In this document: piece after piece, positions 1 to 39,612 of the stretch
Layout: each line of letters starts with the position of its first letter
Numbering within the stretch: position 1 is the stretch's first letter
Origin: Aquificota bacterium
GTDB lineage: Bacteria > Aquificota > Aquificia > Desulfurobacteriales > DQVG01
Direction: 5' to 3'
Assembly: GCA_027002265.1 (NCBI GenBank)
Contig: JAMOTM010000053.1
Span: forward strand, 1 to 39,612
DNA length: 39,612 bases
Position numbers and translations under genes: made by a program
The notes under the pieces: model-generated
Seen by the model: only the letters and a program-made list of their open reading frames with translations
Databases searched by the model: none
What the model was told of the DNA's origin: nothing

Positions 1-702
1 ACATACACTTATTTCATCAAGACCATCTTCACCATGAACTACACAAGCTCGATTTACCCCTAAATCTATTAAACTTTCCGCAAGAAGCTCTGCAGCAAGT
101 TTAGAATATACTCCAAGAAGCTGTTTTTCTACATTTGCAGGATTTGTTAAAGGTCCAAGCATATTGAAAATAGTTCTTATTTTAAGTTCTCGCCTTACAG
201 GCACTACATTTTTCATGGCCAAATGAAATTTAGGAGCAAAAATAAATCCAAAATTGGCTTTTTCTATACATTCAGCTACTTTTTCTGGACTAAGATCTAT
301 CTTTATACCTAAAGCTTCTAAAATATCTGCACTTCCTATTTTTGAGGAAACTGAACGGTTCCCGTGTTTTGCAACCGGTATACCAGCCGAGGCTACTACA
401 AAAGCTACAGCCGTGGATATATTAAAAGTTCCTTTCTTATCTCCGCCAGTTCCACATGTATCTATAGCAAGTCTTCTTATATCTTCTTTTAAAGGTACTT
501 TTAATGATTTTTCTCTCATAGCTTTAGCTGCACCCACTATTTCATCTTTAGTCTCGCCTTTCATTCTTAAGGCCGTTAAAATTGCTCCAGTTAAAGTTGG
601 AGAAATTTTTCCCTCCATAATATCTAAAAATAATTTATATGTTTCTTCCTGAGAAAGATTTTGAAAATCTACAAGACGATTTAAAATCAAAGAAGCATCC
701 AT
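1..702 (-). CDS. trpD: Anthranilate phosphoribosyltransferase, C-terminus cut by window edge
   Basis: It transfers phosphoribose from PRPP to anthranilate, the second step of tryptophan synthesis from chorismate. I translated it on the minus strand from ATG at 702-700, which sits behind AGGAGG. The frame stays open to base 1, giving 234 residues of the usual 330-345. The PRPP-binding GTGGD motif lies at residues 84-88 and the KHGNRSVSS motif at 112-120, both characteristic of TrpD. The N-terminal helical domain (residues 1-70) precedes the alpha/beta domain. The start lies 12 bases downstream of the cysE stop, so the gene looks like the distal part of the ilvC-murE-cysE unit. No odd residues were seen. 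The identification is firm; only the C-terminal third is missing. Confidence 0.95.
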   Translation of the reverse strand, partial: MDASLILNRLVDFQNLSQEETYKLFLDIMEGKISPTLTGAILTALRMKGETKDEIVGAAKAMREKSLKVPLKEDIRRLAIDTCGTGGDKKGTFNISTAVAFVVASAGIPVAKHGNRSVSSKIGSADILEALGIKIDLSPEKVAECIEKANFGFIFAPKFHLAMKNVVPVRRELKIRTIFNMLGPLTNPANVEKQLLGVYSKLAAELLAESLIDLGVNRACVVHGEDGLDEISVC

Positions 703-714
703 TTATTAAGCCTC

Positions 715-1413
715 CTAATTTTTTTTTATATTTTCTTTAAGTTTTTTTATATCCTCTTTAAGAATTAGTATATCATGTTCTAAGTGTTCCATAGCATTTA
801 AAACCTGATTAAAAGTTTCCAAAATTGGATCAGGGAGTTTATTATGGTCTAAATCTACCTTTGAGCGAACTCCCTTTTTTAAAACTATTTTCCCTGGAAT
901 ACCAACTACCGTGGAGTTATCTGGAACATCTTTTATAACTACGGAGTTTGCTCCTATTTTTACATTATTTCCTATTTTTATAGGACCTAAAACTTTTGCC
1001 CCAGCTCCGATAACTACATTATTTCCAATTGTAGGATGTCTTTTTCCCTTCTTTGTAGAAACTCCTCCTAAAGTAACTTGATGATAAATTGTTACATCAT
1101 CTCCTATCTCGGTGGTTTCTCCTATAACTACTCCCATTCCATGATCTATAAAAAATCTTTTTCCAATTTTTGCTCCAGGATGAATTTCTATTCCAGTTAA
1201 GAATCTATTTATATGAGATATAAAGCGGGCTAAAGTTTTAAAGTTTTTTTTCCAAAGAAAGTGAGCTAGTCTATGCATCCAAATAGCATGAAGACCAGGA
1301 TAACATAAAATAACTTCTAAGGTATTTTTAGCAGCTGGATCTCTTTCAAAAACTACATTTATATCTTCCTTAATAGTTTTATATATCTTTTTAAAAAAAG
1401 ATATTAAACCCAT
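715..1413 (-). CDS. cysE: Serine O-acetyltransferase
   Basis: It acetylates L-serine with acetyl-CoA to O-acetylserine, the precursor of cysteine. The 232-residue protein has the N-terminal helical segment followed by left-handed beta-helix hexapeptide repeats. The IDHGMG motif (residues 89-94), GETTEIGDD and YHQVTLGG blocks are the active-site region of CysE. A lysine-rich helical tail (about residues 195-232) follows the usual C-terminus. The ATG start overlaps the murE stop by 10 bases and has AAGGAG inside the murE 3' end, which implies translational coupling. It is followed by trpD. The short length resembles the SAT form of many bacteria rather than the longer E. coli type. Confidence 0.95.
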
Positions 1414-2840
1414 TTTAAAATCTCCTTTTTCTCTGAAAAAGGTCTTTTTTCCCCTTTAATCTCTATATAATTTTCATTTCCTTTTCCTGCAAAAAGAAAA
1501 ATATTATTGTGTGTATTAAATTTTCTTAAAGCGTATTTAATAGCATCTTCCCTGTAACGAATAAGAATTATTTTTTCGCTAAACTTATAAAATCCTTTTT
1601 CTTTCAAGATATCATAGATTTTTTTCTTTTCTTCTTTTGGTAAACTCTTTACACCCTCCAAAATATCTAAAAGAATTTCTATATCATCTTCAAAACGTGG
1701 ATTATCCATAGTTAAAATTATCTTTGAAGCATATGGTAAAACGCTTTTTAACATCAAAGGTCTTTTTTTCTTATCTCTGTTTCCACCTGCTCCAAAGATA
1801 ACAATTAAATTTTTATCTGAAAAAGCACTTTTTAAAGCTTTGCATACTCTTTCTAAACCATCTGGTGTATGTGCATAATCTATAAAGATATTTTCTCTTA
1901 TTTTCTCAAGTCTACCTGGAACATAAATATTTTGAATTTCCCTTTTTATACGATCTTTATCCATACCTAAAAGGTATGCAGCATAGCTTGCAAAAGCCAC
2001 ATTTTCAAGATTATAATCTCCAACTAAATTGGTATTTAAATAAAGTTTCTCTTTTCCTAAATCTAAAATTTTTTCTTTTTTCTTTAAAGGTAAAGATAAT
2101 ATCTTACAAGGATATATAGAAGATAAGTTTTTTATGATCAAACTATATTTATCATAAGGATTTATAAGACCATACTTTAAAGTTTGAAAAAATATTTTAG
2201 TTTTGGCTTTAAAATAGTTTTCCATATTTTTATGATAATCCAAATGATCCTGACTAAGATTTGTAAATATACTTAGATAAAAGGGGACTTTATAAACTCT
2301 TTTTTGCTGTAGAGCATGAGAAGAAACTTCCATAACAACATAATCTAAATTTTCTTCATAGGCTTTTTTAAAAAGAAATAGAAGATAATCTAAAGAAGGA
2401 GTTGTTCTAAAGGCCTTTTTTTCAAAATTTCCAAGTTTATAAACTTCGGTTCCTATTAAACCTACTTTGTATTTAAAGCTTAATATTCTCTGCAGTGAAA
2501 AAGCCGTAGTAGTTTTTCCATTTGTTCCAGTAATTCCTATTATTTTTATTTTTTTAAATATTTCTTTTGTTCTATATATAAGATGACATAACTCAAAGTA
2601 CAATTTTTTTAATTTCTCTTGAGGTAAACATATATAAGGAGCTTTAATATTATTTGGCCATTTTTTTTTATTGCTTATAAAAAAGAGCCTAGCTCCTTTT
2701 TCATAGGCAGATCTTATAAAGTCATGTCCATCAAAATTTTCACCCTTGAAAGCTATAAAGGCTGAGTTTGGAAGGACATATCGGGAATCTGAAAAAATAT
2801 AATCCACTTTTTGTATTTTCTCTAAAATACTATTATCCAT
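1404..2840 (-). CDS. murE: UDP-MurNAc-tripeptide synthetase (meso-DAP adding)
   Basis: It adds the third residue to UDP-MurNAc-L-Ala-D-Glu in the cytoplasmic stage of peptidoglycan synthesis. The ATP-binding GTNGKTTT loop lies at residues 105-112. An AKTK element supplies the expected carbamylated lysine, and a DNPR motif near residue 377 marks the meso-diaminopimelate type rather than the lysine type. I place the start at ATG 2840, giving 478 residues. An in-frame TTG at 2864 would add eight residues, but it lies inside a GC-rich hairpin directly upstream and is less likely. The gene sits between a YtxH-like gene and cysE, and its 3' end overlaps cysE. mraY, murF and the other dcw genes are not adjacent. 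Confidence 0.93.
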
Positions 2841-2847
2841 TTTTTTC

Positions 2848-2873
2848 TCAAAAATGGGGGACAAAGCCCCCTA
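2848..2873 (-). terminator. Hairpin with T-tract between the YtxH-like gene and murE
   Basis: On the minus strand GGGGG pairs with CCCCC across a six-base CTTTGT loop, followed by ATTTTT. It begins just after the upstream gene's stop (2875) and ends about 8 bases before the murE ATG. It looks like an intrinsic terminator or attenuator. No promoter was seen between it and murE, so partial read-through or attenuation is more likely than a full stop. Confidence 0.55.
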
Positions 2874-2874
2874 C

Positions 2875-3174
2875 TTAATCTTCTTTGTCCTCCAAAGTTT
2901 TTTCAAGCTCTTTAATTTTTTCCTCAACTTCCTTTAATATATCTTTTTTCTCTTCTTCAGTTATTTCTTCTTTAGAAGCTAAAAGACCTTTTAATTTTTC
3001 AACTATATCATTAACTATAGATTTTGTTCTTTCTGGAAGTTCAGAATCATCAATAATTCCTTGAATTTCTTGGAGTTTTGCTAAAAGCTCTTCTCTTTTT
3101 TTATACGCAAAATAAGATCCAGCTACTCCAGCCACTACTCCAAGTAAAAAACTAAATATTCCACGTCTTGCCAT
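2875..3174 (-). CDS. YtxH-like small membrane protein with coiled coil
   Basis: This 99-residue protein has an N-terminal hydrophobic glycine-rich segment (about residues 5-24, FSFLLGVVAGVAGSYFAYKK) followed by a long, charged, heptad-like helix rich in Lys and Glu to the C-terminus. This is the layout of YtxH/gas-vesicle-like membrane-anchored coiled-coil proteins, whose function is mostly unknown. ATG at 3174 follows AGGAGG. The gene lies between ilvC and murE in the same orientation and is followed by a terminator-like hairpin. The protein is probably exposed to the cytoplasm through its helical part. The family assignment rests on architecture only. Confidence 0.75.
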   Translation of the reverse strand: MARRGIFSFLLGVVAGVAGSYFAYKKREELLAKLQEIQGIIDDSELPERTKSIVNDIVEKLKGLLASKEEITEEEKKDILKEVEEKIKELEKTLEDKED

Positions 3175-3210
3175 AATTTCCTCCTAAATAAAAACAGGTT
3201 TGCTTTTAAT

Positions 3211-4441
<1,231 letters not shown>

Positions 4442-4469
4442 TTTTAGATAGGCCTCCCAGAAGTTTTAA

Positions 4470-4498
4470 ATTATATGACTTAAATTTATTTAAAACAA
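4470..4498 (-). promoter_or_regulatory. Sigma-70-type promoter for the 57-aa gene and ilvC unit
   Basis: On the minus strand, TTGTTT (4498-4493) and TATAAT (4475-4470) are separated by exactly 17 bases. Transcription would start near 4463, about 22 bases before the ATG of the 57-aa ORF. It would drive that gene, ilvC and probably the YtxH-like gene, with murE, cysE and trpD further downstream past a hairpin. Confidence 0.65.
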
Positions 4499-4555
4499 AT
4501 TTATCACAAAAAAATATATTTTTTCTTTATTACTTTTCGGTTGAAAAAATAATTT

Positions 4556-5242
4556 TTAAATCATACCTGCCAGCTTAAGAGCTTTTTTTAAATCTTCTCT
4601 AAAAGCCTCTTGTCCTCTTTTTTGTCTTAATAAGAAAGCTGGGTGATAAGTGGGAATTACATATGCCTTAAATTCTTCACTAAAAAATTCTTTTCCTCTT
4701 ATTTTTGAAATGGGAGTTTTTTCAGGTAGATTTAAGATAGTTCTTGCCGCAAAAGCGCCCAAACATAAAATAACTTTTGGTTTTATAATCTCTATTTGTT
4801 TTTTTAAATATGGAAAACACGCCTTTATCTCTTCCGGTTTTGGATCTCTATTATTAGGAGGCCTACATTTTAAAACATTTGCAATATATATTTTATTTCT
4901 GTCTATACCAAATTGGTTTAGAATTGTTGTCAATAGCTTTCCTGCTCTTCCTACAAAAGGGCGACCCTCTAAATCTTCTTGCTCTCCGGGAGCTTCTCCT
5001 ACAAACATAAGAGGGGTATTAATATCTCCTTCCCCAAAAACGACATTATTTCTTGTTTTATGAAGCTCACATTTTTTACAATTTAAGCATTCTTTTTTTA
5101 ACTCTTCTAAAAGTCTTTCTTTCTCTTGAAGTTTATTTTGAACTTCTTTTTTTAATTTTTCCAAAATATACTTCCCCCTAATATTTTCTAGACCTAAAAC
5201 TTCAAAAAATTTAGCAATTTTTTTCAATTGTTCTTTTTCCAT
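4556..5242 (-). CDS. Family 4 uracil-DNA glycosylase (iron-sulfur type)
   Basis: It removes uracil arising from cytosine deamination, a lesion favoured at high temperature. The GEAPGEQED active-site motif is at residues 82-90, and an HPAFLLR motif lies near the C-terminus. Four cysteines for the 4Fe-4S cluster are visible: C55 and C58, then C126 (KCRPP) and C142. The open frame extends upstream to a TTG at 5326, which would overlap the preceding gene. That extra 28-residue stretch is AT-rich, unlike the family, and carries no motif, so I start at ATG 5242, giving 228 residues. It lies downstream of a DUF503 gene in the same orientation. Confidence 0.9.
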   Translation of the reverse strand: MEKEQLKKIAKFFEVLGLENIRGKYILEKLKKEVQNKLQEKERLLEELKKECLNCKKCELHKTRNNVVFGEGDINTPLMFVGEAPGEQEDLEGRPFVGRAGKLLTTILNQFGIDRNKIYIANVLKCRPPNNRDPKPEEIKACFPYLKKQIEIIKPKVILCLGAFAARTILNLPEKTPISKIRGKEFFSEEFKAYVIPTYHPAFLLRQKRGQEAFREDLKKALKLAGMI

Positions 5243-5312
5243 TGAAATGGACTTAGGGTTTTTATTTTTTAAATTTAAAATAATATAAATTATTTTAACA
5301 TTTCTTTTTTTA

Positions 5313-5597
5313 TTAAGAAATGTCAATGTAGTGATTTACAAGAGTTCCGGGATAATAATTTTCTATATAAGATAAGATCTTATTTGAAAGTTTATCCAAT
5401 ATTTGTCTTGAATTTGAAATACTAACAACTCCTATCAAACTTTTTTGCCAAGTATTTAAATAATCTATCTCGGCTACGGAAACGTTAAAATTGTTTCTTA
5501 ACTTTCCTATTAAACTTTTAACAAAACTTCTTTTTTCTTTCAGAGAATGACAAAAAGGTAGATAAAATTCAAGTTCCATGTATAAAATCAAAGCCAT
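5313..5597 (-). CDS. DUF503 (YlxP-like) protein
   Basis: This is a small 94-residue cytoplasmic protein. The SLKEKRSFVKSLIGKLRNNF block, the AEIDYLNTWQKSLIGVV block and the C-terminal pattern are those of the DUF503/YlxP family. Members often lie near infB or rbfA; here the gene stands upstream of a uracil-DNA glycosylase instead. The function is not established; a ribosome-linked role is suspected from context in other bacteria. The YxDxxxxWQKxLIGVVSIS core is intact. ATG at 5597 is used. Confidence 0.85.
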   Translation of the reverse strand: MALILYMELEFYLPFCHSLKEKRSFVKSLIGKLRNNFNVSVAEIDYLNTWQKSLIGVVSISNSRQILDKLSNKILSYIENYYPGTLVNHYIDIS

Positions 5598-5722
5598 TTT
5601 TTCTCCACTTTTTTATTTTTTTTTAATTAATTTTTAAATTTAAAAAACTTGTATTATATTATATATAGTATAGTCTGTTAGCTTATAACTTAAAATACAA
5701 AATTGAAAATCAGGGGGAAACA

Positions 5723-6082
5723 ATGAAAGTTCTGCTTGTAGAAGATATTGAAATTCTTGCCAACTTATTTGCAGAAATGATTAGGTTTCATGATCCATCT
5801 ACAAAAGTTGATATAGCTTTAACTGGTAAAGAGGCTTTAGAAAAGTTAAAAAAAGAAAAGTATGATGTGGTATTTTTAGATCTAATTTTGCCTGACATTT
5901 CCGGACTAGAAATTTTAGAGTATTTAAATCATAATCATCCAGATACTAAGGTTATTATTATCACTGCAGCTTCCGATAGTTCAATAATGAGCAAAGTAAA
6001 TGAGTATAACTATGATGAACTTTTAATAAAACCTGTGTCTCGAGATGCCTTTTTTAACGTTTTAGAAAAAATTTCTGCTTGA
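5723..6082 (+). CDS. Stand-alone receiver-domain response regulator (CheY/Spo0F-like)
   Basis: This 119-residue receiver domain has no output domain. The acidic pair E7-D8, the phospho-acceptor D53 (VVFLDLILPD), the switch threonine T81 and the conserved K103 (LIKPVS) are all present, so it should accept phosphate from a histidine kinase. ATG follows an AGGGGGAAA ribosome site. No kinase or chemotaxis gene is next to it. It is transcribed alone between the divergent DUF503/UDG unit and the convergent ftsZ-lpxC unit, with an intrinsic terminator at its stop codon. Its partner and target cannot be inferred from here. The 125-base upstream gap is very AT-rich, and I could not pick a single convincing promoter. 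Confidence 0.9.
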   Translation: MKVLLVEDIEILANLFAEMIRFHDPSTKVDIALTGKEALEKLKKEKYDVVFLDLILPDISGLEILEYLNHNHPDTKVIIITAASDSSIMSKVNEYNYDELLIKPVSRDAFFNVLEKISA

Positions 6083-6107
6083 GGGGAAATTTTTCCCCTC
6101 TATTTTT
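6081..6107 (+). terminator. Intrinsic terminator after the receiver gene
   Basis: GAGGGGA (6081-6087) pairs with TCCCCTC (6094-6100), followed by TATTTTT. The stem starts in the TGA stop codon. The converging DUF4911-like gene ends at 6100, so the same stem may also end that transcript on the minus strand, although its T-run there is weaker. Confidence 0.8.
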
Positions 6108-6330
6108 CTACTTTTAAAATTTCTATTTTTGAAATTCCTTTTTTCTCGATCTCCTTTAGTATATCAAGAGCATCTTCAACAAAAAATGGAGAGCACCAAA
6201 GCTCTATAATATCGCTTTTTTCTCGAGGTGAATGAACATATGCAACCTCATGATAATACTCAAATATAGCTGTAATTAAAATTATTTTTTTTGGCTCTAC
6301 TTTAACTATAATTTTTTTATCTTTAAACAT
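6100..6330 (-). CDS. DUF4911-like small protein
   Basis: This 76-residue cytoplasmic protein has no signal or membrane segment. An alternating beta-alpha pattern, a YHEVAYVHSP segment and an IELWCSPFFVEDALDILKEI segment resemble DUF4911, a small family found mostly in Thermodesulfobacteriota and Deltaproteobacteria, of unknown function. The ACT-like fold expected from the beta-alpha-beta layout is an inference. The gene is last in the ftsZ-lpxC unit, 10 bases after the lpxC stop. ATG at 6330 is preceded by AAGGG. Confidence 0.65.
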   Translation of the reverse strand: MFKDKKIIVKVEPKKIILITAIFEYYHEVAYVHSPREKSDIIELWCSPFFVEDALDILKEIEKKGISKIEILKVEK

Positions 6331-6340
6331 AGAAAACCCT

Positions 6341-7165
6341 TTAGTTTAAGTATTTTTGTTTTAAAAGTTTAACAAGATTAATATTTAAAATATGATATGT
6401 ATTTTTAGCTTCAATTTTAGCATTTAAAAATTTACCTAAAACATATAAATCTCCAAGTAAATCTAAAATTTTATGCCCTATAGGTTCATGGGAATTTCTA
6501 GGCAAATTTAAAGTAGAATCTTTATCTATAATTAAAGTATTTTCTAAATTTCCCCCTTTTCCAAGTCCCATAGTTTTTATTTTCTCAATATCCTCTTTAA
6601 AACAAAAAGTTCTGCAGGGGGCTATAAACTTTTTAAAATTTTGAGGGGAGTGAATATAATGATAATGCGTTACGTCAATAATTTTTGGAAGATTTCTTTT
6701 AGGTTCAAAATGATAAAGAACTTCAAAATTTGAGGAGGGTTTTAAAACTATATAGCTTTTATTATTTTTTCCAAAAATTTTTATTTCTTCAGGTACACAA
6801 AAAAACTCTTTTCTCTTTTTTAAAATCTCAAAACCTACTTTTTCAATTTCATTTACAAATCCAAGGGCGCTTCCATCTAAAGCTGGAATTTCTATACCCT
6901 CAATTTCTATCAATATATTATCTATTTCAAGACCATGAAGAGCAGAAAATAAATGCTCTAAAGTATATACTTTTTTTCCCTCTATTTCTAAAAAGGAGAA
7001 TCCCGGGCTAGCTTTGAAATTAACATCATTTATAGAATATATTTTACCGTCTATAAAAAAGGATATTCCTCTATCCCATGGATGTAAAACTACTTTTCCT
7101 TCTTCCCCAAAATGAATACCTTTGCCTTTAAAACTTATTTTTTCTTTTATAGTTTTTTGAAAAAT
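6341..7165 (-). CDS. lpxC: UDP-3-O-acyl-GlcNAc deacetylase, probable ATT start
   Basis: This is the zinc enzyme for the first committed step of lipid A synthesis. Reading from 7165 gives 274 residues with the whole family fold: the QKTIKEKISFKGKGIHFG N-terminus, EHLFSAL with zinc ligand H71, IPALDGSA, GGNLENTLI, and GHKILDLLGDLY with zinc ligands H231 and D235. The frame is bounded by a TGA at 7192-7190, and no ATG, GTG or TTG occurs before TTG 6913, which would remove the N-terminal third and H71. AGGAGG (7180-7175) stands nine bases before ATT at 7165-7163, so ATT is the best start. The usual RTFGF motif reads RTFCF. The ftsZ stop lies 14 bases upstream. Confidence 0.88.
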   Translation of the reverse strand: MFQKTIKEKISFKGKGIHFGEEGKVVLHPWDRGISFFIDGKIYSINDVNFKASPGFSFLEIEGKKVYTLEHLFSALHGLEIDNILIEIEGIEIPALDGSALGFVNEIEKVGFEILKKRKEFFCVPEEIKIFGKNNKSYIVLKPSSNFEVLYHFEPKRNLPKIIDVTHYHYIHSPQNFKKFIAPCRTFCFKEDIEKIKTMGLGKGGNLENTLIIDKDSTLNLPRNSHEPIGHKILDLLGDLYVLGKFLNAKIEAKNTYHILNINLVKLLKQKYLN

Positions 7166-7180
7166 TTTAAAAAACCTCCT
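7163..7180 (-). promoter_or_regulatory. Strong ribosome binding site placing an ATT start for lpxC
   Basis: On the minus strand a perfect AGGAGG (7180-7175) begins in the last base of the ftsZ TAA and is followed by a nine-base T/A spacer and ATT. No ATG, GTG or TTG in any frame follows at a usable distance. ATA at 7150-7148 is the only other near-cognate candidate and is 24 bases away. This resembles the AUU start of infC. Confidence 0.7.
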
Positions 7181-8394
7181 TATTCCTCCTCAAGTAAAAG
7201 TCCAAATAATCCTTCGTCTCCTGGTAAAAGTTCTTCTGAACTTGATGAAGAAGAAAATCCAAAGAAGGGAGATTTAACTGCAGTTAAGTCCTGATTTTTT
7301 GGAATATCCATAATATCTTCTATTGTAAAAGTTTGAGAAAAGTTAGTGGCTATTATAGTAACTTCAACTTTTCCAGTTGCTTTCGGATCAACGGTCACTC
7401 CTAGATAAACCACAGCATCATCGCGGTTAGTTAAACTTTTAATATGTTCCCCAACATAAGTAACTTCTTCCATTCTAATATCGGGACCACCACAGATATT
7501 TACAAGTATTCTCTCTGCTCCTTTGATATTATTTAAAGTTAAAAGCTTGTTTTGAACAGCCTTTTCTAAAGCGTCTTTTATTCTATTTTCTCCGGTAGAA
7601 GCTCCAAGTCCTATTAAAGCATATCCTCCATCTCTTAAAACGGATTCAACATCTGCAAAATCTAAGTTAATATATCCCGGATAACTAATAACTTCAACAA
7701 TACCTTTTATAGCTCTATATAAAACATTATCAGCCATTTTCATTACATCTAAGAAAGTTAAATCTTTTCTTGCAATATTTTTTAATTTTTCATTGGAAAT
7801 AACCATAAAAGAATCTACATATCCTTGAATATCTGCTAAAGCTTCTCTTGCTTTTAAAATTCTTTCTCCTTCAAACAAAAATGGTGTAATTAAAACGGCT
7901 ACAGTCAAAATTCCCATTTCTTTTAAAGCTTTTGCAATAACTGGAGTAGCTCCAGTTCCTGTACCTCCACCTAATCCGGCTGTTAAAAATACCATGTCGG
8001 CATCTTTTAAAGCTTCCTTTATTTCATCTAAAGAATCTTCGGCGGCCTTTCTACCTCTTTCTGGATCGCCACCTGCTCCTTGTCCTTTTCTAAAGCCGGT
8101 ATCTTTATTATCTTTTCCTATAGTTATTATTTTTAACTCTTTTCCCTGATCTTTTAAAATTTCATCACATTCTTCTTTTAACATATAAAGTTGTTGAGCA
8201 TCGGTATTTATAGCAATATACTCTACATCTACTTCATAGCGAGCTTTTGTGAAAAACATAGGAAGCTCGGAAGAAGATGGTAAAACGTTAATTCCTTTCT
8301 TAATTATATTTCTGATAGCATTATTTCCAGCTCCACCAATTCCTACAATTTTAATTTTTGCACTATCCTTATTGGAAGTTTTTACATTATCCAT
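7180..8394 (-). CDS. ftsZ: Cell division GTPase FtsZ, with insertions
   Basis: This tubulin-like GTPase forms the division ring. GGAGNNA is at residues 20-26, the GGGTGTG signature at 142-148 and the catalytic T7 loop NLDFAD at 243-248, so nucleotide binding and hydrolysis should work. Compared with typical FtsZ, two stretches are extra: about residues 34-56 between helix H1 and strand S2, and part of 75-100 before the GQGAGGDP loop. The tail has a serine run and ends in GDEGLFGLLLEEE rather than the conserved C-terminal peptide that binds FtsA or ZipA. ATG at 8394 has GAGGGTG upstream, and a TATAAT lies at 8437-8442. It heads the ftsZ-lpxC unit. ftsA and ftsQ are not adjacent. Confidence 0.95.
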   Translation of the reverse strand: MDNVKTSNKDSAKIKIVGIGGAGNNAIRNIIKKGINVLPSSSELPMFFTKARYEVDVEYIAINTDAQQLYMLKEECDEILKDQGKELKIITIGKDNKDTGFRKGQGAGGDPERGRKAAEDSLDEIKEALKDADMVFLTAGLGGGTGTGATPVIAKALKEMGILTVAVLITPFLFEGERILKAREALADIQGYVDSFMVISNEKLKNIARKDLTFLDVMKMADNVLYRAIKGIVEVISYPGYINLDFADVESVLRDGGYALIGLGASTGENRIKDALEKAVQNKLLTLNNIKGAERILVNICGGPDIRMEEVTYVGEHIKSLTNRDDAVVYLGVTVDPKATGKVEVTIIATNFSQTFTIEDIMDIPKNQDLTAVKSPFFGFSSSSSSEELLPGDEGLFGLLLEEE

Positions 8395-8436
8395 ATTAAC
8401 ACCCTCTTTTGAGTATTATTCTAATTTTGGTATTCT

Positions 8437-8442
8437 ATTATA
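8437..8442 (-). promoter_or_regulatory. Probable -10 element for ftsZ-lpxC
   Basis: TATAAT on the minus strand lies 43 bases upstream of the ftsZ ATG, in the 122-base gap after hisB. No good -35 box is seen at 16-18 bases, so this rests on the -10 alone. The rest of the gap is A/T-rich without other recognisable sites. Confidence 0.4.
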
Positions 8443-8516
8443 CACCAGGGCTTTTAAAAGTTATAGAAGTATATTTTGTAATTTTTTAATTTTTTTTTAT
8501 TTTAAATAAAAATTAT

Positions 8517-9095
8517 TTAAATTACTCCTTTTGTAGAAGGAACATCTTGATGAGAAATTTGTTTAGCCTGCTTAAAAGCTTTTGCAAAAGCTTTAAAAGT
8601 TGCTTCTATAATATGATGCAAATTTTCCCCATATCTTAGATTAATATGTAAATTCATTTTCCCAAAAAAAGCTATAGATTTAAAAAATTCCCTCCATATA
8701 TCAAATTCGTAACCTAAAAAATTTATAAACTTTGGAAAGCCTTTCCAGACAAAATAAGGCCTTCCACATAAATCTAAGGAAACTTCCACTAAAGCTTCAT
8801 CCATAGGTAAAACAAAAAATCCATATCGTTCAATGCCCTTTTTGTCTTTTAAAGCTTTATCTATAGCTAAGCCTAAAACAATGCCTATATCCTCTATTAA
8901 GTGATGAATATCTACATGGGTATCTCCCTTAGCCTCCAAATATAAATCACAAAAAGAATGCTTGGAAAAACTTTGAAGCATGTGGTCTAAAAAAGGAAAG
9001 GAAGAACTTCCTTTAAAAATTCCTTTTCCATCCAAATTTATTTCAAGTTTTATATAAGTTTCCTTTGTTTTTCTTTCTGTAAAAGCTTTTCTCAT
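8517..9095 (-). CDS. hisB: Imidazoleglycerol-phosphate dehydratase
   Basis: It catalyses the sixth step of histidine synthesis, dehydrating imidazole glycerol phosphate to imidazole acetol phosphate. The 192-residue monofunctional form lacks the phosphatase domain of enteric HisB. The two similar halves each carry a metal site: FLDHML and DTHVDIHHLIEDIG in the first, MDEAL and ENLHHIIEATFKAFA in the second. The C-terminal PSTKG motif is present. ATG at 9095 follows GAGGG. Ten bases separate it from the upstream MNT nucleotidyltransferase gene, so it probably shares a transcript with the HEPN-MNT pair. No other his genes are present. Confidence 0.96.
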   Translation of the reverse strand: MRKAFTERKTKETYIKLEINLDGKGIFKGSSSFPFLDHMLQSFSKHSFCDLYLEAKGDTHVDIHHLIEDIGIVLGLAIDKALKDKKGIERYGFFVLPMDEALVEVSLDLCGRPYFVWKGFPKFINFLGYEFDIWREFFKSIAFFGKMNLHINLRYGENLHHIIEATFKAFAKAFKQAKQISHQDVPSTKGVI

Positions 9096-9105
9096 TTTTT
9101 CCCTC

Positions 9106-9456
9106 TTAAACTTTTATTTCTATACCTTTTCTTATTCCCTCTCCCAAAATGCTAAGCTCGTTTTTCCGCTTTTCATATTCTTTTTCGGTTATAGGAATAA
9201 TATCTACATTAACATCTAAATCCAAATCTTTGTATATAAGCTCCATTCTTTTTAAAAATGGGATATTTTCAAAGTAATTACTAACAACGATAAAGTCATA
9301 ATCACTATCTTCCAAATAATTACCCTTAGCTCTTGAACCAAAAAGTATTATTTTTGAAAGTTTAAATTTTTCTTTTAATTTTTTTAGAAATTCTATAATT
9401 TCTCTATCTCTTTCAAAATCCAATCCATAATTTTTTTTGTTTTTAAAAGTTTGCAT
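9106..9456 (-). CDS. MNT-type minimal nucleotidyltransferase
   Basis: This 116-residue polymerase-beta-fold nucleotidyltransferase is the antitoxin-like half of a HEPN/MNT pair. The GSRAKG motif is at residues 40-45, the SDYDF metal pair at D52 and D54, and the third acidic residue D85 lies in VNVDIIP, so the active site looks complete. In characterised HepT-MntA systems the MNT protein adds AMP to the HEPN toxin. The start (ATG 9456) lies inside the HEPN gene with a 64-base overlap, implying coupled translation. It is followed by hisB after 10 bases. The family is firm; biological activity as an antitoxin is inferred. Confidence 0.9.
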   Translation of the reverse strand: MQTFKNKKNYGLDFERDREIIEFLKKLKEKFKLSKIILFGSRAKGNYLEDSDYDFIVVSNYFENIPFLKRMELIYKDLDLDVNVDIIPITEKEYEKRKNELSILGEGIRKGIEIKV

Positions 9457-9779
9457 TTTGTAGTTTCCTCATCATATATCTCGTATGGTAATTCCCCAAT
9501 AACATCTGGATATCGCGAAATTATAAAATCTGGAGTAAGTTCTCTTAAAATGGATAAGAGTTCTTTTGGAATATTTATTTTTTTTCCTAAAGTAACCAGG
9601 GAATGAGTTTTTTCCGGAAATTTTTTATAGATAAGTATATACAAAGCCTTTAATGCTTTTTCGAGGGCTTGATGACAAAGGAAAGCACAAACATAATAAC
9701 CCTCTACTTCATAATTTTTTTCTGCTAACTCTAAATCTTTTAAAGCTTGTTTCAAAAAAAGCTCCGCCTCTTTTCTCAT
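9393..9779 (-). CDS. HEPN-domain protein (partner of MNT)
   Basis: This 128-residue helical HEPN-domain protein of the PF05168 type has the CHQALEKALKAL core (residues 35-46) and THSLVTLGKKI (about 58-68). The RX4-6H motif of HEPN ribonuclease toxins such as HepT is not found, so RNase activity is uncertain. Such proteins pair with MNT nucleotidyltransferases in many thermophiles and archaea and may act as nucleotide-binding partners. ATG at 9779 is used. A TATAAT on the minus strand at 9815-9820 lies about 36 bases upstream and probably starts the HEPN-MNT-hisB transcript. The gene overlaps the MNT gene by 64 bases. Confidence 0.88.
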   Translation of the reverse strand: MRKEAELFLKQALKDLELAEKNYEVEGYYVCAFLCHQALEKALKALYILIYKKFPEKTHSLVTLGKKINIPKELLSILRELTPDFIISRYPDVIGELPYEIYDEETTKCKLLKTKKIMDWILKEIEKL

Positions 9780-9814
9780 AGACTTATCTTTAAAATAAAA
9801 AACTTTTAGTTTTT

Positions 9815-9820
9815 ATTATA
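9815..9820 (-). promoter_or_regulatory. Possible -10 for the HEPN-MNT-hisB unit
   Basis: TATAAT on the minus strand lies 36 bases before the HEPN ATG. No -35 box is clear. The 143-base gap also carries the divergent promoter for the 9923 gene. Confidence 0.35.
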
Positions 9821-9842
9821 TCTTAAGAAAAAAATTAAATTT

Positions 9843-9871
9843 TTGAAATCCCAAATTTAACTTGTTATAAT
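9843..9871 (+). promoter_or_regulatory. Near-consensus sigma-70 promoter for the bpsA operon
   Basis: TTGAAA (9843-9848) and TATAAT (9866-9871) are separated by 17 bases. The start of transcription would be near 9878, leaving about 45 bases of leader with AAGGAGG before ATG 9923. This is one of the two best promoters in the window and suggests strong, housekeeping expression of the 199-aa gene, bpsA and rpmH. Confidence 0.8.
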
Positions 9872-9922
9872 TCCCACGACAATTTCCAAAAATTTAAGCA
9901 CATTTTAAGGAGGGCCCTTCGT

Positions 9923-10522
9923 ATGAAAATAGCATGGGATATTTCTAAACAATGTTTCACTATAACGGATTATTACTACTTTTCTAAACTTCAAAGATTT
10001 TTAAAGGAAAATGGATTTTCTTTTGAGGAGACTACATTTTTAGAAGGTTTAGATAAATACGATATTATCGTATTTAATTACCCAGAAAAATTTTTTAGTG
10101 AAGATGAAGCAAATTATTTAAAAGACTTAGTAAAAGCTGGAAAAAGAGTATTATGTCTTGCTTACTACAAAAATGAGGATTTTATAGCAGATACTTGTAA
10201 CTCTTTGGCAAAAGTATTTAATGTTAAGTTTCATGGAGATGAGGTAACCGATAAAGAACATAACTACGAAAATGATCCATATTTTGTAGTTACTCCAGAA
10301 AAATATATGCTTGCATGTACTTGCTCTTTAGAAGGTGGAGAAACCTTTGTTAAAGCGGCGCCAAGTGCAGTTTCCAATCAAGGATTTGAACCAATTTTAG
10401 CTGTAAAAGTTCCTTTAGGAAAAGGATGTTTTATAGGAGTAGGTTCTTGTGTATTTTGGGATAACTACTCTATAGATGTTTTAAATAATAAAGAATTAAT
10501 ACTAAAATTACTTAGGGGGTAA
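9923..10522 (+). CDS. Unassigned protein with GATase1/ThuA-like fold, upstream of bpsA
   Basis: This is a soluble 199-residue protein of alternating beta and alpha segments. The KYDIIVFNYPEKFFS, YLKDLVKAGKRVLCLAYY and PLGKGCFIGVGSCVFWDN segments resemble glutamine-amidotransferase-like or DUF4350/ThuA-like folds, in which a flavodoxin-like sheet carries a final ligand-binding loop. No classical Cys-His-Glu amidotransferase triad can be named with certainty. Several cysteines lie in a LACTCSLEGG segment. The gene is first in an operon under a strong promoter and has AAGGAGG before ATG. Three bases separate it from bpsA, so a role in polyamine metabolism or its control is a reasonable inference. 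The family is not recognised by name. Confidence 0.8.
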   Translation: MKIAWDISKQCFTITDYYYFSKLQRFLKENGFSFEETTFLEGLDKYDIIVFNYPEKFFSEDEANYLKDLVKAGKRVLCLAYYKNEDFIADTCNSLAKVFNVKFHGDEVTDKEHNYENDPYFVVTPEKYMLACTCSLEGGETFVKAAPSAVSNQGFEPILAVKVPLGKGCFIGVGSCVFWDNYSIDVLNNKELILKLLRG

Positions 10523-10525
10523 AAA

Positions 10526-11599
10526 ATGAGTAAACTTATGGAAATACTTGAAGAAGTAAAAAAAGCCGGTATAAAAAATATTTATAAAAAAAATATTGAA
10601 AATGTTCTTGGAGCTCTTACAAAGACAACTGATTTTTGGAAAATGATTGATTTTTCTAATATTCCAGTTCCTTATGCTGCAAAAATTATAGAAATCTTAA
10701 AAAATAAAGGAATCGTAGAAATTAAAAATGATGAAATAGTTTTGACTCCTCTTGGATGGGAAATAATAAAAAATGAAGGTGTTTCTGCTATAAAGAAAGA
10801 ACTTCGTTGTGAAGCTTGTCAAGGAAGAACTATTCCATTTTACAAAGATATTGAACTTTATAGAACTTTTGTAGAGCTTCAAAAAGATAGACCAAAAGCT
10901 ATCCAAGATTTTGATCAAGGTTCTGTTACTCCTGAAACCACAATAGCAAGAGTTTTATTTATTGATTCTCGTGGGGATTTAGAAGGAAAAAATATTATTG
11001 TTATGGGAGCTGAAGACGATTTAACAGGTCTTGCAATTGCTTTAACAAGAAAATTTAAAAAACTTTTAATTATAGACATTGATGAAAGACTTATTGAATT
11101 TGACAATAAAATAATTAAAGAACTTGGAATTGAAAATGCAGAAGCTAAAGTTTGGGATTTAAGAAATCCATATCCAGAAGATATGCTTGGACAATTTGAC
11201 GTATTTATTACTGACCCACCAGAAACTTTCATTGCATTTAAAGCTTTTATTGAAAGAGGAATTGCTACTATAAAAGATGAAGGTGGAAGTGGATACTTTG
11301 GACTTACTTTAAGGGACTCTTCTATTTTCCGTTGGCAAAAGTTCCAAAAAGAGCTTCTTGACATTGGATGTGTTATTACAGATATTATTCAAGATTTTAA
11401 TGATTATATGAACTGGGAATATCATGAAGAAACCAAAGCTCAAAAAGTAGCACCCGTAAATAGAGGACCTAAAGATATTTGGTACCGCTCAGCCTGGTAT
11501 AGAATAGAAATTCTACCTGGATTTAGAAGAGTGAACGAGCAAATTCCACAAGAAGTATTTGATAAGTTATACTTGGATGAAGAAGGTTCTACTACCTAA
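10526..11599 (+). CDS. bpsA: Branched-chain polyamine synthase
   Basis: It transfers aminopropyl groups from decarboxylated S-adenosylmethionine to spermidine, giving N4-bis(aminopropyl)spermidine, a branched polyamine of thermophiles that binds nucleic acids. The 357-residue protein has an N-terminal winged-helix-like region (about 1-95), a CEACQG motif (95-100), then the SAM-type Rossmann core: GAEDDLTG (161-168), DIDERL (184-189) and DPPET (230-234). It ends with DEEGSTT, matching my memory of the Thermococcus enzyme. The archaeal enzyme has a GDDD motif where this protein reads GAEDD. AGGGGG precedes the ATG, three bases after the upstream gene. rpmH follows by 13 bases. The family call is confident; exact product is inferred. 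Confidence 0.9.
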   Translation: MSKLMEILEEVKKAGIKNIYKKNIENVLGALTKTTDFWKMIDFSNIPVPYAAKIIEILKNKGIVEIKNDEIVLTPLGWEIIKNEGVSAIKKELRCEACQGRTIPFYKDIELYRTFVELQKDRPKAIQDFDQGSVTPETTIARVLFIDSRGDLEGKNIIVMGAEDDLTGLAIALTRKFKKLLIIDIDERLIEFDNKIIKELGIENAEAKVWDLRNPYPEDMLGQFDVFITDPPETFIAFKAFIERGIATIKDEGGSGYFGLTLRDSSIFRWQKFQKELLDIGCVITDIIQDFNDYMNWEYHEETKAQKVAPVNRGPKDIWYRSAWYRIEILPGFRRVNEQIPQEVFDKLYLDEEGSTT

Positions 11600-11612
11600 G
11601 GGAGGATAAAAA

Positions 11613-11777
11613 ATGCCAAAAAGAACATACATCCCAAGAAGATTAAGAGGAAAAAGAACTTCTGGATTTCTGGCAAGAATGTCTACTAAAGCTGGTAGAA
11701 GGATTTTAAGAAACAGAAGAAGAAAGGGAAGAAAAAGACTTACTATTTCAGATGAGTGGAAAAGAAGTCATAAATAG
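11613..11777 (+). CDS. rpmH: Ribosomal protein L34, with short C-terminal extension
   Basis: This 54-residue basic protein runs from ATG 11613 to TAG 11775-11777 and is too short for common length cut-offs. It carries the L34 signature: [20 protein letters not shown], then a [19 protein letters not shown] segment and LTISD. L34 usually ends close to the LTVS motif; here about eight extra residues (DEWKRSHK) follow. AGGGAGG precedes the start, which lies 13 bases after bpsA. In most bacteria rpmH precedes rnpA near dnaA; here neither is adjacent, and the gene ends with a terminator. The call is firm. Confidence 0.95.
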
Positions 11778-11805
11778 GGGGAAATATTCTTCCCCCTATT
11801 TTTAA
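11776..11805 (+). terminator. Intrinsic terminator after rpmH
   Basis: AGGGGGAA (11776-11783) pairs with TTCCCCCT (11790-11797) around a short loop, followed by ATTTTT. It overlaps the rpmH stop codon and closes the bpsA operon. No clear promoter lies between it and the next gene at 11832, so some read-through may supply ricT. Confidence 0.82.
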
Positions 11806-11831
11806 AATTTTTATTAGTAAGGATGTTTTAG

Positions 11832-12833
11832 ATGATAGAGCTTGAAATAAATCTTTATCAAAAAGTATATGAAGAAACTTCGAAAGAAAAAAACAAAAAG
11901 GATAATTTAGATAATAAAGTAAATAAAGAGAAAATTACAGTTCTAAAATATAAAACCTTAGATACAGAAAAGTTTTTCTTAGCTACTTTACCTCCAAATT
12001 TTCCAAAAATTTCTTATTCACAAAAAGTAGTTGTAAAAACTGAAAGGGGTCTTGAGATTGTAAAGGCTATTAAGGTTTTAGAGGCTTACAAGGAAGATAT
12101 AGAAAATGATATAAAAGCTGAGTTTGTAAGGATCGCTACAAAAGAGGATTTAGAAAAATACAAAGAAAACGAAAAATATTGTGAAAATGCCTATAAAATA
12201 GCAAGGAAATTAATAAAAAAACATAACCTTCCTATGAAACTTATTCATGTTTATATGACTTTAAAAGGTGAAAGAATAATTTTCTATTTTACTTCTCCCA
12301 CAAGAGTAGATTTTAGAGAGCTAGTAAAAGAGCTTGCAAAAACTTTTAAAAGAAGAATTGAACTTCGTCAAATAGGTGTAAGAGATGCCGTAAAGATTTT
12401 GGGAGCTTTAGGTCCCTGCGGTAGAGAGTGTTGTTGTAAATATTTTTTGGAGCATTTTAAAAGTATAACTTTAGATATAGTAAAAAAGCAAGGAATTCCT
12501 TTAAATCCTATAAAGATATCTGGAATTTGTGGAAGGCTTCTTTGTTGTTTTGCATTTGAAGATCCGATTTATTTTATAAAGACCTTTTTACCCGAAGTAG
12601 GTTCGGAAGTAGAAATAGAAGGAAAAAAATACATATTAAAGTATATTGATGTTGTAAAAGAAGAACTTTATTTAATGGACGAAAATGAAAAAATTATTGT
12701 TTATCCTATAAAAAAGTTTGTTGGAGAGGAAATTTGGAATAGGTATAAAGAGCATTGTCGTCCTAAAGCATATAGTTCTATAATAGAAAAAGATGAGCTG
12801 AATCAGGAGAAGGAAGAGTTTGAATATAACTGA
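11832..12833 (+). CDS. ricT: PSP1-domain protein (RicT/YaaT-like)
   Basis: This 333-residue protein has a cysteine-rich PSP1 C-terminal core. C196 and C200-C202 in PCGRECCCKYF and C233, C238, C239 in GICGRLLCCF are the family cysteines, which in Bacillus RicT (YaaT) take part in iron-sulfur binding. There it acts in the RicAFT complex that affects RNase Y mRNA maturation. A variable lysine-rich N-terminus (about residues 14-36) precedes the conserved part. ATG at 11832 has only AAGGATG upstream. The gene leads a run with the 36-aa ORF, nadD and pgk. RicA and RicF are not in the window, so the role is by family only. The symbol is transferred from Bacillus. Confidence 0.88.
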   Translation: MIELEINLYQKVYEETSKEKNKKDNLDNKVNKEKITVLKYKTLDTEKFFLATLPPNFPKISYSQKVVVKTERGLEIVKAIKVLEAYKEDIENDIKAEFVRIATKEDLEKYKENEKYCENAYKIARKLIKKHNLPMKLIHVYMTLKGERIIFYFTSPTRVDFRELVKELAKTFKRRIELRQIGVRDAVKILGALGPCGRECCCKYFLEHFKSITLDIVKKQGIPLNPIKISGICGRLLCCFAFEDPIYFIKTFLPEVGSEVEIEGKKYILKYIDVVKEELYLMDENEKIIVYPIKKFVGEEIWNRYKEHCRPKAYSSIIEKDELNQEKEEFEYN

Positions 12834-12930
12834 AAATCATGTTTTAGGTGCAATTTTATTTTATTTTTTTCTTTTTAATATTTTTATTTGGATACCTTAT
12901 ACTGTTATTAAAAGAAGAAAAAAATGGTAG
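12820..12930 (+). CDS. Candidate 36-aa single-pass membrane protein
   Basis: This tiny ORF runs from TTG 12820-12822 to TAG 12928-12930 and fills the gap between ricT and nadD. It starts inside the ricT end (overlap 14 bases) and ends inside the nadD start (overlap 7 bases). After a polar NITENH start, one hydrophobic stretch (VLGAILFYFFLFNIFIWIP) forms a likely membrane helix, and KRRKKW closes it, fitting a positive-inside cytoplasmic tail. AAGGAAG lies 4-5 bases before the TTG. I recognise no family. The tight overlaps and protein-like composition support it, but the AT-rich sequence could give such an ORF by chance. Confidence 0.5.
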   Translation: MNITENHVLGAILFYFFLFNIFIWIPYTVIKRRKKW

Positions 12931-13556
12931 GAATATTTGGTGGAAGCTTTGATCCTATTCATAATGGCCACTTGGAAGTAGCTTTTCAAGTTAGAGATAG
13001 ACTTAATCTGAAAATTTTTTTTGCTCTAACAAAACAAAATCCACTTAAAGAAAGAGCTCTACTATCTTACGAGGAGCGTTTTCATTTATTAAATCTTGCC
13101 ATTAAAGAACACTATAACTTTTATGCTTTAAAAGAAGAGTACATTTATGCTATTGATTTAGTAAAAAAAATAAAAAAAGATTTTAATTTAAATAAAATAT
13201 ACTTTATTACTGGCTTGGATTCATTTTTAAGTTTAAAAAAATGGAAAAATTATAAAGAGCTTTTAAAAGAGACTAATTTTATAATATGTTCCCGAGGAAA
13301 AAAGGAGAATAAGGAAGTATTTTTAAATTTCTTAAAGGATCTTAATATCAACTCCTATAAGATTTTAGACGATTTTTATACTAAATATAATCCTCAAAAT
13401 GAAAAAATAATATATTTAAAAATTCCTTACCTTGAGATATCTTCCACCTTAATAAAAAACTACATAAAACATTCTTTCGATTTATATCCTTATCTTCCGG
13501 AAAAAGTTTATAAATATTTAAAAATTAAAATAGAAAGGGGGAAGCTTCATGTTTAA
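12924..13556 (+). CDS. nadD: Nicotinate-nucleotide adenylyltransferase
   Basis: It joins nicotinate mononucleotide and ATP to form deamido-NAD+. The 210-residue protein has the nucleotidyltransferase GGSFDPIHNGH motif at residues 6-16, a GLDSFLSLKKW segment and the C-terminal ISSTLIKNYI motif that matches the family ISSTxIR signature, with lysine in place of arginine. The ATG at 12924 follows an AAAGAAGAAA stretch. Its 3' end overlaps pgk by 8 bases. In many bacteria nadD precedes rsfS or follows proA; here it leads into pgk. Confidence 0.93.
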   Translation: MVGIFGGSFDPIHNGHLEVAFQVRDRLNLKIFFALTKQNPLKERALLSYEERFHLLNLAIKEHYNFYALKEEYIYAIDLVKKIKKDFNLNKIYFITGLDSFLSLKKWKNYKELLKETNFIICSRGKKENKEVFLNFLKDLNINSYKILDDFYTKYNPQNEKIIYLKIPYLEISSTLIKNYIKHSFDLYPYLPEKVYKYLKIKIERGKLHV

Positions 13557-14796
13557 TAAAATGAGTATAAAAGATTTAAAACCTGAAGATTTAAAAGGAA
13601 AAAAAGTTTTTGTTAGAGTAGATTATAACGTTCCTATGGAAAACGGCGTTATTCTAAATGATAAAAGAATAAGGGAAACTTTACCAACTTTAAATTATTT
13701 AATAGACTGCGGAGCAAAAATTATTTTATGTTCTCATTTAGGAAGACCCAAAAAAAAATGTAAAGAATTTATAAAAACCTCTCTAGGTTTTCATAGATGT
13801 TATGTAGAAAGTTTATCTTTGGCTCCAGTTGCAAGAAGACTTTCTCATCTTTTAAAAGAAGAGGTTAAGTTTGTAGATGATACTGTAGGGGAAAAGGTAA
13901 AGAAAGCTATAGATAATTTAAAAGAGGGAGAAGTTTTACTTTTAGAAAATGTAAGATTTTATAAAGAAGAAACTGATTGTGATGAAAGATTTGCTAAAGC
14001 TCTTGTAGAAAATGCAGATATTTATGTGAATGATGCGTTTGCAACCTCCCATAGAAAACATGCCTCCACTTATTTAGCAGCAAAATTTGTAAAACTTGCA
14101 GTTGCAGGTTATCTTCTTGAAAAGGAAATAAGATATCTTGAAAAAGCTTTAAAAAATCCTGCCCGACCAATGGTTGTAATTATAGGTGGCGCTAAAGTGT
14201 CAGGAAAACTGGAAGTTTTAGAAAATATTTTAAACATTGCAGATAAAATTTTGATAGGTGGGGGTATGGCATATACCTTTTTAAAAGCTTGTGGATATAA
14301 TGTTGGAAAATCTTTAGTAGAAGATGATTTAATAGATACTGCAAAAAGAATTATGAAAGAGGCTGAAGAAAAAGGTGTAAAAATATATCTTCCTGTAGAT
14401 TCCTTAAATGCAAATGAATTTTCAAACTCAGCCCAAACTAAACTTACTACTTATAAAGAAATTCCAGAAAATATGATGGGACTAGATATTGGTCCTGCTA
14501 CGGCAGAACTTTTTAAAGTAGCCCTTTTAGATGCTGGAACTATTTTGTGGAATGGTCCTATGGGAGTATTTGAATTAGATAAATTTAGACAAGGTACTTT
14601 AAAAATCGCTCAAACTCTTTCTCAAATTCCTCAAGCTTTAAAAATTGTTGGTGGAGGAGATTCTGTAGCGGCTTTAGAGCTCCTTAATATGGAAGATGCG
14701 GTAGATCACGTATCTACTGGAGGAGGGGCTTTTTTAGAATTTTTAGCCGGAAAGGAACTTCCAGGAATTAGTGTTTTAACTGACAGAGGAATATAA
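13549..14796 (+). CDS. pgk: Phosphoglycerate kinase, with loop insertion
   Basis: It makes ATP from 1,3-bisphosphoglycerate in glycolysis and runs in reverse in gluconeogenesis. The substrate-binding RVDYNVP (about residues 23-29), CSHLGRP (61-67), LLENVRFY, hinge GGAKVSGKLEVL and C-terminal STGGGAFLEFL are present. A stretch of about 14 extra residues, including C71 and C84, separates SHLGRPKK from SLAPVARRL. ATG 13549 overlaps the nadD stop; an alternative ATG at 13561 would give a typical N-terminus (MSIKDL) without the first four residues. AAAGGGGG precedes 13549. The protein is 415 residues, slightly longer than the usual 390-400. Confidence 0.96.
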   Translation: MFNKMSIKDLKPEDLKGKKVFVRVDYNVPMENGVILNDKRIRETLPTLNYLIDCGAKIILCSHLGRPKKKCKEFIKTSLGFHRCYVESLSLAPVARRLSHLLKEEVKFVDDTVGEKVKKAIDNLKEGEVLLLENVRFYKEETDCDERFAKALVENADIYVNDAFATSHRKHASTYLAAKFVKLAVAGYLLEKEIRYLEKALKNPARPMVVIIGGAKVSGKLEVLENILNIADKILIGGGMAYTFLKACGYNVGKSLVEDDLIDTAKRIMKEAEEKGVKIYLPVDSLNANEFSNSAQTKLTTYKEIPENMMGLDIGPATAELFKVALLDAGTILWNGPMGVFELDKFRQGTLKIAQTLSQIPQALKIVGGGDSVAALELLNMEDAVDHVSTGGGAFLEFLAGKELPGISVLTDRGI

Positions 14797-14803
14797 AATT
14801 TTA

Positions 14804-14812
14804 TGCTATAAT
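14804..14812 (+). promoter_or_regulatory. Extended -10 promoter for the stress protein gene
   Basis: TGCTATAAT lies in the 46-base gap after pgk, 31 bases before the ATG at 14843. The TGn extension can make up for the missing -35. A short TCCTTT/AAAGGA hairpin follows at 14812-14827, near the expected transcript start. The identical 11-mer TATGCTATAAT occurs upstream of accC. Confidence 0.55.
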
Positions 14813-14842
14813 CCTTTTCTTAAAGGAAAAAGGGGTGAGATT

Positions 14843-15718
14843 ATGATAGAAAAAATTCTTTTTCCTTCAAAATTCTATGAAAGTGATTTTTCTGCTTTAA
14901 AATCCATTTTAGTTTTAAAAGAAGTTGGGTTAAAAGAAATAGTATTTTTATATGTTATTGAACCTGAAGCTGTAATTGTTCCAAAAACCGGAGAAATTTT
15001 AAAGGAAGAACTGGAGAGATTAAAAAAATTAGCTCAGGTTCAGTTTGAAGAATGGATTGAATTTTTACAAAAATTTAATATTAACGCAAAGTCATATGTT
15101 CTTCTCGGAGAGCCAGCTGAGAAAATTTTGGAATTGGCGGAAAAAGAAAATGTAGATTTAGTAGTTTTAAATCACAAGAAGAAAAGAAACTTTTTAAAAT
15201 TTTTTATTACAGGAATAGGTTCTACAGTTTTAACTTTGCTAAAAATAATTTGCACGCCTGTTATAATATTTCCTTATCCTTATGAAGAAGATGAAAATAT
15301 TTTTTCTGATGTTTTGATAGCTATAGATTTCTCTAAAAATTCAGAAGAAGTTATTAATTATCTAAAAAATTTAAAGCCCTTAGTAAAAAGGGCTGTTTTA
15401 ATTCACGTTATAGAAAATGAAGAGGATATAGACAATATTGAAGAGGTAAAAAATAAATTAGACGAATATAAAAATATACTGGAAAAAGAAGGAATAAATG
15501 CTTATCACTTTATCTATTATGGAAAGACATATGAAAAAATAATTGAAGCTGCAAAAGAGCATAAAGTTAAACTTGTAGCTATGGGAATTACTGGAAAACA
15601 TGAAGAAGAAAAAAGGCGTTTTGAGTTTATATTTATTGGAAGTGTAACTCAAAAGGTTGTAGATCTCTCTGATAAACCTGTATTTTTAGTGCCACCTAAA
15701 AGAAAAATAAATTCTTAA
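14843..15718 (+). CDS. Tandem universal stress protein (two UspA domains)
   Basis: This 291-residue cytoplasmic protein has two UspA domains, at about residues 1-145 and 150-291. Each starts with a beta strand like KILFPSKFYESDFSA or DVLIAIDFSKNSEE. The second keeps a glycine-rich nucleotide loop (GITG then GSVTQKV), with a longer spacer than the usual nine residues. The first lacks the first glycines (LNHKKKRNFLKFF) and may not bind ATP. Such tandem proteins are common in thermophiles and act in stress response, but the exact role is unknown. It has its own extended -10 promoter and GGGGTGAG before the ATG. A secreted small protein and infB follow. Confidence 0.9.
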   Translation: MIEKILFPSKFYESDFSALKSILVLKEVGLKEIVFLYVIEPEAVIVPKTGEILKEELERLKKLAQVQFEEWIEFLQKFNINAKSYVLLGEPAEKILELAEKENVDLVVLNHKKKRNFLKFFITGIGSTVLTLLKIICTPVIIFPYPYEEDENIFSDVLIAIDFSKNSEEVINYLKNLKPLVKRAVLIHVIENEEDIDNIEEVKNKLDEYKNILEKEGINAYHFIYYGKTYEKIIEAAKEHKVKLVAMGITGKHEEEKRRFEFIFIGSVTQKVVDLSDKPVFLVPPKRKINS

Positions 15719-15758
15719 GGTTTAACTTAAAAGTTTGAAAAGTTATTAGAGGTAAAAA

Positions 15759-16091
15759 ATGAAAAAATTTTTAGCTTCTTTAAGTTTAGCTTTAAGTATA
15801 TCTTATGCAGTTGAAACAGCAGGAAAAATTATCTTTAAAGATACAGTTTATGGAATGGGAATAGGAACCACTTTTAGTTTAGCCGCTTATCTTATAGATT
15901 CATCAGATTTTCAAAAAAAGCTTGGAATTGGACTTTTGGTTGGAGGATCTTTGGGTCTTGTTTATGGTGTTTTTATAGATTCTAAACCTTTTGTAGCTTA
16001 TAAAAAGAAGGTAGGTAACACTAAATTTTATGCATATATTGATTATTTGTCCTTAAACCCTAATTTAAATATAAAATTTATTTGGAAATAA
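15759..16091 (+). CDS. Unrecognised small exported protein
   Basis: This 110-residue protein has a signal-peptide-like N-terminus (MKKFLASLSLALSISYA) with a plausible cleavage after SYA at residue 17. Two glycine-rich hydrophobic stretches follow: GMGIGTTFSLAAYLI and a LGIGLLVGGSLGLVYGVF segment, which could be membrane-inserting hairpins. The C-terminus is polar and aromatic (FYAYIDYLSL). I recognise no family. GAGG lies before ATG 15759. It is 40 bases after the stress protein and 12 before infB. An envelope location is inferred from the signal sequence only. Confidence 0.75.
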   Translation: MKKFLASLSLALSISYAVETAGKIIFKDTVYGMGIGTTFSLAAYLIDSSDFQKKLGIGLLVGGSLGLVYGVFIDSKPFVAYKKKVGNTKFYAYIDYLSLNPNLNIKFIWK

Positions 16092-16103
16092 AGGGGGAAA
16101 ACC

Positions 16104-18674
16104 TTGAGCAAAAAAGAAAGAAAAGTAAAGTTATCTGAACTTGCAGAGGAGCTTGGCTATAAAGATACAAAAAATTTTATTGAAGATATAAAAAATTTAG
16201 AAACTGAGGATGAAAGAATAGAAAGTTTAAAGAAAAAAAGACTTACAGTAAGGAGTTCTGTAGATTTTAGAACAGCTGCAGCTTTAAAAGATTATATATT
16301 AAGTCAAAGAGAAGAAGAAGCTATTTTAAAGAAAACAGAAAAAGACGCCTCTAAATTTTCTCAAGAAATAAAAAAAGAGGAAATTAAGAAAGATTTTTCT
16401 GAAAAAGTTGAGGAAGATAAAGAAAAGTTAGAAACAGAAACTCAAGAAAAAACTGAAATAAAAAAAGAAGAAGATTTTCAGAAGTTTAAAAGAAAAAAGG
16501 ATTTTAGAAGACAAAAAAGATTTTCTAAAAAGCCTCTATTTACTATAAAGAAATATCCGTATAAAAAGGAAGAAGAACAAAAGAAAGACAAATTTGTTTC
16601 TTTAAAGAAAGAAATTGAAGCTGCAAAGGAAGCTGCAAAAGAGAAAACTTCTCAAGTAAATGAGGTAAAAGAAGATAGGACTAAATCCCATGAAAAAACT
16701 CTTCAAAAGCAACATGAAAAAGAAGAAAGACAGGAAGCAAAAGAGCGTTCTTATGAAAAGGCTTATCAAGAATACTTAAGAAGACTTGAGGAGAAAAAAA
16801 GAGCAAAAGCAAAAAGAAAAGCTAAGAAGAAAAAGAAAAAAGAAGAAGTTACAGCTGGTACCGAGCAAGCTACCTCTGAAAATGAGCTAGAAATAAAAAT
16901 TCCTTCTGTAATCTCTGTAAGAGAACTTGCTGAAAAACTAGGAGTAGATCCAAACGAACTTATAAAAGAGCTTATGTTTATGGGTAAACTTGTTACTGTA
17001 AATCAAACTATAGATTTTGAGACTGCTGCAAAGCTCGCAGAAAAATTTGACAAAATAGCAATTTTAGAAGATGAAGAAGAAAAGGAACTTTTAGAAGAAG
17101 AAAAAAAAGAGGAACAAGAGGAACATTTAGAACCTCGCCCTCCAGTAGTTACAGTTATGGGGCATGTCGATCATGGTAAAACATCTCTTTTAGACAAAAT
17201 AAGAAATACTAATGTTGCAGCTCGGGAAGCTGGAGGAATTACTCAACATATTGGAGCTTCTGTAGTTGAAGTTAATACAAGTGAAGGAAAGAAAAAAATT
17301 GTATTTATAGATACACCCGGACATGAAGCTTTTACAGCTATGAGAGCAAGAGGAGCCCAAGTTACTGATATAGTTGTTTTAGTTGTAGCTGCAGATGACG
17401 GAGTTATGCCCCAAACTATAGAGGCTATAAACCATGCCAAGGCTGCGAAGGTTCCTATAATTGTTGCTATAAATAAAATAGATAAACCAAATGCAGATCC
17501 CGAAAGAGTAAAAAGAGAGCTTTCTGAACATGGACTTATTCCGGAAGAGTGGGGTGGAGATACTATTATGGTTCCAGTTTCCGCCCTTACGGGGGAAGGG
17601 ATAGATGAGCTTTTAGAAAATATAGCACTTCTTGCAGATATCTTGGAGCTTAAAGCAAATCCAAATAAAAAAGCAAGAGGTGTAGTTTTAGAAGCTAAAC
17701 TTGATAAAAAAAGAGGACCTGTTGCAACTTTACTTGTTCAAGAAGGAACTTTAAAACAAGGGGATGCAATTGTAGCTGGTCTTTATGCTGGAAAAATTAG
17801 AGCTATGTATGACGATAAAGGTAGACAAGTAAAAGAAGCGGGCCCTTCTATGCCTGTAGAGGTTTTAGGTTTAGAAGGTGTTCCAGAACCTGGAGATAAA
17901 TTTTTTGTAGTAGAAGATATTGAAAAAGCAAGAGAAATAGCCCAACATAGACAAGAACTTGCAAGGGAATCCGCTTTAGAAAAACAAAAGAAAATTTCTT
18001 TAGAAGAGCTCTTTAGTGCTATTCAAAAAGGAGAAATAAAAGAACTTCAAATAGTTCTTAAAGCAGATTGCTATGGTTCTATAGAAGCTATTAGAAAAAC
18101 TTTGGAGGAACTTGAAAAGAATTTACCGGAAGATATTAAAGGAAAAATAAAGATAAATATTATTCATACCGGTGTAGGTCCTATTACTGAAAATGATGTA
18201 CTTTTAGCTTCAGCATCTAATGCAATTGTTCTAGGGTTTAATGTAAGACCAGATTCTGCAGCAAGAAAACTTGCGGAAAGGGAAAAAGTTGATATTAGAA
18301 CATATAGAGTCATTTATGATCTTGTAGATGATGTAAAGAAAGCTCTATCTGGTCTTTTAGAACCTGAAGAAAAAGAAGTAATTTTAGGAACTGCAGAAGT
18401 GAGAGCGACCTTTAAAATAAAAGGTGTTGGAACTGTAGCAGGTTGTTACGTAAAAGATGGGGTTATAAGAAGAAACGCAAATGCTCGTCTTATTAGAAAT
18501 GGGGTTGTTATTTACGATGGAAAAATAGCATCTTTAAAAAGATTTAAAGATGATGTTAAAGAAGTTCAAGCTGGTTATGAGTGTGGTATCGCTCTTGAAA
18601 ACTTTAATGATATTAAAGTAGGTGATACTATAGAGTGTTATGAAATTCAAAAAATTAAAAGGGAAATTAAATGA
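16104..18674 (+). CDS. infB: Translation initiation factor IF-2
   Basis: This GTPase recruits initiator fMet-tRNA to the 30S subunit and promotes 50S joining. Of 856 residues, the first 340 include two IF2_N-type segments separated by a very long Lys/Glu-rich linker. The G domain has GHVDHGKT at 353-360, DTPGHEAF near 403 and NKID near 457, followed by the beta-barrel domains and the C-terminal tRNA-binding domain. TTG at 16104 is the start, with GGGGG five bases before it. The 3' end overlaps the ArsA-like gene by four bases. nusA and rbfA, the usual neighbours, are not adjacent. Confidence 0.97.
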
Positions 18675-19504
18675 AAATATCTTTCTTTTTAGGTAAAGGG
18701 GGAGTAGGGAAAACTACCCTCTCCCTTTTATATGCTTTTAATAAAGGAAAGGTTGCTGTTATATCTTTAGATAAAGCTCATAATTTAAAGGATGCTCTTC
18801 AACATTTCTCAAAAGAAAAATTTCAAAATCTTCATATTGAAGAAGTTGATATAGAAGAGGAAATAGAAAAATATCTTGAGAATAAAAAGAAAGAGCTTGA
18901 GAATAAGTTTTCATTTTTTTCTATTTACAATCTAGATTTATTTTTTGAAAATCTAAAAAATGCTCCGGGCATAGAAGAGGAAATATATCTTTATATTATT
19001 AAAAATAGAATAGAAAAATTAAAAAAAGAAGATTACGATGAAATTCATTTTGATATGCCTCCAACTGCACTTTCTTTAAGAATTTTAAGTTTACCTCAGA
19101 TAAATTTAGGTTTCTTAAACTTTCTTAAGGATATAAGAAAAAAAATATATGAAAGAAGAAAAATAATTTATAAAAAAGAAAAGGATAAAGTTTTAGAGAA
19201 GTTAGACGTTTTAGAAAAATTTTATAAAAGTTTAGATAAATTTTTTAAAAGTTCTACAATCTATCTTGTATTAAATTTAGATGCGCTTTCTTTTAGAGAG
19301 ACGGAATTAATTTTAAAAAAATTAAAGGAATTTAATTTTGACTGGGAAAGTATATTTTTAGTTTTTAATAAGCTTAAAGAGGATGTTTCATTATCCTTAA
19401 TAAAAAATTTAGCTCAAAAATATGAATGTAAAGATTTATTTTCTTTTATAGAAAATTATAAGGATAATATAATTTTTCAAAAGCTTCTTAAATTTGAAGT
19501 ATAG
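18671..19504 (+). CDS. ArsA/GET3-like ATPase coupled to infB
   Basis: This 277-residue protein is a deviant Walker A ATPase. GKGGVGKTT is at residues 8-16, a DKAHNL segment corresponds to the ArsA DTDPAHS switch, and [17 protein letters not shown] corresponds to the FDTAPTGHTLRLL motif of ArsA. It is therefore closer to ArsA/Get3 than to MinD or ParA. The P-loop is preceded by only seven residues, and the protein is a single half, shorter than the usual 300-plus ArsA. No arsB, arsR or tail-anchored substrate is nearby. Its ATGA overlap with infB implies translational coupling. The substrate cannot be inferred. Confidence 0.85.
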
Positions 19505-19564
19505 ATAAATTTTTTAATATGCAATTATAGCTTTAAAAGGTATTTCAATAAAAATATGCTTACC

Positions 19565-20362
19565 TTATCTTTTTATTTCTTTTATACTACTTTCTTCTCT
19601 TTCCTTAAAATAAAAATACCATAAAAAAGCATATTTACAAAATGCATTAACAAAATAAGAAAAAGAAATAATTAAACCTCTTATCCCATCTAAACATCCT
19701 CTTTTTAGAATATAGGCTTTAAAAAAGGTCCACATAGGATTAAAAATAAGTTTTAAAAAAGAAAATTTCTTTCTTTTTTTGTAAAAATCTAGTGCTGATA
19801 AATATGCATAGTTTATGGTTTTTTCTAAATGATCCTTTAAAGAACGATAACTATAATGTAAAAGATATCCTTTTTCTATTATCCCAATTTTTCCATCTAT
19901 TTCTAATTTTTCGTGAATATCCCCTATCCATCGTGGATTAGCTTCTCTTCTAACGAGGCGAAGAGATAAATCTTCTTTCCAAATGTGTTTTAAAGGTTTT
20001 CCAAGATATATCATTTTTCTTTTGATTAAATAACCATTAAATTTTGTATCTTTGGAGTTTACTATTTTTTTTATTTCTTTTTTTAAAGTATCATCTACTA
20101 CTTCATCCGCATCTAAAAATAAAATCCATTTCCCTTGTGTTTTATTTAAAGCACTTTGTTTTTGCTTTCCATATCCTTTCCAATTTTCTATAAAAACTTT
20201 TGCACCATATTTTCTTGCAATCTCAGCTGTTTTATCGGTTGTAGAGCTATCTACAACAACGATAATTTCATCAGCTATATCCTTTATAGCTTTTAAAGTT
20301 TTCGGAAGTCTATCTTCTTCGTTTTTTGCAATAATTGAAACTGAAAGATTTACATTTTTCAT
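19565..20362 (-). CDS. Glycosyltransferase family 2, WaaE/KdtX-like
   Basis: This is a GT-A-fold sugar transferase, probably for lipopolysaccharide core assembly. The SVSIIAKNEEDRLPKTLKAI start, the VVVDSSTTDKT nucleotide-binding block, WKGYGKQKQSAL, the DADEVVDD metal motif and WIGDIHEKL are typical of the WaaE/KdtX group (lipopolysaccharide core beta-1,4-glucosyltransferase). The C-terminal third has hydrophobic, membrane-associating helices around residues 205-255. A longer GTG start at 20380 is possible, but AAGGAG sits seven bases before ATG 20362, which I use. This gives 265 residues. It is divergent from secA and convergent with the ArsA-like gene. The acceptor is not known. Confidence 0.88.
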   Translation of the reverse strand: MKNVNLSVSIIAKNEEDRLPKTLKAIKDIADEIIVVVDSSTTDKTAEIARKYGAKVFIENWKGYGKQKQSALNKTQGKWILFLDADEVVDDTLKKEIKKIVNSKDTKFNGYLIKRKMIYLGKPLKHIWKEDLSLRLVRREANPRWIGDIHEKLEIDGKIGIIEKGYLLHYSYRSLKDHLEKTINYAYLSALDFYKKRKKFSFLKLIFNPMWTFFKAYILKRGCLDGIRGLIISFSYFVNAFCKYAFLWYFYFKEREESSIKEIKR

Positions 20363-20373
20363 TTTAATTCTCC

Positions 20374-20402
20374 TTGACACAAATATTTCAAAATATTATA
20401 AA
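20374..20402 (+). promoter_or_regulatory. Consensus-type promoter for secA
   Basis: TTGACA (20374-20379) and TATAAA (20397-20402) are 17 bases apart, giving a transcript start about 34 bases before the secA ATG. It is the strongest promoter match in the window. The -35 lies directly upstream of the divergent glycosyltransferase gene's start. Confidence 0.8.
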
Positions 20403-20442
20403 TAGAGTGCGGATAATATAAAAATTTTTTCAAGGAGGAAGA

Positions 20443-23136
20443 ATGCTTAATTATATTGCAAAAAAGATATTTGGTACAAAAAATGAAAGAGAAATAAAAA
20501 AAATTAAGCCTTTGGTTGAGAAGATAAACTCTTTAGAAAAAGAATTTGAAAAGAAAACTCAAGCTGAGCTTAGGGAGCTTATAAATAAATTTAGAAAGGA
20601 TTTAAAAGATATTTATGAGAAATATAAAGATGACGAAGTAAAAAGTGCAAAGGAACAATTTAAATATATGGATAAAATTCTACCTGAAGTTTTTGCGGCT
20701 GTTAGAGAAGCTTCAAAAAGAACTTTGGGTCTTAGACATTTTGATGTTCAACTTATTGGAGGGATTGTTCTTCATCAAGGAAAAATAGCTGAAATGAAAA
20801 CTGGAGAGGGTAAAACTTTAGTTGCAACTCTGGCTGCCACTTTAAATGCTCTTGCTGGAAGAGGTGTACATATTGTTACTGTAAATGATTATCTTGCAAA
20901 AAGAGATGCAGAATGGATGGGTCCGGTTTATAGATATTTAGGTCTTACTGTAGGATATTTACAGCAAAATATGGAGAAAGAGGAAAGGAAAAAAGCTTAT
21001 GCATGTGATATCACTTATGGAACAAATAGCGAATTTGGTTTTGATTATCTAAGAGATAATATGGCCTTTTCTAAGGAAGATCAGGTTCAAAGAGAACTTT
21101 TTTACGCTATTGTTGATGAAGCAGATTCTATTTTAATAGATGAAGCTAGAACTCCGCTTATAATTTCAGGACCTTCCGATGAAAATCCAGAAATTTATTA
21201 TCTTGCAGACTTTATTGTTAGAAAACTAAAAAAAGACGAAGATTTTGAAGTAGATGAAAAAAACAAAATTGCAGTTTTAACAGATAAAGGTATTAAGAAA
21301 GTAGAGAAAATTTTAGAGGAGCTCATAGACAAAGAAGCGTATGGGGTTAAGGAAATAAATTTATATGATCCAAAACTTTCTGAGCTTCTTCATGCAATTT
21401 TACAATCTCTAAGAGCTCATCATCTTTTTAAAAGAGATATAGACTATATGGTTATTAATAATAAAGTTGTAATTATAGATGAGTTTACTGGAAGACTTAT
21501 GGATGGAAGACGTTGGAGCGATGGTCTTCATCAAGCGGTAGAAGCTAAAGAGGGTGTTCCAATAGAGTCGGAAAATCAAACTCTAGCAACTATAACTATT
21601 CAAAACTATTTTAAACTTTATAAAAAACTTGCCGGGATGACTGGAACCGCAGAAACAGAAGCTGCGGAACTTAAAGCTATTTATGGCCTAGATGTTGTAG
21701 TTATCCCTACAAATAAACCTGTAAGAAGAATAGATCATCCGGATTTAATTTTTAAAACAAAGGCTGCAAAATGGAGAGCAGTTGTAAATGAAATAAAAAA
21801 AGAACATGCAAAAGGTAGACCAATTTTAGTTGGGACAAAATCTGTGGAAGATTCCGAGCTTCTTAGCGAGCTTTTAAAAAAAGAAGGAATCCCTCATCAA
21901 GTTTTAAATGCAAAATATCATGAAAAGGAAGCAGAAATTGTCGCTCAAGCTGGTAGATTAGGTGCAGTTACAATTGCAACTAATATGGCTGGAAGAGGAA
22001 CAGATATTTTACTTGGAGGAAATCCAGAGTATCTTGCTAAAAGTGAGCTTAAAGAAAAGGGAATTACTTTAGATTCTATTAAGGAAATGATAAAAAAAGA
22101 AAAGCCTGAACTTTCAGATTTTGAGGTAGAAGAAAAGGCTTTTGAAATATATGAAGAACTTTTAAAGGAAAATGTGGAGAAATGGAAAAAAATTACAGAA
22201 GAAGAAAAGAAAAAGGTTTTAGAGCTCGGAGGACTTTATGTTATTGGAACGGAAAGACATGAAAGTAGAAGAGTAGATAATCAGCTTAGAGGTAGAGCAG
22301 GTCGTCAAGGGGATCCGGGAGAAACACGTTTCTTTTTATCTTTAGAAGATGATCTTCTTAGACTTTTTGGAGCTGATAAAATTCAAAAACTTATGACAAT
22401 GATGAATATTCCGGAAGATGAACCTATTACTCACAAAATGGTTTCAAAAGCCTTGGAAACTGCTCAAAAGAAAGTAGAGCAAATGCACTTTCAAATAAGA
22501 AAAAGACTTTTAGAATTTGATGAAGTTTACAACGTTCAAAGAAAAGTTATTTATGAGCAAAGAAATAAAATACTAAAAGGTGAAAATATAAAAGATGAAA
22601 TTTTAGCAATGATAGAAGATGTTGTGGAAGATTTAATTGATATGTTTGCTCCCGAAGAAGAGCTTCCAGAAGAGTGGAATTTAAAAGGTTTAAAAGAATA
22701 TGTTGAAAAAAACTATGGAGTTCCTCTTGAAAATTTCCCAACATCTTTAGAAGAGTTAGAAAAAGTTAATATAGATGTGGATGATGAAAGAGAAAAATTA
22801 AAAATTCTTTTATTAAAAGCTTTTATAAAACTTTATGAAGAAGGAGAAAAGATTTTGGGAAGTTCTTCTTTAAGAGAACTTGAAAGATTTACTCTTTTAC
22901 AAAACTTAGATCACTACTGGAGAGAACATTTAAGAAATCTAGATCACCTAAGAGAAGGAATTGGTTTAAGAGGTTATGGTCAAAAGGATCCAGTAGTAGA
23001 GTTTAAAAAAGAAGCTTTTGAACTTTTTGGAGATCTAATAAAAACTATAAAACATGCTACTATACAATCCATAATGCAATATATTCATTTTAACTTAAAA
23101 GAAATGCAAGAAAGAAATAAAGAAATAGAAGTATAA
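20443..23136 (+). CDS. secA: Preprotein translocase ATPase SecA
   Basis: This motor drives protein export through SecYEG. The 897-residue sequence has Walker A GEGKT at 121-125, [14 protein letters not shown] in the first motor domain, NMAGRGTD and the arginine finger region [17 protein letters not shown] in the second, and the helical scaffold region near the C-terminus. It ends in NKEIEV without the CxCxSGxxxxxCC zinc motif that binds SecB in many Gram-negative SecA proteins. The start is ATG 20443 with AAGGAGG. A GspE/PilB-type ATPase follows by 12 bases. Confidence 0.98.
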
Positions 23137-23148
23137 GGAAGTATTTTT

Positions 23149-24441
23149 TTGAAATTAGGAGAATTTTTAGTTTCTAATAACTTTATTTCTAAGCATGAAC
23201 TTGACTTTGCTTTGGAAGATCAAAAATATACCCAAAAGTTTCTAGGTGAGATTTTAGTAGAGCTTGGTTTTCTTCCAAGCTCACTTTTAAACATATTTTT
23301 AGCTTTATATGAAAATAGAAGCTATAAGCTTTTATTTTCAGATGCTCTTAGCAAGAATCTTTACAAATTTTCAAAAGGTGAATATATATATAAGTATGGA
23401 AACTTAATTTTTTCTACGAAGGAATTTTTTGAAAAATATAGTTTAGAGGATAAGGGTTATAAACTTTTTGAGGTAAAAAAAGGTTTTAAAGTAGATTTTC
23501 AAGAGGAAATAAATTTGTCCTTAACTACTCCTCAAACTTTTCTTCAAAATCTTATTTTATTTGCAGTTTATAATGAAATTTCAGATTTACATTTTGAACC
23601 ATTTTCAAATATAGTTCGTTTAAAAGTAAGAAAACTTGGGAAAATTCAATATCTTCTTAATTTTTCTAAGGATTTTTATAAAAAATTTTTAATATCTTTA
23701 AAAAGTTTTTCTAATTTGGACTATACAAAAACCGCAACTCCTCAAGATGGAAGAATTTATCTTAAAACCCAGCTTGGAAATGTATATTTGCGTCTATCCT
23801 TTTTGCCGGGTATTTATGGAGAAAACTTAGTTATTAGGGTTTTAAATAAAAAAGGTGGTATTTTGAGATTAAATCATTTAGGATTAGAAGAGAAATATTT
23901 TGAAATTTTAAAAAAAATAAAAAATATTAGACACGGACTTATTTTAATTTGTGGTTCTACCGGAAGTGGAAAAACAACTACCCTCTACGCTTTAATAAGG
24001 GAGCTTTTTTCCCCCGAAAAAAACATTATTACTATTGAGGAACCCGTAGAGTACTTATACCCTGCCATTAGGCAAATAGAGGTTAATGAGAAGTTAAGTT
24101 TTTATGAAAGTTTAAAAGCTTCTTTAAGACAAGATCCAGATGTTATTGTTCTTGGGGAAATTAGAGATGAAAATACAGCAAAAACCGCTTTAAGAGCAGC
24201 TCAAACCGGACACCTTGTTATAGCTTCTTTACATTCTTATTCTCTTGAAACTACAATTTCAAGACTAGTAAATTTGGGATTAGATAAAGAAGAAATTAAA
24301 GAAGTCTTGAAAATGGTAGTTATCCAAGAACTTATAGATATAAAATGTCCTTTTTGCAAAGGCAAAGGTTGTAATATTTGCTTTAAAGGAATTTTTGATA
24401 AAAGACCTTCCTTAAAAGTTTTTAAAAATTTCCCAGCATAG
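23149..24441 (+). CDS. GspE/PilB-type secretion/pilus ATPase with MshEN-like start
   Basis: This 430-residue hexameric ATPase powers type II secretion or type IV pilus assembly. The N-terminal 45 residues (KLGEFLVSNNFIS, then FLGEILVELGFL) resemble an MshEN domain, a c-di-GMP-binding unit of such ATPases. The core has Walker A GSTGSGKTTT at 269-278, a GEIRDENTA Walker B, an Asp box and TGHLVIASLHS. A CPFC-KGKGC-NIC zinc cluster lies near the C-terminus. TTG 23149 is used; AAGGAAG is upstream. It sits 12 bases after secA. Its 3' end overlaps the RlmB-type gene tail-to-tail by 30 bases. No pilin genes are in the window. Confidence 0.88.
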   Translation: MKLGEFLVSNNFISKHELDFALEDQKYTQKFLGEILVELGFLPSSLLNIFLALYENRSYKLLFSDALSKNLYKFSKGEYIYKYGNLIFSTKEFFEKYSLEDKGYKLFEVKKGFKVDFQEEINLSLTTPQTFLQNLILFAVYNEISDLHFEPFSNIVRLKVRKLGKIQYLLNFSKDFYKKFLISLKSFSNLDYTKTATPQDGRIYLKTQLGNVYLRLSFLPGIYGENLVIRVLNKKGGILRLNHLGLEEKYFEILKKIKNIRHGLILICGSTGSGKTTTLYALIRELFSPEKNIITIEEPVEYLYPAIRQIEVNEKLSFYESLKASLRQDPDVIVLGEIRDENTAKTALRAAQTGHLVIASLHSYSLETTISRLVNLGLDKEEIKEVLKMVVIQELIDIKCPFCKGKGCNICFKGIFDKRPSLKVFKNFPA

Positions 24442-25134
24442 AATACTTGTAGCACAAGCCACATTTAATGAAGGAATTTTTCCTGTCATGGGAATGGTTA
24501 AGATATTTTCTAATTTTTCCAGAATTTCCCGTCTTATTCCTTTTCCTTCACTTCCTATAAATACTATAGCAGGAAGTTTTATTTTTTCTTGTCTTATATC
24601 CTTTCCTCCTGTTTCTAAAGCATAGATGTTAATATTTTCCTCTTTAATTTTTTCTATTAAATCAAGAAAAGAATCTACTTTTGCTATTTTAGTATGAAAA
24701 ATAGCTCCAGAGGATGTTTTTACCACAATTTCATTTATAGGAGGGGAGTTTCTTTTCTCTAAAAATATTCCTTCTCCCCCAAAAGCTACAAGCGAACGAA
24801 TGATAAGACCTAAATTTTGAGGTTCAGTTATTCCATCTAAAGCAAGAGCATAAGAATTATTTTTTATTAAGCTATTTAATAAAGATAAACCGTCTACAAT
24901 ATTTATATTATCACTTGCGACAATTGCACAAATCCCTTGATTTTTCGTAGTTTTCGTTAATTTATCTATATAAGATTTTTTTGTTTTTTGATAGGGAATA
25001 TTTAAATTTTCAAGAAAATTTATTATTTCTTTATACTTTTCTTTTTTCGCTCTATTAAAATCAATATAAACTTTTTCTATATTTTGTTTATTTTTTAATG
25101 CTTCTTTTATGGAATTAAGGCCAAATATTATCAA
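24412..25134 (-). CDS. rlmB: SpoU/TrmH-type RNA 2'-O-methyltransferase (RlmB-like)
   Basis: This SAM-dependent enzyme methylates the 2'-OH of ribose; the RlmB group acts on G2251 of 23S rRNA. The N-terminal substrate-binding domain starts MIIFGLNSIKEALKNK. The catalytic trefoil-knot motifs are LDGITEPQNLGLIIRSL (motif 1), FIGSEGKGI (motif 2) and IPMTGKIPSLNVACATSI (motif 3). The protein is 240 residues. TTG 25134 is the apparent start, with AGGAA nine bases upstream. RlmB is preferred over TrmH by the knot sequence, but the precise base is inferred. The 3' end overlaps the GspE-type gene by 30 bases. Confidence 0.88.
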   Translation of the reverse strand: MIIFGLNSIKEALKNKQNIEKVYIDFNRAKKEKYKEIINFLENLNIPYQKTKKSYIDKLTKTTKNQGICAIVASDNINIVDGLSLLNSLIKNNSYALALDGITEPQNLGLIIRSLVAFGGEGIFLEKRNSPPINEIVVKTSSGAIFHTKIAKVDSFLDLIEKIKEENINIYALETGGKDIRQEKIKLPAIVFIGSEGKGIRREILEKLENILTIPMTGKIPSLNVACATSILCWEIFKNF

Positions 25135-25207
25135 CTTTTTAATTCCTAGTTTCTAATTTTATATTTATTTTTCCTATATTATAACTAAAAAACATAAAAT
25201 AAAAAAT

Positions 25208-25864
25208 TTACTTGCACTCAAATTTAACTTTTACTTTCAAACTAATTTCTTTAGAACTTTTTGCAGGTTCTGGAGCTAGAGATTTAGAAAATTTTATTTG
25301 AGATCGAAATATAGGAATATAAATAGAGTTAAAGGAAATATAACTTATTTCGCAAGATTTATTTAAAAGTTTTTCAATTTTTCTTTTTTCAAAAATAATT
25401 TTATTAATGGCTTTATATTTTAGTTTTTCTAAAACTTCATTTTGTTTTTGATTGGATATTATATAATGAGGATTATATACAATGTATTTAATGTTATATA
25501 ACTTAGAAAATCTATTTAAAAGATTAAAAATTCTATTTTGATTCTCTATATTTTTTAGATAAAAGTTATATATTATTTCTCCTATAAAACCTTTAGAAAC
25601 ATATTTTTTTAAATTCGGATCATAATCTTTATATTCTCTAATATAGAAATTACCACCTTTATATTTTAATTTTAAAGTTCTTATGGATTTATCTAATTTT
25701 CCTAAAACGTCTAAAACATTTTCTTCGCTTTGAGATATATAACTAACTTTAATTGGAAGAAAATAAATATCCGGATTAACGTAAGATTTAACGGTTATAG
25801 TATCTGAAATAATTGTTTTAGCAAAAGATGTAGAAAATAATAGAAAAAGTATAAACTTTTTCAT
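25208..25864 (-). CDS. Exported protein, SIMPL (DUF541)-like
   Basis: This 218-residue protein begins with a signal-peptide-like MKKFILFLLFSTSFA, with likely cleavage near residue 15. The pattern of a strand-rich first half, an IREYKDY motif and a KAINKIIFEKRKIEKLL segment resembles SIMPL/DUF541 periplasmic proteins, but I see no unique signature, so the family call is tentative. ATG at 25864 follows AGGAGG. It lies between lpxB and the RlmB-type gene. An envelope role is consistent with the lpxB neighbour, but no function is known. Confidence 0.5.
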   Translation of the reverse strand: MKKFILFLLFSTSFAKTIISDTITVKSYVNPDIYFLPIKVSYISQSEENVLDVLGKLDKSIRTLKLKYKGGNFYIREYKDYDPNLKKYVSKGFIGEIIYNFYLKNIENQNRIFNLLNRFSKLYNIKYIVYNPHYIISNQKQNEVLEKLKYKAINKIIFEKRKIEKLLNKSCEISYISFNSIYIPIFRSQIKFSKSLAPEPAKSSKEISLKVKVKFECK

Positions 25865-25907
25865 AGGACTTAATCCTCCTAATAATAAACTATTTTACCA
25901 TAAAATA

Positions 25908-27041
25908 TTATACAAGTAACTTTTCTAAGTTTTCAAAACATCCGTGTTTTAAGATTTTTCTTATTTTAAGAAAATGAGCTAGATATATATTTTTATTATC
26001 TATAAGGTCTATAAAATCTTTTTCAATCTTTTTTTCTTTTAAAAATTGGATATGTTCTTTCATTAATTTTTTTTGCAAAAGAATGTTTACTAAGGATATG
26101 TAAGGAATTTTTACTAATATTCTTCCTAAAAGATAAGTAAAAATATTTAACTTATAAACAACTATATGTGGAACCCCACAAAGAGCAGCCTCCAAAGAAG
26201 CTGTACCGCTTGTTATTATTCCAAAATCTGCTTTTTTCAAAATTTTCAAAGAATTCCCGAAACTTAAACATATATAATTTGGGATTTTATAATTTTCTAT
26301 TAAATTTCTTACATTTGGAGTTAAGGGCATAAAAAAATTTATACTATATTTATCTTTTAATTTATTAAATATATTTTTTGTAATATTAAGAAAAAAGGGC
26401 ATAAGATTTTTTATCTCTTGAGGACGGCTACCTGGCATAAGAATAATATTTAAATTTCTTGTTTTATTTATATCTTTTTTTAATTTTTGCTTAATCAAAT
26501 TTTCACTATCAAAGATAATATCTAAAAGTGGATTTCCAACATAAATAGCATTTATGCCAAAATTTTTAAAATATCTTTCTTCAAATGGAAATATACAAAA
26601 AAGCTCATCTAAAATCTTTAAAGATTTATTTCTAAATTCCCCCCAAGCCCAGGTTTTTGGAGGAATAAAGTGGTAGCGTTTAGTAGAAGATTGAAATTTA
26701 AAAAATACTTTATGGATTTTTTCGTGAAAAGCCCAAGCATCTAAACTTAATATAAATTTAAATTTTTCTTTTTTTACTAGATTTTCAATATCTTTCAAAA
26801 GTGATCTTACGATTCTATATTTTGAAAGAACCTCAAAAAAACCCAGAGAGGTAAGATTATCAGAATCAAAAATAAGTTTCAAATTTGGATGATTCAAAAG
26901 TTTTTTTTCTTTTAAAAAAGATTTTGAAAATATAGTATATACTTTATACTTAGGTAATAAAAAACTTAAAAGTCTTAAACCATAATTAAAAGCAGAGGGT
27001 TCAAGAGCTGTTAGAAATATATTTTCTTGAAGCAAATTCAT
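25908..27041 (-). CDS. lpxB: Lipid-A-disaccharide synthase
   Basis: This glycosyltransferase joins lipid X and UDP-2,3-diacylglucosamine to make the lipid A disaccharide. Characteristic blocks are IPPKTWAWGEFRNK, an FPFEERYFKNFGINAIYVGNP segment, LMPGSRPQEIKNL, the donor-binding ITSGTASLEAALCGVPHIV and a VYKLNIFTYLLGRILV segment. The sequence is very AT-rich and lysine-rich but complete at 377 residues. ATG 27041 is chosen over TTG 27044. It overlaps the upstream fliJ-like gene by 41 bases, and AAGGAA sits before it. Confidence 0.93.
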   Translation of the reverse strand: MNLLQENIFLTALEPSAFNYGLRLLSFLLPKYKVYTIFSKSFLKEKKLLNHPNLKLIFDSDNLTSLGFFEVLSKYRIVRSLLKDIENLVKKEKFKFILSLDAWAFHEKIHKVFFKFQSSTKRYHFIPPKTWAWGEFRNKSLKILDELFCIFPFEERYFKNFGINAIYVGNPLLDIIFDSENLIKQKLKKDINKTRNLNIILMPGSRPQEIKNLMPFFLNITKNIFNKLKDKYSINFFMPLTPNVRNLIENYKIPNYICLSFGNSLKILKKADFGIITSGTASLEAALCGVPHIVVYKLNIFTYLLGRILVKIPYISLVNILLQKKLMKEHIQFLKEKKIEKDFIDLIDNKNIYLAHFLKIRKILKHGCFENLEKLLV

Positions 27042-27426
27042 CAAGTAAATTCCTTTCTTTTATTTCCTCTTTATGTTTAATTTGAAGCTCTATTTTATTT
27101 TTTAAAGTTTCTATAGCTCTTTTTTCTGAAAAAATATCTTTAAGCTTCGATAGTTCTTTTTCTAAAGTTTTTTCTAAGTTTATTTTTGCAAGAATATACT
27201 TTTCTATTTTATTAGACAAATATATAACATTTTGAGGAGCCATACTAATTTCAAATATACTACTTACATTTTGAGTTTGAACTTTATAAATTTCTTTTCT
27301 TAAATTTTCTATTTTTCTTTCTATGAAATTAATTTTGGAGTGAATTTGTTGAATTTTTTGTTTTTGCTGTCTTAATTCTCTTTCTTTAATTTTAATAATT
27401 TTTTCTAAAGTTTTTAAAGATTGCAT
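27001..27426 (-). CDS. fliJ: FliJ-like coiled-coil protein
   Basis: This 141-residue protein is almost wholly coiled coil, rich in Lys, Glu and Gln. The N-terminal LKTLEKIIKIKERELRQQKQ and the middle IEKYILAKINLEKTLEKELS match the pattern of FliJ, the flagellar export chaperone that cooperates with FliI. The sequence is low in complexity, so family assignment rests on length, layout and the upstream PilZ gene rather than a unique motif. fliI and fliH are not in the window. The gene follows the PilZ protein by two bases and overlaps lpxB by 41. Confidence 0.6.
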   Translation of the reverse strand: MQSLKTLEKIIKIKERELRQQKQKIQQIHSKINFIERKIENLRKEIYKVQTQNVSSIFEISMAPQNVIYLSNKIEKYILAKINLEKTLEKELSKLKDIFSEKRAIETLKNKIELQIKHKEEIKERNLLDEFASRKYISNSS

Positions 27427-27428
27427 AC

Positions 27429-28490
27429 TTAAGCTTCACTTGGAACAAAACCTGCAACTTTTCTTATATAATCATTTACATAGTTTATTATTTTCTTTCT
27501 ATTTTCTTCACTAATTTCTATAAATTGAATTCCATAACAAATTGATCCTTTTTCCTCTACCTTTCTTCTAATCTGACCTAAAGCGAAAATTGTGTTTCCT
27601 TCTAGATCTATTTCTAGGTATACTTTATCTCCTACATTATATTTTGGAATATCTTCTCTATTTACTGGAAAACAAATTAAAGTTCCTCCACCACTAATAT
27701 CTTTTGTTTTTGTAACATACCATTTTAATTTTTCTGGGGAGGGCATATTTCCATTTTCATCTTCTTTTACAGGTTCAGAAATTTTGCAATTAAGCTCAGC
27801 TTCCACTCGAATATATTCTCTAAATTGAACCCTTTCAAATTTTCTTGTGTGAGGAATTTTTAAAATTAGTCTAAATCCTTCGTTTATAACATCTTCAAGT
27901 GTTAAACCTTTTAAAATGTATATTCCATCGTTTTTTCTTAAAAATTTTATATTTACTTTTTCTCCAGGTCTTAAACGAGGATGCTTTTTTTCCGTACTCC
28001 AATACATATAAAATTCATCTTTATCTATTAATCCTACAGGTATGGTATCTGGAATATCATCAAAAAAAAGTTCTCCAGTTTGATAAAGCTCTATATCTTT
28101 AGTAGTAGAAAGGGGAACGTAAGGAGGTAAAGTAGTTAATCCGAGTTTATTTCTTAGTCGTGTAACAAGTTCTGGATCTGCATCCGGATCTTCGGAAAGA
28201 TAAGCATCCATTACTTTTTCAAAAGGAACTTTATGATCTAAAACTAAGTAAGGATCTAAACCAAGTTTTTCTGAGTACTTCCAAATAATTTCAGTCTCTT
28301 CTTTTGTTAAACCCCGTTTTTGAGCATAATTGAAAAAAAGCTCTTTTCTTCTAATTTCTTTTAATCTTTCTTTAAGGTAAAAGTAAGCTATAGTTAAAAC
28401 AAAAGGAACAGATATAGCAAGTAATGCTAATAAAACATCGGAGACCGAAGGCGGTCCCCATTTAAAATATTCTAAAACATTTGTTGGCAT
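27429..28490 (-). CDS. Membrane-anchored PilZ-domain protein
   Basis: This 353-residue protein has an N-terminal membrane helix (about residues 18-39), a cytoplasmic region (about 45-175), a YcgR-like domain (about 176-215) and a C-terminal PilZ domain that can bind cyclic di-GMP. The binding motifs are visible: R224-x3-R228 in FREYIR and DISGGG at 264-269. Together with the fliJ-like gene two bases downstream, it may act as a flagellar brake or regulator. ATG 28490 has AAGGG upstream. A related c-di-GMP-type element (MshEN) is suspected at 23149. Confidence 0.87.
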   Translation of the reverse strand: MPTNVLEYFKWGPPSVSDVLLALLAISVPFVLTIAYFYLKERLKEIRRKELFFNYAQKRGLTKEETEIIWKYSEKLGLDPYLVLDHKVPFEKVMDAYLSEDPDADPELVTRLRNKLGLTTLPPYVPLSTTKDIELYQTGELFFDDIPDTIPVGLIDKDEFYMYWSTEKKHPRLRPGEKVNIKFLRKNDGIYILKGLTLEDVINEGFRLILKIPHTRKFERVQFREYIRVEAELNCKISEPVKEDENGNMPSPEKLKWYVTKTKDISGGGTLICFPVNREDIPKYNVGDKVYLEIDLEGNTIFALGQIRRKVEEKGSICYGIQFIEISEENRKKIINYVNDYIRKVAGFVPSEA

Positions 28491-28506
28491 TTAGATATCC
28501 CTTTAA

Positions 28507-28728
28507 TTAATCTTTAAGAACCTTTGCTAAATGTTTAGCTGTTTCTAATAAATTTTTATCATGAGCTCTAAATTCCCTTTTAAATCTTCTTCTAACCTTT
28601 TGTTCTGCATGGAAAGACATTAATGTAACTTCCTTTCCTTCTCCTTCTTTAGCTACTTCTTCCATAACTTTTTTAAAAGAACCTTGAAATTTCTTTATTT
28701 CACCATCTATTTTCGCCCAAAGTTCCAT
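28507..28728 (-). CDS. Unrecognised small basic protein
   Basis: This is a 73-residue soluble protein with no signal or membrane segment. It has a helical first half (MELWAKIDGEIKKFQGSFKK), a short VTLMSF strand, and a strongly basic arginine/lysine centre (HAEQKVRRRFKREFRAHDKN). Such a profile would suit nucleic-acid or ribosome binding, but I recognise no family. ATG 28728 follows AGGAGG. It lies between accC and the PilZ gene in the same orientation. Confidence 0.75.
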   Translation of the reverse strand: MELWAKIDGEIKKFQGSFKKVMEEVAKEGEGKEVTLMSFHAEQKVRRRFKREFRAHDKNLLETAKHLAKVLKD

Positions 28729-28776
28729 AGTTTTTAACCTCCTTTCTTATCTTTTGCAAAGGGAATTTTAACAAAT

Positions 28777-30129
28777 TTAATTTAAGAGAATTTTTTCTAA
28801 ATTTTTTTCTAAGAATTTTGTATGATAATTTCCATTTAAAAACTCTTTAAAATTATAAAGTTTTAAAAATAATTCTTTTGTAGTTTTAATATTTTTTCCT
28901 TCTATTTTCAATTCATTTAGAGCCCTAAACCCGCGTTTTAAGGCTTCTTTTCTATTTTTCCCTTTTACTATAATTTTAGCTAGCATAGAGTCATAATAGG
29001 GCGGAATTTCATAACCTTGATATATGTGAGTATCTACTCTTGTATTATACCCGCCAGGTAAAACTAACTTTTCTATTTTTCCTATAGCTGGCATAAAGTT
29101 TTTAAAAGGATCTTCTGCATTTATTCTAAACTCTATTGCATGACCGTAAGGAATTTTATCTTCTATAGTTATCTTTTCTCCCATAGCTGTTAAAATTTGC
29201 CAAGCTATTAGATCTTCATCTATAACCATTTCCGTTACAGGATGTTCTACCTGAACTCTTGTATTCATTTCAATAAAATAAGGATTTTTATTTTTATCTA
29301 CAATAAATTCAACTGTTCCTAACGTATGGTAATTTATATGAGAAGCTATTTTCTTAGCATATTTATAAAGCTTTTCCCTTAAATTTTCATTTACAAAAGG
29401 AGAGGGAGCTTCCTCTAAAAGTTTTTGATGACGTCTTTGTAAAGAGCATTCTCTTTCTCCAAGAGCAATTATTTTTCCATGTAAGTCTCCTAAAATTTGA
29501 ACCTCAATATGTTTTGGCTCTTCTATATATTTTTCTATAAAAATTTCTTCACTTCCAAAAGCATTTTTAGCTTCTTTCATAGCTATGTTTAAAGTATTTT
29601 CCAAATCTTTTTCTTCATAAACAATTTTAATTCCTCTTCCTCCACCTCCACAGGCTGCTTTTATAAGAATTGGGTATCCGATTTCATTTGCTACTTTTCT
29701 AGCCTCTTCTAAAGTTTTTATATGTTCAAAACCCGGTACAACCGGAATTCCAAGCTCTTTTGCTAGTTTTCGAGCATTTATTTTATTTCCCATAAGCTCA
29801 ATTGCTTTATAAGAAGGTCCTATAAAAATATAACCACAAGCTTCTACGATCTCTGCAAAAGAAGGATTTTCAGCTAAAAATCCATATCCTGGATGAATAG
29901 CATCTACATTTGATATTTCCGCCGCTGAGAGAATAGCCGGAATATTTAAATAGCTATCTTCAGGTCGAGGACCACCTACACAATAAGCTTCATCTGCAAG
30001 CTCCACGTGAAGAGAACTTTTATCTGCAGTAGAGTAAATAGCTACTGTTTTTATTCCAAGTTCTTTACAAGTTCTTATAATTCTTACTGCAATTTCTCCT
30101 CTATTTGCTATAAGAATTTTTTTTATCAT
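28777..30129 (-). CDS. accC: Biotin carboxylase
   Basis: It carboxylates biotin on its carrier protein using ATP and bicarbonate, supplying malonyl-CoA for fatty acid synthesis. The 450-residue ATP-grasp enzyme shows KILIANRGEIAVRIIRT at the N-terminus, HPGYGFLAEN at 79-88, the glycine-rich GGGGRG loop at 161-166 and the catalytic FIEMNTRVQVEHPVTE segment. The gene leads its unit behind an extended -10 promoter. accB, which commonly precedes accC, is not present. Pyruvate or propionyl-CoA carboxylase biotin subunits are very similar; the assignment to acetyl-CoA carboxylase is an inference. Confidence 0.93.
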   Translation of the reverse strand: MIKKILIANRGEIAVRIIRTCKELGIKTVAIYSTADKSSLHVELADEAYCVGGPRPEDSYLNIPAILSAAEISNVDAIHPGYGFLAENPSFAEIVEACGYIFIGPSYKAIELMGNKINARKLAKELGIPVVPGFEHIKTLEEARKVANEIGYPILIKAACGGGGRGIKIVYEEKDLENTLNIAMKEAKNAFGSEEIFIEKYIEEPKHIEVQILGDLHGKIIALGERECSLQRRHQKLLEEAPSPFVNENLREKLYKYAKKIASHINYHTLGTVEFIVDKNKNPYFIEMNTRVQVEHPVTEMVIDEDLIAWQILTAMGEKITIEDKIPYGHAIEFRINAEDPFKNFMPAIGKIEKLVLPGGYNTRVDTHIYQGYEIPPYYDSMLAKIIVKGKNRKEALKRGFRALNELKIEGKNIKTTKELFLKLYNFKEFLNGNYHTKFLEKNLEKILLN

Positions 30130-30170
30130 ATTAAAAACCTCTAAAGTCTTGGTTTAAAGCAAGTTTTAAA

Positions 30171-30179
30171 ATTATAGCA
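30171..30179 (-). promoter_or_regulatory. Extended -10 promoter for accC
   Basis: TGCTATAAT on the minus strand lies 42 bases before the accC ATG. No -35 is evident, but the TGn extension is perfect. The same 11-mer (TATGCTATAAT) is found before the tandem stress protein at 14802-14812. Confidence 0.55.
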
Positions 30180-30238
30180 TAGCTACCTTACTATTACTTT
30201 CTATTAAATTTTTTACGTTTATTAAATCTTTTTTAGAT

Positions 30239-30244
30239 TATAAT
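30239..30244 (+). promoter_or_regulatory. Possible -10 for lysS
   Basis: TATAAT lies 36 bases before the TTG start of lysS, in the 150-base divergent gap with accC. The -35 is weak, so this is tentative. AAAGGGGGC follows as the ribosome site. Confidence 0.4.
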
Positions 30245-30279
30245 TATTAATTAAAATTTTTCTAAAGGGGGCATTAGCT

Positions 30280-31884
30280 TTGGAAGAAAGAATTTATGAG
30301 CAAAGATTAAAAAAACTTGAAAAATTAAAGGAATTAGGTATACATCCCTACGAGTACAAGTTTGAAAAAACTCATTCTATAAAAGATATACTAGAAAAAT
30401 ATCCTCAAAAAGATGAAAAAGAAGCTGGAAAAGTATACGGAGAAAAAGTCAAAATAGCTGGAAGAATTATGTCTTTAAGAATTATGGGTAAATCTGCCTT
30501 TTTTCATATTCAGGATGAAACCGGAAAAATTCAATGTTTTTTAAATATAAAAGATGTGGGCGAGGATTTTTATAAAAATATATTTAAAAAATTAATAGAT
30601 ATTGGAGATATTGTAGGCGTAGAAGGTGAGCTTTTTAGAACTAAAACAGGAGAACTTACTATTCATGTTAAAAATTTAAAACTTTTAACAAAATCTTTAA
30701 GACCCCTTCCAGAAAAATGGCACGGTCTTAAAGACGTAGAAAAAAGATATCGTCAAAGATATTTGGATCTAATAGTAAATCCTCATGTAAGAGAAATTTT
30801 TAAAACAAGAACAAAAATAATAAAAGCTGTAAGAGATTTCTTAGATGAAAAAGGATTTTTGGAAGTTGAAACTCCCGTCCTTCAACCAATCGCATCAGGG
30901 GCAGCAGCAAAACCTTTTGTAACTTACTATAATGCTCTTGATATTAATGTCTATTTAAGAATAGCACCTGAACTTTATTTAAAAAGACTTATTGTAGGTG
31001 GTTTTGAAAAAGTTTATGAACTTGGAAAAAATTTTAGAAATGAAGGTATAGATACCACCCACAATCCAGAATTTACTATGGTAGAGTTTTATTGGGCATA
31101 TGCAGATTATAATGATCTTATGAAATTAACCGAAGAATTTTTTGAGTATCTTTTAGATAAGATAAAAGGAAAAGGCGTTAGAAAAATTAAATTTAAAGAT
31201 ATGGAGATAGACTTTACACCTCCTTTTAAAAAAGTTACTTTTTTAGGCGCATTAAAAGATGCCTTAAAAGAAGAGGGTATTGAGGTTACAGAAGATGAAC
31301 TTTTAGAAAACGAAAACCTTTTACATGAAATTTGTGAAAAATTAAAAACTAAATATAAAAATTTAGTAAAACACGAAACTTGGGATAAAGCTAAACTTTT
31401 AAAAGAACTTTTTGAAAATTTAGTAGAGTCAAAACTTATAAATCCAACTTTTGTAATTGATTTCCCAAAAGAACTTTCACCACTTGCTAAAACTCATAGA
31501 AAAGATAACCGTCTTGTAGAACGTTTTGAATTATTTATTGCTGGAAAAGAAATTGCAAATGCTTATTCTGAGCTTAATGATCCTTTAGATCAAAAGGAAA
31601 GATTTTTAGAACAATTAAAAGCTAAACAAAAAGGTGAAGAAGAAGTAGTAGAGTATGATGAAGATTTTATTAGAGCTTTGGAACACGGTATGCCTCCTAC
31701 TGCGGGAGAGGGGATAGGTATAGATAGACTTGCAATGCTGTTAACAGACAATGATTCTATTAGAGAAGTTATCTTATTCCCACAACTAAAGCCTAAAAAA
31801 GATGAAGTTGAAGAAAAGATTGAGGAAGAAAGCAAAGAATTTATAGAGAAACACAAAGATGAAATTGAGAAAGGAGAGCTTTAA
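30280..31884 (+). CDS. lysS: Lysyl-tRNA synthetase, class II
   Basis: It charges tRNA-Lys. The 534-residue protein starts with an OB-fold anticodon-binding domain (the VKIAGRIMSLRIMGKSAFFHI block, about 65-85), followed by the class II core: motif 2 FRNEGIDTTHNPEFTMVEFY and motif 3 GIGIDRLAMLL. A lysine/glutamate-rich tail of about 30 residues follows the usual end at FPQLKPK. TTG 30280 is the start, with AAAGGGGG upstream. It is followed by aroC after nine bases. Confidence 0.97.
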   Translation: MEERIYEQRLKKLEKLKELGIHPYEYKFEKTHSIKDILEKYPQKDEKEAGKVYGEKVKIAGRIMSLRIMGKSAFFHIQDETGKIQCFLNIKDVGEDFYKNIFKKLIDIGDIVGVEGELFRTKTGELTIHVKNLKLLTKSLRPLPEKWHGLKDVEKRYRQRYLDLIVNPHVREIFKTRTKIIKAVRDFLDEKGFLEVETPVLQPIASGAAAKPFVTYYNALDINVYLRIAPELYLKRLIVGGFEKVYELGKNFRNEGIDTTHNPEFTMVEFYWAYADYNDLMKLTEEFFEYLLDKIKGKGVRKIKFKDMEIDFTPPFKKVTFLGALKDALKEEGIEVTEDELLENENLLHEICEKLKTKYKNLVKHETWDKAKLLKELFENLVESKLINPTFVIDFPKELSPLAKTHRKDNRLVERFELFIAGKEIANAYSELNDPLDQKERFLEQLKAKQKGEEEVVEYDEDFIRALEHGMPPTAGEGIGIDRLAMLLTDNDSIREVILFPQLKPKKDEVEEKIEEESKEFIEKHKDEIEKGEL

Positions 31885-31893
31885 GGAGGAAAA

Positions 31894-33225
31894 ATGCTTA
31901 CCTTTTTAACCGCTGGGGAGTCCCATGGGAAAGGTGTTTTTGCATTTTTACAAGGAATTCCGGCAAATTTAAAAATAGATAAAGAGTTCATAAATAAAGA
32001 GCTTAAACGTCGTCAAGGTGGATATGGAAGAGGGGGACGTCAAAAAATAGAAAAAGATAAAGTAGATTTTTTAGCTGGAGTAAGAGAAGGAAAAACTTTA
32101 CCGGGACCTATTTTAATGGCAGTGTGGAATAAAGATTTTGAAAATTGGAAAGATATAATGTCTCCTTTTTGTAAAGTTCCAGAAGATAAAAAAATTACTC
32201 GTCCTAGACCAGGGCATGCAGATCTAGTGGGAACTTTAAAATATAACCAAGATGATATTAGAAATATTTTAGAAAGGGCATCTGCTCGAGAAACTGCAGG
32301 AAGGGTTCTTGCAGGAAGTATATGTAAACTCTTTTTAAAAGAAGTGGATATAGAAATATTTTCCTATGTTCTTCAGATAGGAGAGTTAAATATTTTAGAT
32401 ATTTTAAAAGCTATATTAGAAAATAGAGAAATAGACTTTTCTTATAAAAATGTAAAAGAAGCTTTTAAAAAAATAGATAAAACTAAACTTGAGAATTATT
32501 TAAAAAGTGTTTTTAACTACTCTTTGGAAGATTTTGTAAGGAACTTTAATAATATATCTCCCGAAAAAAAGCATTTAGAGGCCGAAAAGAGCGAATTTAG
32601 ACTACCAATACATTTAAAGGATATAGAAAACTTATATAAAACTTATATAGATACTTTGAAAGAAAGTGGAGAAACTATTGGAGGATATTTTGAAGTAATA
32701 GCAACCAATTTACCTATAGGACTTGGTTCTCATATTCAATGGAAAGAACGTTTAAATGCAAAACTTGCTTATCATATTATGAGTATACAAGCTTTTAAAG
32801 GATTTGAAATAGGACTTGGAAAAGAGTTTGCTTTTAGACGTGGTTCTCAAGCTATGGATTCTATTTATTACGATGAAGAAAAAGGTTTTTATAGAAAAAC
32901 AAACTATAGTGGTGGTTTGGAAGGCGGAATGACTACGGGAGAAAATTTATTATTTAGAGCTACTATAAAACCTATTCCTACTTTACTTAAACCTTTAGAT
33001 AGTATTAATATAAAAACAAAAGAACCTCAAAAAGCAATTTATGAACGCTCAGATGTTTGTGTTTTACCGGCAGCTTCCGTAGTTGCAGAGCATATGACTG
33101 CCATTTGTTTGGCAGATGAGCTTTTATCTTTCGTTCCGGCAGATAACATAGAAGAATTTAAACTTTTTTATAAAATGAAAAAAGAAAGACTAAAAAAAGG
33201 AAAATTTCTAAAGGAAAATGAATAA
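31894..33225 (+). CDS. aroC: Chorismate synthase, with central insertion
   Basis: It performs the last shikimate step, converting EPSP to chorismate with reduced FMN. The AGESHGKG N-terminus, the RRQGGYGRGGRQ basic loop, the TRPRPGHADLVG block, ASARETAGRV and the C-terminal DVCVLPAASVVAE are clear. The protein is 443 residues instead of about 350-390. The extra length is mostly a lysine-rich helical stretch at about residues 165-232, between SYVLQIGEL and SEFRLPI. AAGGAGG precedes ATG. The gene overlaps the next by 8 bases. Chorismate also feeds the tryptophan branch, of which trpD is at the left edge. Confidence 0.96.
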   Translation: MLTFLTAGESHGKGVFAFLQGIPANLKIDKEFINKELKRRQGGYGRGGRQKIEKDKVDFLAGVREGKTLPGPILMAVWNKDFENWKDIMSPFCKVPEDKKITRPRPGHADLVGTLKYNQDDIRNILERASARETAGRVLAGSICKLFLKEVDIEIFSYVLQIGELNILDILKAILENREIDFSYKNVKEAFKKIDKTKLENYLKSVFNYSLEDFVRNFNNISPEKKHLEAEKSEFRLPIHLKDIENLYKTYIDTLKESGETIGGYFEVIATNLPIGLGSHIQWKERLNAKLAYHIMSIQAFKGFEIGLGKEFAFRRGSQAMDSIYYDEEKGFYRKTNYSGGLEGGMTTGENLLFRATIKPIPTLLKPLDSINIKTKEPQKAIYERSDVCVLPAASVVAEHMTAICLADELLSFVPADNIEEFKLFYKMKKERLKKGKFLKENE

Positions 33226-33772
33226 AGTTTTTTTTATTTTAGATATTATTGCTTTTATCCTATCTTTATATTTAGTAAAAGATCAAAAACTTGATAAAGA
33301 TTTAGAAGCAAATGAAGATAAAACATATCTTGTTTTACCTTTAATAGCTTCCATTATGTTTTATTTCTCTCTTGCCTTTTCAAATATACTTACAGGTATA
33401 CTATTTTTAATATTTTCTTTTTACACTTTAATTTACTATATACTAAAACCGGAAAGTATTTTATCTCTTTTCCGAGAAAAAAGTCTTAGATTTATTTTAA
33501 TATTAAGCTTTTTAGGAAGTATATTTGGAGCTTTAGTTTTTTACTTTGGGGGAAATTTATCCAGCTTGTCGCCTGTAATTTTAACTTTAATCTTTAGTTT
33601 AGCTGTATTTATAACTTTATATTTTCATGGTTTAGTTTTAGCTTTGATATCTTATCTTTTAAGAAAAAAGGGATACTCTTTATTTTGGATATTTATAATA
33701 GCATCTTTAGACTATATAGGTTTATTATTATCTTTAATTTTAAGGCCAAGAAATGTTAGTAATAAATCTTAA
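33218..33772 (+). CDS. Unrecognised integral membrane protein
   Basis: This 184-residue, strongly hydrophobic protein has about six predicted helices: residues 4-20, 40-56, 58-77, 90-110, 117-145 and 155-175. The loops are short and charged (KDQKLDKDLEANEDKT between the first two). No signature motif is seen. It does not carry the EAA loop of ABC permeases, so it is not an obvious partner permease of the ABC ATPase that follows with a 20-base overlap, although a coupled role is possible. ATG 33218 lies within the end of aroC (overlap of 8 bases). Confidence 0.8.
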   Translation: MNKVFFILDIIAFILSLYLVKDQKLDKDLEANEDKTYLVLPLIASIMFYFSLAFSNILTGILFLIFSFYTLIYYILKPESILSLFREKSLRFILILSFLGSIFGALVFYFGGNLSSLSPVILTLIFSLAVFITLYFHGLVLALISYLLRKKGYSLFWIFIIASLDYIGLLLSLILRPRNVSNKS

Positions 33773-34739
33773 AAAGAAACTAAAAAATTTTTTTTTAAAT
33801 ATATCTTTAAAAACCTCTTTTAAAAAAATAGGCATATTTGGGCACTCCGGTAGTGGCAAAAGCTTAAGTTTGGCGTTAATTTCAGGTTTTTTAACTCCAG
33901 ATGATGGATTTATAAAAATAGAAGATAAGGTATTTTTTTCAAAGGTACATGGAATAAATCTTCCTCCTTCAGAAAGGAAAGTAGGATATGTATTTCAAGA
34001 TTATCTTTTATTTCCTCATATGACAGTTCTTGAAAACTTGCGTTTTGTATGCAAAGATATACAAAGGATATATGAATTTGCCGAAATATTTGAGATAAAA
34101 CATATATTAAATAAATATCCCTCTCAAATTTCTGGAGGACAAAAACAAAGAGTTTCCATTTTAAGAGCTATTCTTTTTAATCCTAAGATTTTGCTTTTAG
34201 ATGAACCTTTCTCAGCCTTAAACGAAGCTTTAAGAGAGAAACTTTTATATTTTTTTAAAGATATTTTAGAAAAATATAATTTACCGTTTTTATTTGTAAG
34301 CCATAACTTTGAAGAAGTTTACCTACTTTGTGATTACATTATTTTTTTAGAAAATGGAAAAATTATTTTTGAAAGCGAAAAGGAAAAATTATTTGATAAT
34401 CTAAATATAAAAGCGGCAAAAGCTTTAAACTTTCCATTTGTAGTTAAAAAAGGAAATAAATATTTCTCCTTAAAAAAAGATTTTATTTTTGGAAAAGTAA
34501 ATTTTAAAAATAAAAATAAGTTTTTTTTAGAAGGAGAGATTTTGGAAATATATAAATTTCCCGAATATATTTCTGTAAAAATAAAAGTAAAAACTACATC
34601 TTTTGAAATCTTAGATTTTGAACTTAAACCCTTAAAAGAAATTTTTTTAAAATTTAAAAATTTGGATGAAAACATGTTGAAAAACAAAATTCTACAAGTA
34701 AGTATTCCCGAGAATGCTTTAATCTCTTTAAAATCTTAA
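33753..34739 (+). CDS. ABC transporter ATPase, ModC-like
   Basis: This 328-residue ABC ATPase has Walker A GHSGSGKS at 30-37, Q-loop YVFQDYLLFPHMTV, signature SGGQKQRVS, Walker B ILLLDEPFSAL, and the H-loop FVSHNFEE. The long C-terminal part (about 225-328) could form a TOBE domain, as in molybdate/tungstate ModC. No periplasmic binding protein (ModA) or typical permease (ModB) is beside it. The specificity is therefore inferred only from resemblance; spermidine- or sulfate-type ATPases are similar. ATG 33753 overlaps the upstream membrane-protein gene by 20 bases. Confidence 0.85.
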   Translation: MLVINLKKKLKNFFLNISLKTSFKKIGIFGHSGSGKSLSLALISGFLTPDDGFIKIEDKVFFSKVHGINLPPSERKVGYVFQDYLLFPHMTVLENLRFVCKDIQRIYEFAEIFEIKHILNKYPSQISGGQKQRVSILRAILFNPKILLLDEPFSALNEALREKLLYFFKDILEKYNLPFLFVSHNFEEVYLLCDYIIFLENGKIIFESEKEKLFDNLNIKAAKALNFPFVVKKGNKYFSLKKDFIFGKVNFKNKNKFFLEGEILEIYKFPEYISVKIKVKTTSFEILDFELKPLKEIFLKFKNLDENMLKNKILQVSIPENALISLKS

Positions 34740-34762
34740 AATCTTTTTATTTTTACTTTGCC

Positions 34763-34790
34763 TTGAAAAAATTTTTTCCTATCTTATTTT
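34763..34790 (+). promoter_or_regulatory. Possible promoter for lon
   Basis: TTGAAA (34763-34768), within CCTTGAAA, is followed after 16 bases by TATTTT (34785-34790), about 44 bases before the lon ATG. The -10 is weak. The CTTGAA resembles the -35 of heat-shock sigma-32 promoters, but the expected CCCCAT -10 is not present. AGGAGG precedes the ATG. Confidence 0.35.
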
Positions 34791-34833
34791 AAAGAAGAAA
34801 AACTTTTTTCCCGCATTTAGGAGGGCGAAAAAT

Positions 34834-37293
34834 ATGGAAAAGATTGTAGAAGTAGGAAAATTACCTGAAGTTTTACCCGTTTTACCTTTAAGAGATATGG
34901 TGGTATTTCCTTTAATGATATCACCTTTATATGTTGGTAGGGATTTTTCTCTAAAAGCTGTAGAAGAAGCTCTTTCTAAAGATAAATTAATTTTACTTGT
35001 TCCTCAACTTGATAAAGATAAAGATGAAATAACCAAGGAAGATTTAAATAAAATCGGAACCGTGGCTATTATTTTGAAAGCAATGAAACTTCCCGATGGA
35101 AGAATGAAACTTTTAGTTCAAGGTTTAGAAAGAGCTCAAATTGAGGAAATTTTACAAGAAAGACCTTATTTTCTAGCTAAAGTTAAGCATTTAGAAGATC
35201 AAGAATTTATAGAACTTGATGAGGAAACCCATGCTTACGTTAATTTAATAAAAGATGAAATAGAAAAACTTGCAACTTATGGAAAAGGAATTCCACCGGA
35301 AATTATTGCTCTTTTAAAAACTATAGAAGATCCTTCCAAAGTTGCAGATTTAGTGGCAGGGAATATAGATATAGATTTCCAAAAAGCTTTGGATCTTCTT
35401 AATACTATAAATGTAAAGGAAAGACTTAAAAAGGTTATAGAACTTATAGAAAAAGAAATTGCCTTTTTACAACTTCAAGAAGAAATTAAAAAGAAAGCTC
35501 GTCAATCTATAGATAAGGAGCAAAAAGAATACTTTTTACGTCATCAACTTAGAGCTATTAGAAAGGAACTTGGTGAGGAAGATGAAAAGTTAAGAGAGAT
35601 AGAAGAATATAAGGAAAAAATTAAAAAAGCTAAAATGCCTAAGGAAGTTGAAAAAGAGGCTCTAAAAGAGCTTTCTCGTTTAGAAAAAATGCATCCTGAA
35701 AGTGCGGAAGCTTCCGTTATTAGAACTTACTTAGATTGGCTTTGCGAGCTTCCTTGGCGTAAGAGAACTAAAGACAAACTTGATATTGTAAGAGCTAAAA
35801 AAATTTTAGATGAAGACCATTATGATTTAGATAAAGTAAAACAAAGAATTTTAGAGTTTTTAGCCGTAAAAAAACTTTTAAAACAAAGAAAGAAATCTTC
35901 TAAAGTAACTAAACAACCAACTATTTGTTTTGTAGGACCTCCTGGAGTTGGAAAAACTTCTTTAGCACGCTCTATTGCAAGAGCTTTAGGAAGAAAATTT
36001 GTAAGAATTTCTTTAGGTGGCGTTAGGGACGAAGCTGAAATTCGTGGACATAGAAGAACTTATGTTGGAGCTATGCCTGGAAAAATTATTCAAGCTATTA
36101 GAAAGGCAGGAACCAAAAATCCGGTTATTTTACTTGACGAAATAGATAAAATGTCTTCAGATTTCAGAGGGGATCCGGCTGCAGCTCTTTTAGAGGTTTT
36201 AGATCCAGAACAAAATAGAGAGTTTGTAGACCACTATCTTGGAGTGCCTTTTGATTTATCTGAAGTTTTATTTATTGCAACTGCAAATACTCCATATACT
36301 ATTCCTGCACCTCTTTTAGATAGATTGGAAGTTATTACAATTCCAGGATATACTGAGGAAGATAAGATTAATATTGCAAAAGATTATATTGTGCCGAAAA
36401 AATTAAAAGAACATGGATTAACAAACGAGGATGTAGAGTTTACAGAAGAAGGTATTAGATACTTAATTCGTCACTATACCCGAGAGGCTGGAGTTAGAGA
36501 TTTAGATAGAAAAATTGCAGCTATATGTAGAAAAATTGCCTACTGGCTTACAGGTGGTAAAGAAGAAAAGATTAACGTAGAAGAGCTTAAAAAGAATGGA
36601 AAATTTATTGTAGACGAAAAATTTGTAAAGACAGTTTTAGGATATGAAAAATATATGCCAGAAATGGAACTTGAAGAAAATGAAGTTGGGGTTGCAACTG
36701 GACTTGCTTGGACTTCAGTTGGTGGAGATGTTCTCTTTATTGAAACTATAGTTACTCCGGGAACTGGAAAACTTATATTAACTGGTAGACTTGGAGATGT
36801 AATGAAAGAAAGTGCTCAAGCTGCTCTTGGTTATATTAGGGCTAATGCAGAAAAATATGGAGTAAAGAAAAACTTTAATAAGATAGATATTCACGTTCAT
36901 GTTCCATCTGGTGCTATTCCAAAAGATGGACCTTCTGCAGGAATTACTCTTGCAACTTCTATGCTTTCAGCTTTAACGGGTAAAAAGGTTAAAAAAGATG
37001 TAGCAATGACGGGAGAAATTACTTTAAGAGGAAAAGTTTTACCTGTAGGAGGTCTAAAAGAAAAAATACTCGCTGCCATGAGATATGGAGCTAAAACTGT
37101 TCTTTTACCAAAGAAAAATAAATCTGAGGTTATGGAGGAAGTTCCAGAGGATATTAGAAAGAAAATTCGTCTTAAGTTTGTTGAAGATATAGATGAAGTA
37201 TTTAATGAGGCTATTCCAGATTTAGAAGTAAAGGAAAAGAAAAAATCTTGTAATAAAAGAAAGGAAACTACAAAAGAGGTAAAGGAGCACTAA
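34834..37293 (+). CDS. lon: ATP-dependent Lon protease
   Basis: This protease degrades misfolded and regulatory proteins in the cytoplasm. The 819-residue protein has an N-terminal LON domain, a coiled-coil linker, an AAA+ module with Walker A GPPGVGKT at 368-375, and a protease domain with catalytic S701 (DGPSAG) and K744 (GGLKEK). Spacing of 43 residues between them matches E. coli Lon (679 and 722). The basic tail ends in a KKKSCNKRKETTKEVKEH stretch. The start is ATG 34834 with AGGAGG. radA begins 1 base after the stop. Confidence 0.97.
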   Translation: MEKIVEVGKLPEVLPVLPLRDMVVFPLMISPLYVGRDFSLKAVEEALSKDKLILLVPQLDKDKDEITKEDLNKIGTVAIILKAMKLPDGRMKLLVQGLERAQIEEILQERPYFLAKVKHLEDQEFIELDEETHAYVNLIKDEIEKLATYGKGIPPEIIALLKTIEDPSKVADLVAGNIDIDFQKALDLLNTINVKERLKKVIELIEKEIAFLQLQEEIKKKARQSIDKEQKEYFLRHQLRAIRKELGEEDEKLREIEEYKEKIKKAKMPKEVEKEALKELSRLEKMHPESAEASVIRTYLDWLCELPWRKRTKDKLDIVRAKKILDEDHYDLDKVKQRILEFLAVKKLLKQRKKSSKVTKQPTICFVGPPGVGKTSLARSIARALGRKFVRISLGGVRDEAEIRGHRRTYVGAMPGKIIQAIRKAGTKNPVILLDEIDKMSSDFRGDPAAALLEVLDPEQNREFVDHYLGVPFDLSEVLFIATANTPYTIPAPLLDRLEVITIPGYTEEDKINIAKDYIVPKKLKEHGLTNEDVEFTEEGIRYLIRHYTREAGVRDLDRKIAAICRKIAYWLTGGKEEKINVEELKKNGKFIVDEKFVKTVLGYEKYMPEMELEENEVGVATGLAWTSVGGDVLFIETIVTPGTGKLILTGRLGDVMKESAQAALGYIRANAEKYGVKKNFNKIDIHVHVPSGAIPKDGPSAGITLATSMLSALTGKKVKKDVAMTGEITLRGKVLPVGGLKEKILAAMRYGAKTVLLPKKNKSEVMEEVPEDIRKKIRLKFVEDIDEVFNEAIPDLEVKEKKKSCNKRKETTKEVKEH

Positions 37294-37294
37294 T

Positions 37295-38638
37295 TTGGCA
37301 AAAGTAAAGACAAGATATGTTTGCCAAAATTGTGGATATACCTCTTCTAAGTGGCTTGGGCGTTGCCCAAGCTGCTCTTCTATTTCGTCCTTTGTGGAAG
37401 AAACTATAAAAGAGGATAAAAATATATCTAAAGCTTCGTCCTGGGTTAAACATGATGAAAATTTAGTTATTCCCATAACTAAAGTAAAAGAAGTAAAACA
37501 TGAAAGATATAAATCTAGCCTTTTTAAAAGCTTTAATGATTTTTTAGATGGTGGAATTGTAAAAGGTTCTGTAAATTTATTTGCTGGAGAACCTGGAATA
37601 GGAAAATCCACATTTTTACTTCAACTTGCAAAGGATTTTTGTAAATATGGAAAAGTTTTATATGTATCTGGAGAGGAAAGTATTGAGCAAATTTCCTTAA
37701 GAGCAAGAAGATTAAATGCTTTAGATGAAAATATTTTAGTAGTTTCTAATAATAATCTTCTTTCTATTAAAGAAACTATTGAAAAAATAAAACCTTCTTT
37801 TCTTATTATAGATTCTATTCAAACTATGTATCTTCCATACTTAGAAAGTTCTCCCGGAAGTGTATCTCAAATAAGAGAGGGAACTGCTTTTTTAACAAAT
37901 TTATGCAAAGCGCTTGAAATTCCAGCTTTTATTGTAGGGCATGTAACTAAGGAAGGAAATATTGCAGGTCCGAAGGTTTTAGAGCATATTGTAGATGCTT
38001 TATTTTTTTTTGAAGGAGATAGGTTTAGTAATTTAAGAATTTTAAAAAGTTTTAAGAATCGCTTTGGAAAAACTGGAGAAGTTGTTGTTTTTGAAATGCA
38101 AGAAAAAGGTTTAAAAGAAGTAGAAAATCCATCTGAATTTTTTTTAAAAGAACGTCCAATTGGAAAACCTGGAAGCGTAGTTTTTCCTTTCTTGGAAGGA
38201 GCTCAACGCCCCATTTTAGTAGAAGTTCAGGCTTTAATAACAAGGGCTGCTTTTGTAACTCCTCAGAGAAAGTCCCAAGGTTATGATTATAATAGACTCT
38301 CTATAATTGTAGCTCTTTTGGAAAAGGAACTTAAACTTCCACTTAAAAATTTTGATATTTTTGTAAATGTAGTTGGAGGGATAAATATAAAAGAACCTGC
38401 CGCAGATTTACCGGTAGCTTTAGCGATAATATCATCTTTTTTAAATATTCCTCTAAAAGAAAATGTTTGCGCTTTTGGAGAAATTGGATTAACAGGAGAA
38501 CTTCGACAAGTTCGCTTTCCGGATATGAGAACAAAAGAAGCTTTAAAAATGGGTTTTAACGAAATTATAGCTCCTCCAAAATATAAAGATATAAAAGAGG
38601 TTTTTTTTAATGTCTTTAAAAAAGAAAAGACCACTTAA
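37295..38638 (+). CDS. radA: DNA repair protein RadA/Sms
   Basis: This RecA-like ATPase promotes branch migration in recombination and repair. The zinc finger has C10, C13, C24 and C27 (YVCQNCGYTSSKWLGRCPSC). Walker A GEPGIGKS and the KNRFG motif (LKSFKNRFGKTGE) are RadA hallmarks, and the C-terminal third is a Lon-protease-like domain. The protein is 447 residues. TTG 37295 is the start. The gene lies directly downstream of lon, with which it shares a Lon-like fold, and overlaps the Toprim gene by 29 bases. Confidence 0.97.
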   Translation: MAKVKTRYVCQNCGYTSSKWLGRCPSCSSISSFVEETIKEDKNISKASSWVKHDENLVIPITKVKEVKHERYKSSLFKSFNDFLDGGIVKGSVNLFAGEPGIGKSTFLLQLAKDFCKYGKVLYVSGEESIEQISLRARRLNALDENILVVSNNNLLSIKETIEKIKPSFLIIDSIQTMYLPYLESSPGSVSQIREGTAFLTNLCKALEIPAFIVGHVTKEGNIAGPKVLEHIVDALFFFEGDRFSNLRILKSFKNRFGKTGEVVVFEMQEKGLKEVENPSEFFLKERPIGKPGSVVFPFLEGAQRPILVEVQALITRAAFVTPQRKSQGYDYNRLSIIVALLEKELKLPLKNFDIFVNVVGGINIKEPAADLPVALAIISSFLNIPLKENVCAFGEIGLTGELRQVRFPDMRTKEALKMGFNEIIAPPKYKDIKEVFFNVFKKEKTT

Positions 38639-39011
38639 AGAATGGGTTTTTTCTTTAAGAGAAACTATGCGTTTAAACTTAAGTTTTATTATTTTGGTAG
38701 AAGGAAAAAATGATAAAAAAGCCTTAAAAAGTTTTGGTATAGATGAAGATAGAATTTATACTTTATCTGGAACGTCTTTTTATGACTTAGCCGAAAAGCT
38801 TGAACCTTTGAATAAAGTTGTCATAATGCTTATGGATTTAGATAAAAAGGGAGAAGATATTTTTCAAAAGCTTATAAAAATATTTGATATTTATAAAATA
38901 GAATATGATACTTCCTTTAGAGATGCCTTAAAAAGATATAAAGTAAAATATATAGAGAAACTCCCTAAGCTTTTGTTTTTAGAAAATATGAAAAATTTAA
39001 ACAAAAATTAA
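38610..39011 (+). CDS. Small Toprim-domain protein (UPF0292-like)
   Basis: This 133-residue protein is a single Toprim domain. The motif glutamate E31 (ILVEGKNDKKAL) and the D76-x-D78 pair (MLMDLDKKGED) are present, so metal binding is expected. It resembles small stand-alone Toprim proteins (UPF0292) known mainly from archaea, including the DTSFRDALKRY and IEKLP blocks. RNase M5 is another small Toprim protein but is longer. The start is ATG 38610 inside radA, a 29-base overlap, so it is probably translated together with it. Its end converges on the coiled-coil gene with a 3-base gap. Confidence 0.8.
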   Translation: MSLKKKRPLKEWVFSLRETMRLNLSFIILVEGKNDKKALKSFGIDEDRIYTLSGTSFYDLAEKLEPLNKVVIMLMDLDKKGEDIFQKLIKIFDIYKIEYDTSFRDALKRYKVKYIEKLPKLLFLENMKNLNKN

Positions 39012-39014
39012 AAC

Positions 39015-39548
39015 TTATTTTATAAGTGAAATCAAACCTTTGATAATGTTTGCTGCATAGGGATTGAGCAAAGTAAGACCAATTAACATAATTATAATTA
39101 GTATCCAGAATTTTGTACTTATGTTTTGCTCTACTCTTTTTATCTCACTTTGCAAAGCTTGATATTGATAATCCATTCTTTTACTTAGCTCTTGAATTTT
39201 GTTATTTAAATCGTTATAAGAAAAATTTATTTTTTGATCAAGCTTTTGATAAGCAAGATTTAATTTCTTGTCTAAATCTTTATAAACAAAGTCAATTTTC
39301 TGATCTAATTGTTGATAAACAAAATCAATTTTTTGATCCAATCGTTTAAGCTCACTTTTGAACTCTTCTTTGGTAACAAGCTTTTGAACAAGTTTAGAGT
39401 AGAGAGCATTTTCAAAATACTCAGCTCTTTCCTTTAAATAGTTTTCAATACCTTCCTCTAAGTCTCTGACTAAGCACATTACAGCTTCACTATCTCCGAT
39501 TGCTTTTCTTAACTTTTCATAAGTTTCAGTTTTTACAAGCTTTGGCAC
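39015..39548 (-). CDS. Hendecad-repeat coiled-coil protein with C-terminal membrane helix
   Basis: This 177-residue protein has a helical N-terminus (1-69), then 11-residue repeats with period LDQKIDFVYQQ from residue 70 to about 124, further coiled coil to 145, a membrane helix at about 147-165, and a short NPYAANIIKGLISLIK tail. GTG at 39548-39546 is the start with AAGGAGG eight bases upstream. The DNA of the repeats (39177-39341) forms imperfect 33-base direct repeats. A second gene starts upstream and ends with a nearly identical tail, so this is one of a tandem pair. No function is known; an anchored coiled-coil scaffold is inferred. Confidence 0.85.
   Translation of the reverse strand: MPKLVKTETYEKLRKAIGDSEAVMCLVRDLEEGIENYLKERAEYFENALYSKLVQKLVTKEEFKSELKRLDQKIDFVYQQLDQKIDFVYKDLDKKLNLAYQKLDQKINFSYNDLNNKIQELSKRMDYQYQALQSEIKRVEQNISTKFWILIIIMLIGLTLLNPYAANIIKGLISLIK
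39177..39341 (-). repeat. 33-bp direct repeats encoding 11-aa units
   Basis: Five 33-base units encode residues 70-124 of the coiled-coil protein. The first two units are nearly identical at protein level (LDQKIDFVYQQ and LDQKIDFVYKD); the third and fourth keep LD-KK/LDQKIN and the tyrosine; the fifth is diverged. The period is exactly 33 bases, so the array could lose or gain units by slippage. Confidence 0.85.
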
Positions 39549-39561
39549 TTATTTACCCTCC

Positions 39562-39612
39562 TTATTTAATAAAAGAAATAAGACTTTTAATAATATTTGC
39601 CGTATAAGGATT
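39562..39612 (-). CDS. Partial C-terminus of a paralogous coiled-coil protein
   Basis: The last 16 residues of a gene entering from the right edge read NPYTANIIKSLISFIK, ending at TAA 39564-39562. This matches the NPYAANIIKGLISLIK end of the neighbouring 39015 gene with three substitutions. Only the tail is visible. AGGAGG for the next gene follows the stop. A tandem duplication is the simplest explanation. Confidence 0.8.
   Translation of the reverse strand, partial: NPYTANIIKSLISFIK

What the first reader, a model, noticed from the sequence alone, without database searches (positions are those of the whole stretch)
7163..7192. lpxC appears to start at ATT behind a perfect Shine-Dalgarno
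The full LpxC N-terminus, including zinc ligand H71, is encoded upstream of the first TTG (6913). Back to the stop at 7192 there is no ATG, GTG or TTG in frame. AGGAGG sits nine bases before ATT at 7165-7163, right after the ftsZ stop. AUU starts are known chiefly from infC, where IF3 gives feedback control. Using one for the committed enzyme of lipid A would be unusual and could limit or couple LpxC synthesis to ftsZ translation. A sequencing error is the main alternative.
Basis: partly seen in the sequence, partly recalled or inferred. Interest (0 to 1): 0.82.

Follow-up and report, generated by a model that had tools for sequence, protein, structure and literature searches.

The report
Conserved AUU start for lpxC gene
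In a little-known bacterial lineage related to Desulfurobacterium, the gene for the key enzyme of outer-membrane lipid synthesis (LpxC) has no normal start codon and almost certainly starts at the rare, weak codon AUU behind a very strong ribosome-binding site; a second, distant species shows the same, so it is not a sequencing error.

Summary
In the lpxC frame (7189 to 6341, minus strand) no ATG, GTG or TTG precedes TTG 6913, and that TTG would remove 84 codons, including zinc ligand H71. The only near-cognate codon at usable distance from the ribosome-binding site is ATT 7165-7163, nine bases after TAAGGAGGT, a site stronger than the best-start site of about 99% of genes in this genome. It aligns with methionine 1 of relatives.

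The only other held genome of this family (G001, MAG SZUA-1507; LpxC 62% identical, synonymous sites near saturation) also lacks a canonical start and has TAAGGAGG-AAAATT-ATT. All 28 outgroup Aquificota examined have a canonical start. So the ATT, like the ftsZ-lpxC adjacency, was seen only in this family. In about 87% of the genome, lpxC is the only gene of this type with a strong site.

Precedents: infC and pcnB of E. coli; cvfC1 and ccpN of S. aureus. I read this as a new member of a known kind: translation attenuated by an AUU start, partly rescued by an extended SD. The effect on LpxC level, and control by IF3 or ftsZ coupling, are inferred and untested.

The parts
7163..7165 (-). ATT, inferred start codon of lpxC
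   Evidence: Only near-cognate codon at usable SD distance; aligns with M1; ATT also in G001 at L002:1476-1474
7174..7182 (-). Extended Shine-Dalgarno TAAGGAGGT, overlapping the ftsZ stop codon
   Evidence: 9-base match, duplex -13.4 kcal/mol, reached by only 1.3% of genes; TAAGGAGG conserved in G001
7166..7174 (-). Spacer of 9 bases between GGAGG and ATT (6 bases in G001)
6341..7165 (-). lpxC, 274 aa from ATT, UDP-3-O-acyl-N-acetylglucosamine deacetylase
   Evidence: TIGR00325 1.7e-53; PDB LpxC matches to 4e-45; zinc-site and active-site motifs present
7180..8394 (-). ftsZ, ends 14 bases before the lpxC ATT; stop codon is part of the lpxC SD
   Evidence: TIGR00065 6.5e-94; ftsZ-lpxC adjacency seen only in G000 and G001 of 30 loci
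6911..6913 (-). First canonical in-frame codon (TTG); rejected as start
   Evidence: 84 codons after ATT; would delete zinc ligand H71
6100..6330 (-). Small downstream gene (76 aa, ATG start), no NCBIfam match; likely same transcript

Best explanation
lpxC of this family is initiated by the ordinary initiator tRNA at AUU (7165-7163), recruited by an unusually strong, extended Shine-Dalgarno that overlaps the ftsZ stop codon. The weak codon lowers, and the strong SD partly restores, initiation, so LpxC is made at a low set rate relative to ftsZ on the same message. Shown here: no canonical start exists, only one near-cognate codon is usable, it aligns to M1, the SD is exceptional, and all of this recurs in a second, diverged species. 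Inferred: that AUU is used in the cell, that it lowers yield, that lpxC and ftsZ share a message, and that IF3 modulates it.
For: No ATG/GTG/TTG in the 10 codons before the conserved [QE][KRQ]T motif, nor back to the in-frame stop, in either family member, against 28 of 28 outgroup lpxC genes with one. G001 carries TAAGGAGG, then AAAATT, then ATT TTT CAA AAA ACT, although synonymous sites are near saturation (fourfold identity 14/41 in lpxC, 52/113 in ftsZ). ATT corresponds to M1 in TIGR00325; Aquificaceae loci L010 and L018 read ATG CTN CAR AAA ACN in the same register. SD duplex energies -13.4 (G000) and -12.1 (G001) against a genome median of -8.1 kcal/mol. Precedent: S. aureus AUU/AUA starts sit behind extended SDs and give about 10% of AUG yield in poor medium (PMC13009471).
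Against: No ribosome profiling or N-terminal peptide. Only two genomes of the family are held, both fragmented (81 and 160 contigs). G001 has an in-frame TTG five codons after the ATT (L002:1461-1459), which could in principle serve there, although it is about 21 bases from the SD and would delete the conserved QKT motif; G000 has ATA at that codon. The initiator tRNA and 16S 3' end were not found in the DNA examined, so a usual anti-SD and initiator tRNA are assumed.
Confidence: 0.88

Rival explanations
1. Sequencing or assembly error: the true codon is ATG (or an indel in the T6/A4/T5 runs hides a canonical start).
For: The window comes from a draft assembly, and the site lies among homopolymers; ATT is one base from ATG.
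Against: G001, a separate draft genome with strongly diverged DNA, shows the same lack of a canonical start and the same SD-ATT arrangement. No ATG, GTG or TTG exists in any frame between the SD and the QKT motif, so one indel would not create one.
Confidence: 0.04
2. LpxC is made as an extension of FtsZ by frameshifting or stop readthrough, not by initiation.
For: lpxC follows ftsZ directly; in G001 the ftsZ stop is in frame with lpxC.
Against: In G000 the two genes are in different frames (a -1 shift would be needed), so no single recoding mechanism fits both; the strong SD and spacing would then be unexplained.
Confidence: 0.02
3. Initiation at another codon: ATA 7183-7181 overlapping the ftsZ stop, or in G001 the downstream TTG.
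For: ATA is near-cognate and overlaps TAA, as coupled genes often do; a TTG is present in G001.
Against: ATA 7183 lies one base after the upstream AGGAGG and inside the region of the main SD, and is not conserved in G001; TTG is absent at that codon in G000 (ATA), far from the SD, and removes a motif present in all 30 genes.
Confidence: 0.05
4. AUU is used, but it is a neutral, tolerated variant with no regulatory meaning: the strong SD makes the codon nearly irrelevant.
For: mobA and perhaps coaX of this genome also lack canonical starts, hinting at general tolerance; infC here does not use AUU.
Against: Retained between two species at near-saturated synonymous divergence although a single change would give ATG; combined with an exceptional SD as in regulated precedents.
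Confidence: 0.4

Closest known systems
E. coli infC (IF3) AUU start
   Same: AUU start used as a brake on synthesis and sensitive to IF3 (Butler et al. 1987, cited in PMC1780047; Sacerdot et al. 1996, cited in PMC2268962)
   Different: lpxC is not a translation factor, so no self-feedback loop; infC of this very genome starts with ATG
E. coli pcnB AUU start (Binns and Masters 2002, cited in PMC1780047)
   Same: A gene outside the translation machinery kept low by an AUU start
   Different: Unrelated gene and phylum; shown experimentally there, only inferred here
S. aureus cvfC1 (AUU) and ccpN (AUA) (PMC13009471)
   Same: Conserved non-canonical start combined with an extended SD, shared by related species
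   Different: Mapped by Ribo-Ret and reporters; different genes; Firmicutes
lpxC of other Aquificota (28 genomes)
   Same: Same enzyme, same N-terminal register
   Different: All have a canonical start; none shows ftsZ in the upstream flank held, 1.5 kb in all but one, L030, with 0.6 kb

Membership tests
LpxC (TIGR00325) | Full-length homology from the first residues to the C-terminus, with zinc-site motifs | tested here: met
   TIGR00325 residues 2-271 on model 2-274, 1.7e-53 (181.9 bits, slightly under the 187.25 cut-off); the G001 ortholog is over the cut-off; PDB LpxC matches to 4e-45; H71, H231, D235, H258 motifs present
Genes with a non-canonical AUU start | No ATG/GTG/TTG can produce the conserved N-terminus | tested here: met
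Genes with a non-canonical AUU start | AUU at proper distance from a strong SD | tested here: met
   TAAGGAGGT with 9-base spacer in G000; TAAGGAGG with 6-base spacer in G001
Genes with a non-canonical AUU start | Conserved in an independent relative | tested here: met
   G001 (L002, L031); only one such relative is available
Genes with a non-canonical AUU start | Initiation at AUU demonstrated by peptide, profiling or reporter | not testable with these tools
   no wet data
infC-type IF3-controlled AUU genes | Expression falls with rising IF3 activity | not testable with these tools
   inference from E. coli work only (PMC2268962)

The most novel reading that the evidence does not exclude
In this family the IF3-sensed start codon has moved from infC (ATG here, ATT/ATC/ATA in Desulfurobacteriaceae) to lpxC, so that free IF3, that is, the translation state of the cell, sets lipid A synthesis and ties envelope growth to ribosome status and to the adjacent ftsZ message.
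Probability: 0.1. Interest if true: 0.75.

Novelty: new member of a known kind. Interest (0 to 1): 0.5.

Why it matters
Conserved AUU starts outside infC are known for only a handful of genes, and my paper searches found none recorded for lpxC (open-access library only). In well-studied bacteria LpxC is chiefly held in check by proteolysis (general knowledge, not tested here), so a start-codon brake would be a different way of limiting the committed step of lipid A synthesis. It also means that gene finders looking only for ATG/GTG/TTG would truncate this gene. A CTG start in mobA conserved across the order suggests that near-cognate starts are under-annotated in these genomes.

Tried and rejected
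Sequencing error: rejected by G001. Frameshift or readthrough fusion with ftsZ: rejected because the frame relation is not conserved. Start at TTG 6913: loses the zinc ligand. ATA 7183: wrong SD distance, not conserved. A special initiator tRNA reading AUU: 33 tRNA matches in the genome, nothing unusual among those typed in the sampled contigs, but no typical initiator tRNA and no tRNA-Ile(GAU) was seen either, so this cannot be settled. RNA structure masking the SD: predicted folding of the start region is ordinary (-6.3 kcal/mol; genome median -8.6) and differs between the two species, so no conserved structure is claimed. 16S anti-SD: not found in the stretches read. More family members: only two genomes held; the genome-contig scan added only G001's own contig plus two Pelagibacteraceae contigs.

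Full report
Observation. The lpxC frame on the minus strand is bounded upstream by TGA 7192-7190 and reads GGA GGA ATA AGG AGG TTT TTT AAA ATT TTT CAA AAA ACT; there is no ATG, GTG or TTG before TTG 6913-6911. From ATT the product is 274 aa, MFQKTIKEKISFKGKGIHFGEEG..., with H71, H231, D235 and H258 in the LpxC metal and active-site motifs. TTG 6913 is 84 codons later and would remove H71. ATT aligns with position 1 of TIGR00325, and residue 3 aligns with residue 4 of A. aeolicus LpxC. The SD is 9 bases (TAAGGAGGT, 7182-7174) and contains the ftsZ stop; 9 bases separate GGAGG from ATT.

Independent test. The window is one contig of a draft genome (G000, 1.39 Mb, 95% complete). Only one other genome of its family is held, G001; the contig with its lpxC is public as MAG SZUA-1507, 'Desulfurobacteriaceae bacterium'. 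Its LpxC is 62% identical and lies behind ftsZ as in the window. Its start region reads TAA ATA TTA GTA AGG AGG AAA ATT ATT TTT CAA AAA ACT: again no canonical start before the QKT motif, again TAAGGAGG, again ATT immediately before TTT CAA. Fourfold-degenerate sites are identical at only 14 of 41 (lpxC) and 52 of 113 (ftsZ) positions, so the shared arrangement has had ample time to change. The same error in both genomes is very unlikely. In all 28 outgroup genomes (same order and class) a canonical start lies within 10 codons before the motif. None of them shows ftsZ in the upstream flank held (1.5 kb, but only 0.6 kb for L030). So the ATT and the ftsZ-lpxC junction were both seen only in this family.

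Is it special within the genome? I read about 87% of G000 and predicted 1020 genes with a simple codon-usage method. lpxC is the only one with an SD match of 6 or more bases before a near-cognate codon and a long coding stretch before its first canonical start. Its SD energy (-13.4 kcal/mol; G001 -12.1) is reached by only 1.3% of genes at their best canonical start; this assumes the usual anti-SD, which was not found in the assembly. In a comparison with 122 kb of G001, 71 frame pairs share a canonical start at the same offset. Of the seven longer pairs without one that I read through, six have a canonical start a little further along in each genome, and the seventh is the nadD-like gene that looks frameshifted in G001. 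lpxC is the one gene pair I found lacking a usable canonical start in both. The remaining flagged frames are mostly short frames lying over other genes; I did not check them one by one.

Weak points. G001 has an in-frame TTG just after the QKT motif. It is about 21 bases from the SD, would delete a motif present in all 30 lpxC genes examined, and has no counterpart in G000 (ATA). Both genomes are drafts. There are no expression or protein data. TIGR00325 scores the window protein slightly under its cut-off (181.9 against 187.25 bits), though the ortholog passes.

Mechanism. Work cited in PMC2268962 shows that raised IF3 inhibits initiation at non-canonical codons in E. coli. In S. aureus, conserved AUU and AUA starts sit behind extended SDs and give about a tenth of the AUG reporter in poor medium (PMC13009471). 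The anatomy here matches that pattern: weak codon, exceptional SD. The most economical reading is translational attenuation of lpxC relative to ftsZ. A neutral reading, in which the strong SD makes the codon matter little, is not excluded and I give it substantial weight. IF3 sensing and ftsZ coupling rest on anatomy and analogy alone. In this genome infC itself starts with ATG (AAGGAGGATTAATGAGACGT), whereas infC of the Desulfurobacteriaceae examined shows ATT, ATC or ATA at the equivalent place.

Related leads. mobA appears to have a CTG start overlapping the upstream stop (CTGA) in G000 and five Desulfurobacteriaceae loci, but GTG in G001. coaX of G000 lacks a canonical start; ATA overlapping the upstream stop or a later ATT are candidates, and no ortholog was found in G001.

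Verdict. Observation confirmed; reading as an AUU start well supported; regulatory role plausible but open; new member of a known kind.

Noticed in passing
L190 (G000:C10:9848-10390 -), L192, L193, L194, L195, L198: mobA (molybdenum cofactor guanylyltransferase) has no suitable canonical start in G000 and five Desulfurobacteriaceae genomes; all carry CTG overlapping the upstream TGA stop (CTGA), mostly behind a purine-rich SD. G001 has GTG there (L191).
   Followed up: partly
L044 (G000:C10:479-736 -) and L034-L054: infC (IF3) starts with ATG in the window's genome, while Desulfurobacteriaceae relatives show ATT, ATC or ATA there, so the classical IF3 self-control codon seems absent here.
   Followed up: partly
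L147 + strand 2692-3439 (G000:C52:21735-22439 +, also L175): coaX (type III pantothenate kinase) lacks any canonical start at its N-terminus; candidates are ATA overlapping the upstream stop (GGAGG 10 bases before) or ATT giving MFFDIGNT. A homopolymer error is possible.
   Followed up: partly
L155 + strand around 6536 (G001); window 12924-13556: A nadD-like gene intact in the window appears frameshifted near its start in G001: draft error or broken gene.
   Followed up: no
G000 whole genome: No typical initiator tRNA, tRNA-Ile(GAU) or 16S 3' end was seen in the sampled contigs; probably assembly gaps at rRNA operons.
   Followed up: partly
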